This document shows, piece after piece, positions 1 to 64,000 of a stretch of 64,000 bases of DNA. Under the pieces are notes generated by a model that worked only from the letters and a program-made list of their open reading frames with translations, did no database searches and was not told the origin of the DNA. This stretch comes from Acidobacteriota bacterium (GTDB taxonomy: Bacteria; Acidobacteriota; Terriglobia; Versatilivoradales; Versatilivoraceae). A program made the translations under genes and the position numbers. How positions within the stretch are numbered: the stretch's first letter is position 1; every line of letters begins with the position of its first letter. The DNA is taken from contig JAJDUG010000041.1 of the NCBI GenBank assembly GCA_022826755.1, positions 1-64,000 on the forward strand, given 5' to 3'.

Positions 1-1
1 C

Positions 2-109
2 AAGTCCCGCCAGGAATTGGTCCAACGGCTTATGGCTTTCATCGAGTCCTATAATGACGAGGCGCGCCCCTTCGAATGGACTTATTCAGGAAATCCGTTG
101 GCTGTTTAA
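2..109 (+). CDS. IS630-type transposase, C-terminal end (cut by window edge)
   Basis: Thirty-five codons run open from the window edge to a TAA. The peptide contains FIESYNDEARPFEWTYSG and ends PLAV, which matches the typical end of IS630-family DDE transposases (a YN..A.PF.WTY.G pattern followed by PL). The DDE catalytic core would lie upstream, outside the window, so I cannot say whether the element is intact. I did not find a clear right inverted repeat just after the stop. The downstream 350 bases are visibly more AT-rich than the rest of the window, in keeping with acquired DNA. Confidence 0.7.
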   Translation, partial: KSRQELVQRLMAFIESYNDEARPFEWTYSGNPLAV

Positions 110-469
110 TAAGTCAACGCAATTTGAAAACGCAACACTAGGTATGTAGTGTTGATTCGGGCCGCTGTTCACTATATCAATAGTCAAGCTTGATCGGAGG
201 AAGCCTCTTACGCCCGAGCACCTCACGTAATAGACCGCATCCGGAAATCCTTCATTAACTACGAATACTGGTGTTTGCTGGCTAGACGCGGGGCCAATGT
301 TGCAGAGTGAGTCACACAATTTTCAAACTACATTACCACAACGTTGACCTACCGAATTTGTCATTTGCCGAGAACAGGTATGAATAAGCATCGACTGCCG
401 GAATCTCACTCTCGAAGTGGACCATTTTGTAGGAGGGGAGGTCAGACAGAGTCGGCCTCGTTCTTGTTA
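110..469. other. Gene-free, AT-richer stretch
   Basis: No supported gene was seen on either strand. Short open frames exist but show no recognisable motif, no convincing ribosome-binding site and no good codon pattern. The base composition is lower in GC than the flanking core genes, which together with the transposase end on the left and the broken gene on the right suggests a decayed acquired region. Confidence 0.5.
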
Positions 470-1310
470 CTATGGTCCGACCCCAGTGTTCTTTCCTCCA
501 TGGACGGATGGCTCATTGCACCACTGCTTCCGCAATAGATCTAGCCCTTCCTCCAGGCCCGGATCGAGTTGTAGCACGCTCGTGATCCCGAAAAGTAGTT
601 CGTGGTCGAGGTACTTACGCGTCTCGTCTCGGTAAGCCTCATTCGCGGGCAGGAACTCGCGACCCTTCAAGTCATCGAAGATCGCAAGGCAGTGATCCAA
701 CTGGCCCTCCGTCAACGCGCGGGGGTCGAGCACGGGAAGGTCTGGAATGGCTGTGATCGCAATTACTGAACGTCCCGCCTGTTGGCGCGTGCCCTTCCAC
801 CAGTGCATGATTAAGCCCAACGTCGAATTGCACCACAGGAGTAACGGAATTTCGTGACGGTTGTTGCTGGGAATAACGTTTGGCCATGCCTGACCGCCGA
901 TGCATTTCTCCGGCGTTAGGCACATGGCGAGACTCTGGGAGTTCAAACGGAAGTCTCGGTTGGCGTGCAGACGGGATGCCGCGTGATCTCAGCGCTCGGC
1001 TGCCCACACTTCGTCCCCGAGGCGGGGATCCCCGCAGGAGTCGGGCAGAACCACGAACCTGCGCTCCCGGTCGGCGGTATGGGACCAAAGCATCGGGTAA
1101 GTAGGCACTTCACTCGGATGGATGGAGCGTACGGTGAAAGGGCCTCGCGCCGGGCCGCACCCACTGCGATCCGTGGGACCACCGTTGATATCCCTATCGA
1201 CAAGCCCCCGCATTGCCACGGTTCCGAGCGCCACCACGGGCAATCTGATGGTCCGTGACTGCACGAGAAGCCGGGTCCGGCAGTGATCGTGTGCGGATTG
1301 GCGGATGCTC
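470..1310 (-). pseudogene. Broken C-terminal remnant of a large, possibly methylase-like protein
   Basis: One reading frame runs leftwards through this interval and is interrupted by a single TGA at 989-991; the amino acids before (RRFVVLPDSCGDPR) and after (RDFRLNSQSLAMCLTPEKC) the stop read as one continuous protein. The motif LLLWCNSTLGLIMHWW resembles the 'LL.W.NS.LG' segment in target-recognition regions of N6-adenine DNA methylases and type IIG/BREX-like enzymes. The following PDLPVLDPRALTEGQLD and FLPANEAYRDETRK look like a conserved C-terminus. The N-terminal catalytic part is missing: the upstream side runs into intergenic repeat sequence. I infer a decayed gene. The methylase assignment is tentative because no NPPY-type motif is present in the remnant. 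Confidence 0.45.
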
Positions 1311-1337
1311 AGGATGACAAGCTGGCCGTTTCCTGAA

Positions 1338-1500
1338 AAATCCTGTGCATCCTGTGCATCCATGTTAATGAAAACCTGTTCCGAGCTTCCATAAAACCGT
1401 TGCCTGCGGAATTTTGCAAAAGGCTCCCTTTTATCTTTCTTCGTGTCCCTTCGTCTTCCTTCGTGTGTCTTCGTGGATATCTTTTTGTCTTTCGTGTTTC
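1338..1500. repeat. Composite intergenic repeat, copy A (partial)
   Basis: This copy holds a 9-bp-period block (CCTGTGCAT units, 1340-1362), an 18-bp motif GAATTTTGCAAAAGGCTC at 1409-1426 that is identical to the right end of the element at 41354-41371, and four 10-bp units at 1439-1478: CTTCGTGTCC, CTTCGTCTTC, CTTCGTGTGT, CTTCGTGGAT. The decamer block recurs in the same orientation at 17366, 26953, 43660 and 53498. The 9-bp block is inverted relative to copies B and E. It lies just downstream of the ahcY stop. Confidence 0.8.
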
Positions 1501-1517
1501 CTGGCAAGGAGTGCGGA

Positions 1518-2816
<1,299 letters not shown>

Positions 2817-2834
2817 TCACTGAATGGAGACGGC

Positions 2835-2864
2835 ACCCTAGCACATTGCCTTCGGCGGGGTCAA
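2835..2864 (-). promoter_or_regulatory. Candidate promoter of ahcY
   Basis: Read on the minus strand, TTGACC (2864-2859) and TAGGGT (2840-2835) are separated by 18 bases, about 50 bases before the ahcY start. The -35 is good and the -10 is weak. The call is by pattern only. Confidence 0.3.
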
Positions 2865-2954
2865 ATAGGGAGGGAACAAAGGACAGCTATCGAATGGTGG
2901 CGCTGTGGTGCGGACTTTCTCAGCCGGATCCGTTGCAGTTCCGGTTGCTGCCGG

Positions 2955-4172
2955 TCATTCGACCATCTCCAGGATTCCCGCGGCGCCCATGCCGCCCCCG
3001 ACGCACAGAGTGACCATTCCGAACTGCACCTGTCGCCGCCGCATCTCGCCAAGCAGGGTTGCCGTCAGTTTGGCGCCGGTGCAGCCCAGAGGATGGCCCA
3101 GCGCGATTGCGCCTCCGTTGACGTTGACCCGGTCGGGATCCAGGCCGGCTTGGCGCATGACCGCCAGAGCTTGAGCTGCAAAGGCTTCATTCAATTCAAT
3201 CAGACCGATGTGCCGGAGGTCCAGACCCGCCTGCTTCAGCGCCTTGGGAATGGCCTGGACGGGGCCGAGACCCATTTCCTCGGGAGCCACTCCGGCAGTG
3301 GCGAAGGAGACGAACCTTCCCAGGATCGTCCAGCCCCGATCCCTGGCCCTTTCCCGAGAAGCCAGCACCGCCGCGGCAGCGCCGTCACTCATGGGCGAGG
3401 AGTTTCCGGCAGTCACCGAGCCCTTGGCGTGGAAGGAGGGCTTCAGTTGAGCCAGGGCTTGCATGGAGGTGTCCTTCCGTGGACCCTCGTCCTGATCAAA
3501 ACGGGTGCGGCACGTCTCCTCTTCTCCCCGTCCGTTCCCTTCGCCGCCGAGAGAAACCGGTGCGGCTCGGCCAAGGGCATCCAGCGGCAGTTCCAACGGA
3601 ACGATTTCATTCCGAAAGCGTCCGTCCTGCATGGCCTGGAGCGCTTTGCGGTGGCTCTGGAGGGCAAAGCGGTCCTGCTGTTCGCGCGAGATGTCGTACT
3701 TGCGGGCCAGGTTTTCGGCCGTCAATCCCATGTTGAGGTAGACGTCCGGGTAGGAATCCACCAACTCGGGGTTGGGTGAAAAATGGCGCCCGGCCATGGG
3801 GATCAGGCTCATGCTTTCCGTTCCACCGGCCACGATGACCTCGGCTGAGCCGCACCGGATTCTCTCGGCGGCGAAGGCGATGGACTGGAGGCCCGAGGCG
3901 CAGAAGCGGTTGACGGTGACAGCCGAGACTTCGACCGGCAGACCGGCCCTCAGCCCGGCGATACGGGCCACGTTCATTCCCTGCTCCGCCTCCGGCATGG
4001 CGCACCCCAGGATGATGTCCTCGATCTCGCCGGGCTTCAATCCTGGAGCGCGCCGCACCGCTTCCGAGATGGCCGCGGCAGCCAGGTCGTCGGGTCGGGC
4101 GTGTCTCAGCGCCCCCTTCTTGGCTTTCCCGACGGGAGTCCTGGCGGCGCTGACGATTACAGCCTCTTGCAT
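2955..4172 (-). CDS. fadA: Acetyl-CoA acyltransferase (3-ketoacyl-CoA thiolase)
   Basis: This thiolase carries out the last step of fatty-acid beta-oxidation, cleaving 3-ketoacyl-CoA with CoA to acetyl-CoA and a shortened acyl-CoA. The 405-residue length is typical. The nucleophilic Cys91 lies in [11 protein letters not shown], the NEAFAAQ motif follows near 328, His360 lies in [12 protein letters not shown], and Cys390 lies in [10 protein letters not shown]; all three catalytic residues are present. The frame stays open upstream of this ATG, but [13 protein letters not shown] is the canonical thiolase N-terminus, and the upstream frame overlaps the preceding gene, so I chose this start. It follows the FadN-type gene by 23 bases and is surely co-transcribed. 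Biosynthetic acetyl-CoA acetyltransferase is less likely given this partner. Confidence 0.93.
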
Positions 4173-4195
4173 GGGTCGGTTCTCAGTGGTTCCGC

Positions 4196-6592
4196 TCAGT
4201 TCCGCAGCGGCTTGCCTCGCTGAAGCATGTATTGGATCCGGTCCTGCGACTTGCGTTCTCCACAGAGGCTGAGAAAGGTTTCTCTTTCCAGATCCAGAAA
4301 ATACTGTTCGTTGACGTACCTGGGGCTGCTGCAATCGCCCCCGCAGAGGGTACGGGCCAATTTGCTTCCCATGTGGTAGTCGTACGGGCTGATGTAGGCT
4401 CCCCGCAGCAACTGGTGCATGCCGACCTTGAGAGTGGAAAGTGCCGGACGGCCCAGGGCGGGCACCGCCTGAGGCGGATCGGGTTTCTGAAAGCCTTGCC
4501 GGACCAAGGTCTGGACCCTCCCTTTGGCGTCGGCCATCAGGCGGTCGGGGTTCATGGTAATGGCGTCTCCGGAGCGAATGAAGCCCAGAGATCGGGCCTC
4601 CAGACCGCTGCTGGACACCTTTGCCCTGGCGATGGTCTCGAATGATGTCCGCAGGCATGGAAAGAGTTCCTGCTCGGGCCCGGACCTTTCCAGGCTCCGC
4701 AACACCATTTCCTTGGTGCCTCCCGCTGCCGGAATCAGGCCCACCCCCAGCTCGACCAGGCCCATGTAGGTTTCAGCCGAGGCCTGCACAGCCGAGGCGT
4801 GCAGGGCGATTTCGCAACCGCCCCCCAGGGTGAGCCCGAAAGGAGCAACCACCACCGGACAGGGGGAATACTTGATCTCCATGTTGGCTGTCTGAAACAG
4901 CCGAATCATGCTGTCGATTTCCTTCCATTTCCGTTCCCGAGCCTTGCGCAGGATCTGCACCAGGTCGGCTCCGGCGGAAAAGTTGGCGCCCTGATTGCCG
5001 ATCACCATGCCGGCAAAGTCGGAGCGCACCACCTGAAGCGCTTCTCGTATCATTTGAAGGGTGTCGTCCCCAATGGTATTCATCTTGGCGTGGAACTCGA
5101 GACAGAGAACGCCGTCGCCAAGGTCGATCAGGCTGGCCCGGGGACTCTTGCGAACCACTCCTCCCTTCCGTTCCCTGAGAGAAGACAGCAGGACCACTCC
5201 GTCCGGAACGTCGAGTCGGCGATAGTCCCGGGGGGGACGATCGAAATAGGAAACGATTCCCCGGCGCCGGCGGTAAAAGCTCTTTCCGGGTGTCTCCAAT
5301 ACCATCCGCGCCAACTCCGGCACCGTTCTTCCCTCGGCCTCAAGGCGTGCCGCCACCCTTTCGACGCCCAAGGCATCCCAGGTCTCAAAGGGTCCCAGCT
5401 CCCAATTGAAACCCCACTTCATGGCATTGTCGATAGTGACGATGTCGTCCGAAATCTCCGGAATTCGATTGGCGGCGTAAACCATCTCTCCGCTGAGCGT
5501 TTTCCAGACCAGTTGTCCGGCTCGGTCATCGGAGCGAATCAGCGCCTTCAACCTTTCGGCAATATCCGGGATGGCCTTGGCCACCGCCAGCGATGGATAG
5601 TCGGCCTTGCGACGGGAGCGATATTCCAGGGACCGAGGGTCCAGGACCAGGATCTCCCCTCCCGGCGACTTTCGGTAGAAGCCTTGCCCGCTCTTGGCTC
5701 CCAACCGGTTTTGCACAATCAATTGCTGGATGATGTCCGGAATCTTGAAGAGCCGGTGGTGTTCATCGCCGGGCGCGTTTTCAAAGAGGTTGGCGGTAAC
5801 CCGGGCGAAGGTGTCGAGTCCGACGATATCCAGCGTACGAAAGGTGGCGCTCTTGGGGCGCCCGAGCAGCCTGCCGGTCAACAGGTCGACCTCGTCGATT
5901 CCGTATCCCTGCTCCAAGACCATGCGAAGGAGTTGCTGGAGCGAAAAGGCGCCGACCCGGTTGGCCACGAAGTTGGGAGTGTCCTTGGCGACCACGATGC
6001 CCTTGCCCAGGCGATAGTGGCCGAGATGACCCATGGTTTCGACCACCGATTCCAGGGTTTCCGGGGTGGGAATCAGCTCCAGCAGCTTGAGGTAGCGAGG
6101 CGGATTGAAGAAATGGGTCCCCAGCCAGTGTTGGCGAAAGTCATCGCTCAGCCCCTCGGCCAGGCGCTCGACCGAGATCCCGGAGGTGTTGGAACTGACG
6201 ATCGAGCCTGGCCGGCGGATCCGATCCAGGACCTTGAGCAGGCGGGTCTTGACGTCAAAATCTTCCGAGACGGCTTCGATGATCCAGTCCACCTCTCCCA
6301 GCCAGGATCGGTGGTCCTGCAAATTCCCCGGTTGAACACGCCGGGAGTACTCGGGGAGGAAGAAGGCCGGAGGTTTGGCTCGTTCCGCCCGGCGCAGTCC
6401 CTGCTGCACCAGACGCTGCCGGAATTGGGGGTCGGAAGCCGGTCCATCTCCGGATTCCGTCCCGGGAGTCGGATCTGAAGGCGAGATGTCCAGCAGGCAG
6501 ACCGAAAAGCGGGCGTTGACGAGGTGGGCGGCAATGGCCGCGCCCATTACCCCGGCGCCGACCACCGCCACCCGTTCAATCCTCTTCTTCAT
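4196..6592 (-). CDS. fadN: 3-hydroxyacyl-CoA dehydrogenase / enoyl-CoA hydratase fusion (FadN type)
   Basis: This 798-residue bifunctional enzyme covers the hydration and NAD-dependent dehydrogenation steps of beta-oxidation. Domain order is dehydrogenase first (Rossmann motif VAVVGAGVMGAAIAAH at 9-24, followed by the FFNPPR segment) and then a C-terminal enoyl-CoA hydratase region with FSAGADL, GLTLGGGCEIALHA and ELGVGLIPAAGGTKE. This order and length are those of Bacillus FadN, opposite to E. coli FadB. It sits 15 bases after the acyl-CoA ligase gene and 23 bases before the thiolase, so the three form an operon. No acyl-CoA dehydrogenase is encoded in this operon, so that step must come from elsewhere in the genome. 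Confidence 0.93.
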   Translation of the reverse strand: MKKRIERVAVVGAGVMGAAIAAHLVNARFSVCLLDISPSDPTPGTESGDGPASDPQFRQRLVQQGLRRAERAKPPAFFLPEYSRRVQPGNLQDHRSWLGEVDWIIEAVSEDFDVKTRLLKVLDRIRRPGSIVSSNTSGISVERLAEGLSDDFRQHWLGTHFFNPPRYLKLLELIPTPETLESVVETMGHLGHYRLGKGIVVAKDTPNFVANRVGAFSLQQLLRMVLEQGYGIDEVDLLTGRLLGRPKSATFRTLDIVGLDTFARVTANLFENAPGDEHHRLFKIPDIIQQLIVQNRLGAKSGQGFYRKSPGGEILVLDPRSLEYRSRRKADYPSLAVAKAIPDIAERLKALIRSDDRAGQLVWKTLSGEMVYAANRIPEISDDIVTIDNAMKWGFNWELGPFETWDALGVERVAARLEAEGRTVPELARMVLETPGKSFYRRRRGIVSYFDRPPRDYRRLDVPDGVVLLSSLRERKGGVVRKSPRASLIDLGDGVLCLEFHAKMNTIGDDTLQMIREALQVVRSDFAGMVIGNQGANFSAGADLVQILRKARERKWKEIDSMIRLFQTANMEIKYSPCPVVVAPFGLTLGGGCEIALHASAVQASAETYMGLVELGVGLIPAAGGTKEMVLRSLERSGPEQELFPCLRTSFETIARAKVSSSGLEARSLGFIRSGDAITMNPDRLMADAKGRVQTLVRQGFQKPDPPQAVPALGRPALSTLKVGMHQLLRGAYISPYDYHMGSKLARTLCGGDCSSPRYVNEQYFLDLERETFLSLCGERKSQDRIQYMLQRGKPLRN

Positions 6593-6607
6593 AGGCGAGG
6601 TGGTCAG

Positions 6608-8413
6608 TCACTCCGGATTGGAAGGGCTCTCCGCATAGAGAGCCTCGATCTCATTTTTAAATCTCTTCTCGACAACTCGGCGTTTAACTTTAAGTGTAGG
6701 GGTCAGTTCTCCATCCTCAATGGTGAAGTCCTTTTCTACCGGAACGACTTTCTTGACCGTTTCGAAAGAGGCCAATCCAGCCGCCGATTTTGCGACCGCG
6801 TTCAAGAGGAATTCACCAATTTGCGGGCTTTGGAGGAGTTCACCATAGCTTTCGAAGGACAGGCCCAGTTCTCGCGCATGATCGGTAACCGACTCCGGGT
6901 CGGGGACCACCAGGGCGCACAGGTAGGGGCGCTTGTCTCCCAAGACGACGGCGTTGAGCAGCACCGGGCTGGCTTTGAGGAGCCTCTCGATCGGTTGGGG
7001 AGCCACGTTTTTCCCGCCGGCTGTGACAATCAGGTCCTTTTTGCGATCGGTGATCTTCAGGAATCCGTCCGGATCCAGGTGGCCGATGTCCCCTGTATGG
7101 AACCACCCGTCCTTTATCACCTCTCGAGTTTCCTCGGGCCTGTTGTAATAGCCGAGCATCACCGACGGTCCTCGAGTCAGGACCTCGCCGTCTTCGGCGA
7201 TTCTCGCTTCCAGGCCGGGCAACGGTTGTCCCACCGTTCCGAACCTGAAGCGGTTCGGCAGGTTGACCGCGATTACCGGTGAGGTTTCGGTGAGGCCGTA
7301 ACCCTCCAGGATCAGAATCCCGGCGCTGAGGAAGAACTCGGCCAGGCTGGGGTCGAGGGGGGCGCCTCCCGAGATGAAGAAACGCAGCCGGCCTCCAAGG
7401 CGCTGCTGCAGCTTGGCAAACACGATCTTGGAGGCGAGGAAGCGCTGGAAGGCCAGGCCGCGGGGTGGAGCGGTCCCCTGCAGGAGGTGGCGGGTATGGC
7501 GCTCCCCTACCCCAAAGGCCCAATCGCTCAGCATGCGCTTCAGGCCGGTACTGAGCTGCCTGGATTCCATGACACGGGCGTGGAGTTTCTCGAAGAATCT
7601 GGGGACGCAAGCCACCACCGTGGGTTGGACCTCCTGCATGTTGATCGGCACCTTTTCGATGCTTTCGGCGTAGGCGATGCTCACCCCGCAATAGAACATG
7701 AGGTAGTGCGCCACCCGTTCGAAAATATGGCTGAGCGGCAGCAAGGAAAGGACGCTGTCGGTGTGATCGAAGTCAAATACCCGGCTGAGCTCCAGGACGT
7801 TGGCCACGATGTTGGCATGCGACAGCATGACTCCCTTGGGCGGTCCGGTGGTGCCGGAGGTGTAGATGATGGTGGCCACGTCCTGCGGGCCGATTCCTTG
7901 ACGGACCTTCAGATATCCGTCCGGATCTCGCTGCCAGGCCTGCTCGCCCTCGCTCCGCAAGCCGGCGAAACCCCGTAGGCTGTCGGATTCGGGTTCTTCC
8001 AGGTCCATGACCACCGTGGCCTGGAGACTGGGTATCTTCGACTCGATTTCCCGAATCTTCTCCAGTTGTTCCGAGCTGGACAGGATGATGATCTTGACGC
8101 CGGCGTCGTTGAGGAGACCCTCGATCTGGTTCGAGGGCAACGTCGGGTAGACGGGAACGTTGATGGCGCCGGCGGAAAGGATGGCGATGTCCGAAACCAG
8201 CCATTCGGGCCTGTTCTCCGACAAGAGGGCGATTCGGTCCCCGGGCTCTGCTCCCAGATTCGACAATCCGGCAACCAGGCCCTGGACCTGGCCGCGGACT
8301 TCCGCCGAGGACAGCGGCTGAAAGTCGCCGTCGCGCTTGACCCGCAAGGCGTCAGGCCGGCTCTTGTGGTTTACGGCCTCATCGAAGAGATCAACAATGG
8401 TTTGTGGTGCCAT
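6608..8413 (-). CDS. fadD: Long-chain fatty-acid--CoA ligase (AMP-forming)
   Basis: This enzyme activates free fatty acids to acyl-CoA through an acyl-adenylate and feeds the downstream beta-oxidation genes. The 601-residue length fits long-chain acyl-CoA synthetases of the FAA1/COG1022 type. The P-loop reads IIYTSGTTGPPKGVMLSH, the adenylation motif is GYGLTETSPV, and the hinge region is GWFHTGDIGHLDPDGFLKITDRKKD. The frame remains open well upstream, but MAPQTIVDLFDEAV with a preceding AGGGA site is the natural start. It is the first gene of the ligase-fadN-fadA operon and diverges from gcvT. Chain-length preference cannot be read from the sequence. Confidence 0.93.
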   Translation of the reverse strand: MAPQTIVDLFDEAVNHKSRPDALRVKRDGDFQPLSSAEVRGQVQGLVAGLSNLGAEPGDRIALLSENRPEWLVSDIAILSAGAINVPVYPTLPSNQIEGLLNDAGVKIIILSSSEQLEKIREIESKIPSLQATVVMDLEEPESDSLRGFAGLRSEGEQAWQRDPDGYLKVRQGIGPQDVATIIYTSGTTGPPKGVMLSHANIVANVLELSRVFDFDHTDSVLSLLPLSHIFERVAHYLMFYCGVSIAYAESIEKVPINMQEVQPTVVACVPRFFEKLHARVMESRQLSTGLKRMLSDWAFGVGERHTRHLLQGTAPPRGLAFQRFLASKIVFAKLQQRLGGRLRFFISGGAPLDPSLAEFFLSAGILILEGYGLTETSPVIAVNLPNRFRFGTVGQPLPGLEARIAEDGEVLTRGPSVMLGYYNRPEETREVIKDGWFHTGDIGHLDPDGFLKITDRKKDLIVTAGGKNVAPQPIERLLKASPVLLNAVVLGDKRPYLCALVVPDPESVTDHARELGLSFESYGELLQSPQIGEFLLNAVAKSAAGLASFETVKKVVPVEKDFTIEDGELTPTLKVKRRVVEKRFKNEIEALYAESPSNPE

Positions 8414-8605
8414 GAGTTCCCTCGCGCGCTCCCGTTGGTGAAAGTGGGGACCATTCCCGGCTGTCGTTCCCGAGCTTGAATTTCCGTTGATTATAGCAAA
8501 CCCTGGAAAACCTCCTCTCCGAAGGCTGAATCTGTCCGCCACCGCCGGGATTCGACTCGGTTTCGAGGCCCTTCGGAGCGCCTTTTGAGGGGCCGGCCGA
8601 TTGGC

Positions 8606-8634
8606 TTGACGCCTCCTGGAGGGTGTGTTACTTT
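8606..8634 (+). promoter_or_regulatory. Candidate promoter of the gcv operon
   Basis: TTGACG (8606-8611) and TACTTT (8629-8634) are separated by 17 bases, ending 36 bases before the gcvT start. The fit to a housekeeping sigma promoter is good. No glycine riboswitch was recognised between here and gcvT. Confidence 0.45.
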
Positions 8635-8670
8635 GCCACGCTTGATGCCTCCTTCCGAAACCGGCAGCCG

Positions 8671-9771
8671 ATGATGTCTCCGCTGAAGAAGACTCCCCTG
8701 CACGAGTTGCATCGAAGTCTGGGAGCCAGGATGGGCGCATTCGGCGGCTGGGAAATGCCCATCGAATACTCTGGAATCGTGCGGGAGCATCTGGCGGTGC
8801 GGACCAGGCTCGGCCTGTTCGACGTCAGCCACATGGGTGAGATCGAGATCGACGGGTCCGGCAGCCTGGCCCTGGTGCAGCAGGTCGCCTGCAACGATGC
8901 CGGCCGCCTCCAACCCGGTCAGATCCAGTACTCCGCCCTGCTCACCGAGCAGGGGACTTTTGTGGATGACATTCTGGTCCATCGGCTGGAAGAGAGCCGC
9001 TTTCTCCTTTGCGTCAATGCCGGCAATACCGGCAAGGACTTTCGCCACATCATTCGGCAGAACCGATTCGGGGCGCGGGTCACCGACGTCAGCGATCAAT
9101 ACGTACAGTTGGCCATTCAAGGTCCCGAGTCCCGGCAGGTCCTCCAATCCCTGGTGGATCTGGACCTGGCTGAAATCGGCTACTACCGCTTTCGCACCGG
9201 CCATATTCAGGGCGTTTCCGGTCTGATTGCGCGCACAGGATACACGGGGGAAGACGGCTTTGAACTTTACTTCCCGCCCGCGGCCGCCGTGGACGTCTGG
9301 CAGGGCCTGAGCCGATCGGGACACTCCCGTGAGTTGCTTCCGGCGGGACTGGGAGCACGCAATACCTTGCGCCTGGAGGCCAAGATGGCTCTTTACGGGC
9401 ACGAGATCGATGAGGACACAACACCCTGGGAAGCAGGACTGGGGTGGATGGTTCGCATGGACAGGCCCGACTTCACGGGAAGGGCCGCGCTGGCCGCCCA
9501 ACTCGAGATGGGAGTGCGGAAGAAGCTGGTTGGCTTCGAGATGCGGGGGCCGGGAATCGGCCGGGACGGATATGACGTGCTCAGAAACGGCCGGACGGTC
9601 GGTTGGGTTACCAGCGGCAGCCCGGCTCCTTTCCTGCAGAAGAACATTGGACTCGCCTATGTGAACGAAGGCGAGGCCTTCCTGGGCAACCGGCTGGATA
9701 TACAGGTGAGAAAACGCCTGGTTCCCGCCGAAGTGGTGAAGACCCCGTTCTATCGGAGACGGAGGCGTTGA
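8671..9771 (+). CDS. gcvT: Glycine cleavage system T protein (aminomethyltransferase)
   Basis: The T protein moves the methylene group from the aminomethyl-lipoyl arm of GcvH to tetrahydrofolate and releases ammonia. The product is 366 residues, the usual size. Family motifs visible are TPLHELHRSLGARMGAFGGW at the start, FDVSHMGEIEI, ARTGYTGEDGFELY, LRLEAKMALYGHEIDEDTTP and the C-terminal GCV_T_C region ending in TPFYRRRRR. Two ATG codons lie in tandem (8671 and 8674); either could serve. It opens the gcvT-gcvH-gcvPA-gcvPB operon, a complete set apart from lipoamide dehydrogenase, which is not in the window. Confidence 0.96.
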   Translation: MMSPLKKTPLHELHRSLGARMGAFGGWEMPIEYSGIVREHLAVRTRLGLFDVSHMGEIEIDGSGSLALVQQVACNDAGRLQPGQIQYSALLTEQGTFVDDILVHRLEESRFLLCVNAGNTGKDFRHIIRQNRFGARVTDVSDQYVQLAIQGPESRQVLQSLVDLDLAEIGYYRFRTGHIQGVSGLIARTGYTGEDGFELYFPPAAAVDVWQGLSRSGHSRELLPAGLGARNTLRLEAKMALYGHEIDEDTTPWEAGLGWMVRMDRPDFTGRAALAAQLEMGVRKKLVGFEMRGPGIGRDGYDVLRNGRTVGWVTSGSPAPFLQKNIGLAYVNEGEAFLGNRLDIQVRKRLVPAEVVKTPFYRRRRR

Positions 9772-9805
9772 CCGGCCTTTCCTGGTCAAGGCCCGGAGAT
9801 TACCC

Positions 9806-10198
9806 ATGAAACTTCCCGAGGACTGTCGATACAGCAAGCAGCACGAGTGGATTCGAGTCGACGGAGATGGAGGTACCGTGGGCATCACCGATCATGCCCA
9901 AAAGGAGCTGGGGGACGTGGTCTTTGTGGAATTGCCTGAGATCGGCCAGGTTTTCTCCGCTGATGAGGTTCTGGCCAACGTGGAATCCGTGAAGGCCGTA
10001 TCCGAGGTCTACGCTCCCGTGGCTGGAGAGGTGGCGGCGGTCAATTCAGTCTTGGACTCCGCTCCCGAACTGGTCAACCAGGATCCCTACGGAGAAGCCT
10101 GGTTTGTCAGGATCAAGTTGACCGATTCCATCGAACTCGACAATCTGCTCACCGCCGACCAATACCGAAAATATGTCGAGGAGGAGTCGGCCGGATAG
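9806..10198 (+). CDS. gcvH: Glycine cleavage system H protein
   Basis: GcvH is the small lipoyl-carrying shuttle between the P, T and L proteins. The 130-residue product has the lipoylation site Lys63 in VESVKAVSEVYAP and the conserved HEWIRVDG and GITDHAQKELGDVVFVELP segments. A GGAG ribosome site precedes the ATG. It lies 34 bases after gcvT, and its TAG stop is immediately followed by the ATG of gcvPA, so the two are likely translationally coupled. Confidence 0.97.
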   Translation: MKLPEDCRYSKQHEWIRVDGDGGTVGITDHAQKELGDVVFVELPEIGQVFSADEVLANVESVKAVSEVYAPVAGEVAAVNSVLDSAPELVNQDPYGEAWFVRIKLTDSIELDNLLTADQYRKYVEEESAG

Positions 10199-11536
10199 AT
10201 GAGATATCTTTCGACCTCCTCGGAGCAGCAGGCCCACATGCTGAAGGCCCTGGGACTGCATTCAGCGGAGGACCTGCTCACCTCCATCCCGGAAACCATC
10301 CGTCTCCGCTCCCCTCTGGACCTTCCTCCCGCCCTGAGCGAACCTGAGCTGCTGGCTCGATTTGCCGAGCTGGAAGCGGGAAACGCGCCCCGAATTCTTT
10401 CCTTTCTGGGAGCCGGGGTGAACCAGCATTTCATTCCCCTGGTGATCGACAGCCTCTGTTCCCGGGGAGAGTTCCTGACCTCCTACACGCCCTACCAGGC
10501 CGAGATCAGCCAGGGGACCCTGCAGGCCGTCTTCGAGTTTCAAACCTTCATTTGCCAGCTCACGGGAATGGAGATCTCCAATGCTTCCATGTACGACGGC
10601 AGCTCGGCTCTGGCCGAGGGGGTCCTGATGGCAAGGCGCATCTCGCGTCGAAGGCGGGTTTTGGTGGCCGGGACGGTCCATCCCGAATACCGGGCGGTCG
10701 TGGACACGGTCACCCGTCACCAGGATTTGACCATTCAAACGGTGGACCATGGAGGAGACGGGCGCCTCGATCCGGCGGAGCTGGAGACCCGGCTGGGAGA
10801 GGATGTGGGCGCGCTGGTGGTGCAGTCGCCGAATTTTCTGGGCAACCTGGAATCGCTGGACGTCCTGGCCGATCTGTGCCGCCAAAAGGGCGTGTTGCTG
10901 GTGGTCAATATCGCGGAGTTGCTCTCGCTGGGGATCGTGCGATCTCCCGGATCGGCCGGGGCCGACATTGTGTGCGGCGAAGCTCAGTCCCTGGGAATTT
11001 CACCCGGTTTCGGCGGGCCCCACGTGGGTTTTCTTGCGACGAGAGAGAAGTTTGTCCGGAATTTGCCGGGCCGCCTGGTGGGTCAGACCGTGGACAGGCA
11101 CGGGCAACGGGGGTATGTGTTGACTCTCGCGACCCGGGAACAGCACATCCGTCGAGAAAAAGCCACCTCCAACATCTGCACCAACCAGAACCTGACGGCG
11201 CTGATGGTAACCCTGTTCTGTTCCCTGCTCGGTCGGAAGGGGCTCCGGGAGTTGGCCATCCAGAACGTCTCCAAAGTCCAGTACGGGCTTGCCGCCCTGA
11301 GAAAGCTTCCTGTCGAGATTCTGTTCGAGGGTCCACGATTCAATGAGTTCGTGCTCCGGCTGAACCGCCCTTACGAAGAGGTGGCGGAGAGATTTCATGC
11401 CGCCGGCGTGGTTCCCGGACTGCCCTTGGGGCAGTATGATCCCCGGCTTGGGAATGCCCTGCTGGTATCCATTACGGAGACCAAGAGTAAACAGGACATC
11501 GACCGCCTGGTGGAGCTGGTCAAGGCCGCGGCCTGA
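10199..11536 (+). CDS. gcvPA: Glycine dehydrogenase (decarboxylating) subunit 1
   Basis: This is the N-terminal half of the split P protein. Together with GcvPB it decarboxylates glycine and transfers the aminomethyl group to lipoyl-GcvH. The 445-residue length and MRYLSTSSEQQAHMLKALG start are typical, and the family segments YTPYQAEISQGTLQAVFEFQ, SMYDGSSALAEG and SPGFGGPHVGF are visible. As expected, this half lacks the PLP-binding lysine. The ATG abuts the gcvH stop codon; a GAGGAGG site lies inside the end of gcvH. Confidence 0.96.
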   Translation: MRYLSTSSEQQAHMLKALGLHSAEDLLTSIPETIRLRSPLDLPPALSEPELLARFAELEAGNAPRILSFLGAGVNQHFIPLVIDSLCSRGEFLTSYTPYQAEISQGTLQAVFEFQTFICQLTGMEISNASMYDGSSALAEGVLMARRISRRRRVLVAGTVHPEYRAVVDTVTRHQDLTIQTVDHGGDGRLDPAELETRLGEDVGALVVQSPNFLGNLESLDVLADLCRQKGVLLVVNIAELLSLGIVRSPGSAGADIVCGEAQSLGISPGFGGPHVGFLATREKFVRNLPGRLVGQTVDRHGQRGYVLTLATREQHIRREKATSNICTNQNLTALMVTLFCSLLGRKGLRELAIQNVSKVQYGLAALRKLPVEILFEGPRFNEFVLRLNRPYEEVAERFHAAGVVPGLPLGQYDPRLGNALLVSITETKSKQDIDRLVELVKAAA

Positions 11537-11578
11537 TGGCGGTCCATTGCTCCATTTCCTTTTCCCGATGAGCAACCC

Positions 11579-13084
11579 ATGAAGTTCACCAGAACCGGCA
11601 GACACCTCGCCCTGAACGAGGGGTTGATTTTCGAGCGGAGCGCCCCGGGAAGGACGGGATACGACCTTCCTCGCCTGGATGTTCCAGGGGTCGATCTTGG
11701 CGCCGCATTGGGAGCCGACAACCTGAGGGAGCCGATCCCGGGTTTTCCGGAGGTCAGCGAGGTGGACGTGGTGCGGCACTTCACCCGCCTCGCGAGCTGG
11801 AACTACAGCATCGATGCCGGCATGTATCCCCTGGGTTCCTGCACCATGAAGTACAACCCCCGCCTCAACGAGCGGGTCGCCGCCATGAAAGGGCTGGCCG
11901 AGGCCCATCCTCTGAGCCCCGAGTCGCTGGTGCAGGGCAGCCTGGAGGTTCTCAGGCTCCTGGCGGATTGCCTGGCCGAGATTAGCGGCATGGACGCGGT
12001 CAGCTTGCAGCCCCCAGCCGGAGCCTGCGGAGAGTTGACGGGCATCCTGATGATCCGTGCCTGTTTGAGCTCACGGGGGAATCCCCGGCGGAAGGTTCTG
12101 ATCCCCGACTCCGCCCACGGAACCAATCCCGCCAGCGCGGTCATAGCCGGATACGAGGTTCAGTCGCTGAAGTCGGATAGCCGTGGATGCATCGATCTCA
12201 ACGGGCTGGAACGGGCCATGAACGACGAGGTTGCGGCCCTGATGTTGACCAACCCCAATACGCTGGGCATCTTCGAGCAGGATATCGTGAGCATTGCCCG
12301 GATCGTGCACGACAGGGGGGGACTGGTCTACATGGATGGGGCCAACCTCAATGCCTTGATGGGGATTACCCGGCCGGGAAACTTTGGAGTGGATGTCCTC
12401 CACATCAATTTGCACAAGACCTTTTCCACGCCACACGGCGGCGGAGGTCCCGGGGCCGGACCCGTGGCGGTCAAGCAGGTGCTGGAACCGTTCCTGCCGG
12501 TCCCAACCGTGGAGCGGCGGGAAGACAGGCGTTACTATCTGAATTATGACCGCCCCGATTCCATCGGCAGGGTCAAGGCTTTCTATGGGAACTTCCTGAC
12601 CCTGGTGCGGGCGCTGGCCTATATCCTGGCCAACGGGGCCGAAGGGCTCAAGGAGGCCAGCCAGGTGGCCATTCTGAATGCCAACTACATCAAGCACCAT
12701 TTGCGCGATGTCTATGACCTGCCCTACGACGAACCCATACTTCACGAGGTAGTGTTCTCGAGCCGGCGGCAGACCCGGAACAACCTTACGGTGATGGATC
12801 TCGCCAAGCGCCTGATGGACTACGGCTTCCACCCACCCACCGTCGCTTTTCCCCTGGTGGTGCAGGGGGCCCTCATGATCGAGCCGTCCGAAACCGAGAG
12901 CCGGCAGGAACTGGATCAGTTTATTCACGCCATGAGGTGCATTGCCGAGGAGGCCGATAGCGATCCCGAACTCCTCAAACAGGCGCCCCATTCCACCCGA
13001 GTGAGCCGTCTGGATGAAGTCCGGGCTGCCCGAAAGCCGGTGCTGCGGTGGAAGCCGGACGAGGTGGGCGACCAGGATTCTTGA
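11579..13084 (+). CDS. gcvPB: Glycine dehydrogenase (decarboxylating) subunit 2
   Basis: This is the PLP-binding half of the split glycine decarboxylase. The Schiff-base Lys280 lies in INLHKTFSTPHGGGGPG. Other conserved segments are GMYPLGSCTMKYNPR, LQPPAGACGELTG, DSAHGTNPASA and FHPPTVAFPLVV. The 501 residues match the family. It follows gcvPA by 42 bases and closes the operon. After the stop come short repeats and then the groES control region, so the end of the transcript lies between about 13085 and 13210, where I see no strong hairpin. Confidence 0.96.
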   Translation: MKFTRTGRHLALNEGLIFERSAPGRTGYDLPRLDVPGVDLGAALGADNLREPIPGFPEVSEVDVVRHFTRLASWNYSIDAGMYPLGSCTMKYNPRLNERVAAMKGLAEAHPLSPESLVQGSLEVLRLLADCLAEISGMDAVSLQPPAGACGELTGILMIRACLSSRGNPRRKVLIPDSAHGTNPASAVIAGYEVQSLKSDSRGCIDLNGLERAMNDEVAALMLTNPNTLGIFEQDIVSIARIVHDRGGLVYMDGANLNALMGITRPGNFGVDVLHINLHKTFSTPHGGGGPGAGPVAVKQVLEPFLPVPTVERREDRRYYLNYDRPDSIGRVKAFYGNFLTLVRALAYILANGAEGLKEASQVAILNANYIKHHLRDVYDLPYDEPILHEVVFSSRRQTRNNLTVMDLAKRLMDYGFHPPTVAFPLVVQGALMIEPSETESRQELDQFIHAMRCIAEEADSDPELLKQAPHSTRVSRLDEVRAARKPVLRWKPDEVGDQDS

Positions 13085-13150
13085 GCCGAAACCACTGAAT
13101 TTCTGATTGCTGATTGATGAGTCACGGCAACGGACCGAGCCTCGATTCCA

Positions 13151-13177
13151 AAATCGACAATCGACAATCCGAAATCC
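13151..13177. repeat. Short ATCGACA-type intergenic repeat
   Basis: Two copies of AATCGACA in tandem followed by an AATCCGAAATCC variant form a low-complexity stretch between gcvPB and groES. It does not code for a supported protein. It resembles the other short-period intergenic repeats in this window in style but not in sequence. Confidence 0.5.
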
Positions 13178-13215
13178 ATCCCTGTTGGTTCGAGGCCGAA
13201 CCCGCCAGATTATCC

Positions 13216-13245
13216 TTGACAACCATGGAGCGGCCTCATTATAAA
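13216..13245 (+). promoter_or_regulatory. groESL promoter
   Basis: A perfect TTGACA (13216-13221) is followed after 18 bases by TATAAA (13240-13245); shifting one base gives TTATAA with 17-base spacing. Transcription would start around 13252, directly at the left edge of the CIRCE operator, the classic arrangement for HrcA control. Confidence 0.75.
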
Positions 13246-13254
13246 GAAAGGAAC

Positions 13255-13281
13255 TTGGCACTCAAGGAAACAGAGTGCTAA
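13255..13281 (+). promoter_or_regulatory. CIRCE operator (HrcA binding site)
   Basis: The sequence is TTGGCACTC, nine spacer bases, then GAGTGCTAA. It matches the CIRCE consensus TTAGCACTC-N9-GAGTGCTAA with one mismatch, in the third base of the left arm. It lies between the promoter and groES. In the known system the repressor HrcA binds here and is released on heat stress. No hrcA gene is in the window. Confidence 0.93.
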
Positions 13282-13321
13282 TAACTGCCCGTAAACTATT
13301 TATATTCAAGGAGAAAACCCT

Positions 13322-13615
13322 ATGAGTCTTAGACCCCTGCAGGATCGCATCCTAGTTCAGCGGACCGAGCCGGAGGAAACGGTCAGAGGTGGCCTGATCA
13401 TTCCGGATACAGCCAAGGAGAAGCCGCAGGAAGGCATCGTCAAGGCCGCCGGCAATGGCAAGGTTCTCGACAACGGCAAGCGATTGGAAATGACGCTGAA
13501 GGCCGGAGACCGCATCCTGTTCGGCAAGTATTCCGGCTCCGAGGTGACCCTGGACGGCGAGGAGTACCTCATCATGAAGGAGGAGGATGTCTTGGCGGTC
13601 ATGGAGTCCGAGTGA
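13322..13615 (+). CDS. groES: Co-chaperonin GroES
   Basis: GroES caps the GroEL cavity during ATP-driven protein folding. The 97-residue product starts MSLRPLQDRILVQR, has the mobile-loop region (about 17-32) including GGLIIPDTAKEKPQEG, and ends in the usual YLIMKEEDVLAVME. A strong AAGGAG site precedes the ATG. It is controlled by the CIRCE-regulated promoter upstream and is followed after 88 bases by groEL. Confidence 0.98.
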   Translation: MSLRPLQDRILVQRTEPEETVRGGLIIPDTAKEKPQEGIVKAAGNGKVLDNGKRLEMTLKAGDRILFGKYSGSEVTLDGEEYLIMKEEDVLAVMESE

Positions 13616-13685
13616 GGCCGGCTGAACCGATAGCGGTAATACGGCCTAAGCGCAAAAATTTCGGGCCTGCAGGCCCATTGGATGA

Positions 13686-15326
<1,641 letters not shown>

Positions 15327-15340
15327 CCCGCATTTTGGCT

Positions 15341-15395
15341 AAGAGGCGGTCGGTGCCGGGACTGCCGGCCGGACCGCCTCTTCTTTCTTTCTCTC
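15341..15395 (+). terminator. Intrinsic terminator of groESL
   Basis: An 11-bp perfect stem pairs AAGAGGCGGTC (15341-15351) with GACCGCCTCTT (15372-15382) and is followed by a T/C-rich tail. It begins 15 bases after the groEL stop. Confidence 0.85.
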
Positions 15396-15429
15396 CTAAC
15401 GCCCCGAGACACTTCCCCGTCCTTTTCTC

Positions 15430-15786
15430 ATGAAGTCCTTCACTCGAGCGCAATGGACGGTGGCCGGAATCGTACCGGCCAGTCTGGGACTCCTGCTGAT
15501 CCCTTTTTGCGGTATGGCCTTCGAGTGTGGCTGCACCTGGCTTTGGGTTGGTGCTGCCGCTCACTGCAACATCCATCAGCCGGGGCCGCCCGATTGTCCC
15601 TGGTGCGCCCATGGAGCCGTGGCGGGGACGGTGGCCACGCTGGGAATCGGCGCCTGCCAACTGTTGTTGGCTTTTCTGACCCTGAAAAGAACTGCCAGTC
15701 CCGTTCTGGCCTGTGTCGTCGGCGTGGCGGCCCTGCTTCCGGCCGGACTGTTTTTTGCCTGGTTGACGCGGCTGTTGGGGCTATAG
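15430..15786 (+). CDS. Small Cys-rich membrane protein of unknown function
   Basis: I do not assign a function. The 118-residue product has three hydrophobic stretches (about 10-29, 60-84 and 90-114), consistent with three membrane helices. Between the first and second lies a region rich in Cys, Trp and His: CGCTWLW, then HCNIH, then DCPWCAHG. This six-cysteine/histidine loop could bind metal or form disulfides outside the membrane. Codon use looks like the neighbours and the frame is clean, so I take it as real, although the ribosome site is weak. It lies alone between the groESL terminator and the Kbl-like gene. Confidence 0.7.
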   Translation: MKSFTRAQWTVAGIVPASLGLLLIPFCGMAFECGCTWLWVGAAAHCNIHQPGPPDCPWCAHGAVAGTVATLGIGACQLLLAFLTLKRTASPVLACVVGVAALLPAGLFFAWLTRLLGL

Positions 15787-15865
15787 TTTGCCTGTGTAAT
15801 GATTCGCTGAAGTTTCCGGACCCTTGTTAGCCCGAGTTCGAAGCCTCCGAGGTGGAACAGTCAGC

Positions 15866-17056
15866 ATGGCGACTCTTCTGGATGAGTTTTTGGTTGGAGA
15901 GCTGGAAACGTTAAGAAGCAGGAAGCTCTACCGGGATCTCAAGGTTCTGGAAGGACAACAACTGCCACAGGCTCAGTTTGATGGAAGGTCTGTGGTGAAC
16001 CTTTCCTCCAACAACTACCTGGGCCTGAACACTCATCCCCGCCTGGTTGAAGCCTCGGCCCGCGCCCTGCAGCAGTTCGGCGTGGGGTCGGGCGCGGTGC
16101 GAACCATCGCCGGGACCATGCGGATTCACATGGAGCTGGAAGAAAAGATTGCGCGGTTCAAGCAGGTGGAGGCCAGCGTGGTCTTTCAATCGGGCTTTAC
16201 CGCCAACGCCGGCACGGTGTCGTCGATACTGGGCAAGGGCGACCTGATCATCTCGGACGAGCTCAACCATGCCAGCATCATCGATGGCTGCCGGCTGTCG
16301 CGCGCTCGGATCCGGGTTTATCCCCACAAGGATACCCGGGCGCTGGAAGACATCCTTGCCGAGGTTCAGTCGCTCCCCGGCAGAAAGCTGGTGGTCACCG
16401 ACGGCGTATTCTCGATGGATGGCGATGTGGCGCCGCTCCCCCGGATCGTGGAACTGGCGGAAAAATACGGCGCCATCATGATGGTGGACGATGCGCACGC
16501 CAGCGGGGTCATGGGCGAATGCGGGCGCGGCACGGTGGACCACTTCGGTTTGCACGGCCGGGTGGATATTCAGGTGGGGACGCTTTCCAAGGCGGTGGGG
16601 TCTCTGGGCGGATACGTCTGCGGGAGTCGCGCACTGATCGAGTACCTCTACCATCGCGCCCGGCCTTTTCTTTTTTCCACCTCTCATCCTCCGGCGGTGG
16701 CGGCCTCCTGCCTGGCGGCCTTCGAGGTCCTGGAAGAGGAGCCCGCCCTCATCGAGAATTTGTGGGAGAACACTCGGTTCTTCAAGGCGGGCCTGGCTCG
16801 CCTGGGATTCGACACCGGCGCCAGCGAAACACCCATCACCCCCATTATCGTCGGCCAGGGAGAGCTGGCCATGAAGTTCTCGGACCAGCTCTTCGAGGAG
16901 GGAGTGTTTGCTCAGGGCATCGGTTATCCCACCGTGCCGGAGGAAAAGTCTCGCATCCGCACCATAGTGACCGCCACCCATACCCGGGAACAGTTGGAAT
17001 TCGCCCTGGAGGTTCTCGCCAGGGTCGGCCGCCGGCTGGGGATCATCTCCGGGTAG
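15866..17056 (+). CDS. kbl: Kbl/BioF-like PLP-dependent acyltransferase (probable glycine C-acetyltransferase)
   Basis: This belongs to the alpha-oxoamine synthase family, which condenses an amino acid with an acyl-CoA. The 396-residue product has [40 protein letters not shown] and the PLP lysine Lys242 in [13 protein letters not shown]. The best guess is 2-amino-3-ketobutyrate CoA ligase (glycine C-acetyltransferase, threonine breakdown). No threonine dehydrogenase is adjacent, so 8-amino-7-oxononanoate synthase (biotin) or another family member cannot be excluded. The start used has a GAGGTGG site upstream; an earlier in-frame start would add 14 residues outside the family alignment. Confidence 0.82.
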
Positions 17057-17058
17057 CA

Positions 17059-17420
17059 GCGCCCCCGCCCCAGAGGACGGGGCGGATCATACGAGGGTGA
17101 AACCGGGGGGCGTTGATAAAGACGAACCACGAATGAACACGAATAGGCACGAATAGGAATGGATCTCTTTCGGTTTTTCTTCGTGGCCTATCGGCAACCA
17201 GGACCCTGTCCGGTTGATCCGGTTATCTGCCAATTGAACATGGATACACAGGATGCACAGGATTAACAGGACGAGACGCTGTAACACGGGAAGCTGACTG
17301 GCTGCGTTTTCCCTCACCAGAACCCAAGGGGCGTTCCCTTTGAGAGGATCATGAACATTGTCTTTCTTCGTGTGTCTTCGTCGTCCTTCGTGTGCCTTCG
17401 TGGATAACTCTTTTTACTCC
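17059..17420. repeat. Composite intergenic repeat, copy B
   Basis: This gene-free stretch of nearly 500 bases begins with a CG-rich hairpin block (CCGCCCC ... GGGGCGG, 17065-17085) followed by GAGGGTGAAAC. Next comes a 10-bp-period block of CACGAAT units from 17121, a 9-bp-period GGATACACA block near 17240-17270, a spacer of about 95 bases and four decamers at 17366-17405 (CTTCGTGTGT, CTTCGTCGTC, CTTCGTGTGC, CTTCGTGGAT). From about 17240 to 17412 it is nearly identical to 53371-53544 in copy E. Confidence 0.88.
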
Positions 17421-17538
17421 GTCGCATGCAGCTCGAAACCGGTATTTTTTAGACAAGCCGTGGCCAGGTTGCTTCCCTGCCCTCCGCCGATCCAGTCGTT
17501 GCTGCGGACAGGTCGGCATCCGTGAAGAAAGGAACGCC

Positions 17539-18732
17539 ATGAAAGAGTTCAATCCCCCGCAGCGCATCCTGATGGGCCCCGGTCCCAGTGACGTGGACTC
17601 CCGTGTGCTCAGGGCCCTTTCGGCCCCGCTGGTGGGTCACTTGGATCCCGCGTTCCTGGAGGTCATGGATGATATCCAGCAGTTGCTGCGGATGGTGTTT
17701 GAAACCGGGAATCGCTTGACCATTCCCATTTCCGCCACCGGAAGCGCGGGAATGGAGGCCGCTTTCGTGAACCTGGTCGAGCCCGGAGACCCGGTGGTGG
17801 TGTGTGTGAACGGAGTATTCGGCGAGCGGATGAGCGATATCGTCACCCGCTGCGGCGGGAAGCTGACCCGGGTGGAAGCCGAATGGGGTCGCGGCCTCGA
17901 CATGGAGGAGGTCCGACAAGCCTTGCGTCGAACCCGTCCCCGGATCCTGGCGGCTGTCCAGGCGGAAACCTCCACCGGAGTATTGACCCCACCGGCCCGG
18001 TTGAGGGAAGTGTTGGCGGAATTCCCGGAAACGCTGCTGCTGTTGGACTGTGTTACCTCACTGGGCGGTCATCCGGTGGGCATCGATCAACATGGGGTCG
18101 ATTTCGCCTACAGCGGGACCCAGAAGTGCTTGAGCTGCCCTCCTGGACTGGCCCCCATAACGGTCTCGGAGAGGGCCGTGGAGAAGATTCGCCAGAGGAA
18201 AACCAAGGTGCAGAGTTGGTATCTGGATCTGACCATGGTTGAAAAGTACTGGGGTGACGACCGCACCTACCACCACACGGCTCCGATTTCCATGAACTAC
18301 GGGCTCCGGGAGTCCCTGCGCCTGGTTGTCGAGGAAGGACTCGGGAACCGCTTTGAGCGCCACCGCTTGAATCATCGGGCGCTGGTGGCCGGCGTGGAGG
18401 CCATGGGGTTGGAGATGCTGGTTCAACCGGAAGATCGGCTTTGGGTTCTGAATACGGTCCGGGTGCCCGATGGAATTTCAGATGCCGCCGTGCGGTCCCG
18501 GCTGCTGAGGGATTTCGGCATCGAGATCGGCGGAGGGTTGGGACCGTTGAAAGACAGGATCTGGCGAGTGGGGCTGATGGGCACGTCATCCCATGAGAAC
18601 AACGTGCTGATGTTGTTGAATGCCCTGGAACGCATTCTCAGGCAGGATGGGTTCCAACTGGCCCCGGGCAGCGGCGTGGAGGCGGCTTCGGCGGTCTTCG
18701 ACCGGAATGAGTCAGCCGAATGTTCAGGTTAA
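17539..18732 (+). CDS. Class V aminotransferase, alanine--glyoxylate aminotransferase family
   Basis: This PLP enzyme most likely transfers an amino group from alanine or serine to glyoxylate or a related keto acid. The 397-residue product begins with the family hallmark [13 protein letters not shown] and has [15 protein letters not shown]. The PLP lysine Lys196 sits in [15 protein letters not shown] and the conserved C-terminus contains [18 protein letters not shown]. Substrate choice (alanine-glyoxylate, serine-glyoxylate or serine-pyruvate) is not settled by sequence. Together with Kbl and the glycine cleavage genes it suggests active glycine metabolism. An AAAGGAA site precedes the ATG. 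Confidence 0.88.
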
Positions 18733-18751
18733 CCCTTGTGTTTCAGGCAGG

Positions 18752-20422
18752 TCAGTCGCCTGCCGGGCCCCGGAGAGTCAGCCTTCCGAAGACACTCGGG
18801 TCCAGTGGAGGCCGCCGGCCCGCCTCTCCCACCTCCCAGACGACCAGGTAGACCAGTTTCAGGATGTTCTCCAGCTTGCTGAAGTTGATCTTGTCGGCGG
18901 TATCCGTGGCCCGATGATAGTCGGGATGGAAGCCGGTGAACAGGAACAGCGCGGGAATGCCCTGCATCAAGAAAGGCCAATGATCGCTGCGGCGCATCAA
19001 CTCCATGGTTTTGGATTCCGAGGGAAATCTCAGGTCCAGTCCGGCAGTGGCGTTGCTGCGCTCAATGAATTCCCGCAGCATGGGCGAAATCGATGCTCCC
19101 AGGACGTTCAGTGAGTTTCGGTTGTCCTTTTCACGTTGGCGCGGGAGGTCGCCGATGAGATCGGCCGCGTGTTGGGCGTTCCGGCCGATCATGTCCATCT
19201 GGAACATGGCCACCGTCTGTTGGAGCGGCACAGGAGGCTGCGCCACGTAACGCCGAGAGCCCAGCAATCCGATTTCTTCCGCCCCCCATGCCGCCAGCAG
19301 AATGCTTCTCCCGGGTTTGGCCGGGTTCGCTCGAAAGGCGTCCGAGAGCTCAAGCAGCGCCGTGGTTCCGGAAGCGTTGTCGTCGGCCCCCAGGAAGATC
19401 CTGCCCTCTTCATCCACACCCATATGGTCGTGATGGGCTCCCAGGATGACGAACTCGTCCTTGAGGACAGGGTCCGATCCCGGGATATGCCCCACCACGT
19501 TGTACCCCTGAAACTGTCGCGTCCGATAGGCGACTTGCATTCGCACCTGCCCTTGGAGAGAAAAGCTCTGCGGGCGGCCTGTCTCGTCGATTCGGTCCAG
19601 CAACTTCCTGAGGGATTCGGGCGGGTTTTCAGCCCCGGCTGCAAGCCGGAGCAGACGCTGTCCGGCTGCAAACGGCATTCTCACCACCGGAATAGAGAGG
19701 CCGTCCAGCCGGTCCGTCCGGTATGCCCTGGCATGGCGAAAGTTGGAGCCTGGAGAATAGAGCCTCTCCCCCGGTTTCAGGATGAGCACCACGCCGGAAG
19801 CCCCCATGGCCGCGGCCTGCAGGGATTTCTCCACGGGATCGGAGTGATCGGTCGGTCCAATTCGGCGGAAGGCAGGGTCCTGAGGGACGCCGCTGAGCAT
19901 GATGGCGACCTTGTCCCCAAGGTCGATCCCCTTGTAGTCGTCATAGTCAAGACCGGGCAGCCTCAGCCCGTAGCCCACGAAGACGGCTTGCCTGGGCTGA
20001 ATCGATGCATCCGGCCCCCAGGAAGCCGGCAAAAAATCCTCGCCGCTCTCAAGGGAAACCAGCGATCCGTCAGCCCTTGCGATCTCGAAAAGGCCGGACC
20101 CTCGAGGAAGAGCCTGGGTGATTCCGAAGGAGTGGATGAAATCGGTGGAATCCGGCGCCGGGAGCAGTCCATTGCCCTCGAAGACACTGGCGATGTAGGC
20201 CGCAGTGAGCTCGGCCTCGGCACTGCCGGTGGCCCGGCCCTTGAAATGGGAGGAGGCCAGAAACTTCAGCCTGGCCCGAATGCGTTCCTGCCGAATGGAC
20301 TCCAATCCGACGGATACTTTTTCCAGGGAGACTGCCTCGAGTCGGCAGGGTAGCAGGAGCCCCACTACGAGGCCGGTCAGCAGCAATCGGGACCAGGTGG
20401 CGTAGCCTGATTCGATTTTCAT
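18752..20422 (-). CDS. Secreted M28-family zinc aminopeptidase with PA domain
   Basis: The 556-residue protein has an N-terminal signal sequence (hydrophobic LLLTGLVVGLLLPC near 13-26) and a protease-associated region around 120-270. The M28 catalytic domain from about 320 keeps all metal-binding motifs: GAHHDHMG, GADDNASGT, WGAEEIGLLGS, DMIGR and the late FHPDYHRATDT histidine. It should cleave N-terminal residues from peptides in the periplasm or outside the cell. It converges with the aminotransferase gene 19 bases away and lies upstream of nothing on its own strand, so it is probably monocistronic. Confidence 0.9.
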   Translation of the reverse strand: MKIESGYATWSRLLLTGLVVGLLLPCRLEAVSLEKVSVGLESIRQERIRARLKFLASSHFKGRATGSAEAELTAAYIASVFEGNGLLPAPDSTDFIHSFGITQALPRGSGLFEIARADGSLVSLESGEDFLPASWGPDASIQPRQAVFVGYGLRLPGLDYDDYKGIDLGDKVAIMLSGVPQDPAFRRIGPTDHSDPVEKSLQAAAMGASGVVLILKPGERLYSPGSNFRHARAYRTDRLDGLSIPVVRMPFAAGQRLLRLAAGAENPPESLRKLLDRIDETGRPQSFSLQGQVRMQVAYRTRQFQGYNVVGHIPGSDPVLKDEFVILGAHHDHMGVDEEGRIFLGADDNASGTTALLELSDAFRANPAKPGRSILLAAWGAEEIGLLGSRRYVAQPPVPLQQTVAMFQMDMIGRNAQHAADLIGDLPRQREKDNRNSLNVLGASISPMLREFIERSNATAGLDLRFPSESKTMELMRRSDHWPFLMQGIPALFLFTGFHPDYHRATDTADKINFSKLENILKLVYLVVWEVGEAGRRPPLDPSVFGRLTLRGPAGD

Positions 20423-20454
20423 GGCGCCCTCCCGTTCTCCCGGGATCGGTCCAG

Positions 20455-21063
20455 CTAGGACGGAGTCCTTCGCGGCTGGATCCAGCGTTGGTAGGCTTCC
20501 GGGGTGTCTACGTCGATAAGGATCTCATCCGAGTCCCATTCCAGGTGGCAGATTCGTTGGCTATGCCGCCTGACCACGGCAACGGCCCCTTGGTCCGGAC
20601 TGGCAGACAGCAGTTCGGGGAAGAGGTCCCTGGCGAACAGGACCGGATGTCCCCGCCTCCTCTGAAAGGAAGGAATCACAATGGGATGACCACCCTGGCT
20701 GAAGCAGTCCAGCAGCGCGTCGATCAGGGTGGGGTCGACCAGCGGATGGTCGACCAGGAAAAGCATCAATCCGTCGCAGGCCTCCGGATCGAGAGCCCGG
20801 ATGCCGGCTTGCAGAGAGGAAAGTTGTCCTTCCCGGTAGCGGGAGTTGATGACGGTTGCCGGCTCCAGGTCCGGCAGACGGTCCAGGATGGCTTCGGGCC
20901 GATGGCCCAGCACGATCTTCAGGTCGACCAGCCGGGAGCCCCGGACCTGGTGGACGATATGCTCCAGGAAGGTGGTGCCGAAGATCGGCAGCAAGGCCTT
21001 GGGGCGTCCCATGCGCTGCGACCGACCCGCGGCCAGGATGACGCCGCTGACCCGTTTGTCCAT
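20455..21063 (-). CDS. MobA/MocA-like nucleotidyltransferase
   Basis: The 202-residue product opens with VSGVILAAGRSQRMGRPKALLP, the nucleotide-binding signature of MobA-type NTP transferases. The GxRM(G)xPK form and the later LFLVDHPLVDP match the MocA/CTP:molybdopterin cytidylyltransferase branch. Likely it adds CMP or GMP to molybdopterin, but related sugar and lipid nucleotidyltransferases share this fold. The frame is open upstream through the pheA gene; I start at MDKRVSG because it is the family N-terminus. It begins 8 bases after the prephenate dehydratase stop and is probably co-transcribed with it, which is not an obvious functional pairing. Confidence 0.8.
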   Translation of the reverse strand: MDKRVSGVILAAGRSQRMGRPKALLPIFGTTFLEHIVHQVRGSRLVDLKIVLGHRPEAILDRLPDLEPATVINSRYREGQLSSLQAGIRALDPEACDGLMLFLVDHPLVDPTLIDALLDCFSQGGHPIVIPSFQRRRGHPVLFARDLFPELLSASPDQGAVAVVRRHSQRICHLEWDSDEILIDVDTPEAYQRWIQPRRTPS

Positions 21064-21071
21064 AGGAGTCG

Positions 21072-21938
21072 TCAATTCTCCCCGGATTCTTGAGGATCGG
21101 TATCGGAGTCGTCCCGAGGATAGGAACCCAGAATCTTCAAGTACCCGGCCAATTCCCTCAGATGGGCCAGGGCTCTCTTGCAGCGCCTGTCTTCCAGGCT
21201 GCCGGCGAAGTCGACGTAGAACAGGTATTCCCAGGGTTTGCCGTGCAAGGGACGGGACTCGATCTTGTAGAGGTCGATGTCCCGCAGCGCGAAAACGCTC
21301 ATCGAACGAAAAAGGGCCCCGGGAACATTCTGGATGGAAAAAACAATGGAAGTCTTGTTGGCGTTGGGAATCCGGCGGCGGCCCTTGGCCAGCAACAGGA
21401 ACCTTGTGAAGTTGGCGAAGTTGTCCTGAAGATTCTCCCGCAGGATGGTCATGCCGTATAAACGGGCAGCCAGGTCGCTCGCGATGGCGGCGCCGTCGAG
21501 GATGTTCTCTTCCTTGATCTTCTTGACGCTGCCGGCGGTGTCGTATGTCGGGATAATTTCGAGCCTGCCCAGCCGGGCGGTGTTTCTGCGGCACTGCATG
21601 AGCGCCTGGGGGTGGGAAAAGACCCGGCGGACTCGAGAAAGGCCGACCCCGGGGTTGGCGATCAGGTGGTGCAGGATGCGGAGCTTCAGCTCTCCGATGA
21701 TCGTGAGCCGGTGGCGCAGCAGACGATCGTAGTTCTGGTGAATGCTGCCCGCCAGCGAGTTTTCGATGGGAATGACGCCGAAGGTCGCCTCTTCCCGCTG
21801 GACTCTCCGAAACACCAGGTCAAAGGTCTCACAGGGAACAAGGCGGCCGACGCTTGGGAAAAAGCGACGGGAGGCGATCTCGCTATATGCCCCCGGCTCG
21901 CCCTGGTAGGCAACCACGCAATCTTGACCAGGCGGCAT
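21072..21938 (-). CDS. pheA: Prephenate dehydratase
   Basis: This enzyme converts prephenate to phenylpyruvate in phenylalanine synthesis. The 288-residue product is monofunctional: a catalytic domain starting VAYQGEPGAYSE with the IPIENSLAGSI and NFTRFLLLA motifs, followed by a C-terminal ACT domain with the ESRPLHG motif, the site for feedback inhibition by phenylalanine in known members. There is no chorismate mutase domain. A GGAGG site lies 10 bases before the ATG. The gene diverges from the DUF1015 gene and leads into the MobA-like gene. Confidence 0.95.
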   Translation of the reverse strand: MPPGQDCVVAYQGEPGAYSEIASRRFFPSVGRLVPCETFDLVFRRVQREEATFGVIPIENSLAGSIHQNYDRLLRHRLTIIGELKLRILHHLIANPGVGLSRVRRVFSHPQALMQCRRNTARLGRLEIIPTYDTAGSVKKIKEENILDGAAIASDLAARLYGMTILRENLQDNFANFTRFLLLAKGRRRIPNANKTSIVFSIQNVPGALFRSMSVFALRDIDLYKIESRPLHGKPWEYLFYVDFAGSLEDRRCKRALAHLRELAGYLKILGSYPRDDSDTDPQESGEN

Positions 21939-22047
21939 GGTGGTTCTGCCTCCGGTATGTCAGATCCGGGACGTCGGTCCGTTCAGATCCCGGGAAATGC
22001 AGGAATGTGGCGGTTCCCGCGGGGAGCCGGCCGGGTCGCGGGTCCCA

Positions 22048-22077
22048 TTGACAAAGCCGAATCCGTTGCTCGACAAT
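22048..22077 (+). promoter_or_regulatory. Candidate promoter of the DUF1015 gene
   Basis: A perfect TTGACA (22048-22053) is followed after 18 bases by GACAAT (22072-22077), ending 69 bases before the start codon. The -10 has two mismatches to TATAAT. Confidence 0.45.
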
Positions 22078-22146
22078 GTGTTGCCCTGCACCGGGTCGCC
22101 GGAAAATCCCATCGAAAGCGATTTTGACGCCGCGAGGAGCAGTCTG

Positions 22147-23481
22147 ATGCGAATATTGCCGTTTCGGGGTTACCGCTACAATCCGAACCGTATACCCAAC
22201 CTGGACGACGTGATCTCCCTGCCCTACGATCAGTTCAAGGGCTCGCGAGACGACCGCTTCCACGGACGCCATCCCTTTAACATCGCTCATCTTATCATGA
22301 ACCCGGAGACCAGTGAGGATTCGCCCTCCTGGAATCGATATACCCGGTCCAAGGCCCTGTTGGATCGATGGATGGATGCATCGGTCTTCCTGCAGGACGA
22401 TCAACCCGGCATCTATCCCTACTACCAGGACTTTCCCCTTTCCAACGGGACCACCGCAACCCGCAAGGGATTTGTGGCTCTGGGCGAAGTCACCGACTAT
22501 TCCCAAGGCATCGTGCGGCCCCACGAACGCACCATGGCCAAGCCCAAGCAGGATCGCCTGGAACTGCTGCGCTCCACCCGGGTCGACTCGGGAATCATCT
22601 TTGTCCTCTACTCGGATCCCGGCGGGGAGATCGAATCCCTGTTGGATGAAGCGACGGCGCCGCTACCTGCCATGACGGCAGACGGTCCGCACATTCTGTC
22701 GAATCGTTTATGGAGGCTGTCGGACTCGACGGCGATCGCGAGAATCCAGCAGATCATGCAAAACAAGCCGGTAATCATCGCCGACGGCCACCATCGCTAC
22801 GAGGTGGCGCTGGAGTTCAGCCGGGAGGCCATGAAGCGCCGGTCGGAGGACCCGGCTTGGGAAAGCTACCGATTCAAGCTCTTCAGTTTTGTTCGGCTGG
22901 AGTCTCCGGCAATCTCCATCCTGCCTATCCATCGCGTCCTGAGACACGTGGAAGGGTTCGAGCCGTCCCGCTTTCTTCAGGAACTGGAGGTGTTCTTTTC
23001 GATCGAAGCGACCGAGGTCGCCAGCGGCGTTCAGCCCCGGAGGCTGAAGGAGTTGCTCCAACGAATGCGGCTCCAGCAGGCCGCCGGGCATGCGGCCATG
23101 GGAGTCTATCTGCCCGGGCTGAACCGGTTGGCCCTGCTGACATTCCGCGGCGAGAAGGCGACGAACCTGGCTTGGCCGGCGGACAAGTCCGAGACCTGGC
23201 GCCAACTGGACGTGTCCATCCTGCAGGCGGCGATATTGGACCGGATACTCCACCTCGGGGAGCGCGAGCTGGCGCAGGGAAACTTTGTGGAGTATGTCAG
23301 TGAGGCCGGCGAGGCGGTCCTGAAGGCGGCGGACGACTCCTGCCAATGCGTCATTCTGCTGAATCCCACGCCCATGAAGCAGGTCGAGGCCGTTGTGGAG
23401 GCCGGAGACCTGCTACCCCAGAAAACCACCCACTTTCACCCCAAGCTCATGGAAGGCCTGGTGTTCGCCAAACACCTCTGA
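22147..23481 (+). CDS. DUF1015 family protein
   Basis: This is a conserved bacterial protein of unknown function. Family features seen are the start ILPFRGYRYNPNRIPNLDDV, the segment SLPYDQF..., RPHERTMAKPKQDRLELL, and IIADGHHRYEVALEF, which resembles a ParB/phosphate-handling loop. The 444-residue length is normal and the C-terminus THFHPKLMEGLVF is the family's usual end, so the gene is complete. The frame extends 70 codons upstream, but a GAGGAG site 7 bases before this ATG decides the start. In other genomes the family is often next to serine-biosynthesis genes; that is not so here. It converges with an epimerase remnant directly at its stop. Confidence 0.9.
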   Translation: MRILPFRGYRYNPNRIPNLDDVISLPYDQFKGSRDDRFHGRHPFNIAHLIMNPETSEDSPSWNRYTRSKALLDRWMDASVFLQDDQPGIYPYYQDFPLSNGTTATRKGFVALGEVTDYSQGIVRPHERTMAKPKQDRLELLRSTRVDSGIIFVLYSDPGGEIESLLDEATAPLPAMTADGPHILSNRLWRLSDSTAIARIQQIMQNKPVIIADGHHRYEVALEFSREAMKRRSEDPAWESYRFKLFSFVRLESPAISILPIHRVLRHVEGFEPSRFLQELEVFFSIEATEVASGVQPRRLKELLQRMRLQQAAGHAAMGVYLPGLNRLALLTFRGEKATNLAWPADKSETWRQLDVSILQAAILDRILHLGERELAQGNFVEYVSEAGEAVLKAADDSCQCVILLNPTPMKQVEAVVEAGDLLPQKTTHFHPKLMEGLVFAKHL

Positions 23482-23643
23482 CTCTTGCTTGAGGCGGGTG
23501 GAGTAGGCGTCGTTGCGGTCGTCCAGGATGGTGACCCGGGCGCCGGCGCCGGTCAGGCGGGCCGCCAGGTGGGAGCCGATGAAACCGGCGCCGCCGGTAA
23601 GCAGAATCGAGGTTCCCGGAGAGAGTCCGGGAGAGGAGCTCAA
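23482..23643 (-). pseudogene. N-terminal stub of an NAD-dependent epimerase/dehydratase
   Basis: The first ~54 residues read SILLTGGAGFIGSHLAARL and ILDDRNDAYSTRLKQE, a good match to the Rossmann N-terminus of GalE/RmlB-type sugar-nucleotide epimerases (GxxGxxG plus the acidic end of strand 2). The similarity stops exactly at the DUF1015 stop codon; beyond that the frame reads the antisense of that gene and ends at 23413. A full epimerase needs about 310 residues with a YxxxK motif. I infer that a deletion removed the rest and joined the stub to the DUF1015 gene. Its ATG overlaps the nadA stop by 4 bases, so it was once the second gene of that operon. Confidence 0.75.
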
Positions 23644-24686
23644 TGGATCTCCAGCATCCGGTCAACCGCCCGCTTGGCTCTCAGCCGGATGTCCTCGGGG
23701 ACATCCACGACATATCGGTTCTGGAGGAGGGATTCGAGGGTGTCCTGCAGCGTGATCTGGTTCATGTGGGGACAACGCACGCTGCACAGTCGGAGCATCT
23801 CCTTGTCGGGGTTTTCGGCCGCGACGTTGTCTGCCATGCTGCATTCGGTCAGCAGGAGATAGCGGGGTGACCGGGCCTGCTCCACAAAGCGAATCATGGC
23901 CGAGGTGCTTCCCGAAAAATCGGCTGCCTCAACCACTTCCGGACTGCACTCCGGGTGAGCCAGGACCACCACGTCGGGGAACTGCCGGCGCACGTTCTCG
24001 ATATCTTCCACGTTGAACTTCTCGTGAACCTCGCACTTGCCGTGCCAGCCGAGGAGCTGGTAGTCCATGTGAGAATCCTGCATCTCCTTGGGGATGGGCC
24101 TGTCGGTGGGAAAAATGATGTGTTTGCCGCTTTCGCGAGCCACGTTTCTGGCCAGGTATTCGTCCGGAAGAAAGATGACGGTTTCGGTCTTGAACGATTC
24201 AATGACCGCCAAGGCGTTGCTGGAAGTGCAGCAGACGTCGCTTTCGGCCTTGATGTCGGCGTAGGTGTTGACGTAGGTCACCACCGGAACGCCTGGAAAA
24301 CGCTCGCGCAACTCCCGGACATCCTCGGCGGTGATGCTGGCCGCCAGTGAACAGCCTGCCTCCAGCGAGGGGATCAGCACCGTCTTCTCCGGGCTCAGGA
24401 TCTTGGCGGTCTCCGCCATGAAGCGGACTCCGCAGAACACGATGGGATCGCCGTCGGTGGTGGCAGCCAGGCGGCTCAACTCCAGGGAGTCTCCGGTGAA
24501 ATCGGGCACCGAATGGTACAGCCCGGGCTCCATGTAGTTGTGTCCCAGGATCACTGCGCCCAGGTCGCCCTTCAACTGGTTGATGCGACACGCCAATTCG
24601 GCCTTGGCCCGAATTTCAAAATCGGGCAGGACATCGTGCAGCTTCTCCCGCAGAAGCTGATAGGTTTGCGAGGCGTCTTGGCTCAT
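23640..24686 (-). CDS. nadA: Quinolinate synthase A
   Basis: NadA condenses iminoaspartate with dihydroxyacetone phosphate to make quinolinate, the NAD precursor. The 348-residue length fits the family. The three [4Fe-4S] ligands are visible: Cys85 in VFCGVRFMAETAKIL, Cys218 in HGKCEVHE and Cys305 in VRCPHMNQI. Other motifs are VILGHNYMEP near 45 and TYVNTYADIKAESDVCCTSSN. Its own promoter candidate is upstream. No nadB or nadC is in the window. The downstream gene on the same strand is now only a stub. Confidence 0.96.
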   Translation of the reverse strand: MSQDASQTYQLLREKLHDVLPDFEIRAKAELACRINQLKGDLGAVILGHNYMEPGLYHSVPDFTGDSLELSRLAATTDGDPIVFCGVRFMAETAKILSPEKTVLIPSLEAGCSLAASITAEDVRELRERFPGVPVVTYVNTYADIKAESDVCCTSSNALAVIESFKTETVIFLPDEYLARNVARESGKHIIFPTDRPIPKEMQDSHMDYQLLGWHGKCEVHEKFNVEDIENVRRQFPDVVVLAHPECSPEVVEAADFSGSTSAMIRFVEQARSPRYLLLTECSMADNVAAENPDKEMLRLCSVRCPHMNQITLQDTLESLLQNRYVVDVPEDIRLRAKRAVDRMLEIH

Positions 24687-24753
24687 TGGACTTCAACCTG
24701 CCGCCGGGTGCATACCCGGCAAGCGATGAGAGCTGTGCTCACGTGGGGAAACC

Positions 24754-24782
24754 AGTATAACGCCGATCCTGACTGGAGGCAA
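24754..24782 (-). promoter_or_regulatory. Candidate promoter of nadA
   Basis: On the minus strand TTGCCT (24782-24777) and TATACT (24759-24754) are exactly 17 bases apart, about 70 bases before the nadA start. Confidence 0.5.
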
Positions 24783-24900
24783 TGCAGGCGCACCCTCGTT
24801 GGATCCACCCCCGCTTCATCCGGCAAGCGCCGTCCCCTTGTATGGAGCGCAGGCGCGGCCAGGTACAAGGGAATCGGTCGGAACTTCACGAACAAAACAG

Positions 24901-24957
24901 GTACAATTTATCGGAACGCACCGAATGTACGACGCCATTGACGCGCAAACGATTTGA
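24901..24957 (+). pseudogene. higB: C-terminal stub of a HigB-type toxin
   Basis: Reading the frame that ends at TGA 24955-24957 gives VQFIGTHRMYDAIDAQTI. This is the characteristic end of HigB-family mRNA interferases (FVGTH.EYD.IDA.TI). The sequence just upstream in the same frame (GTSRTKQ and earlier) does not resemble HigB, so the catalytic body is gone. The stop lies 10 bases before the higA start, the normal spacing for a higBA pair. Confidence 0.75.
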
Positions 24958-24967
24958 GGACCGAGTC

Positions 24968-25357
24968 ATGGAAATCGTACCGATCAAGACCGAACGGAAC
25001 TATCGCCGCACCCTCAAGGAAATTGAGGGCCTGATGACGGCCGAGCGTAACACGCCCGAAGGCGACCGCCTGAATGTTCTGGTGACGCTGGTCGAGGCTT
25101 GGGAGGCTCGGAATCACCCTCTCGATCTGCCCGACCCCATCGACGCCATCCACTACCACATGGAGCAGAACGGGCTCGCGCCGAAGGACCTGGTCACCTA
25201 TATCGGCAGTCGCAACCGGGTTTACGAGGTATTGAACCGCAAGCGGCCACTGAGCCTGAAGATGATTTGGCGCTTGCACAAGGGGCTCGGCATACCCGCG
25301 GAGTCATTGATCAAGGTTGTCGAGGAGTCTGCCTCGCTTACAGGTCCGACCCGTTGA
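24968..25357 (+). CDS. higA: HigA-type antitoxin (helix-turn-helix), orphan
   Basis: The 129-residue product is a full-length COG5499-type HigA: an N-terminal antitoxin region (MEIVPIKTERNYRRTLKEIE ...) and a C-terminal helix-turn-helix around GLAPKDLVTYIGSRNRVYEVLNRKRPLSLKMIWRLHKGLGIP (about 71-112). In an intact module it would neutralise the HigB ribonuclease and repress the operon. Here the toxin is reduced to 18 codons, so the gene is an orphan antitoxin or a relic still kept as a DNA-binding regulator. A GAGG site precedes the ATG. No promoter was seen. Confidence 0.85.
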   Translation: MEIVPIKTERNYRRTLKEIEGLMTAERNTPEGDRLNVLVTLVEAWEARNHPLDLPDPIDAIHYHMEQNGLAPKDLVTYIGSRNRVYEVLNRKRPLSLKMIWRLHKGLGIPAESLIKVVEESASLTGPTR

Positions 25358-25487
25358 CATTCGGGCAAGGGATGACGGAGGCCGTGTTTTCGGTCTATTC
25401 ATAAAGGCCGCCTCGATCACCTCCCGGGAAGGAACACCCGCAGGAAACCTATCCTCGGACGACCCACGCCAACCGCGGCTTCACCGC

Positions 25488-25513
25488 TCTCCCTTAACGT
25501 TCTCCCTTAACGT
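25488..25513 (+). repeat. 13-bp direct repeat, two copies
   Basis: TCTCCCTTAACGT occurs twice back to back (25488-25500 and 25501-25513), between higA and the next gene. It may be replication slippage. Confidence 0.7.
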
Positions 25514-25517
25514 TTGA

Positions 25518-25739
25518 TCATCCCCCGTCGTGACCGCGCAACCGCAGTTCCCGGCGCCAGCGGGCGTAGGCGGCGATGTCCTTCCACCTCACGTTGCTCA
25601 AGCTCCGATCTCCGTAATTGGTCTCCATTCGCCATCGAAGGTAGTCTTTGGGCGGGAAGGGTAGAAAGGGAAAGCGGCGATACCAGCCTCGGTCGCGGAA
25701 GGTCCAGCAGATTCGAATGAGCTCCACAAGAACGGTCAC
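25518..25739 (-). CDS. Small conserved hypothetical protein
   Basis: The 73-residue product (GTG start) has a conserved-looking core GWYRRFPFLPFPPKDYLRWRMET followed by a basic, tryptophan-rich tail. I recall similar short proteins with an 'RR.PFLP.PP.DYLRWR' segment from other bacteria, where their function is unknown; this recollection was not checked. It begins 29 bases after the zinc-ribbon protein gene and is likely in the same transcript. No membrane segment or catalytic motif is seen. Confidence 0.6.
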   Translation of the reverse strand: MTVLVELIRICWTFRDRGWYRRFPFLPFPPKDYLRWRMETNYGDRSLSNVRWKDIAAYARWRRELRLRGHDGG

Positions 25740-25768
25740 GATCGGTCTTCCGAGAAACGGTTCATGGT

Positions 25769-26254
25769 TCAGGAAAAATCGCGCATGGTCCGATCGTTGC
25801 GGATTTCCTTTTCCAGTCGTTCGGCAAACTGCAGGTCATACTCGCCGTGCTTCGGGTTCGGACGACAGTCCCGGTACTTGGCATAGCAATGGTAGCAGAT
25901 GGTCAACTTGGGAAACTTGCGGAAGAACCGGTCAAAGCCCAGCAGGCCCGCAACCAGGCTGATTCCATAGGTCCAGTAAGCCAACCCCAGTCCCAGCAGC
26001 AGATAGACCAGCCCCATCAGCTTTCGTGGTTCGTCCCGTACGTAGAAGTCTCCCTGGCCGCAGACGGCGCAACGGTCGACGCGGTTTCCGTCGAGGTGCT
26101 CCCGGGTAAACCGCAGCGGCTGCACCGCGCCGCAGGATCGGCAGGCCGGGGGAACGCCCTTCTCCCGCGGACGAGCATGGCATTCTCTATAGCAGCGCCG
26201 GCACAGAAAGGTAATGCGAATGGTCGGACCTCGATGCCTTCCCTGCCCCGCCAT
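25769..26254 (-). CDS. Zinc-ribbon membrane protein of unknown function
   Basis: No function is assigned. The 161-residue product has paired cysteines near the start (CRRCYREC), then CRSC and CAVC, which look like two zinc ribbons between about 18 and 68. A hydrophobic stretch LMGLVYLLLGLGLAYWTYGISLVAGLL (about 78-104) probably forms one or two membrane helices. A further CYHCYAKYRDCR motif follows, and the C-terminus is charged. The layout suggests a membrane-anchored metal-binding protein. It follows the archease gene by 64 bases on the same strand. Confidence 0.7.
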   Translation of the reverse strand: MAGQGRHRGPTIRITFLCRRCYRECHARPREKGVPPACRSCGAVQPLRFTREHLDGNRVDRCAVCGQGDFYVRDEPRKLMGLVYLLLGLGLAYWTYGISLVAGLLGFDRFFRKFPKLTICYHCYAKYRDCRPNPKHGEYDLQFAERLEKEIRNDRTMRDFS

Positions 26255-26318
26255 TCCACCCCGGCATTCACGGGACGATTACGACGGAATCTTCGCCGCC
26301 AGCTTCCAGGTGCCGTTG

Positions 26319-26738
26319 TCAGATGTCCAGGAACACCTGCAACCAGTGGCCCGATCCACGCCTGCGGATCTCGAGTTGGTGGTAGGTGATCGCCTTGACG
26401 TCCAGCCGGAGGGTATGGCGCAGCCGATCGAACGGCTCTCCTCGAACCTGCGCTTCCAGGATACGGGAAGATAACCGTTCGATCTTGAATTCTCTTGGGA
26501 CAAATTTCAAGCCGTCGTAGAGGTAGAGCACTTCGGTCAACCACCTGACCAGAAGCTGCTGATGGTCTCCCGCCTCGATTTTTGCCGACCTCGATTCGAC
26601 CGGCCGGACGGAGCCCGGGTCGACAATCACGGAAACGAGTCCGCAGGCCGCCTGTTCAAAGGTTTCCGCCAGCGTATTCCCACGGGCTTCGACCCCCAGG
26701 TCGGCGGGATGATCCAGGATCCGGTAGCCGGCTTCCAT
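26319..26738 (-). CDS. Archease family protein
   Basis: Archease assists the RNA ligase RtcB in forming its guanylate intermediate. The 139-residue product has the family start GYRILDHPADLGVEA (usual form DHTADIG), LLVRWLTEVLYLYD, and the conserved end AITYHQLEIRRRGSGHWLQVFLDI with the terminal metal-binding aspartate. The ATG chosen gives the family N-terminus; the frame stays open eight codons further upstream. RtcB is not in the window, so its partner must be elsewhere or the protein serves another role. Confidence 0.85.
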   Translation of the reverse strand: MEAGYRILDHPADLGVEARGNTLAETFEQAACGLVSVIVDPGSVRPVESRSAKIEAGDHQQLLVRWLTEVLYLYDGLKFVPREFKIERLSSRILEAQVRGEPFDRLRHTLRLDVKAITYHQLEIRRRGSGHWLQVFLDI

Positions 26739-26744
26739 GTTAGG

Positions 26745-27008
26745 CGAGCCCTGTCCCCGCACGACGGGGCGGACCCTTCGAGGGTGAAACGGGTGGCCGT
26801 CAATAAAGACAAACCACCAATGAACACCAATAGACCCTAATCACTCCGTTCATTGGTGTTCATTCGTGTCCATTGGTGGTTCGTTGTTTTCGTTCGCGGA
26901 TATCCTTCATCCCTTCGTTACCCTGCTATCCCCTCACGGATAACCCCGGCGCCTTGGTGGCCCTTCGTCTTTCTTCGTGTGCCTTCGTGGATAACTCTGT
27001 TTGTCGTT
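26745..27008. repeat. Composite intergenic repeat, copy C, with hairpin
   Basis: It starts with the CG-rich block ending CGAGGGTGAAAC. It then carries an imperfect inverted repeat: 26812-26831 pairs with 26862-26881 at 18 of 20 positions, built from ACCAATGAAC-type units, and could form a hairpin with a 30-base loop. Four decamers follow at 26953-26992 (CTTGGTGGCC, CTTCGTCTTT, CTTCGTGTGC, CTTCGTGGAT). It lies between the giant secreted protein (its 3' side) and archease (its 5' side). No gene is seen in it. Confidence 0.85.
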
Positions 27009-27011
27009 GTT

Positions 27012-30000
27012 TCAGTCGGCGGGGAGATCCACCCACAGGGAATTGTTCCGGGTGGTGATCTCTTCCACTCCGGGCCCCGCCACTATCTGCAGGTGCAGCC
27101 TCGCACCGCTGCCGGCAGTCCGCAATCCACTGACAGGAACCACGGCGGTCTTGGGGCGCAGGTCCAGGGGCGCCGGCAGCGAGGAGATGCGGTGTTCGAA
27201 AATCACGTTTCCCCTGGCATTCCGGATCTGCAGCCTGAAGGGTTGCGAAGGAGCCGAGCCCAGATTGTGAAGCGTCACTTCCCCCCGGTCTCCGTCAGCC
27301 TCGTATCGAAAGTCTTGCGGGCCCAGAGCCAGGTCGGGAAGCTGCCAGACCGGAGTTCCCGCTTCCTTCTGCCTGGCTTTGATGATGGTCGACTTTCCTC
27401 CGCGCAGTGTCAAGGGAATGGAACTGTGGCGTTTCAGCGTCAGGACCCTGCGGTTGAGGCCGAGGTCGACCTGTCCGTCGTCATTGAGATCCAGGCCTTC
27501 CGTCACTTCGTAAGTGCCGTTCTCCAGCTTCCAGACCCGCATGCGGACGTCATTCAAGGTCTCGCCCAGATTGAAGACGGTGACTTCCAGAACATCGGGC
27601 CTGGCTTGGGCGACCAGAGCAGCCACCTGACCGCGGGTATTTTCCCAGCTCACCGAGTGTCCCGCATAAATCTGTTGGTCTGCGTGGGCGATTCCTCCCA
27701 GGCGGGCCCGCTGGGTGGCCCGGTGGGGAATGAAGACGCCGCCCGGGCTGGGTTCCGCTTCGGTATAAAGGGTCCGATTCTGTTCCAGGTGCTTGAGCAG
27801 CGCTGCCTGGTAGTCGAGCAGGTAGCCCTTGCTTCCGGTAGCCTCGTAGGCATATTGGCGCGACAGCAGCGGCGCCTCTGTGAAGTGCAGATGGCGGTTC
27901 CAGAGGTTCAGCTTGGGAAGCAGTCTCAGGAAGGGGCCGGCCTCGCCAGCCTCCGGCAAGAACGGCTGCCAGCGCGCCGAGGTTGTCAGGGCGGTGTCCG
28001 AATGGCCCGCCTTCACCAGCCTGCTCAGGGTCCACAGATATTCCGGATCGCCGGTCACCCGGAAGACCCCCCACATCAGGTCCAGCAGGGGTGGGCCGGG
28101 CAATCCCCGGGTCAGAGCCTCGTCGGTAGCAAATTGGATGGCCAGGGTCAATCTCGGATAGCGGTCCTTCTTCCAGTGCTCCAGCCGCGCCGCGGCATAC
28201 TCCTTCAACTGATCCACCAGGATCGGATTGCGATTGTAATCGGCCAGCGTCAGGGCCGAGTGCCACAGGAGAGGGCTCCAGACCTCTTCCCGGGCGTAGA
28301 TTCCCTGCTGGACCGATGCCGTAGCGCTTACCCGCGAGGATTTGAAGTGGCGGTGACCCGCGGGGTTGGCGGCGGTGAGGCGATTCAGGTGACGGGAAGT
28401 CTCCATCAGCATTTCGATCCAGCGGGGGTTGCCGTAATCCATCAGGGCCAGCATCGGGGCCAGGCTCAATCCCGCCCGGTAAGCCTGGCGGACGGACTGC
28501 ACCTGACGGTTGAATCCCTTCTCCAGAGTCCCGTCGAGTTCGCGGGCTTCGAGCAGAGAGGCCAGGGACTCCCTGAGTCGGGGCGCCGGGCCTTCCATCA
28601 GTGCGACCCCCGGCCAATGTGCCGCCAGTCGAGTGTCTCCGTCAAGTCCGCCACCGAATGACCCGTCCTGGAGTTGCCGGTGGTCGATCCACCAGTCAGC
28701 AATGCGTCGGAAGTGGTCCACCAGCCGCTTCTGTTGAACGGCCCATCGGGGGAACTCGTGAGGCGAGGCGGATTGCTCTCGATATTCCGGCGGAATCGAA
28801 TGGGGTTGGAGCAGGCCTTTGAAGGCCAGCCCCTGCGGATCCTCGGGTTTGGATTGCAGCACACCTTCCACCAGGCGGAAGGTGTCGTCAACGCTGCTGA
28901 AATTTCGGCGGGCCGAGCCAAAGTCCATGGACATCCAGTCCAGCCGTCGGGTCAGCTTGCGTAGACCTTGACGGATCAACAGATAGCGCTTGGAAAGGAG
29001 GTCCGGCTGCTCGGACTGATTCCCTGACAGCCTCCACTGTGTGGCGGTGCGCACCCGGATCTCCGCACTTTGGAGATGCTGCCCGGGGAAGTCGATCCGG
29101 TCGCTGGCTACGGTCATCCAAAGAGGCTGGCCCGCGGGAACAAAGCAGTCGCCAAGATCGAGCTCGATGTCGGCCGGGTTTTCCGCCGACCAAAGGAAAT
29201 CCAGGGAAATCAGGTCCCGCTGGGGAAGGATGGGGTCCTTTACCGTCCATCGCACCCTGGACTGCAGGGAGGCGCCCTGCCCGGCCCCGTCCAAACGGAT
29301 ACGAATGGCCTTCACGGCCGTGTGGCCCAGGAAGGGGGGCAGGAAAATGTGTCGAAAGCCTTGGGTGGGAGACGGTTCCAGTGGGGTGGAGGGCTCCTGA
29401 TGGCTTTCTTCGGGAACAGCCATCCAGGCTTCCCGATCCCGGGGACCATAGGCCGAACGCAGATCCGTTCGTCGTCCGAAGAAAGATCTGACCTGACGGG
29501 CGGACTGGCCCGGAAGGTCGGCCGCCAGTTCCACGGGCAGCAGCCGAAAGGTCAGCCATCCGCCGCCGGCGCTAGCGGTTCCGCTCACGGGGGCGTCCCG
29601 GATCGACAGCAGAGAGAACTCTCGAACCTGACCGGACGCTCGCTCCATTTCAATCCGAGACATGGACAGGGATCCGTTCAGGAGTTTGGATGTTTCACTC
29701 GCCCTTTCCGGAGAAAGATCCCAAAGCAGCCGGCGCTGACCTCCCTCGTATCCGTAGATCTTTCCCTTCAGATCGCCTCGCAAGCTGAGATGGCTGAATG
29801 CCTCCCGCGAGACCTCGAGCTGCAAGGTCCTTCCCTCCCCTGGATATCCCTGCGTTGTCGGCGGCCAAGAGCTATCGGAGAATCCATCCACGGCTGCCGG
29901 CGAGGCCCGCTTGACGTCCCGGGCGGACACGATTCCCAGCGGGCGAATCGAGATGGGGGCGGTCAGTGACAGGAAGGCCTCCGGATTTTTCCAACCGAAA

Positions 30001-30818
30001 CGGTCGGCCCAGTGGCCGGAATGCAATCCGGCGTCGACCTTTTTTGCCGAAGGGTGCCGGCCGGAACGACCGGCGCCGAGCTGAGACAGGTTTGCAATCG
30101 CACCGGGACTCAAGGCTTCCGAAAAAATTCGAAATTCGTCCACGTAGGCCCGCCTCTCGTTGCTCTCCCGGTAATAGGGGGTCAGCGCCTGGGTGTGTAT
30201 GCCGACCTGATCCAGCCACCTTCCAAAATGAAATCGTCCGAGGCGGTTTCCGACTTCCCGGCCGTCCATGTAAAAGCGGAGTCCGTCCAGCTCATGCCAG
30301 GCAAAGGCCAAGTGGAACCAGCGACCGGCAACAACGCCGGCGTCGGCTCCCGCATCCGCCTCCAGGACTCGAGAGTCGCGGTCGAAGAGCCTCAGTTTGA
30401 GCGTTTGACCTGTCCAGAAGAGGTGCGCGAAGAGGTGTTGGGGGGAATGAAGCTGCCGGGTACTGATACGAATGATGGAAAAGGGGGTCTTTCCGGGAGG
30501 TTCGTCCAATTGCCACCAGAAGGACAAGGTTCCCTGTTCGGCGTAGACGTTGCCGGCCGCGGCAAAGCTGAGCTGCGCTCCCCAGTCCAGAAACAGGGCT
30601 CTTCCCTGCCGGCCGCGACTGGCGATGCTCACCCCCTTGTTGCCCAAGGGAGCGGCGTCTCCCTCCGCCTGGTCGGCCAGAACCCTTTTTTCAAAAGAGG
30701 CGTAAAAGAGGGGCGAGGCGCTTCCCTCGGCCGGGGATTCCTGCGCAGAGGCTGCCGGCAGGATCGCGGGGAGCAGAAGGAGAAAGACGCAAGAGTGTCT
30801 TGTGATTTGCGTACTCAC
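27012..30818 (-). CDS. Giant secreted LamG / helical / CARDB-type multidomain protein
   Basis: The 1268-residue product starts at GTG and has a signal peptide (VFLLLLPAILPAASAQ). Visible regions in order: a LamG/concanavalin-like domain about 30-235 (GTLSFWWQLDEPPG, WFHLAFAWHELDGLRFYMDG, YVDEFRIFSEAL); beta-rich regions about 240-600; a mostly helical region about 640-1000 with WWIDHRQLQDGSFGGG, reminiscent of alpha/alpha-toroid enzymes such as glycan lyases; a beta region with LDLNDDGQVDLGLNRRV; and a C-terminal CARDB-like Ig domain (PDLALGPQDFRYEADGDRGE ... NNSLWVDL). I infer a cell-surface or exported protein that handles a polysaccharide, but no catalytic residues could be assigned. It follows tex by 29 bases. 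Confidence 0.85.
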   Translation of the reverse strand: MSTQITRHSCVFLLLLPAILPAASAQESPAEGSASPLFYASFEKRVLADQAEGDAAPLGNKGVSIASRGRQGRALFLDWGAQLSFAAAGNVYAEQGTLSFWWQLDEPPGKTPFSIIRISTRQLHSPQHLFAHLFWTGQTLKLRLFDRDSRVLEADAGADAGVVAGRWFHLAFAWHELDGLRFYMDGREVGNRLGRFHFGRWLDQVGIHTQALTPYYRESNERRAYVDEFRIFSEALSPGAIANLSQLGAGRSGRHPSAKKVDAGLHSGHWADRFGWKNPEAFLSLTAPISIRPLGIVSARDVKRASPAAVDGFSDSSWPPTTQGYPGEGRTLQLEVSREAFSHLSLRGDLKGKIYGYEGGQRRLLWDLSPERASETSKLLNGSLSMSRIEMERASGQVREFSLLSIRDAPVSGTASAGGGWLTFRLLPVELAADLPGQSARQVRSFFGRRTDLRSAYGPRDREAWMAVPEESHQEPSTPLEPSPTQGFRHIFLPPFLGHTAVKAIRIRLDGAGQGASLQSRVRWTVKDPILPQRDLISLDFLWSAENPADIELDLGDCFVPAGQPLWMTVASDRIDFPGQHLQSAEIRVRTATQWRLSGNQSEQPDLLSKRYLLIRQGLRKLTRRLDWMSMDFGSARRNFSSVDDTFRLVEGVLQSKPEDPQGLAFKGLLQPHSIPPEYREQSASPHEFPRWAVQQKRLVDHFRRIADWWIDHRQLQDGSFGGGLDGDTRLAAHWPGVALMEGPAPRLRESLASLLEARELDGTLEKGFNRQVQSVRQAYRAGLSLAPMLALMDYGNPRWIEMLMETSRHLNRLTAANPAGHRHFKSSRVSATASVQQGIYAREEVWSPLLWHSALTLADYNRNPILVDQLKEYAAARLEHWKKDRYPRLTLAIQFATDEALTRGLPGPPLLDLMWGVFRVTGDPEYLWTLSRLVKAGHSDTALTTSARWQPFLPEAGEAGPFLRLLPKLNLWNRHLHFTEAPLLSRQYAYEATGSKGYLLDYQAALLKHLEQNRTLYTEAEPSPGGVFIPHRATQRARLGGIAHADQQIYAGHSVSWENTRGQVAALVAQARPDVLEVTVFNLGETLNDVRMRVWKLENGTYEVTEGLDLNDDGQVDLGLNRRVLTLKRHSSIPLTLRGGKSTIIKARQKEAGTPVWQLPDLALGPQDFRYEADGDRGEVTLHNLGSAPSQPFRLQIRNARGNVIFEHRISSLPAPLDLRPKTAVVPVSGLRTAGSGARLHLQIVAGPGVEEITTRNNSLWVDLPAD

Positions 30819-30847
30819 CGGGAGAAATGGCGGCGCCGTTACCCAAG

Positions 30848-33802
30848 CTAGCGGATTCTGCCGAACTTTTCCTGGAGGAGCCGGATCTTCTCCGAGAAGG
30901 AAAGATTGGAAGTGTCCGGGAGAACTTCAGCCTCAGGAGTCTGGGGTCGGTTGCGCCGGACGGCCGCCGCCTTGACCGCGGTGGACTGGCGCTTCTTTCC
31001 CTGACGACCCTTGCGGCCAGCAGGTTTCCGTTCCGGCTTGCCCGAGCGGTGCTTTTCCTGATGGTTGCCCTTTCCGTCGGCTGATGCATGCCTGGGTTTG
31101 GGTTTGGACGGGCGCGAGTCTGTCTTGAGCGGCTTTTTCTTTTTGCGCTTTCTGGAGTCTTCCCTGATGCGCAGGGCCTTGATCGAAAGCGAAATCCTGT
31201 TGGCGGCGGTATCCACTCCGATGACCTTTACCTTGACCACCTGGCCGACGTGAACCGCCTGGTTTGCGTCCTGCACAAAACGACTGGAGAGTTCGGAAAT
31301 ATGCACCAACCCCTCCTGTTGCACTCCGATATCCACGAACGCCCCGAAGCTGGTCACGTTGCTTACCGTGCCCTCAACCAGCATCCCCTTTTGCAGATCC
31401 GACAGTTCCTTGACGTCCGTGCGCAACGAGGGTGGAACGAAGGCTTTCCGGCGGTCTCTGCCGCGGCGGCTCAGTTCCCGTCTTATGTCTTGCAGCGTCG
31501 GCAGTCCGAACCGATCATCGGACAATTTCTCCAGGTCCAATGCCTTGAGTTTCTCGGGATTTTCCATCAGTTCAGCCACGGTTGCCTGTACCGATCCGGC
31601 CATCTCCTCCACCAGGCCGTAACATTCGGGATGAATGGCCGTTCGGTCCAGGAGCTGTTCGCTCTCGGGAACCCGCAGGAATCCGGCGGCTTGCTCAAAG
31701 ATGGTGTCGGTAAGCCCTCGAACCTCCATCAGTTGAGAGCGTGAGGAGAAATGGCCGTGCTGCCGGCGATATTCGACGATGCTCTGGGCCAACGAAGTGT
31801 TCAACCCGGCGATGTGAGCCAGCAATTCCACCGGAGCCGTGTTCACATCCACCCCCACCTGGTTGATGCAGGACTCCACGGTTCCATTCAGTTTCCGCTT
31901 GAGCCGTTTCTGGTCGACCTCGCGCGGACCCGCCACGATGGCCTTGGGTTGAATCTTCGCCAACTCGGCCAACGGATCCTGCATGCGCCGGGCGATGGAA
32001 ACGGCTCCACGAACTCCGAGGTCCAGCTTGGGAAATTCCTTTCGCGCCGCCTCCGAGCTCGCATAGGCTGCCGTCCCGCCCTTGTGGACGATGGCGGAGA
32101 AGATGGGCTGTCGCTGGGACGGCTCCATCTCCCGGGAAGCCTGTTGAGCTTCGGTTTCAGTGGGTGCTGCTTCGGTCGGTAGTGGAGCGCCGTCGTCGGC
32201 CGGGCTTTCGGAAACCGTCTCGCCATTCCGGTGGCTGCTTTCGGCGGCAGCACCGGCCGCAACCTCGGCCGCCGCAGAGGCCGCCGGGGCGGAGTCCTCC
32301 TCGGGCGATGAGTCGGCCGGGACGCTTCCCGGGTCAATCTCCGCTTCGCTGTTCTGCAGGAGCGGGTCCGATACCGCCCCCGGATCCTTCCCGTCTGAGG
32401 CTGAAAGCGAATCTTCCCGGGGAGGAGTGGGCTTCTCCTCAACCTCGGTTGCCGGAGGTCGGCTTTCGGCTTCGGGGCCAGGAGGCTCACTTGCCGTCCG
32501 GCCGTCGACTTTCTCTTCCTTCTTGGGCGGAGACTCCGATCTGGCTGCCTTTCGACGGACCAGAGAGAGATCGAAGGAGTGCCCGGAATGATACCTGGTC
32601 AGGAAACTCTTGACGAAACGCTCGGTTTCCCGTGACCCGACTCCATTGCCGATGGCGATGGCATGGGTTCCGTGGCGTTGGATGAGCCGGTAGAGGATGG
32701 CCTCGGCTCGATCGCTGTTTTTCCGCGGCAAGCCGGGAGCGAAGGTTGCGTGCTCACGATAGTCCCCGTTTCCGTCGATGACCGCTATCCTGCAGGCCGG
32801 TCGGGCGCCGGGATCGATTCCGATGACCGGAACCGATCCAACCGGGGGTGCCAGCAGTAGATTGGCAAGACTGGCTTGAAGAAGTTTCAGTGCTTCGTTG
32901 TCGGATTTTTCCTTCAAACTGGATCGAACTTCGGCCTGGAGGAGAGGTTTCAAGGAGTGGAAGTAGGCATTCCGGATGGCTTTCTCCAGATGGGGAACGC
33001 AGGGGGAAGCGGTTTGGCGGATCGCCTTGTCCCTGATTAGCTGAAGCGCCTTTTGATCGTCCAATTCGATTTCAAGGGTCAGAATTCCTTCCTTGGCGCC
33101 GCGTCGCAGCACCGTCATGCGGTGAAAGGGGATTCGGGAAATTTCTTCGCGGAAGTCGTAGAAGCTCTCGTATTGGCTCTTTTCCCCCTCTCTTCCTTCA
33201 GCGACTCTTGAAACCAGCATTCCATCCGACGCCATCAATTTCCGGAGCGATCCTCGAATTGCGGCATCGTCGGCTACCCACCTGGCTACTATGGCCAGCG
33301 CGCCCTCGAGGGCCTCCTCTCTTGTGGCTACGGCTTTCTCCTCCGAGAGATACTCGTCGGCCACGGCGTCGACGGAGAAATCCCCCGTTTCCTGCTCCCA
33401 AAGCTTTTTGGCCAGGGGCTCCAGCCCCTTCTCTCTGCCCGCGGATGCGTCGTTGCTTTCCTTGAGCCTGAAAGGAGAGTAAAGATCCTCCAGCCCGCTC
33501 TTGTCGCAACAGGTCTGGATGCGGTCCTTCAATTCTTCGGTGAGCTTGCCCTGGTCTTCAATTCTGGCCAGGATCACCTGCCGTCGCTTCAGCAATCCCC
33601 GAAAGCGGCCGTGGCTTTCCGCAATGCGGCGAATCCTGGGCTCGTCCAGGTTCCCCGTGACTTCCTTGCGGTAGCGGGCGATGAAGGGGATGGCCAGCCG
33701 CTTTTCCAGCAAGCCCAGAGTGGAGGCAACCTGCTTGGGTGAGGCTCCGGCTTCTTTGGCAATCGTTTGGAGTAGGGTGGGGGCCAGATCCATGCGGTTC
33801 AT
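30848..33802 (-). CDS. tex: Tex-family RNA-binding protein with a large insert
   Basis: Tex proteins bind nucleic acid and affect transcription. The usual order is visible: Tex N-terminal helical domain (1-190, including KEVTGNLDEPRIRRIAE), YqgF-like RNase H fold from about 325 (VIGIDPGARPACRIAVID), helix-hairpin-helix region (INQVGVDVNTAPVELLAHIAG) and an S1 domain about 800-870 (VTSFGAFVDIGVQQEGLVHI). Two features are odd. About 150 residues (415-563), rich in Glu, Pro, Ala and Ser, interrupt the YqgF-like domain between SLVRRKA and IFSAIVHKGGTAAY. After S1 a ~110-residue Lys/Arg-rich tail is added. Normal Tex is about 720-790 residues; this is 984. An alternative ATG three codons in has a better-spaced AGGAA site. 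Confidence 0.92.
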   Translation of the reverse strand: MNRMDLAPTLLQTIAKEAGASPKQVASTLGLLEKRLAIPFIARYRKEVTGNLDEPRIRRIAESHGRFRGLLKRRQVILARIEDQGKLTEELKDRIQTCCDKSGLEDLYSPFRLKESNDASAGREKGLEPLAKKLWEQETGDFSVDAVADEYLSEEKAVATREEALEGALAIVARWVADDAAIRGSLRKLMASDGMLVSRVAEGREGEKSQYESFYDFREEISRIPFHRMTVLRRGAKEGILTLEIELDDQKALQLIRDKAIRQTASPCVPHLEKAIRNAYFHSLKPLLQAEVRSSLKEKSDNEALKLLQASLANLLLAPPVGSVPVIGIDPGARPACRIAVIDGNGDYREHATFAPGLPRKNSDRAEAILYRLIQRHGTHAIAIGNGVGSRETERFVKSFLTRYHSGHSFDLSLVRRKAARSESPPKKEEKVDGRTASEPPGPEAESRPPATEVEEKPTPPREDSLSASDGKDPGAVSDPLLQNSEAEIDPGSVPADSSPEEDSAPAASAAAEVAAGAAAESSHRNGETVSESPADDGAPLPTEAAPTETEAQQASREMEPSQRQPIFSAIVHKGGTAAYASSEAARKEFPKLDLGVRGAVSIARRMQDPLAELAKIQPKAIVAGPREVDQKRLKRKLNGTVESCINQVGVDVNTAPVELLAHIAGLNTSLAQSIVEYRRQHGHFSSRSQLMEVRGLTDTIFEQAAGFLRVPESEQLLDRTAIHPECYGLVEEMAGSVQATVAELMENPEKLKALDLEKLSDDRFGLPTLQDIRRELSRRGRDRRKAFVPPSLRTDVKELSDLQKGMLVEGTVSNVTSFGAFVDIGVQQEGLVHISELSSRFVQDANQAVHVGQVVKVKVIGVDTAANRISLSIKALRIREDSRKRKKKKPLKTDSRPSKPKPRHASADGKGNHQEKHRSGKPERKPAGRKGRQGKKRQSTAVKAAAVRRNRPQTPEAEVLPDTSNLSFSEKIRLLQEKFGRIR

Positions 33803-33881
33803 TTCCTGCCAGCGGGCGGATAATTATAGCAGAACAGGGTTCGGGGCGGTGCCGCAACCCCACCCTGACCTTGTGTGCGCT

Positions 33882-35123
33882 TCACCCGTTCGCCAGAGCC
33901 AGTACTCGCTGCTCCGCGCAATCCAGCGCGGTGCGGAGCCGGCTGGAATCGCTTCCACCCCCCTGAACCAGGGCAGGCGAGCCCCCGCCCCTTCCCGAAA
34001 TCATGAGGCTGCACTCTTTCATTACCGGGCGAAGATCGCCGCCAAGAGACTCACTGCGGGCCATCAGGAGCTGCGCCTGTTCCCCCCGGTTGCCGAGCAG
34101 CACCCAGCAAGGACCGAGGGCCAGCAGGCGGTGGGCCAGCAGGGTGAGGAATGATCTCTCTTCTCCATCCAATTGATGCTTCACAATTCGTGTTCCCTCC
34201 TTGGAGGGGGCTTGGTCGAAGAGCTGGTGCGCCAACAGCTCGGCAAGCCATTCGTCTTTGGTCTTCAAGCGTTTGCGAATGGTCCTTATTTCCTGAGACT
34301 GCTTTTCCACTCGGTCCGGAGCGTCCTGGGGCGCGACCGAGAGTCCTCTGGCGATGCGATCCAGGTCTCCCGAGCGGCGTCGATAGGAATCGAGCGAACG
34401 CTGCCCGCACACGAATTCCACACGTGTCCGGCGGTTGACCCGCTCAACCCGATTGATGAATATCCCACCAATTTCCCCTGTCCGGTCCACATGGGTGCCC
34501 CCACAGGCCGATAGGTCGAATTCCTCGATGGTGACGACTCTCAGGATTCCTTTCCGCTGACTTGGCTTGCGCAGGTTGAGGCTGACGGCCTCATCGGGCG
34601 CCACCAGTCGTGAAGTGACGCTTCGGTTCCGGAAGACGACGGCGTTGGCCAGATCCTCGGCCGCGCGGACAACCTGCATATCGACCTCGGCGGCGTCGAG
34701 ATCGATGGTGGAATACTCCGCGCTGAGGTGAAAGCCGACGGTGGCGAGTGAAGCGACCCGGATGAAGGCCTGCGAAAGGATGTGCTGGCCCGTGTGCTGC
34801 TGCATGTGGTCGAAACGTCGTGTCCACTGGACCTGGCAGTGGACACGGGTCACGGGAAGGTGGTGTTCCAGTCGATGGATGATGCTTCCACCAGGTCCAT
34901 CCACCACTTCAACTATCGGATGACCCTCGATGGTCCCCAGATCATGGGGCTGACCGCCGGAGGTCGGATAGAAGGCGGTGCGATCCAGGCTCACTTCAAA
35001 GAACTTTCCCACCTGTTCTCCCTGAACGACGCGGGCTTCGAACTCGGTCAGGTAGCTGTCCGGAAAGTAGAGTCTTTCGGTCACGGGAAGCCTTCCGGCT
35101 GAGATTTCGTCCGTCAACTGCAT
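33882..35123 (-). CDS. AlaX-type alanyl-tRNA editing protein with DHHA1 domain
   Basis: This free-standing editing protein should hydrolyse Ser- or Gly-charged tRNA-Ala. The 413-residue size fits the long AlaX class. The zinc-binding HxxxH lies in [13 protein letters not shown] (about 107-119), the second metal site in [14 protein letters not shown] (about 202-215), and the C-terminus is a DHHA1 domain ending in [16 protein letters not shown]. An earlier TTG start (35144) would overlap the threonine synthase stop as TTGA; I prefer the ATG but neither has a clear ribosome site. It is translationally close to threonine synthase and probably co-transcribed. Confidence 0.88.
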
Positions 35124-35140
35124 GGGTGCGGGCCGAAAAA

Positions 35141-36310
35141 TCAAGCCTCGAAAAGATGTAGATACTTCAACCCCGATCCGGTATTGAAGAGGACGACTTC
35201 GTCGGAAGGCCGTACAAATCCGGATCGGATCAGCTTTTTCAGAGCGGCCAGGGTGGCTCCGCCCTCGGGGCAGAGGAAAAGACCTTCCGATCGACCAGTT
35301 GCCATGACATCGGCCAGCATCTCTTCATCGGTCACCGCCACCGCTGTACCACCGCTCTGGCGCAGGATCTCCAGCATCAGGAAATCGCCGATGGCCCGGG
35401 GCACCCGTAATCCGGCCGCAAGTGTTGTCGCGGAGGACCAGGGCTCGCAACTGGGCTCGCCTTGTTGGAACGCCTTTACCACCGGAGCACAGCCGGCAGC
35501 CTGAACGCTTACCATCCTGGGTTTTTTGGAATCGATCCAGCCCAGTTGCCGCATTTCATCGAAGGCCTTCCACATTCCCACCAGCCCCGTGCCTCCTCCG
35601 GTCGGATAAATGATGACGTCGGGCAACCGCCATTGGAGCTGTTCGGCCAGTTCCAGGCCCAGCGTCTTTTTGCCTTCAATCCGGTAGGGCTCCTTCAGGG
35701 TGGCGACATCGAACCAGCCGTTGGCCTTGGCTTCCTGGGCCACCAGCCGGCCGCAATCGGTGATGAGGCCGTCCACCAGGTGGACCTGGGCTCCCAGGAC
35801 TTCGCACTCGATGCGGTTGGCGGGCGGGACGTCTCGAGGCATGAAAACATGGGCTTGCAGTCCGGCCCGGGCGGCATAGGCTGCCAGTGCTCCACCGGCG
35901 TTTCCGGCCGATGGAATTGCCAAACTCTCGGCGCCCAGGGCCTTGGCCATGGTTACCGCCGCCGACAATCCCCGGGCCTTGAAGGAGCCGGTGGGATTGG
36001 CGGACTCGTCCTTGATCCAAAGCCGGGACAAGCCAAGGCTGGAAGCCAGGCGACCGGCATCGACCAAGGGCGTGTCGCCCTCGCCCAGGCTGATCGGCGC
36101 CTGAGAATTTCCGGCAGGCAACAGCTCCCGGTACCTCCACATCGAATGAGGTCGATTCCCCTGGAACCCGTGGGGAAGGCTCGCTCGCACTGCCGAAAGA
36201 TCATAGCGGACCAACAGGGGCTTCCCGCAGGGACACAGGTTGATCAGTTGTCGCGGCGAATAGGTTTTGTCGCAGGCGCTGCATTCCAGATGGAGCACAA
36301 AGGGGTTCAC
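35141..36310 (-). CDS. thrC: Threonine synthase
   Basis: This PLP enzyme converts O-phosphohomoserine to threonine. The 389-residue product starts at a GTG with a GGGAG site upstream. It opens with a small Cys cluster (Cys10, Cys13, Cys26, Cys28: CSAC ... CPCG) typical of the long-known bacterial/plant-like class. The PLP lysine (about residue 111) is in [30 protein letters not shown] and [17 protein letters not shown] bind the cofactor phosphate. Related cysteate or diaminopropionate enzymes share this fold but the zinc-ribbon start favours ThrC. A TATACT box at 36362-36357 could be its -10. It diverges from the TPR-like gene. Confidence 0.9.
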
Positions 36311-36550
36311 CGGAAACAACTCCCGAGAGGAGGATGGCGCGGACGGACAATTGGTCAGTATACCCCATGTCCCGGAGGGAGATGCGACCCGCATCCCACC
36401 CTTGCAAAGGTGCGGAAATTGGGTTAAAACCTTCCCAAAGCTTGTTGCCGTCGACCCGAGCCCTCAACGGCCGTTATGGCAGTTCCCATCGACAACGCCC
36501 TGGCGCAGAACCTTACGGACTGAGCGCGGTCGTCCCAAAGGAGGGAAAAC

Positions 36551-37633
36551 GTGGCAAAGCTCTCAAGCAGGATCGGTCGCCTGAAGGTTCTTGCCCGACC
36601 GGTACCGATTGTGTTGCTAGGGGTCTGGGTTGCCTCTGCTCCCACCCTCGCCCAGCAGAAGCAGGATGCTCCTCGGCCCAAGACCCGGGCGGAATTCGAC
36701 GCCTATACCCAACTGTACAACGAGAAGGATATGCGCCGAAAGGCGATGCTGGCCGGAAAGTTCATCGGCGACTTTCCCGAGTCCGACTACCTTCTCGGCG
36801 CCTATCAACTGGAGATTCAGGCCAATGACGCGCTGGGCAACCATGAGAAGGTGGTTTCAGCGGGAGAGAAGGCGTTGCAAGAGTTTCCCGAGGCCGGCAA
36901 GGCGCCCAAGATTTTCATTCTTCAGCGGATGATCCGCGGCTACCAGCAGCTCAACAATCCTCCCAAGACCATAGAGACAGGCGAGAGGCTGCTGGCGGTG
37001 GAGCCCAGCCATTTGCCGACCCTGCTCACGCTCTCGATGGTGCTTCCCAGGTTCCTGCCCGAGGATGAGACGGGCCGCGCGCGGCAATTGGGCAGGGCTC
37101 TCGCTATCGCCCAACGGGCTCAACGTCGGGTTGACGCCATTGTCAGCGGACCTAAACCGTCAACGATGACGGCGGCTCAATGGGTCCGGCAAAAGACGCA
37201 CCTGCCGGCCCGGGTTCATGCCGCCCTGGGCTTGATCTACTTCAACAGCAAGGACTATCCGAGCTCCATCCAGGAATACGAGAAATCGACCTCCCTGGCC
37301 AGGGGCGAGAGTGTCGACTTCTACCGTTTAGGGATCGCCTACTACTACCAGGCGCTGGCTATCAGCCAGGAGCTGGCTGAATGGGACGCGAAAGAAGACT
37401 CGGATACCGTTGCCAAAGAGGAAAAAGAGGCTCAGTTCGCTTCCTGGAGAGACAAGGCCATCACTGCCCTGGCCAAGGTCATCGTGTTGACGGACGAAGC
37501 TCCGGCTCAGGTGGTCGAGTCAGCCAGGGCTCAGTTGGAAAGTCTCTACAAGAGCAGGAACAACGACTCGCTGGATGGACTCGAAGGGGTGATTGCCGAG
37601 GCTGCCACCGAGTTGGGGCGTGGGCCCCGGTGA
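36551..37633 (+). CDS. Secreted TPR-like repeat protein (paralogue of the gene at 62869)
   Basis: The 360-residue product (GTG start with a GGAGG site) has a signal sequence (VPIVLLGVWVASAPTLAQ) and helical repeats that look like tetratricopeptides, for example ALGNHEKVVSAGEKALQEFP and HAALGLIYFNSKDYPSSIQEYEKS. It probably acts as a periplasmic scaffold. Its C-terminus ARAQLESLYKSRNNDSLDGLEGVI is clearly related to RRNLESLYRVTHQNSLDGLQDLL in the TPR-like protein at 62869-63912, so the two are paralogues. The partner is unknown. It stands alone between thrC (divergent) and the reductase partner gene (convergent). Confidence 0.85.
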   Translation: MAKLSSRIGRLKVLARPVPIVLLGVWVASAPTLAQQKQDAPRPKTRAEFDAYTQLYNEKDMRRKAMLAGKFIGDFPESDYLLGAYQLEIQANDALGNHEKVVSAGEKALQEFPEAGKAPKIFILQRMIRGYQQLNNPPKTIETGERLLAVEPSHLPTLLTLSMVLPRFLPEDETGRARQLGRALAIAQRAQRRVDAIVSGPKPSTMTAAQWVRQKTHLPARVHAALGLIYFNSKDYPSSIQEYEKSTSLARGESVDFYRLGIAYYYQALAISQELAEWDAKEDSDTVAKEEKEAQFASWRDKAITALAKVIVLTDEAPAQVVESARAQLESLYKSRNNDSLDGLEGVIAEAATELGRGPR

Positions 37634-37653
37634 CTTCCCGTCCCGGGAGGGCG

Positions 37654-38232
37654 CTAGGGCGACAGTGCTTCCAGCAGGTCGGAGCGGTCCATCGGTTGAG
37701 GCGTTTGCACCAGCACCGAGAAACGCCGGCGCGGGTCGGCCTGGTGGGTCACCGAATAGTTGTTCCGTCCGAACAATCCACCGCAAAAAAAGTCGATTTC
37801 GGGGCTCAGAGAAGCGTAGGTCTCCTGGTTGTTGGGAGCCAGCAGCCGATCGTTGACGCCAAGCTCGAATTGTCGGCTCTCGAAGCCGAGCTTCCCTTCC
37901 AGGCGTCCGTCCTCCTCCAATCTCCTGCAGGTCGTCAGCACTGACCGCAAGGCCTGGCGAAAGCGGTCATGGTTCCGGCCTCCCAGCCTTGCCTTGCGAT
38001 TGTAGCGAACGCCAAGACGGTCGTCGCTCCAGTCGAGGCTGAAATCGGCTTCGTGGCCAATCAGCAGAATGCCGGGCCCGGCGGGCACGTGACGGTAGTC
38101 GGCCACATCCACCAGGGTTTCCTCGCAACTCTGCTCCCTCACCCAGTCGTGAAAGATCGGGATCAAGGGCTCCAGGTCAACCACGCCCGAATGCTCGAGG
38201 TGCAGCTTCAGGTTGACGTGTTGGATTTCCAT
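37654..38232 (-). CDS. Conserved hypothetical protein paired with the sulfite/nitrite reductase
   Basis: The 192-residue product starts MEIQHVNLKLHLEHSG and contains VDVADYRHVPAGPGILLIGHEADFSLD and NDRLLAPNNQETYASL. There are no membrane segments and no cofactor motifs. It begins 10 bases after the reductase stop on the same strand, so the two are certainly co-transcribed; a role linked to that enzyme is an inference from position. The chosen ATG removes a 25-codon extension that would read through the end of the reductase gene. Confidence 0.8.
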   Translation of the reverse strand: MEIQHVNLKLHLEHSGVVDLEPLIPIFHDWVREQSCEETLVDVADYRHVPAGPGILLIGHEADFSLDWSDDRLGVRYNRKARLGGRNHDRFRQALRSVLTTCRRLEEDGRLEGKLGFESRQFELGVNDRLLAPNNQETYASLSPEIDFFCGGLFGRNNYSVTHQADPRRRFSVLVQTPQPMDRSDLLEALSP

Positions 38233-38242
38233 TCCGGAATGG

Positions 38243-40510
38243 TCAAGCGGTGGCGGCGTTGGGTGTGAGACCCATGCGGTTGAAGCAGCCGTGGCAGGCC
38301 TCCACAAAGAGTTGGGCTTCCTCGATCAGCCGCCTGGAAGACTCCGGCGTGTGGCCGTTTTCCAGCGTTCGGTGGGCGGCGAAGAGGTAATTGGCGAACT
38401 TGGGTCCCGCGAAGGGATCGAAGATCTTCTCGGTGTCGAAATAGCGGACGCGGAATTGGTTGACGATTTCGTCCCGATCGTCGGGAATATCCAGGAACTC
38501 TATTTTAATGAGTCCCTTGGCTGCATGGAGCATGGCTCCGTAGGCCGTTTCCCACGCCTTCCGGAAGTTTCCTCCCTCGGCGAATACCTGGGCCTCGAAG
38601 ACTTGGCGTTCGGCTGCCGCCAAGTCGAACTCCACCGCGGTGACGACCTCTCCGGCGCACTCCCCCTTGCCGATGTCGCTTATGCTGTATTCTCTGGGGT
38701 CTCCCCAGTCACTGAAGTAGGAGTTGTCGGTCTCATAGCCCGGAACCTTGGCCAGATCCTCCAACAGCTTTCGGACCTGCAGCTTCCCGGTGCGCTTGAC
38801 GAAGTCCTGAAAGCTCTCTCCATGGACGCGATCACTGACATAGCGTTCTCCCAGCCGGGAAACCACATCGGGAACGTTCTTGGAGGGTATGGCAACGATG
38901 GGGAGACCGTAGGAGCCGGCATTTTGGGTCCACTGGCCCCCCAGCACCACCTGAAAATGGGGCACGGCGAAACCGCCGACTTTCCGGCTCACTCCATAAA
39001 AACCCAGATCGGCTACGTGATGCTGCCCGCAACTGTTGAAGCACCCGCTGACCTTGATGTGCAGATCCTGGATGGCTTGATCCATCTCGGCGCTCTTGTC
39101 GGCCAAGCGGCGTTGGAGCTCGGCGGCAAGCCCCCTCGATGAGGAAATGCCCAGCTTGCAGGTGTCGGTTCCCGGACAGGCCACCACATCGACGATGTTG
39201 CTTGCTCCCGGCCGGGCCAATTGGGCCGATTCCAGGGCCTGGTAGAGTTCGGCAAGGTCGCCTTGGCGCACCCAGCGCAGGACGACGTTCTGTTCCACGG
39301 TTGTGCGTACCCTGTCCGGAGTGAAGCGGCGAGCGATGTCCGCCAGGTCGCGAAGCTGATCGGCGCTGATATCTCCCAAGGGAAGGGTGACGGTAGCGAC
39401 CACAAAGCCCGGCTGTTTTTGTGCGCGCACATTTGTCTTGAACCACTGCTGGAATTCGGGAGAACCCGACCCGGACAGATCGCCGTCGGCCTGGAGGGAC
39501 TCTTCGCCGGCATCCGCCAGCGCCTCGTCGAGATATTGTTTCCAGCGGGGGTCCGGAGGAAGGCGGTCACGCTCTTCCAGGACCAGCGCCTTGAACTTCT
39601 CGATGCCCAGGTCGTGCACCAGGAACTTGATTCGGGCTCTGGCCCGGTTCTTCTTCTCTCCCAGCCGGGCAAACACGCGGGCAATGGCCTGTGCGGTCGG
39701 CAGCAGTTGTTCCGGGGGAAGGAAGTCATCGAAGAGTTTGGCCTGATACGGCACGGCTCCCAGGCCGCCGCCAACGTACAGTTCAAACCCGCGTACTTCG
39801 ACGCCGTTCCGGCGGCGAGTCACGGCGATGGCTCCCAGGTCGTGCATGCTGGTGAGTCCGCAGGCGTGCTGGCTGCATCCGCTGAAGGCCGGTTTGAACT
39901 TTCTGCCGAAGTTCTGGCAGTCGGGATGGCCCAGCAGGAACCGGGACAGAGCCTTGGCATAGGGAGTCACATCGAATGCCTCGTCGGGGCAGACCCCGGA
40001 ATAGGGGCAAGCGGTGACGTTGCGCACCGAATTGCCGCAAGCCTCGCGGGTGGTGATTCCCACGGCCCCCAAACGGCGCATCAGTGAAGGAGTATCCTCC
40101 ATGTGCACATAGTGGAGCTGGAAGTCCTGCCGGGTGGTCACATGGGCGATACCGTCGGAGTATTCCTCGGCCAACTCGGCCATCACCTCGAGTTGAGCGG
40201 CGTTGAGTCCGCCGTAGGGAATCTTGATTCGCTGCATGCCCGGAGCGTCCCAGAGGGTATTGGGGCCCTTGGTCGGATTGGTTGTGGGATACTCCAGTGA
40301 CCTGGCCACCTTGCCGTCGTGCCGTTGGCCGTTGTCGTATCGCTGTCCGTAAACGCCACGACGCAGCCGGGTTTCCGCGAAGACCCGTTCATCCACCTTT
40401 TCCTGTCGCCGCAAGTCGATTTCGGTTTCGAAGATATCGATTTCCCGGTTCAGGGGCTCGGAGATCTTGCCCGCAAGCCATTCTTTCCAAAGATGGTTGG
40501 ATGTTTTCAT
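38243..40510 (-). CDS. Ferredoxin-type nitrite/sulfite reductase with C-terminal extension
   Basis: This enzyme carries out the six-electron reduction of sulfite to sulfide or nitrite to ammonia using siroheme and a [4Fe-4S] cluster. The 755-residue product shows the two repeated half-domains. The cluster/siroheme ligands lie in ACPGTDTCKLGISSSRG and SGCFNSCGQHHVADLGFYG (about 445-492). The early TTRQDFQLHYV and ACGNSVRNVTACPYSGVC segments are also canonical. After about residue 640 there is an additional ~110-residue helical domain (ERQVFEAQVFAEGGNFRKAW ...) not present in standard enzymes. Sulfite versus nitrite cannot be decided. An AGGGAGAA site precedes the ATG. Confidence 0.92.
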   Translation of the reverse strand: MKTSNHLWKEWLAGKISEPLNREIDIFETEIDLRRQEKVDERVFAETRLRRGVYGQRYDNGQRHDGKVARSLEYPTTNPTKGPNTLWDAPGMQRIKIPYGGLNAAQLEVMAELAEEYSDGIAHVTTRQDFQLHYVHMEDTPSLMRRLGAVGITTREACGNSVRNVTACPYSGVCPDEAFDVTPYAKALSRFLLGHPDCQNFGRKFKPAFSGCSQHACGLTSMHDLGAIAVTRRRNGVEVRGFELYVGGGLGAVPYQAKLFDDFLPPEQLLPTAQAIARVFARLGEKKNRARARIKFLVHDLGIEKFKALVLEERDRLPPDPRWKQYLDEALADAGEESLQADGDLSGSGSPEFQQWFKTNVRAQKQPGFVVATVTLPLGDISADQLRDLADIARRFTPDRVRTTVEQNVVLRWVRQGDLAELYQALESAQLARPGASNIVDVVACPGTDTCKLGISSSRGLAAELQRRLADKSAEMDQAIQDLHIKVSGCFNSCGQHHVADLGFYGVSRKVGGFAVPHFQVVLGGQWTQNAGSYGLPIVAIPSKNVPDVVSRLGERYVSDRVHGESFQDFVKRTGKLQVRKLLEDLAKVPGYETDNSYFSDWGDPREYSISDIGKGECAGEVVTAVEFDLAAAERQVFEAQVFAEGGNFRKAWETAYGAMLHAAKGLIKIEFLDIPDDRDEIVNQFRVRYFDTEKIFDPFAGPKFANYLFAAHRTLENGHTPESSRRLIEEAQLFVEACHGCFNRMGLTPNAATA

Positions 40511-40613
40511 TCAGGGTTCTCCCTGCCCTCGGCGGTCGGGGAAGGCGTCACCGGCTCGAGGTGATATGCCCTTTTCCCCAAGCTGCTCGCGGAGCCTATT
40601 CTATAGTCCGACT

Positions 40614-41371
40614 GAGCTTTTTGCAAAATTCGCAGTGGGGCAGGTCATTCTGACGGCCCCTTGCCCGATTCCAGGGCGTGGTGTAAATCATGTTCCCGGT
40701 TTGTTGTGTGGAGGATGCCCGCCCGGGAACGTGGGCGTCCCGCCCGCACATGGCCTGGCGCAGCCTTGGCCGACTGCGCCCCTGGGATGGAACGGCAACG
40801 GGGCCTTTCCTTTCATTCGGACCGGCCAATGCCGTTCACGCCGGCAGGGTGGCTGCTTGCCGGCAACCTTGGGCTGACGCTCCACCACCTCCAGACAGGA
40901 ATAAGGATGCGGGCGAGACGCCCGCGTTCCCGGGGGTGATACGTGAGGCTTGCAAACGGCGCTTTGCCCCAATCCTGGGCGTGGTGCAAATCATGTCCCC
41001 GGTCTGTTGTGTGGATGATGCCCACCCGGGAACGCGGGCGGCCCGCCCCCCCAGTATCCCGGCACAGCGTTGACCGACTGCGCCACTGGGATGGAACGGT
41101 AACGGGGCCTTGCCTTTCGTTCGGACTGGCCAATGCCGTTCACGCCGGCAGGGTGGCTGCCTGCCGGCAACGTTGAGCCGACGCTCCGCCACCTCCAGGC
41201 AGGAATAAGGATGCGGGCGAGACGCCCGCGTTCCCGGGGGGCGAGACGCCCGCGTTGCCGGGTGGGGCTCCGCCCGCGGTCGATCCGGTGGGCGGCCAAA
41301 GGCCACCTTCGGGGATCACAACCCTTCGTGGCAATGAATCCCGCTTACCAATAGAATTTTGCAAAAGGCTC
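40614..41371. mobile_element. 758-bp block with 18-bp terminal inverted repeats
   Basis: GAGCTTTTTGCAAAATTC at 40614-40631 and GAATTTTGCAAAAGGCTC at 41354-41371 are inverted copies with one mismatch. The inside holds two 303-bp direct repeats and no supported gene; the frames seen are read-throughs of repeat sequence rich in Arg, Gly and Pro. The ends and the lack of coding suggest a non-autonomous mobile element (MITE-like), but no target-site duplication was found. The right-hand 18-mer is also present at 1409-1426. Confidence 0.55.
40664..41242. repeat. Two tandem ~303-bp direct repeats rich in GCCCGC hairpins
   Basis: Copy 1 (about 40664-40938) and copy 2 (about 40967-41242) share order and most bases: GGGCGTGGTG.AAATCATGT, TGTTGTGTGGA.GATGCCC, CTGGGATGGAACGG.AACGGG, GCCAATGCCGTTCACGCCGG, CAGGAATAAGGATGCGGGCG. 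Each ends in the palindrome GCGGGCGAGACGCCCGC followed by GTTCCCGGG; after copy 2 the GGGCGAGACGCCCGCGTT motif occurs a second time. The stretch has no gene. Confidence 0.85.
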
Positions 41372-41470
41372 GATTTTGTGTTTTTGTGCCCTTTGTGGCC
41401 CTTTCCGGCAAAGACCCCGCTGCCGAAACCTGCAAACGCCACGGCTGACCATCATGTTTCCGCGCCGGAA

Positions 41471-43465
41471 TCAGCTTTGCTTTTCCTGTGCCCGAGTGCC
41501 GGCCTCCAGGGTCCTGATAATGGTCTCCACATCGAAGACACAGCCCCCCCAGGTCCCACCGCTCACCTGCTGCAGGGCCGCCCAGAGACGCGAGTCACCG
41601 GGAAGCCGGCTGTCGTGAGAGAGGTGGGTTGGCTCTGCCCGTGCTGCCAGGATTTTGCCTCCGGCCGCCGCCCCGAGCACTCGTCCCTCGCAACCCACCA
41701 GGTCGACGCTTCCCTCCAACCGATTTCGATCGATGACGATTTGTATGATGTCGCCGTCTCTGACCTTGCCGATCGGCCCGCCGGTCAGCGCCTCGGGGCC
41801 GACGTGGCCGATGCAGGCGCCGGTGGAGACTCCCGAAAAGCGGGCGTCGGTCACCACCGCGATGTGCTTGCCGAAGGAGAGGTGCTTCAGGGCGGATGTG
41901 ATCTGGTAAATCTCCTCCATCCCCGATCCGGCCGGGCCGCGACAGATCAAAACCAGGATATCCCCCGGCTTGACCCGATCCCGCTCCCGGCTCTTGATGG
42001 CGGCGATGGCATCGGTCTCCCTGGTGAATACCCGGGCCGGACCGACCTTGCGGTACACGCCGTCGGGGTCGACCACCGAGGGATCGATAGCCGTGCTCTT
42101 GATCACCGAGCCCTCCGGAGCCAGGTTCCCGCCGGGAAAGGTCACGGTGCTGGTCAATCCCCTTCGGCGTGCCTCTCCGGGGCTCATGATCACCTCGTCC
42201 GGGTCGACGCCGTCCAGTTCCCGAAGCCTGCGGCGCAAGTGGCGGCGCCGGTCGGATTGCTCCCACCAGTCCAGGACCTCTCCCAGGGAAAGCCCGCTCA
42301 CGGTCTGGACGTCCAGATGCAGGAGTTCCAGTTCGCGCAGATGCAACATGACTTCGGGGACCCCTCCGGCAAGGAACACGCGAACGGTCGGGTGGTGCCG
42401 GGGACCGTTGGGCAGGACATCCACGATGCGCGGCACCCGGCGGTTCATTGCAGCCCAGTCAGCCGCCGTTGGACGCCGTAGTCCGGCTCCATGGGCGATC
42501 GCCGGGAGGTGCAGGAGCAGGTTGGTGGATCCGCCAAAGGCAGCATGCACGGCCATGGCATTGTGAATGGACTTCTCGGTCAACAGGCGGCCGGTGGTGC
42601 GCTTTTCCTGCTCCAGGAGCAGTAGCGCTCGGGCCGACCGGCGAGCCATGTCCAGCCAGATCTCCTGTCCCGAGGGGGCCAGCGCCGAATGCGGCAGAGC
42701 CAGCCCCAGAGCCTCCCCGACAACCTGCGCCGTGGCCGCCGTTCCCAGAAACTGACAGCCGCCGCCCGGTGACGCGCAGGCCCGGCACAGAGCCTCGGCG
42801 GCATCCTCCAGAGTGGCTTCTCCGTGGGCAAAGCGAGATCCGATGGATTGAACGGTGCCTGCATCCTCTCCCTCGGCAGGAGGCAGGGTAACCCCTCCGG
42901 GAACCAGGACGCAGGGCAGATCCCGGGTTGAGGCCAGCGCCATCATCATGGCAGGCAGTCCCTTGTCGCAGGTGGCCACTCCGATTACGCCGCGGCGGGT
43001 GGGCAGCGAACGGATCTGACGGCGAAAAATCTGGGCGGCGTCGTTGCGGTAGGGGAGGCTGTCCATCATTCCCGGCGTGCCCTGGGTGCGGCCATCGCAG
43101 GGGTCGGTGCAGTAGGCGGCATAGGGGATGCAGCCGGCGGCGCGGATCTCTTTGGCGGCCGCCTGCATCAACAGTCCTACCTCCCAATGGCCCACGTGGT
43201 AGCCCAGAGCCAGGGGACGCCCGTCGGGGGCCCGAATGCCTCCCTGAGTGCTCAGAATGAGAAATTCTCTGCGACCCAGTTCGGACGGATTCCAGCCCAT
43301 GCCCGCATTTTGGCTGAAGGCGAAGAGGTTGCCGCTGGGAGCATGGCGGAGCAAATCCTCGCTGATCGGAACCCGGCCTTCCGGTCCCCGCGCCTTGGTC
43401 CGGATCTCATACAGGGCCGGATCGTTGGAATCGAGAATGCGGCTGTTTTCTTCCCCAGGGCTCAT
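41471..43465 (-). CDS. YjhG/YagF-type sugar-acid dehydratase (IlvD/Edd family)
   Basis: This Fe-S dehydratase removes water from an aldonic acid to give a 2-keto-3-deoxy acid. The 664-residue size and sequence fit the YjhG/YagF branch, whose studied members act on D-xylonate. Likely cluster ligands lie in [38 protein letters not shown] and [16 protein letters not shown]; the C-terminal half has [13 protein letters not shown] and [20 protein letters not shown]. It follows a KDPG-type aldolase gene and a PfkB kinase on the same strand, so the three form a pathway from an aldonate through a keto-deoxy acid. The true substrate is an inference. Confidence 0.88.
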
Positions 43466-43554
43466 GGTGAGACTCCCGAATGGATGGTTGAGAATGGCTG
43501 CCTTGGATTTCGCGGTGAATCAGCCGATCGTTAATGAAAAGGGTTTCAGGCAAG

Positions 43555-43715
43555 CCGCGCCCCCGCCCCCCACGACGGGCGGATCATTCGAGAGAGAAAC
43601 AGGAGACCTGGATGGCCTATCGGGAGCACGGAAAGGTTCCGGTTCCTCTCGGCGTCTCGCTTCGTGTGTCTTGGTCGTCCTTCGTGTGCCTTCGTGGATA
43701 GCTCTTTTTTTCTGT
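43555..43715. repeat. Composite intergenic repeat, copy D
   Basis: This short copy between the aldolase and dehydratase genes has the CG-rich start (GCCCCCGCCCCCCACGACGG), GATCATTCGAGAGAGAAAC, and then four decamers at 43660-43699 (CTTCGTGTGT, CTTGGTCGTC, CTTCGTGTGC, CTTCGTGGAT). It lacks the CACGAAT and GGATACACA blocks. It interrupts the spacing within an otherwise operon-like gene set. Confidence 0.85.
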
Positions 43716-43748
43716 TGTTTCAGGTAAGGCGAGCCCCCGGGTGCCGGA

Positions 43749-44396
43749 TCAGGAGGTCCGACCTTTTTCAACCTCGGCCACAAAAGCCGCCGCCAGGTGG
43801 CGTAGATTCTCCATGTTGCCCGAAGCGAGCAGCTTCTGATTGATCAAGCTGCTCCCGACCCCCAGCACGGCAGCTCCGCTTCTGATGAAGTCGGCTGCCG
43901 TATCCAGGTTCACTCCTCCGACCGGAACGATTTCCAACTGGGGCAGTGGCGCCCGAACGGCCTTGACGTACGCGGGCCCGCCGACATCCGCCGGGAACAG
44001 CTTGATCATGGAAGCGCCCGCTTCCCAGGCCGACAACATTTCGGTGGGCGTGTAGCACCCCGGGAACACCGGAACGCCGTACCTGAGGCAGAGCGCCACC
44101 ATTTCCGGGTTGAAGGTCGGCGCCACCACGAAGTCGGCTCCGGCCAGAATGGCGGCGCGAGCGGTTTCAGGATCCAGTACCGTGCCTGCCCCGAAAAGGG
44201 TTTCCCCGCGGTATCGCCGGCTGGCCGCCTGAATGGTCTCCAGGGCCCCCGGAGTGGTCATGGTGACTTCGATGGCTCGCACACCGCCCGCCCTTATGGC
44301 GTCAGCAGCGGCAATCAACTGATCGGAACTGTCCGCCCGCATGATGGCAATCAACCCGGTCTGCCTCATCAGGTCCAGTTTTTGTTCCCTGGTCAT
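43749..44396 (-). CDS. eda: KDPG/KHG-type aldolase
   Basis: This class I aldolase splits 2-keto-3-deoxy-6-phosphogluconate (or a relative) to pyruvate and an aldehyde. The 215-residue product has Glu43 in AIEVTMTTPGAL, the phosphate-binding FPGCYTPTEM and the Schiff-base Lys132 in SMIKLFPADVGG, all as in Eda. With the kinase upstream and the dehydratase downstream it completes the route aldonate, keto-deoxy acid, phosphorylated keto-deoxy acid, pyruvate plus triose phosphate. It is 110 bases after the kinase gene; a weak AAAGG site precedes the ATG. Confidence 0.92.
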   Translation of the reverse strand: MTREQKLDLMRQTGLIAIMRADSSDQLIAAADAIRAGGVRAIEVTMTTPGALETIQAASRRYRGETLFGAGTVLDPETARAAILAGADFVVAPTFNPEMVALCLRYGVPVFPGCYTPTEMLSAWEAGASMIKLFPADVGGPAYVKAVRAPLPQLEIVPVGGVNLDTAADFIRSGAAVLGVGSSLINQKLLASGNMENLRHLAAAFVAEVEKGRTS

Positions 44397-44506
44397 GGTG
44401 AAAACCTTTCGACACGTTTCCTGGCTGGGTCGCTGAAAATCGGTTAAGGGGTACTTATTTCAGCAGCTTGGCAGTTCCATGTTCAAGTATTTCGGAAATT
44501 TCCTTG

Positions 44507-45661
44507 CTAGCGGGAGGTCCGTTTGCCGCCACCCAGCACGTCCGATCTCAGCAGCGCCTGGACTTCCGCCTTGTCGACAATGGGAAGATCGAACATCAGG
44601 GTCTGCTTCAGACGGGTGGCCGCATCGCCGGTCAGGATCCCTTTCTCCATTCCGTCCCGGTTGAATCCCGAGGTGAGCAGACCGTAGTAGAATCCGGCAT
44701 TCCAGGTGTCTCCGCCACCCAGGCGATCCCACAAGGTAATGGGCCTTACGGCAGGCGAGCGAAAGAAGCGCCCCTGAGAATCGATGGCTGCCGACTCCCA
44801 GCGGTGTTGTTCGAAGGTGTCGGGGTAGCGGATGGTGATGGCCACCAACCGGGCTCGGAACCTGTCCCGGACCTGGCCGGCAAAGGCGCGGAGATCGTCG
44901 TCGTCGATGGGCCCCAGGTCACCGTCGACGATCTGTTTGGCGGAACAACTTCCCAAACTCATCCCGTAGAGCCGGGCCATGTCCTCAATGGTAGTGATGA
45001 GCACGTCCACGTGGTCGGTGGCGATGGGCGTCAGGACCTTGCAGGCCTCTTCGGGAGACCACAACGTTCCTCGGTAGTTGAAGTCCATTCCGACCAAGCA
45101 GTTTGGGGGCTTATTCTCAAGTGCTTCTTGGAGAGCGTCCAGGTTGTAGTTGCGTTCGTATCGGCTATGGCCGGCCAAACCGAAGGTGATTCCGGAGGTA
45201 TGGAACAGGCGGGCGTCCATCAGGGCCTCTTCCCAATTCACCATTCCCGCCCCCAGTCTGGATGCCGCCGAGTACATGCGCTGGTAGATTCCGATGTTCC
45301 GCCGCGGAGTGCGACCGATTTCATAGATCAGGCGGCCGATGGGTTCGGTCTTGGGGGCCCAGACCAGGTTGCCGGTGTCAATGCCCTGCTCCCGGGCGGT
45401 ATTTCGCACCGCCTGCCCATAGGGGTTTGCCGGAACCCTGGTGATGTAAGCGGAGGGTATCCCAAGCCGGCTGAGGGCAGTGGCCAGCGTAAATTCACTG
45501 CCCGCCAGCGACAGATTGACCGTGCGGGTCCGTTCGGGGCGCTCCAGGTCGGCGGGCGTTTCCCGCACCAGCACCTCTCCAAAAGTCACAAAGACCGGAC
45601 CACCGGCTTGCAATTGAGAAAGATCATCCCTGGTGATATCGAACTTCACCTTTGCCGCCAT
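44507..45661 (-). CDS. PfkB-family sugar kinase (probable 2-keto-3-deoxygluconate kinase)
   Basis: The 384-residue product shows the ribokinase fold: an N-terminal substrate segment (FVTFGEVLVRETP, NLSLAGSEFTLATALSRLG) and the C-terminal catalytic GGGDTWNAGFYYGLL (about 310-324), in which Asp is the base. Position next to an Eda-type aldolase and a sugar-acid dehydratase suggests 2-keto-3-deoxygluconate or a related keto-deoxy sugar acid as the substrate. At 384 residues it is longer than the usual ~310-340. A strong AGGAGGAG site precedes the ATG. It is the first gene of the three-gene unit. Confidence 0.83.
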   Translation of the reverse strand: MAAKVKFDITRDDLSQLQAGGPVFVTFGEVLVRETPADLERPERTRTVNLSLAGSEFTLATALSRLGIPSAYITRVPANPYGQAVRNTAREQGIDTGNLVWAPKTEPIGRLIYEIGRTPRRNIGIYQRMYSAASRLGAGMVNWEEALMDARLFHTSGITFGLAGHSRYERNYNLDALQEALENKPPNCLVGMDFNYRGTLWSPEEACKVLTPIATDHVDVLITTIEDMARLYGMSLGSCSAKQIVDGDLGPIDDDDLRAFAGQVRDRFRARLVAITIRYPDTFEQHRWESAAIDSQGRFFRSPAVRPITLWDRLGGGDTWNAGFYYGLLTSGFNRDGMEKGILTGDAATRLKQTLMFDLPIVDKAEVQALLRSDVLGGGKRTSR

Positions 45662-45768
45662 GGAAATCTCCTCCTGAGGTGTTGTTCCCTCCGCCTGGAA
45701 GTGCCGCCCGGCCCCTGGCCGGACCGGTAGCGCCCCATCATAACCGCAGCACTGAAAAACAGAAAGGA

Positions 45769-47406
45769 CTACGCGGGAGGCGGTGGGGGGAGCATTGCAT
45801 GCCTTCCCCCGGATTCAGGTCGGTGCAACCCTTTCCAACGGTTCCATCCACTTGCGGTGATGCCGGCAATCAGACTCAGGGCCAGGCAGAGCCAGGCAAA
45901 GAGGTCTCCATTCCGGGAATAGAAGGTGGGTGCCCGTCTGAAGCGGAAGTCACCATCCAGGACCGTGCGCCGGTGGAGGCCGGTGGTGGAAAGGACTTTC
46001 CCCAACGGGTCGATCACGGCGCTGATCCCGCTGTTTGCAGCTCTCAGCAGATATCGCCGGTTCTCGACGGCTCGCATGCGGGCCATCAGCAAATGCTGGT
46101 GGGGAGCAGCCGAGTCGCCGAACCAGGCATCGTTGGTGATGTTGACCAGGACCTCGGCCCCTTCCGCCGCAAAGCGGCGTACCAGATCGGGAACGACCGC
46201 CTCGTAACAGATGAAGATCCCCACCTTTTCTCCGGATTCCAAACGCGAGACCCCCACCCGGCTGCCGGGCCTATAGTCCCCTACCCCGGTGGATATCTTC
46301 TCCACGAAAAAGAACAGCCAGGACCAGGGAACGTATTCCCCGAAAGGGACCAGGTGCATTTTGTCATACTGCGCGATCAATTCCCCCCTGGGAGACACCG
46401 TCGCGACGCTGTTGTAGGGGCCGGTGTCAGAGCGTGCATCCTCCATGGGCCAGTCTACAAATCCGAACAGCAGCCAGGATCGGGAAGACTCCGCCAGCCC
46501 ATTCATTGATCTTCGGAAGGATGGGTCCTCATGGTAATAGAACGGCGCAGGCGTCTCAGGCCAAATGACGAGCTTTACCTCAGGCGGCCCGGCCGGGAGC
46601 AAACGGGTTTCCGGGGCGGTTGCGGGATCCTTGAACGGCGGCGACAGAGACAGCTCGATCAACTCTTCCAGCAGCCGGCTTTGCGATTGCGGGTCCCAGG
46701 GTTGATCCAGAGGGATATGGGTCTGCACCAGGCGGGCGTGGGCCTTCCCGGTGTCGTTGGCCTCCAGTGGCTTTGTTCCCGTCCACATAAAACCGCCCAG
46801 GAACGCCAGGGTAACGGGCAGGCTGACGGCGGCCGGCTTGGACCGGAAGAAAAGGCCGGCGATCAATGCGTTGATCAAAACCACCAGGAAGGAGAGTCCG
46901 TAGACTCCGGTGAAGGTGGCGATTCGGGCCAGGGAGGCGTGGTCCACCAGCACGTAGCCTGTCAGGCACCAGGGGAACCCGGTCAAGAGGTGTCCCCGGA
47001 GGTATTCCGTGGCAACCCAGAGGCAGGGGGCCAGCAGAAAGCAGAGTCCGGGGAATCGCAGCGCGAGTCGGGAAAATGCGCAGGCGAACAGCCCGGGGAA
47101 AATTGACAGGTAGACGATCAGCAGAGCAAACAGCAAGAGGGCTCCGGACCAGTGCATGTCGCCGTAGCCTTGCAGTACGTCCAGGATCCAGTAGCAGCAT
47201 CCGGAAAAGAAAACGACGCCGAAGATCCACCCCAGCAACAGCGACCGCTTCCAGGAGGCTTCTCGAAAGAGGGCGATCAACAAGGGAACCAGGGCGACCC
47301 AACTCACCCAGGACAGGGAGAACTTGGGAAAGAGAAGGAACTGCAGGATGCCGCTGACAATGGCCAGGCAGGCCGCTTGGTAATGCCGGAAGGGGAAGGA
47401 GAACAC
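45769..47406 (-). CDS. lnt: Apolipoprotein N-acyltransferase
   Basis: Lnt adds the third acyl chain to the N-terminal cysteine of lipoproteins at the outer face of the inner membrane. The 545-residue product has a multi-helix N-terminal part (about 1-215) and a C-terminal nitrilase-like domain. The catalytic triad is visible: Glu in VIWPETPAPFYY, Lys in YDKMHLVPFGEYVP and Cys in GIFICYEAVVPDLV. The start codon is GTG. Its presence argues for a diderm envelope. It ends a cluster with the SPOR, slipin and NfeD genes. Confidence 0.93.
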   Translation of the reverse strand: MFSFPFRHYQAACLAIVSGILQFLLFPKFSLSWVSWVALVPLLIALFREASWKRSLLLGWIFGVVFFSGCCYWILDVLQGYGDMHWSGALLLFALLIVYLSIFPGLFACAFSRLALRFPGLCFLLAPCLWVATEYLRGHLLTGFPWCLTGYVLVDHASLARIATFTGVYGLSFLVVLINALIAGLFFRSKPAAVSLPVTLAFLGGFMWTGTKPLEANDTGKAHARLVQTHIPLDQPWDPQSQSRLLEELIELSLSPPFKDPATAPETRLLPAGPPEVKLVIWPETPAPFYYHEDPSFRRSMNGLAESSRSWLLFGFVDWPMEDARSDTGPYNSVATVSPRGELIAQYDKMHLVPFGEYVPWSWLFFFVEKISTGVGDYRPGSRVGVSRLESGEKVGIFICYEAVVPDLVRRFAAEGAEVLVNITNDAWFGDSAAPHQHLLMARMRAVENRRYLLRAANSGISAVIDPLGKVLSTTGLHRRTVLDGDFRFRRAPTFYSRNGDLFAWLCLALSLIAGITASGWNRWKGLHRPESGGRHAMLPPPPPA

Positions 47407-47443
47407 GAATGGTCTTCAGAAAGACGAGCCCCCGGGATTGGAT

Positions 47444-48115
47444 TCACTGGCGCCGCAGAATGGGATCGTAGCCGTCCCGGGCCAGTCGGGCTTTCACCCG
47501 GGACGTTTCCCGGGTGCTGCGATAGGGGCCGACCTTGACCCGAATCCACTGCGGATTGTCCGACTTGGATGCGGCCACTACCACCACGGGGTATCCCTTG
47601 CCCCGCAGCTCGTCGGCCAGGCGGTTGGCATCGGCGCGCTTCCGAAGGGCGGCCACCTGCAAGTGAAGCAACTTCCCGGTGTTGGCCGCGGATCCGGAAG
47701 ACGCTCTAGGAGCCCTGGACGGCTGCCGAGCCGGTTTTTCCTTCTCCTTTCCGGAGGGGGGCGGACTGAAGTTCTCCTCCACGCTCTGTTCCTTGACGGC
47801 GCTGTAGAAGTCCAGTTCCTTTCGCAAGTCGGGTGGGCTTGCCGGGTCCTGCATGGTGGATTTCCCCCCGTCGGTCCCTCCTCGAGAAGACGCCCGGGTT
47901 CCCCCTGTGCCTGTGGGTGGGCTCACTGCACCAGAAGCCGTCAGGCCGGACCGGGCTCCGTCTCCGACAGCCAGCGTTGCCTCCCCGGCCTGCCCGCGTC
48001 CCATCCAGAAACCCAGGGCAAAAAAACTGGCGCAGATCAGGACGGCCCCAAGGAAAAAGAGCAGCAAGTGCCGGTTGTCGAGCCGCAGCTCCTTGTTTTC
48101 AGGACTCCTCTCCAT
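47444..48115 (-). CDS. SPOR-domain membrane protein
   Basis: The 223-residue product has a short cytoplasmic start, one transmembrane helix (HLLLFFLGAVLICASFFALGF, about 16-37 from its start), a long Gly/Ser/Pro-rich linker, and a C-terminal SPOR domain (about 145-222: LLHLQVAALRKRADANRLAD ... IRVKVGPYRSTRETSRVK). SPOR domains bind denuded peptidoglycan, usually at division sites. The ATG used has an AAGGAGA site 7 bases upstream and defines this start over an upstream in-frame methionine. It lies between the slipin and lnt genes. Confidence 0.88.
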   Translation of the reverse strand: MERSPENKELRLDNRHLLLFFLGAVLICASFFALGFWMGRGQAGEATLAVGDGARSGLTASGAVSPPTGTGGTRASSRGGTDGGKSTMQDPASPPDLRKELDFYSAVKEQSVEENFSPPPSGKEKEKPARQPSRAPRASSGSAANTGKLLHLQVAALRKRADANRLADELRGKGYPVVVVAASKSDNPQWIRVKVGPYRSTRETSRVKARLARDGYDPILRRQ

Positions 48116-48192
48116 GAAATTGTCTCCTTGCCGCTGCCGGCCGCCTCCATCCGGGGAATTGACCGCCACCCGTCTACTGCTTGGAAGGCCCG

Positions 48193-48960
48193 CTACTTAC
48201 TCTTTTTCAGGAACGGCTCCAGGATATCGATCGCCAGCGGAAAAACCAGGGTGGTATTTCTCTCGACCCCAATGTCGGTCAGTGTTTGCAGATACCTCAA
48301 CTGCAGGGCCACCGGCTCCCTGGCCACCACCTCGGCGGCTTGAGCCAGTTTTTCGGAGGCCTGGAACTCGCCATCGGCGTGAATGACCTTGGCGCGCCGT
48401 TCTCGTTCGGCTTCGGCCTGCTTGGCCATGGCCCGCTGCATTTCCTGGGGAAGGTCCACTTGCTTCACCTCGACCGTTCCGACCTTGATGCCCCAGGGAT
48501 CGGTGTGCTGGTCCAGGATACTCTGCAATCGGACGTTCAAGGTCTCGCGCCGGCTGAGCAGATCGTCCAGGGACACTTCTCCGAGAACCGATCGGAGAGT
48601 GGTCTGGGTGAGCTGGGAGGTGGCATAGAGGTAGTTCTCGACCTCGACCACCGCCTTCAGAGGGTCCATGACGCGAAAATAGACGACGGCATTGACCTGG
48701 ACTGACACGTTATCGCTGGTGATGATGTCTTGCGGCGGCACATCCAGAGTGACGACTCGCAGCTCCATTTTGACGATTCGGTCAATGGGCCACCAAACGA
48801 TGATGAGCCCGGGGCCCTTGGGCTGCGGCAACAGGCGTCCCAGGCGAAAGATGACTCCGCGCTCATATTCCCGCAGGACGTGAAGCGAGTTGAAAAGGAC
48901 CACGACCACCAGCAGCAGCCCAAAGAGACCCGGGACTGAAATCAAATCGAATTCGAACAT
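48193..48960 (-). CDS. Slipin / stomatin-like SPFH-domain membrane protein
   Basis: The 255-residue product has an N-terminal membrane anchor ([15 protein letters not shown]) and an SPFH domain starting [15 protein letters not shown]. Typical segments are [27 protein letters not shown] and [30 protein letters not shown] coiled region rich in Glu/Arg/Ala follows. It is paired with the NfeD gene 13 bases upstream, the classic slipin-NfeD pair of membrane-microdomain and quality-control proteins. An AGGAGA site lies 5 bases before the ATG. Confidence 0.94.
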
Positions 48961-48973
48961 GAGTCTCTCCTTT

Positions 48974-50275
48974 TCAGCTCGAGGAAGCCCCGGAACCGTC
49001 TACCCGGGTCACCTGGATGTTGAGTCCCTCCACCGCCACCACTCGGACCCGGTTGCCGGATTCGATCGGCTGGGGGCTGCTGGCCTGCCAAATCTCGCCG
49101 TGGACCTGCACTTTGCCCTGGGATTCAATGTCGGTCAGTGCCGTTCCAATCTCTCCCACCATGCCCTCCTTGCCGGTTACCGACTTGTTGCGGTGGGCCA
49201 GAATGACCAGCCGCATGAGAAAGATGGTGATGGCGGCAAAGGGGAGAGTGATTCCCACTGCTGTGATCAACTGTACCCGCAACTCGGGGAGCGGTGAGTT
49301 GATGAGGATCAGAGATCCGAGCACCATGACGGCGATTCCGAGAGAAGCCAGCAGTCCGTAGCTGGTCACTTTTGCCTCCAGAACGAATAGGACGATGGCT
49401 GCCAGGATCAGCACCACTCCCAAGAGGTTGATGGGCAGGATATTGAAGGCCACCAGCGCCAGGAAGATACAAACCCCTCCAACCACGCCGGGAAAGATCA
49501 GCCCGGGATTGCTGAACTCGATGTAGAGTCCGAGCAGTCCGATCAGTCCCAGAATCAGTGCGATATTGGGGTTCAGCACTTTTGAGAGCACCTTCTGGCG
49601 AGCCGTCATTTCAATCGCCTTCAGCCGTTCGCTCTTCAGTCTCAGAACCTGCTTTTGGCCATCGAAGCGCTGAATCTCCTTCCCGTCGAATTTTGTGAGG
49701 ATCTCGTTCAGGTCCTGGGCAATGCCGTCGATGAGATTCCCTTCCCGCGCTTCCTCTTCGGTGAAGGACAGGCTCTCCAAAACCCCCTTCTCCGCCAATT
49801 CGACGTTGCGGCCGCGTTGGGCCACGAAGCTGCGGATATAGGCGGCGGCATCGTTTTCCACCTTCTTCTGCATGACTTCATCCATCTTGCCCCCGCCCAG
49901 GGGCACGGGATGCGCGGCTCCGGTGTTGGTGCCGGGGGCCATGACGGCCAGGTCGCCGGACAAGAGGATGAAGAATCCCGCGGATGCAGCTCTGGCGCCG
50001 CTGGGACCGACAAAAACGAGCACGGGAATTTCCGACCGCAATATCTTCTCGATGATTTCCCGCATGGAGGAGTCAAAGCCCCCCGGAGTATTCATCTGGA
50101 TGATAACGGCGGCAGCGCCTTCCTCTTCCGCCTGCTTCAGCCCGCGATCGATGTACTCCGCTATTACGGGATGAATGACGTCGTCGACCTCCAGAGTGAA
50201 CACCACCGCCTCGGCCGAAGGACTGGTGGCTGCCAGAATCGCCAGCAAAGCCATGCCGAGTACCTGCCTGGTCAT
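48974..50275 (-). CDS. NfeD-type membrane serine protease
   Basis: The 433-residue product is the long NfeD (NfeD1b): a signal sequence, a ClpP-like protease domain with the catalytic Ser in [10 protein letters not shown] and a probable lysine in [20 protein letters not shown], about four membrane helices (235-360), and a C-terminal OB-fold. In archaea such proteins cut the C-terminus of the partner stomatin. The ATG at 50275 has GGAG six bases upstream and is preferred over a GTG six codons earlier. A perfect TATAAT (50360-50355, minus strand) without a clear -35 may be its promoter. Confidence 0.93.
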
Positions 50276-50564
50276 GCCAATCTCCGCAAACACAAGTTCG
50301 GATTCACCTGGAATTTCAGTTGCTCGCCTGCCCGAAAAACCCTGCGTGGTGCGAATTATAACAGAGTTGCGAACCGCTTACCGGCCCTTCTGGAACGACC
50401 GCCGGTCCAACCTGCCCGGCACCCTCCAGGGCCAAAATCGCCGAAATGGAGCCATGCAGGGTGCCGATCACAAGCCGTTCTTCAGGATGTATCCAGCATT
50501 CGGTGAGCATTGCGGGTTAAAATCGATCAGGTGATTCGCCGGCAGCGATCGGCTGGTTCTCAAA

Positions 50565-52157
50565 GTGACTCTACATCCATCAGTCAAAACGGCAACGGCG
50601 GCGCTATTTGTCTGCACCCTTCTGTTCGGCAATTCGGCGGTCTGTTTCTCGAGCGGTGCGTCTCCCGCCGAGAACCAGGAAGCCAGGCTTTCCTTCCCGG
50701 AATCGTTCTTTCGCGACCTGGAAGCCTATGCCTCGGCGTTGGGTCTCGCGGAAACCGCGTATGCGGAGCCGATGGATGTGAATCGAGCCATTGCCCGGTC
50801 GATTCAGCGCATGCTGAGCCGCCTGGATCCGCACTCGAGCTTTTACGACCCCAAGACCTTTGCCCGACTGCGCGCCTACCAGGGCGGCAACTATTCCGGA
50901 ATCGGCGTACGCGTGGCCCCGGCGGACGGAAAGATGATGGTGCTCTCGACGATTCCAGGGTCGCCGGCCGCGGAATCCGGAATCCGCCCCGGGGATGTCA
51001 TTCTTTCAGTTGACGGAGTCTCCACCAGAGACCGTGCCGGGGCGGAGGTGGTGAGCCTGTTGCGTGGTCCCCGCGACACACCGGTGGAGGTCCAGATCGA
51101 GAGGACGGGCGTCGACCGCCCCCTGGGGCTTCGGGTCCGTCGAAAAGAGATACCCGAACCCAGCCTGCCCCTCTGTTATGCCATCCTTCCCGGGGTGGTG
51201 TACCTGCAACTGGTGGCCTTCACCGCAACTACCGAAGATGAGGTCGACCGAGCGCTAAAGCCGTTCCAATCGGAATTGCAGGGTCTTGTACTGGACTTGC
51301 GGGGCAATCCGGGAGGAAATCTGCAGACCGCCATCGGCGTTGCCGATCGCTTCCTGGACGTAAACCAGGTCATCCTGGTCACCAAGGGAAGACTACCCAA
51401 CGCCAATGCCAAATATCTGGCCACTCGCGGATACGACCGGGAACCGTTTCCGCTGGTGGTGTTGATCAATGAGCAAACGGCCAGTGCGGCTGAAATACTG
51501 GCGGGAGCCATCCAGGATGCCCGCCGGGGAATCATCGTCGGAGAAAACAGTTTCGGCAAGGGAATGGTTCAGACGATATTCCCGCTAAGCGGTGGCAATG
51601 GGCTTTCCCTGACCACCGCCAAGTGGCTCACTCCCAACGGACGCATGATTCAGCGCAGCTACAAGAATCGCTCTCTCCTGGAGTATCTGAAACTGGTCGA
51701 AGGGTTGGAAGGCAGCCATCCGCGCGCCCGCCAGGGATCTGACGGCTTCCCTTCCGTGTCTGGCGAGGGCGGCATTCTTCCGGACGTTTTGGCTGAATCG
51801 GCCTCCTTGACGTCCTTTCAGCAGCGCCTGTTGTCGCGACATCTGCTCTTTGCCTTTGCCCGGGAATTCAAGGCCAGGTATCCGGTGCTTGCCGCCACGG
51901 CGATTGTCAGCCCCTTGGTGCTGGCGGAGTTTCGTGACTATCTGGCCGCACGGGAACTGATTCGTTCCGACCGGGAGTTTGACGACCACCTTCCCTTCAT
52001 CCAACGCAGTCTTCGCAGCCGCCTGTTGCTCCTTTCCCAGCAGACCAGGCAGAGTATGACGGTCGAGCTTGAAGGCGATCCTCAGGTCGTTCAAGCCCTG
52101 GCATCCCTGCCCCGGGCGCGGCTGCTCCTCAGCCGGGCCGGACCAGGCAACAAATGA
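50565..52157 (+). CDS. S41-family C-terminal processing peptidase
   Basis: This envelope serine protease has a signal-type N-terminus, a PDZ domain (about 105-190: GIGVRVAPADGKMMVLSTIP) and a catalytic core. The Ser307/Lys332 dyad is seen in NEQTASAAEILAGA and ENSFGKGMVQTIFP with the standard spacing of 25. The C-terminal helical region extends to residue 530. The start is GTG. It diverges from nfeD and stands alone on this strand, with a hairpin after the stop. Substrates would be periplasmic or lipoprotein C-termini. Confidence 0.93.
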   Translation: MTLHPSVKTATAALFVCTLLFGNSAVCFSSGASPAENQEARLSFPESFFRDLEAYASALGLAETAYAEPMDVNRAIARSIQRMLSRLDPHSSFYDPKTFARLRAYQGGNYSGIGVRVAPADGKMMVLSTIPGSPAAESGIRPGDVILSVDGVSTRDRAGAEVVSLLRGPRDTPVEVQIERTGVDRPLGLRVRRKEIPEPSLPLCYAILPGVVYLQLVAFTATTEDEVDRALKPFQSELQGLVLDLRGNPGGNLQTAIGVADRFLDVNQVILVTKGRLPNANAKYLATRGYDREPFPLVVLINEQTASAAEILAGAIQDARRGIIVGENSFGKGMVQTIFPLSGGNGLSLTTAKWLTPNGRMIQRSYKNRSLLEYLKLVEGLEGSHPRARQGSDGFPSVSGEGGILPDVLAESASLTSFQQRLLSRHLLFAFAREFKARYPVLAATAIVSPLVLAEFRDYLAARELIRSDREFDDHLPFIQRSLRSRLLLLSQQTRQSMTVELEGDPQVVQALASLPRARLLLSRAGPGNK

Positions 52158-52171
52158 CCCGCATGCAGGCC

Positions 52172-52193
52172 CTGCCCCAATCCGTTGGGGCAG
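52172..52193 (+). terminator. GC-rich hairpin after the S41 peptidase gene
   Basis: A 9-bp perfect stem (CTGCCCCAA with TTGGGGCAG, loop TCCG) lies 15 bases after the stop codon. No T-run follows, so this is a weak or bidirectional terminator between two convergent genes. Confidence 0.4.
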
Positions 52194-52242
52194 GCCATCG
52201 GCTTCGGCGCCGTCCGGATCCACTGACCTCTTTCGCGCCCCT

Positions 52243-52977
52243 TCACCGGGTTCGGGGAGCTGCCTGTCCGTGGAGCGCCTTTACGACCCGGAATCCGTAA
52301 TCGGTGTACTTGTAGTTGGGATCCAGGCTGCTGCGGGCGGCGCAACGGCTCACCTTGATCTGGTGGCGCCAGGCTCCGCCTCGAGAGGCCCGGCGGCGGG
52401 TCTCCTCCCGGTTGACGGGGTTGTTGCCTGGTGACCGCTGGTAGTAGTCGCGCGCATACCAGTCCAGGCACCACTCGTGGACATTGTCTCCCAGGTCGTA
52501 GAGGCCGAATTCATTGGGCGGCTGCAGCCCCACCCGGTGAGGACATCGATCCCGCCACCCCGTGCGATACAGCTCGAATTCGGACGGGTCCTGGTCGCCC
52601 CAGGCGTAGAGACATCCCTCCCTGTTCTGGCGAATGGCCCATTCCCACTCAGCCTCGGTGGGCAGGCGAAAGGCTTGGCCGGTCCACTGGCTCAGCCAGC
52701 GGCAATAGGCGTCCGCCTCCACCCAGCTGACTGAAACCACGGGCTGTTGCGGATGGCTGAAGCGGGACTCCAGGAAGGATTCGGGCATCCGTCCCCCGGT
52801 TCGATCCACGAAGAACCGGTATTGCTCGTTGGTCACGGTCGTGATGCCCATGGCAAGGGAATCGACCCTGACGCGATGAACCGGTCGCTCGTCCGCACGC
52901 CCCCGCTCGCAGCCCATGAGATATTCGCCGCCAGGCAATGCCGCCACGGTAGGAATGTGGCTTGCGATCCTGTCCAT
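52243..52977 (-). CDS. SUMF1/FGE-fold protein lacking the formylglycine-generating cysteines
   Basis: The 244-residue cytosolic protein (no signal sequence) shows the SUMF1 fold: PGGEYLMGCERGRADERPVHRV, VSWVEADAYCRWL, LPTEAEWEWA, NVHEWCLDWYARDYY and GGAWRHQIKVSRCAARSS. In true formylglycine-generating enzymes two cysteines lie in the GGS..C....C segment; here that segment reads GGAWRHQIK and has none. It is therefore unlikely to activate sulfatases and more likely a relative with another role, such as the EgtB-like or kinase-associated SUMF1 groups. No sulfatase is in the window. Confidence 0.85.
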   Translation of the reverse strand: MDRIASHIPTVAALPGGEYLMGCERGRADERPVHRVRVDSLAMGITTVTNEQYRFFVDRTGGRMPESFLESRFSHPQQPVVSVSWVEADAYCRWLSQWTGQAFRLPTEAEWEWAIRQNREGCLYAWGDQDPSEFELYRTGWRDRCPHRVGLQPPNEFGLYDLGDNVHEWCLDWYARDYYQRSPGNNPVNREETRRRASRGGAWRHQIKVSRCAARSSLDPNYKYTDYGFRVVKALHGQAAPRTR

Positions 52978-53022
52978 TTTATTTTGCCGTTTAAGAAAAG
53001 AACTGACGGTACGACCTGATTA

Positions 53023-53560
53023 GCAGCCTCCCGCCTCCACGAAGGGAAGATCATTCGAGGGTGAAACAACCCGGCTTCATAGCCATTCGGGAGTAGGGAC
53101 AGGTTCCGTTAAGGCGGTTTGTTGTTATGGGGAAGTCAAAAAAGACGAACCACGAATGAACACGAATAAACGCGAATAAAAACAAAGACCGGTGGACCTG
53201 CTTCAACCACAAGCGGCCCCACAATGCTTCTGCAGCTTTGTTAACTTGGTATGACGTCGTGTCCCTTGTAGACAACCCTTCGATATCGGTTGTCACACCC
53301 CACAATCAACAAATCATCCATCATCTTATTGGTGTTCATTCGTGTCCATTCGTGGTTCGTCGTTTTGAACGTGGATACACAGGATGCACAGGATTGGCAG
53401 GACGAGAGGCTGTGGCACGGGAAGCTGACTGGCTGCGTTTTCCCTCACCCGAACCCACGGGGCGTTCCCTTATGAGTGGGTCAAGAACATGGTCTTTCTT
53501 AGTGGCCCTTCGTCGTCCTTCGTGTGCCTTCGTGGATAACTCCTTTTTTCTGATGGTTTT
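53023..53560. repeat. Composite intergenic repeat, copy E, with 28-bp inverted arms
   Basis: This is the longest gene-free stretch after 40511-41470. It has the CG-rich start and GAGGGTGAAAC, then left arm 53144-53171 and right arm 53334-53361 that are inverted copies at 26 of 28 positions (CACGAATGAACACGAAT units), a GGATACACA block at about 53372, and four decamers at 53498-53537 (CTTAGTGGCC, CTTCGTCGTC, CTTCGTGTGC, CTTCGTGGAT). The right part from 53371 to 53544 is nearly identical to copy B. It lies between the SUMF1-type gene and pgpH. Confidence 0.88.
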
Positions 53561-53588
53561 CCAATGGCCGGTCTGAGAGGCTGCCTCG

Positions 53589-55916
53589 CTAGGAGGCGGA
53601 TTCCTGGGCACGCTCGAACTCGAAGCCGGGATAGGTGATTCGGGCGTGGTAAACGCTGGAAAGGGTCTCGAGAAAGCTGAAGGAAATACGGTCGATTTCA
53701 GCCAGGGTGATGTCACACTCCGATAGCTGCCCATCTTCCGTTGTCGTGGCCACGATCTTTTGAATCAACTCCAGCAACTTCTCCTGGGAGTGGTCGTTCA
53801 GTGTTCTGGCTGCTGCCTCCACGGCGTCGGCCAGCATGATGATGGCGGCCATCTTGGTTTGGGGCTTGGGCCCCGGATAGCGGAAGCGCGCCTCGTCGAC
53901 TTTTTCGGGTCCAGTCTCGTTGGCCTTTGCCTTCTCATGGAAATAGGTCAAGAGCTTGGTGCCGTGGTGCTGGGGAATGATGTCGATCATCGAGGAGGGG
54001 AGTTTGGCGGCACGTGCCATTCGGATGCCCTTGGTTACGTGTCCCACGACCAGCTTGACGCTTTCCTCGGGGCTGATGCGGTCATGGACGTTGTCGCCCC
54101 TCTGGTTCTCCACAAAGTATTCGGGATGAATCGACTTTCCGATGTCGTGGTAGAAGCAGGCTACACGGGCAAAAACCGGGTTCAGTCCGATGGCTTCGGC
54201 GGCTCCTTCGGAGAGCGTTCCGACTGCAACGCTGTGGTTGTAGGTTCCGGGGGCCTTCAGGATCAGCTCGCGAATCAGGGGAAGGTTGACGTTCCCGAGC
54301 TCCTGCAGCCTCATGACGGTGGTGACCATGAATAGCCTCTCGAACAGAGGCAGCAGGAAGACCAGCAGCCCCGTGTTGATCGGTCCGGACACCAGGGCCA
54401 GCGTAGCCCCCAGAAAACCCGCGCCCAAGTCGAAGGGAGCCAGCTTGGCGTACTGCAGAACCACGAAGAGGCCGATGGCGGCCGATCCGAGTTTGAACCC
54501 GGCGCCCAGGAACCCCACTCTCTGCACGGCGCTGCGTATGGTGAGAATGCCAATCAGGTTGCACATCAGCACATAGAAGAAGCCATAGATGTCGCTACTC
54601 AGGGTCAGTACGGCCAGGATGCTCGACAACAGGGAAAAGATCACCGCGGCGCGGTCATCCACCAGGATGGTTACCAGCATTGCCCCCAGCGCAAAGGGCA
54701 GGGCAAAAAAGAAATAAACCTCGTCGTTGTCGGGGAATCGGGCAACGTTCTGACTGAGGGCTTCACTGAGAGCCTCGCCCACAAACCTGAATACGTTGAG
54801 AACGATGGTCTGGGTCACGAGAACCGTGCCGGCCAAAACCGCCATTCTCATAAAATTCCAGTGGGTCGGCCAGACGTTTCTCAGCAGGTAGCCAAACACG
54901 GCCAGAAGCGATCCGATAAGCAACGCCAGGCTGACTGTTTGCGCCGGCGACGAGGACTCTTGGGGGAGGTTTCCAATGGCTTCGATCTGTCGTAGTTGCC
55001 CTGAGCTGATTTCGTCTCCCTGGCGAACGACGACTTTGCCTTTTTTGAGAATGACGAAGACCGGGTCCACATCGGCCACCGCTTCCCGTTGAGTGGCTTG
55101 GGTCGCCTGCAGGTCAAAGGAAAGATTGGGCTGCAGCAACTCCCTGACCAGCCTGCCGGTCGATTGGCGCGGAAGTTCGTGGTATCGCAGCAACGCCGGC
55201 AACCAGCTATCCACCTCCCGGCGGATGCTGTTCAGAGTCTTGACCTGGTCCACCGGGACCGTCGTTCTGTCTCCGGAATCGGTGCCGGAAAGCACGTGGA
55301 TGCGCCCCTGCTCCCGAATCAGGTCCCTCTCGCTCGCTATCACCAGCGAACGGTTGGCCTTGTGGAGAGCTTGCTCCAGCGCTTGCTGCAATTGGTGGCT
55401 GAATCCGTTGGAGGTCAGGAATCGAGCGGCGGATTCCAGTTCCGGCTCCGGCAGCAGTTGGCCCAACTGCGATTTCAAATTGGCCTGGATTTCCGGCGGC
55501 AGCCTGTCGAAGCTCCGGGCTGGGTTGGGTGGACGGGTCGGCGTGAGGGATCTCAGTTGATTTCTCAGCGTGGAAAACAGCCGGCAGATGCGTTCGACTC
55601 GAGCCTGGGCCTGAGCGGCGGCGTGGCGATATGCGGGAAGAGCGGCGTTTCGGGCTTCCTCCTGGCGGATTGCGGTGGCTTCTTCATCCTGCATCGGAAC
55701 GTCAGACGGGACCAGCACATCGGAAGTGGCAATGTCTCCCACCCGATACTCCGGCAGGCTGAATATTCTGTAGGTGGAGCAAAAAAAAGTGAGCACCCCC
55801 GTCAACACGACCAGGAGCAGGATCAGACCCGGAATCGGACCGGGGCTCACCTGGTCCGACCGCGTTCCCAGGGGATCGTTGGATCTGCCTTTCGTCCTCA
55901 GGCTGACGACTTTCAT
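53589..55916 (-). CDS. pgpH: PgpH-type 7TMR-HD phosphodiesterase
   Basis: The 775-residue product has a short cytoplasmic start, a membrane helix (IPGLILLLVVLTGVLTFFC, about 29-47), an extracellular domain to about 330, seven membrane helices (about 335-540) and a cytoplasmic HD domain (about 545-740). Metal-binding motifs are KAPGTYNHSVAVG (~552), VACFYHDIGKSIHP (~585), IPQHHGT and DAVEAAART. In Listeria and Bacillus this family degrades cyclic di-AMP. The usual neighbour ybeY is not here; copy E of the composite repeat follows instead. A CGAGGA site precedes the ATG. Confidence 0.9.
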   Translation of the reverse strand: MKVVSLRTKGRSNDPLGTRSDQVSPGPIPGLILLLVVLTGVLTFFCSTYRIFSLPEYRVGDIATSDVLVPSDVPMQDEEATAIRQEEARNAALPAYRHAAAQAQARVERICRLFSTLRNQLRSLTPTRPPNPARSFDRLPPEIQANLKSQLGQLLPEPELESAARFLTSNGFSHQLQQALEQALHKANRSLVIASERDLIREQGRIHVLSGTDSGDRTTVPVDQVKTLNSIRREVDSWLPALLRYHELPRQSTGRLVRELLQPNLSFDLQATQATQREAVADVDPVFVILKKGKVVVRQGDEISSGQLRQIEAIGNLPQESSSPAQTVSLALLIGSLLAVFGYLLRNVWPTHWNFMRMAVLAGTVLVTQTIVLNVFRFVGEALSEALSQNVARFPDNDEVYFFFALPFALGAMLVTILVDDRAAVIFSLLSSILAVLTLSSDIYGFFYVLMCNLIGILTIRSAVQRVGFLGAGFKLGSAAIGLFVVLQYAKLAPFDLGAGFLGATLALVSGPINTGLLVFLLPLFERLFMVTTVMRLQELGNVNLPLIRELILKAPGTYNHSVAVGTLSEGAAEAIGLNPVFARVACFYHDIGKSIHPEYFVENQRGDNVHDRISPEESVKLVVGHVTKGIRMARAAKLPSSMIDIIPQHHGTKLLTYFHEKAKANETGPEKVDEARFRYPGPKPQTKMAAIIMLADAVEAAARTLNDHSQEKLLELIQKIVATTTEDGQLSECDITLAEIDRISFSFLETLSSVYHARITYPGFEFERAQESAS

Positions 55917-55941
55917 GAATCCTCGTTATTTCTGAGACAGA

Positions 55942-55970
55942 ACACTAGCACCGACGCCCATGACGGTCAA
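55942..55970 (-). promoter_or_regulatory. Candidate promoter of pgpH
   Basis: TTGACC (55970-55965) and TAGTGT (55947-55942) on the minus strand are 17 bases apart, 26 bases before the start codon. The pair resembles the candidate ahcY promoter (TTGACC/TAGGGT). Confidence 0.4.
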
Positions 55971-56162
55971 GTTACGTCCTGTTAACGTGTTGCATTGTGA
56001 TCGAGCCACGGATGGGAGAAGGCTCCGGGATGAAGGACCCGCAATCCGGCATGCAGGAATCCCCCGATCGCATCTTGTTTCGCGGGTACACTGCGCGCTA
56101 TTCTTGGTTGCAGTTCAATTGGAAGGACGTTAGCCGGACACAAAATCAAAGGAGCCGATACT

Positions 56163-56723
56163 ATGGTCTTGACACCTTCAACCATGCTCTCGCTGGGGTC
56201 GCCAGCGCCTGATTTCGAGTTGCCGGATGTCGTGTCGGGAGACACGGTCACCCTCGGCAGCTTTGCGGACAAGCAGGCGCTTATGGTGATGTTCATCTGC
56301 CGGCACTGTCCCTTCGTGGTGCATGTCCAGGATGAGTTGGCCCGTCTGGGCAGCGACTATAAGACCAGGAACATGGGCATTGTGGCCATCAGCTCCAATG
56401 ACGCCGATGCCTATCCTGACGATTCCCCTGCCAACCTCAAGGCCATGGCCGAGGAACTCGGCTTCGACTTCCCCTACTGCTATGACGAGAGTCAGGAGGT
56501 GGCTCGGGCCTATCAGGCAGCCTGCACCCCCGATTTCTATCTCTTTGGCGGCCAACGGGAGCTGGTTTACCGGGGTCAGTTGGATGGGAGCCGGCCCGGG
56601 AACAACGAACCGGTCACGGGAAAGGACCTGCGGGAGGCCATGGATGCCGTGCTTTCGGGTTCCGCGGTATCGGACGTCCAGATGCCCAGCATCGGCTGCA
56701 ACATCAAGTGGAAAACCGGCTGA
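56163..56723 (+). CDS. Thioredoxin-fold redoxin (AhpC/TSA-like)
   Basis: The 186-residue product begins LSLGSPAPDFELPDVVSGD and has FICRHCPFVVHVQDELARLG, in which CxxC (CRHC) stands at the peroxiredoxin/thioredoxin active-site position. ISSNDADAYPDDSP and ACTPDFYLF are hallmarks of a widespread group of small cytosolic redoxins with CNHC/CRHC sites. There is no signal sequence. An AAAGGAG site precedes the ATG. It converges with the PQQ-like gene and shares the gap with a minus-strand terminator. The substrate is unknown. Confidence 0.88.
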   Translation: MVLTPSTMLSLGSPAPDFELPDVVSGDTVTLGSFADKQALMVMFICRHCPFVVHVQDELARLGSDYKTRNMGIVAISSNDADAYPDDSPANLKAMAEELGFDFPYCYDESQEVARAYQAACTPDFYLFGGQRELVYRGQLDGSRPGNNEPVTGKDLREAMDAVLSGSAVSDVQMPSIGCNIKWKTG

Positions 56724-56743
56724 GCAGAACGTGTCTTGAACCG

Positions 56744-56770
56744 AAAAACCCCCGGGCGCCGGCCCGGGGG
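56744..56770 (-). terminator. Intrinsic terminator for the PQQ-like propeller gene
   Basis: On the minus strand a 9-bp GC stem (CCCCCGGGC paired with GCCCGGGGG, loop of four) is followed by TTTTT. It lies 63 bases after the stop of the upstream propeller gene. The plus-strand copy has no T-run. Confidence 0.8.
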
Positions 56771-56832
56771 ATCCGGTTGGCCGCGAATGCGGCGTCCGCC
56801 CTCAGCCGTGGGCGTAAGCCCATGGAAGGCTT

Positions 56833-58263
56833 TTACGGCTTCTCGATGGCATAGACGTGAGAGCGGGTCATGATGTAGAGGGTGCCGTTGGCAACGACGG
56901 GGGTGCTGTAGACGGTGTTGCCGAAGTTGGTTTCGTGAATGAGTCTTTTCTGGCGACTCGCCTCCAGAATGGTGAGGTCGCCATCCTCGTCTCCCAGCAT
57001 GACCTTGCCGTCGACCACGAAGGGAGAGCCCCAGACAGCCGCCAACATGTCGTGTTCCCAAAGTAATTTTCCGTTCGCGAGATCCAGGGCGTGAAAGAAC
57101 CCGCTGAAATTGGCGGCGTAGAGCAGTCCGTCGCGGATGGCCACCGTCGATATGCTGCGGCGGAAGTCGTGATGCCAGACGGCCCCGGTTTCCGTGATGT
57201 CCCCTGACTGGGTGGCGTCGATGGCCCAAAGGTGTCCCACGCCTTCGCCGTGCTCCGGGTCCTGGCCCACCGCGATGTAGACCATGTCGTTGAAGACGAC
57301 GGGTGTCCCGATCAGGTTGTTGCGGTCCCCTCTGCCGTTCTTCCACTCCGAGCCCTTCGGATTGCAGTCGAACCTCCAGAATTCCTTGCCGGTCTTGGCT
57401 TCGAAGGAATAGAGCCAGCCATCGCCGCCCGCAAAGATGACCTGGGGCCTGCCCGCGATCTCTCCGTAGGCCGGAGAGGACCACTGGCCATGCAGAACCG
57501 CATCCCCGGGGGCCGAGTTTTCCCAGGCCAGCTTGCCGCTGTGACGGTTCACGGCCAGGAAACTGGGAGCTCTCGGTACCGGTATGTTGATATGGCTCTC
57601 ATCGGTGCCGTTGGAGGTGTTGACGAAAATCAGGTCCCCCACCAGCAGCGGTGAGCTGGTGGCCAGGTTGTGCGGGAAGACCCCCAGCTCTTCGATCATG
57701 TCGAAAGTCCACACCACGTCCCCGTCGATGGGGGAGGAGTGCTTCTCGTCCTTGACGGGGCCGTCGTTCTCTCCGTCCAGGAATCCTTCGGTGTCCAGGC
57801 TCACCACCTCCGCCCGGTTGGAGACATAGTAGAGTCGATCCCCCGCCAGCGCCGGCGAGGAGCAGATGCCCTGCTCGGGCCAGTCGTTGACTCTGCCGGC
57901 AGCCAGCTTTTCGTGGGTCATCTGCCAAAGAAATTTCCCGTCCTTCTCCCGAAAGCACATGATGACGCCCCGGTCACCGGTCTGTTGGGGATTGCGCAGC
58001 CGCTGGTTGTTGGTGCCCACGAAGACCTTGCCGCCAAATATCGTGGGGTTTCCATAGGATTGGGAGCCGATTTCGGCAACCCACTTGATGTTCTTGCCGG
58101 TTTTCAGATCCCAATCGGCCGGAACGCCGGTGGCGTCCGAAACCATGTTCCTGTCGGGTCTCCCCCCCCACATGGGCCAGTCTCCTGCCAGTCCGGAGAT
58201 TTTGGCTCCGCCTGCCAGCAAGAGAACCACTGCGGCGACGACCTTCAGCTTTGGCAATGACAT
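56833..58263 (-). CDS. Secreted PQQ-like beta-propeller protein (476 aa)
   Basis: The product has a signal sequence (VVAAVVLLLAGGAKISGLAG) followed by DWPMWGGRPDRN, the characteristic start of secreted PQQ-like propellers, and then repeated blades of the type GDRLYYVSNRAEVVSLD, DGWLYSFEAKTGKEFWRF and LYAANFSGFFHALDLANGKLLWEH. No heme motif or clear PQQ-binding set was identified, so an enzyme activity is not claimed; such proteins are often scaffolds or glycan-associated. The ATG used has a GAGAGGAA site. It lies 38 bases after the larger propeller gene and is co-transcribed with it. Confidence 0.88.
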   Translation of the reverse strand: MSLPKLKVVAAVVLLLAGGAKISGLAGDWPMWGGRPDRNMVSDATGVPADWDLKTGKNIKWVAEIGSQSYGNPTIFGGKVFVGTNNQRLRNPQQTGDRGVIMCFREKDGKFLWQMTHEKLAAGRVNDWPEQGICSSPALAGDRLYYVSNRAEVVSLDTEGFLDGENDGPVKDEKHSSPIDGDVVWTFDMIEELGVFPHNLATSSPLLVGDLIFVNTSNGTDESHINIPVPRAPSFLAVNRHSGKLAWENSAPGDAVLHGQWSSPAYGEIAGRPQVIFAGGDGWLYSFEAKTGKEFWRFDCNPKGSEWKNGRGDRNNLIGTPVVFNDMVYIAVGQDPEHGEGVGHLWAIDATQSGDITETGAVWHHDFRRSISTVAIRDGLLYAANFSGFFHALDLANGKLLWEHDMLAAVWGSPFVVDGKVMLGDEDGDLTILEASRQKRLIHETNFGNTVYSTPVVANGTLYIMTRSHVYAIEKP

Positions 58264-58301
58264 GCGTTCCTCTCCACTCCTCCACCCCGACCCGAGGACC
58301 C

Positions 58302-60530
58302 TCAGCGACCGGCCGGAGTGACGGAGACGTTGTCGTAGTAAATTTCGGCCGCGGAGTACCCGTAGATCCCCGGGCTGCCCTGGCGGTGGACGATCGGGTC
58401 CTCGACCTCGATGGTCCACCCTTCGGGCTCGGCCTCATCGCGTTTCCAGACCTTTCCCCGAATCATTCCCCCGGTTCCCTCCGGAAGAAGCTCGACCCGA
58501 AGCTTCATCCGGTACCACACATCCGGGTCGACCCGGTAGTCGATGGTCTTGGAGAAGTGTCCCAGTTCCGACAGCCAGCTGCGGATCTGCAGCTTCTGTC
58601 GATTGCCCATCAATGACAGGATGTAGCGCTGGGCGATCAGACCCATGTCCGGAAGACGCCGGCGCTGTTCGGTGGCCATCATCTCCGCCTGAATCTCGTA
58701 GCCCGATGTCCTCCAGTCTCCCAGGTAGACCATGGTCCGCCAGGAACGAGGGTTGGCGGACAGCTTCTTCAGAACCTTGTTGCCGTCCAGGGAGGTCACC
58801 ACGAATCGGCCCCGGGCGGAGTTCCAGCCGTGAGCCACCGTTCCCTCCTCCAGCCGTTCAAAGTCCTCCTGAAACGGAATGGCGGGACGGGAGCTGATGC
58901 GAGCCGTTCCCTTCAGGCTGCCGACCCGGGCGACGAGCAAGCCTCCCTGAGGGATATTGCCGTCGCTGAGGGTCAGGCGCCCGTCCGCGGAAACCTTCCC
59001 CTGGATTCCCTCCAGGGACCAGGCGGCTTCGACCGGTTGCTTCCGTCCCCGGGCATCCACCACCCGTGCCACGAAGGTCCTGGAAGCTCCGGCGGAGAGG
59101 ACGACCTCCGCGGGCTCCACCAGCACCCTTCGGGGCGGTCCCTGGAAGGAGTCGGAAGCCTCCGGCTGGGGCCCCCCTCCGCTTGGAGACGTCGAGCTCC
59201 GGTCCTCGAGGCCGATGCAATAGAGCATGTTGCGAGTCCATAGATAAATGCGGCCATTGGCGACCGCAGGCGATCCGTTGATGGATACGGCTGAACCGTC
59301 GGCATTGGCGAACCGCTCCAGGTCCAGCTTTTCGGGAGGTTGGTGGCCGCGCAGTCCCAAAACGTGAAACTGCCCGTCGACATCGGAAACAAAGAGCTTG
59401 CCGTCGGCCACAACCGGGGAGGCTCGCTGCATGACCCCCAGGTTGTACTTCCAGAGCTGTTTCCCGGTATCGGCCTGAAAGGCGACCAGGTTGGCGGAAT
59501 TGTCCACGTGATAGAGGATGTTGTCCGCCAGGGCGGGCGAGGCATAGCCGGCGGTAAACCCGTCCACCTGCCAGACCACCTTGGGCTTGCCGTCCACGAT
59601 GCGGGCGGCGTCCAGGCACACCAGCCGGCCCATGGCCGTGCTGGCGTCGACATTTTCTTCGCCGTGGGAGGCGAAAACCCGGCTTCCCTGAACCACGACC
59701 GAGGAGTTGATCCCTCTCTTGCTGAAGGGGAAACCCCAGACCCTCTCGCCGGTCGCCAGGCTGAGCCCGTAAATCGAGCCGTCGGCGTTGCCGCCGATCA
59801 GCAGGTCCTGGCCGTTGATCCGGCGGACCACCGGGACCGTGTAGGTCGTGTCCTTGGGGGCCTTGCCGGGAGTCGTCAACCAGACCGTTTCCCCGGTGCG
59901 TTTGTCCAGGGCATAGAAACGGTCCCGTGGAATGGCCGTGGAGCCCCATCCGGCGTTCAGGAAATTGACGAACAGCAGGTTCCCGTGCAGGGTTGGAGTC
60001 ACTGTCCGGCCACCGTAGCCGGAAATTCTCCCGACTTCCTCCTTGAATGACCTGGACCAGACCACCTTGCCGTTGCGGTCGAGGCAGTGCACCATCCCCT
60101 CGATTCCGTTGGCGTAGATATGGCCGGTGGCGGGATCGGCCGCCAGGCTGGCCCAACCGACCCGATGGTGCGGGATATCGGTCAGAAACACCTTGTAGCG
60201 AAATTCCCAGCGCAGATCTCCCGTCTCGGCGTCGAAGCAGGAAATCTGCTCCTGCCAGTGGGCCGGCGTTTCCGGCTCCGCCAGTGTGATGACACAGACT
60301 CTTCCGTCCACCACAATCGGCGTCGATCGACCGCCGATGGGCCGCTTCCATCTCAGGTTTTCTCCCTCCGGGGACCAGGTCGACGGAAGCCCGGTTTCCG
60401 CCGAAACGCCGTCCGCGTCAGGGCCTCGCCACATGGGCCAGTCGGCGGCTCCGGCCGGAACCGGCAGACACGCCAGGCTGCAAACGGAGAGAGCAAGCCA
60501 TGCCTTCAGAAACTGTTTTGCCATCCGCAT
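58302..60530 (-). CDS. Secreted PQQ-like beta-propeller protein with C-terminal sugar-binding-like domain (742 aa)
   Basis: After a signal sequence (AWLALSVCSLACLPVPAGA) the mature part starts DWPMWRGPDADGVS, paralogous to the DWPMWGGRPDRN of the next gene. Blades run to about residue 440 (GSIYGLSLATGERVWGFPF, ADNILYHVDNSANLVAFQAD). A Ser/Pro/Gly linker follows, then an Ig-like segment (VEPAEVVLSAGASRTFVARV) and a C-terminal LamG-like region (IPFQEDFERLEEGTVAHGW ... IYYDNVSVTPAGR). The ATG at 60530 has a GGGAGA site; an alternative TTG one codon upstream is less likely. Likely envelope function; ligand unknown. Confidence 0.88.
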   Translation of the reverse strand: MRMAKQFLKAWLALSVCSLACLPVPAGAADWPMWRGPDADGVSAETGLPSTWSPEGENLRWKRPIGGRSTPIVVDGRVCVITLAEPETPAHWQEQISCFDAETGDLRWEFRYKVFLTDIPHHRVGWASLAADPATGHIYANGIEGMVHCLDRNGKVVWSRSFKEEVGRISGYGGRTVTPTLHGNLLFVNFLNAGWGSTAIPRDRFYALDKRTGETVWLTTPGKAPKDTTYTVPVVRRINGQDLLIGGNADGSIYGLSLATGERVWGFPFSKRGINSSVVVQGSRVFASHGEENVDASTAMGRLVCLDAARIVDGKPKVVWQVDGFTAGYASPALADNILYHVDNSANLVAFQADTGKQLWKYNLGVMQRASPVVADGKLFVSDVDGQFHVLGLRGHQPPEKLDLERFANADGSAVSINGSPAVANGRIYLWTRNMLYCIGLEDRSSTSPSGGGPQPEASDSFQGPPRRVLVEPAEVVLSAGASRTFVARVVDARGRKQPVEAAWSLEGIQGKVSADGRLTLSDGNIPQGGLLVARVGSLKGTARISSRPAIPFQEDFERLEEGTVAHGWNSARGRFVVTSLDGNKVLKKLSANPRSWRTMVYLGDWRTSGYEIQAEMMATEQRRRLPDMGLIAQRYILSLMGNRQKLQIRSWLSELGHFSKTIDYRVDPDVWYRMKLRVELLPEGTGGMIRGKVWKRDEAEPEGWTIEVEDPIVHRQGSPGIYGYSAAEIYYDNVSVTPAGR

Positions 60531-60563
60531 CAAATAGGATCTCCCTTCCCCTTCCTGGTGAAT

Positions 60564-60588
60564 AGTGGCCAGTGGTCAGTGGATAGTG
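60564..60588. repeat. Heptamer repeat AGTGGNN, three and a half copies
   Basis: AGTGGCC, AGTGGTC, AGTGGAT and AGTG follow one another in the gap between the propeller gene and the D-aminoacylase-like gene. The 60531-60747 gap shows no gene. Confidence 0.6.
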
Positions 60589-60726
60589 ATTGAATCGACA
60601 CGCTTGGCATCTTGTCGATCTTGGCGTAGCCCTCAAATTCGCCCTCTATGATCCCCACGGCAGAGCGGCGGCTAACCGAAGACCGGTCGAGTTTACCACC
60701 GTTCCATTCATTATCAGGTTGAAGGA

Positions 60727-60756
60727 CAAAAAAACAACCAGGGCCCTTTACGGGCC
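60727..60756 (-). terminator. Short hairpin with T-run at the end of the D-aminoacylase-like gene
   Basis: On the minus strand GGCCC, loop GTAAA (which contains the stop codon TAA), GGGCC, then eight bases later a run of seven T. The stem is short (5 bp). Confidence 0.4.
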
Positions 60757-62445
60757 GGGCTTCCCCGGTCCGTCCAGAATCTTTCCCGGCCTGGCGTCAC
60801 GAAGCTGTCCGCCGTCGATCACCAGGGTGCCGTTGACAACCACGTGCTCGATACCCTCCGCAAGTCGGCGTGGCTCCAGGAAGGTGGCCGGGCCGGCCAC
60901 CCGCTCGGCGTCGAAAATGGTGATGTCGGCCTTCATGCCCACCCGGAGGAGGCCCCGGTCTTGAAGCCCCAACTTGGCCGCGTTCATTCCCGTCATCTTG
61001 TGAATGGCCTCTTCCAGATCCAGCACCCCTTCCTCCCGCACGTACTTCCCCAGGACTCGGGCAAAGGCGCCATATCCATGAGGCCGGGGCACTTCTCCAT
61101 CCGATGGATCGCTGGCGGCGGTCGCGCCGCCGGAGCCGATGGAGACCCAGGACGCCTGCAGGGCGTGACGCAGGTCCTCCTCGCTCATGAGAGAGTAAAG
61201 GACTGCAACCGGACCCTGGGTTTCCCGCAACAGGTCAAGGAGAGTGTCTCCGGGGGTCTGATCGAGTTCGGTCGCGATTGCCTGAATGCTCTTCCCGGCC
61301 CAGGCCTGAAATTTCGGGGACTCCGCCTGCAGCAGCACCACTCCTTCCCAGCCGCCGGCCGCCAGGAAAGCATTGAACTGCCCGCGCCGTTTCCGGCGCA
61401 GCTCTCTCAGGATGCGGGCTCGAAGGTCGCTTCGGGAGAGCCTTTCCAGCAGTGCCTCCCGTCCGCCCTCGGTCGCCCAGGCGGGCAACAAGTCCTCCAG
61501 GTTCGCCCGGGCGCTTCGATAGGGAGACAGGCTGGCGGTCAGGGCCAGTCCCGATTCCCTGCCCTTTTCGATGGAACCGAACACTTCTTGCAGTTGCCCG
61601 GGTCCACGGTGTCCGGCAACCCTCAACCCCAGAATGTCCAGGGGAATTTGAGCTTGCTCCGCGAGCTCGATGGCTTCCTTGACCGAATTGTCGATGCCGG
61701 CGCGGGGATCGATCCCGACGGAGTAGACCCCGCCGTGAGGCTTCATCTGCAGCGCCAACTCGGCGAGTTGCTCTCTGCTCAGAACCCCGGGGGGAGACAA
61801 CTGCGGTGAGTCGGCGAGCCCCAGGGCGCCCTCCAGCATGGCCTGCCCGACCCGCTGCTTCATCGCGGCAAACTCGGGCTGGGTGGGTTCCCGCGCTTCT
61901 TCGCCCAGGACCGAGCGCACGACATCTCCGGCCTGGGCGTATGCGGCCACGTTGACGGTGATGTCCCCTTGCCGCAGCCGATGGAAGGTATGTTCCCAGG
62001 GGGGCCGATTGGCCGAGCCTTTCCGGGGCCCGGGTTCCGGCCCGGCGGCCGTCTGCAGGAACGGGCTCGGATGTCCGCCTCCCAGGACCTCGGTGGTCAC
62101 TCCCTGACGCACCTTGCCGGGGGAGTCGGGGCGGAGCAGGTCATCGGGATTGGAACGACTGAGTATATCGATAAATCCGGGGGTGACCCACAGTCCACGC
62201 GCGTCGATTACTCGGCGCGCCTTCTGTTCCCGGTTTTCCAGCGCCCCCACGTGCACGATCTCTTCCCCGCGAACGGCCAGGTCTCCCGGAAACCACAGGG
62301 AGCCCGAGCCGTCGACGAGTTTGCCGCCGGCGACGATCAGGTCAAATTCGTATTGGGGAGATTCCCGGCAGGCAAGCAGGGTGCAGCCAAGAGCCAGCGC
62401 CAGCGTGGCCCGCTTCAGCGAAAGCTGCGGCATTTTGACAGTCAT
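60748..62445 (-). CDS. D-aminoacylase-family lipoprotein without catalytic residues
   Basis: The 565-residue product has a lipoprotein-type signal (LALALGCTLLAC, Cys26 the likely acylated residue) and overall homology to N-acyl-D-amino-acid deacylases: FDLIVAGGKLVDGSGSLWF, VTPGFID, QGVTTEVLGG, LEDLLPAWATEGGREALLERL, RPHGYGAFARVLGKYVREEG and MNAAKLGLQDRGLLRVGMKAD are all conserved. Yet the metal and catalytic positions are changed: HSHSD is LSRSN (95-99), the NCG cysteine is Gly124, the two later histidines are Gly244 and Gly273, and the SDG aspartate is Gly (IGSGG). I infer a non-enzymatic relative. Starts at GTG 62451 or ATG 62433 are possible. No ribosome site is clear. Confidence 0.85.
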   Translation of the reverse strand: MTVKMPQLSLKRATLALALGCTLLACRESPQYEFDLIVAGGKLVDGSGSLWFPGDLAVRGEEIVHVGALENREQKARRVIDARGLWVTPGFIDILSRSNPDDLLRPDSPGKVRQGVTTEVLGGGHPSPFLQTAAGPEPGPRKGSANRPPWEHTFHRLRQGDITVNVAAYAQAGDVVRSVLGEEAREPTQPEFAAMKQRVGQAMLEGALGLADSPQLSPPGVLSREQLAELALQMKPHGGVYSVGIDPRAGIDNSVKEAIELAEQAQIPLDILGLRVAGHRGPGQLQEVFGSIEKGRESGLALTASLSPYRSARANLEDLLPAWATEGGREALLERLSRSDLRARILRELRRKRRGQFNAFLAAGGWEGVVLLQAESPKFQAWAGKSIQAIATELDQTPGDTLLDLLRETQGPVAVLYSLMSEEDLRHALQASWVSIGSGGATAASDPSDGEVPRPHGYGAFARVLGKYVREEGVLDLEEAIHKMTGMNAAKLGLQDRGLLRVGMKADITIFDAERVAGPATFLEPRRLAEGIEHVVVNGTLVIDGGQLRDARPGKILDGPGKPGP

Positions 62446-62474
62446 TTTCACGAGCGGGGTTGAGTCGGGTCAGC

Positions 62475-62831
62475 TCAAGACTGAAGGAAGCGGCCGGCCA
62501 CCTCGTCCATCTTTTCCCGCGTCAATCTCCAATGGGAATCGTGCCAGAGGACCTTGGAGCCGGAAATGAGCAGAAGTTGCGGGGATTCATGCTGCACCCC
62601 CAATTGCTCTGCGATCAGATTGGAGAGCGGGCGCTCCTCGATCACTCGAACCAGGGCGCAGGTGCAGGGCCGGTTGGCTCCGCCCTGTTGTTCGAATTCA
62701 GAGAAGGCGGAGTAGACCTCGGCGCTGATGGGACACTGGCTGCTGTGTTTCAGCAGGAACACCGGTTCCCGATCGGAACCCGCCAGCAGTGCCTGCACAT
62801 CCTCCGGAGTCTTGAGCTGAGTAAAGGACAT
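62475..62831 (-). CDS. ytxJ: YtxJ-type monothiol bacilliredoxin
   Basis: The 118-residue product has a thioredoxin-like fold with a single redox Cys33 in VFLLKHSSQCPISAEVY, the YtxJ hallmark (KHS..CPIS). In Firmicutes this family reduces bacillithiol mixed disulfides. The N-terminal half ALLAGSDREP and the C-terminal QLLLISGSKVLWHDSHW are also family-like. The ATG has a GGGAG site; the frame is open far upstream through the TPR gene, but that part is antisense-frame noise. It begins 38 bases after the TPR-like gene and is probably in one transcript with it. Confidence 0.87.
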   Translation of the reverse strand: MSFTQLKTPEDVQALLAGSDREPVFLLKHSSQCPISAEVYSAFSEFEQQGGANRPCTCALVRVIEERPLSNLIAEQLGVQHESPQLLLISGSKVLWHDSHWRLTREKMDEVAGRFLQS

Positions 62832-62868
62832 GGACGCGAACACTCCCTTCAGAGGAACTTGAATGCGA

Positions 62869-63912
62869 TCACTCCGAGCCGGGCTCGGCGGAGTCCCCGG
62901 TGACCGGGGCCGGTTTGCCGTTGCCGCCTGCCAGATCCGCCCGGGCCTGCACCAGCAGGTCTTGCAGGCCATCCAGAGAGTTCTGGTGGGTAACTCGGTA
63001 AAGAGACTCCAGGTTGCGGCGGGAAATCTCCCGATAGCCGCCTTCCAGAAGGGAAGCTCGGGCAAAGGCATCGATGGCCTGCGGGTATCGCTTCAACCGG
63101 GTGGATACCACTCCCAGTTGGAAATGAACGAATTGTGAGCGCGGCTCCTCATTCAGCGACTTGGTGAGATATCCGTATGCCCTGGCCAGGTGGAGTGTGC
63201 CCAGCCTGGAGCTCGCGGCGGTTGCGGTTCCCGTGTCCTTTGGCTGGGCCGCGTCCGGTTCGGGGGGAGCCGGGTCGGGCGCACTCTCCCGCGGAGGGGA
63301 TGTTTCCTCCGAGGCCTGCCGCTCCATCTCATATTTGACCAGGTAGGCGTGGCCCAACCCGGCCAGGCTTTGCGCCATGTATTGGCGGTACTCGGCCTCC
63401 CACTGCTGCTGGTCGGTGTTGGCGGGCCGGACGATCTTTTGCAGCCTGCCCAAGGCCCGGGTGGCCAATTGAATGGAACGGTCGGGATCTCCCTTGTCGG
63501 AGTGCGCCAGGGCCATCAGCGCCAGAATCGGAATGTTGTCGGGAGAATGTCGCAGCGTCTCCTGTCCGTGCTCGAACATTTTCTCGGGTTGATTCAGACT
63601 CCGGTAGTCCAGGGTCGCCATGTGGTGAACCTGGCCCAGGTAGTTGGATTCGGGATATTTCTGAACGAATGCCTCGATCAGCGGGGTGCGTTGGGCAGGC
63701 TCGCCGGATTGCTTCAACTGGAGAAAATCCTCCCGTTCCCCCGGGTCTTGCGCCAATTTCTCGACAGGCTCCGGCACGTCATAGATCCTGAGCTTGCCGG
63801 TTTCGGAAGACGGTGGAGCCTGAGCCGGGAGAGGGGCCGCCCCCACGTCGTGACGCTCCGGCAGGCAAATTCCCGCCAGCAACAAGACAATGGAGAGCGA
63901 CCGCAAATTCAT
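62869..63912 (-). CDS. Secreted TPR-like repeat protein (paralogue of the gene at 36551)
   Basis: The 347-residue product has a signal sequence (SIVLLLAGICLP), helical repeats such as FEHGQETLRHSPDNIPILALMALAHSDKG and RAYGYLTKSLNEEPRSQFVHFQLG, and a Pro/Glu/Ala-rich insert about 205-235. Its C-terminus RRNLESLYRVTHQNSLDGLQDLL matches the end of the 36551-37633 protein, which marks a small paralogous family. It leads directly into ytxJ. A GTG three codons upstream is an alternative start. The plus-strand flank to the window end (63922-64000) shows nothing. Confidence 0.84.
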   Translation of the reverse strand: MNLRSLSIVLLLAGICLPERHDVGAAPLPAQAPPSSETGKLRIYDVPEPVEKLAQDPGEREDFLQLKQSGEPAQRTPLIEAFVQKYPESNYLGQVHHMATLDYRSLNQPEKMFEHGQETLRHSPDNIPILALMALAHSDKGDPDRSIQLATRALGRLQKIVRPANTDQQQWEAEYRQYMAQSLAGLGHAYLVKYEMERQASEETSPPRESAPDPAPPEPDAAQPKDTGTATAASSRLGTLHLARAYGYLTKSLNEEPRSQFVHFQLGVVSTRLKRYPQAIDAFARASLLEGGYREISRRNLESLYRVTHQNSLDGLQDLLVQARADLAGGNGKPAPVTGDSAEPGSE

Positions 63913-64000
63913 GGCTGTCACGAATGCACCTACCCTGACCCATTACCGCCAGAATAGCAAAAATGGAAATAGCAGGGCATCCTTTTCTGACAAGCCGAGC

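Follow-up and report, generated by a model that had tools for sequence, protein, structure and literature searches.

A D-aminoacylase-like lipoprotein without metal ligands is maintained across a genus of Acidobacteriota and is probably a selected pseudoenzyme

Pseudoenzymes in general are a known kind of protein (reviewed, for example, in PMC10211241). Among the amidohydrolases they are represented in animals by the CRMPs, binding proteins whose metal site has been lost; these are cytosolic and belong to the dihydropyrimidinase subfamily. The closest described relatives of the protein analyzed here are the D-aminoacylases of solved structure (1m7j and 9g5m). The catalytic roles of their residues are those that we take to be established, and PDB entries include mutants at the catalytic columns: 1rjq is D366A by its title, and 1v4y carries Ala in the H220 column. 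No report of a pseudoenzyme in the D-aminoacylase clade was found in the literature searched, most subscription journals being outside its reach. The protein described below appears to be a new instance within this clade. It shares the superfamily fold with CRMP/dihydropyrimidinase-related structures (5uqc, 2vm8, and 4b90; Foldseek E about 1e-16), but the loss in its genus is independent of theirs.

The DNA analyzed (the window) is a stretch of 64,000 nucleotides on contig C29 of an Acidobacteriota genome of 4.6 Mb that is 100% complete. The public records of its near relatives are metagenome assemblies of Acidobacteriota, one of them named Candidatus Versatilivorator vitaminiformans (class Terriglobia). 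The gene, its predicted parts and its neighbors are listed in Table 1. An earlier sequence-only reading of this DNA had described an intact frame of 565 codons with a lipoprotein signal, and both are present: the frame is unbroken, and a signal peptide, modeled by AlphaFold as a helix at residues 8-25, ends in a lipobox whose Cys26 is the same in all six genus members. The protein is therefore a lipoprotein by its signal peptide and lipobox cysteine, and is probably lipidated at Cys26. In Pfam it matches PF07969 (Amidohydro_3) with 68.6 bits against a cut-off of 29.7, although the score is carried by the C-terminal stretch only. A phmmer search against solved structures returned D-aminoacylases as the best matches (1.9e-49 to 3e-49; 1m7j, 3e-49). 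Behind these came a deacylase with an amidohydrolase annotation, then PpOngB, which is a carbohydrate deacetylase, and N-acyl-D-glutamate deacylase.

Table 1. Positions in the window of the D-aminoacylase-like gene, its predicted parts, its altered motifs and its neighbors.
Feature	Position	Strand	Evidence or remark
TPR-like protein, upstream neighbor	62869..63921	minus	Homologue beside intact orthologue in G007, G010, G011
Monothiol bacilliredoxin, BrxC/YtxJ family, upstream neighbor	62475..62831	minus	Pfam PF11009, 5.4e-31; order kept in genus
CDS, D-aminoacylase-like lipoprotein, 565 aa plus stop	60748..62445	minus	Unbroken ORF; four congener orthologues
Signal peptide and lipobox LLAC (residues 1-26; LLAC at 23-26; Cys26, Arg at +2)	62368..62445	minus	Sequence
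Composite beta domain, N-terminal half (residues 33-93)	62167..62349	minus	Strands in model; ω 0.137
TIM barrel, major part (residues 94-309)	61519..62166	minus	Model; ω 0.30-0.375
Former HxH motif, now L95-S96-R97 (H-S-R/G in congeners; H-S-H in sister genera)	62155..62163	minus	Alignments
Former ligand site, G123 (Glu in intact E-type relatives) and G124 (Cys96 column of D-aminoacylase)	62074..62079	minus	
Residues 244-248: H244G, R246D, E248R	61702..61716	minus	1v4y/1rjp alignments mark H220 column
Residues 273-275: H273G, K275R (Gly and Arg in 6/6 genus members)	61621..61629	minus	
Lid subdomain (residues 310-416), inserted between barrel strands	61198..61518	minus	ω 0.263 (congeners other than G001); absent in G001
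Final barrel segment (residues 417-465), with D439G, H454R, R456H, T460A, P462A	61051..61197	minus	ω 0.54
D439G codon	61129-61131	minus	
Composite beta domain, C-terminal half (residues 466-565)	60751..61050	minus	ω 0.137; among best-kept regions
PQQ/BamB-like beta-propeller protein, downstream neighbor	58302..60533	minus	Pfam PF13360, 3e-32; order kept in genus

The AlphaFold model (pLDDT 83, pTM 0.84) consists of an amidohydrolase TIM barrel, a composite beta domain and a lid, and in Foldseek it matches 9g5m and 1m7j with E about 1e-39 (TMt 0.87 to 9g5m and 0.83 to 1m7j). The protein is thus predicted to keep the D-aminoacylase fold, and shares with the solved enzymes the domain order, the lid insertion and the C-terminal beta domain. 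The low-confidence stretches of the model (residues 130-146, 277-283, and 446-450) lie in loops following former ligand positions, close to the old active site; the model of an intact orthologue (G009; pLDDT 92 overall) is confident in those three loops.

Every residue of the metal and catalytic site is replaced in the window protein (H95L, H97R, E123G, H244G, H273G, and D439G). Alignment to the solved D-aminoacylases is gapless around each motif, in keeping with the earlier description of conserved flanks, and places G244, G273, and G439 at H220, H250, and D366, respectively, as had been claimed for the two histidines and the Asp of SDG. Relative to these enzymes the window protein therefore has the fold and an added lipoprotein signal, but lacks the HxH motif, the Cys/Glu ligand, both His residues and the catalytic Asp. 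The substrate-pocket residues are also replaced (K275R, Y307S, and R456H). Two details of the sequence-only reading need correction. The change of HSHSD to LSRSN is real in that L95-S-R97 stands in place of HxH; however, H95L is restricted to the window's own species, the other five genus members having His. Cys96 of D-aminoacylase does align with G124, as had been read from an NCG motif, but Cys is absent at 124 from the nearest intact relatives, which instead carry an invariant Glu at 123 (motif LGEx), one residue ahead of the Cys96 column. The ancestral change here is therefore Glu to Gly and not Cys to Gly, and Glu123 probably serves as a metal ligand in these E-type relatives.

The E-type (LGEG) amidohydrolases of the same class (L011, L013, L014, L016, and others) keep the H-x-H/E/H/H/D set and the 12-site signature HHEHREHKYDHR, whereas the window protein does not. 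L011, L013, and L014 are its direct orthologues in sister genera and share the lipobox. All the intact E-type relatives examined carry this signature unchanged, except for one subgroup that deviates only at the two HxH sites, and the window genus reads HRGGDRGRSGRH or close to that. A set of 28 E-type relatives is invariant at 75 sites, of which 18 are lost genus-wide; the four metal sites among the 75 all belong to these 18 (hypergeometric p = 0.0025); the pattern of motif loss is not due to chance.

Full-length orthologues are present in four congeners (82, 80, 78, and 78% identical); a fifth congener has a shortened copy, and a sixth has a fragment at the end of a contig. H97, E123, H244, H273, and D439 are lost in every genus copy spanning these sites (the window and five others), so that five of the six losses are common to all other members covering them. 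The replacing residues are G, R or A at position 123 and G, A or E at 244; Gly occupies 273 and 439 in all six. Pocket positions have changed across the genus as well, both in the major part of the barrel (R246 to D/N, E248 to R/A, K275 to R, W282 to R/P, Y307 to S/A/T) and in its final segment (H454 to R/E, R456 to H, T460 to A, P462 to A). The copy in G001 carries an in-frame deletion of 321 bp that removes the entire 107-residue lid (residues 310-416; L015:1501-2838 / L039:6001-7338), with short sequence similarity at the deletion junction. The genomes are mostly metagenome assemblies, and a misalignment, a frameshifted assembly or a chimera might mimic motif loss. However, the same replacements and conserved gene order occur in five full-length copies and one shortened copy from independent assemblies, one of which (G001) is a single 5.1-Mb contig, and the flanking residues align without gaps. 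Since independent congeners show the same replacements, this explanation is already refuted, and we give it almost no weight.

In two sister genera, orthologues with 46-49% identity retain the complete motif set, and in three of four sister genomes the intact orthologue adjoins a homologue of the same TPR gene (Table 1). The loss is therefore placed on the stem of the window genus; with intact homologues only in sister genera at this distance, the gene is not a recent pseudogene, the alternative that the sequence-only reading had set against its own proposal. In a maximum-likelihood tree the genus clade (support 98) is sister to the clade of intact orthologues (joint support 100), and its stem is eight times longer (0.76 against 0.09 substitutions per site). 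The active site thus changed in a burst on the genus stem, with slower change afterwards. Saturation of dS makes the ω value of the stem branch itself (0.019 at length 17) uninformative. Within the genus, gene trees of the altered gene and of the TPR and PQQ genes conflict (L053, L058, L064, L037, L038), which suggests recombination or rapid radiation. One sister-genus orthologue with intact motifs, L012 (G011:C265:5539-7191), contains a single in-frame TGA after ...ADKRMW, either an assembly error or a real nonsense change.

Codon models were used to assess selection on the altered gene. Within the genus ω is 0.27, and ω = 1 is rejected (2dlnL 313-339). It is likewise rejected on the window species' own branch (ω 0.32, p = 6e-7) and on the branch of the lid-less G001 copy (ω 0.26, p = 7e-14). 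Genus lineages contain no stops, against about 6-8 expected per lineage in a neutral simulation at 0.2-0.25 substitutions per site. The sequence-only reading was thus right that this is not a decaying gene. The view that it decays, with its frame kept open by chance or by residual constraint, can point to the long stem branch, to the G001 deletion, and to an ω some four times as high as in the intact orthologues (0.063, a value from near-saturated dS and therefore soft in absolute terms). However, the ω of the TPR neighbor is raised by a similar factor, from 0.051 in intact lineages to 0.24 in the genus. By this comparison most of the rise in the altered gene is lineage-wide; BrxC within the genus has ω 0.32. 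Together with the missing stops, the three rejections of neutrality and an ω of 0.137 in the beta domain, this makes decay very improbable for the genus as a whole, while the loss of the lid in G001 could be early decay of that one copy. An antisense ORF (60844-61809, plus strand) was considered as the source of constraint and rejected, as all four full-length congeners carry one or two stops in it.

The constraint is unevenly distributed along the protein. Within the genus, regional ω is highest in the barrel (0.35), intermediate in the lid (0.26), and lowest in the beta domain (0.14). In the intact family, saturated dS left the bootstraps of regional ω ratios too noisy, and counts of variable sites were used instead. 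Sites variable only in the genus and only in the intact family number 89 and 42 in the barrel, and 43 and 57 elsewhere (Fisher p = 1.7e-4). A barrel-specific relaxation is therefore present on top of the lineage-wide rise, while the beta domain and the lid stay constrained, the lid being lost in a single species. Sites lost genus-wide are variable within the genus more often than average (58% against 44%), which indicates that the emptied pocket itself is without strong new constraint. New constraint on the pocket as a whole is not supported by these figures, yet G273, G439, H456, A460, and A462 are fixed.

Activity might nonetheless persist, either metal-free or through a metal site that has shifted to other residues. 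Purifying selection extends across the barrel, H456 is new in a pocket motif and invariant in the genus, and the pairs R246D/E248R and H454R/R456H resemble swapped charges. A replacement site was sought among all genus-invariant H/C/D/E residues absent from relatives and among all His and Cys residues, and no plausible set was found; the displaced His, Cys or Asp residues that could have overturned the sequence-only reading did not appear. Only two His residues (H456 and H482) are genus-invariant, and the only invariant Cys is that of the lipobox, which makes an alternative metal site unlikely. In addition, the substrate-pocket residues K275, Y307, and R456 are replaced, the barrel is more relaxed than the remainder of the protein, and one congener has no lid. 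Continued catalysis is accordingly judged improbable.

With the metal site lost, the predicted fold retained and selection acting on the gene, and with the losses common to orthologues, the protein has the marks of a pseudoenzyme. We consider the best explanation, at a probability of roughly 0.82, to be a selected pseudoenzyme, that is, an anchored amidohydrolase scaffold without a metal site that is retained for binding or scaffolding; the earlier suggestion that this was plausible has thus gained in strength. Because every metal-binding residue is gone, a binding or structural protein is more probable than an enzyme, and the window protein would bind no catalytic metal and hydrolyze no amide. 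The genus stem is where the metal ligands were replaced together with the catalytic Asp and a large part of the substrate pocket, while the predicted fold, composite beta domain, lid and lipobox were retained, and since then the altered protein has been under purifying selection in the genus. The beta domain, lid and reshaped barrel may serve for binding, of a ligand held in the emptied pocket or of a partner protein, or the protein may be used as an anchored scaffold; a binding, sensing or scaffold role is thus envisaged.

Candidate partners would be the co-directional TPR or beta-propeller proteins. Five co-directional genes at 56833-63921 (TPR, BrxC, the altered gene and two PQQ/BamB-like beta-propellers) stand in the same order throughout the genus and are likely an operon.

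A more specific proposal, which we hold only tentatively, is that the genus turned a D-aminoacylase-type enzyme into an envelope-anchored binder in one burst, in which constraint moved away from the barrel and onto the beta domain and lid. If true, this would be the first enzyme-to-binder case in the D-aminoacylase clade, and one for which sister genera supply intact positional orthologues to compare it with. The intact sister genera and the emptied site form a clean before-and-after pair for testing which constraints survive the passage from enzyme to binding protein, and the lid-less G001 copy is a natural truncation experiment. Annotation pipelines would probably call the protein an amidohydrolase or D-acylase, its PF07969 score being above the cut-off, and would probably be wrong genus-wide.

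Two other groups of relatives differ at the ligand positions. The 'MLGQS' subgroup, found class-wide (L017, L018, L021, L022, L024, L026, L027, L029, L033, L069, and L078), likewise lacks HxH (LxQ) but retains the Glu, both His and the Asp, and in L017, L018, L021, L024, L069, and L078 also the pocket; its members may therefore be mono-metal enzymes. A paralogue in the window's own genome (L004:1501-3081; G000:C6:54657-56225) keeps HxH, the second His and the Asp, but its Cys ligand is replaced by Asp (LDG) and its first His by Glu (VNEPR). All five congeners read (86-88% identity) show the same altered ligands, and the paralogue may therefore carry a variant metal site.
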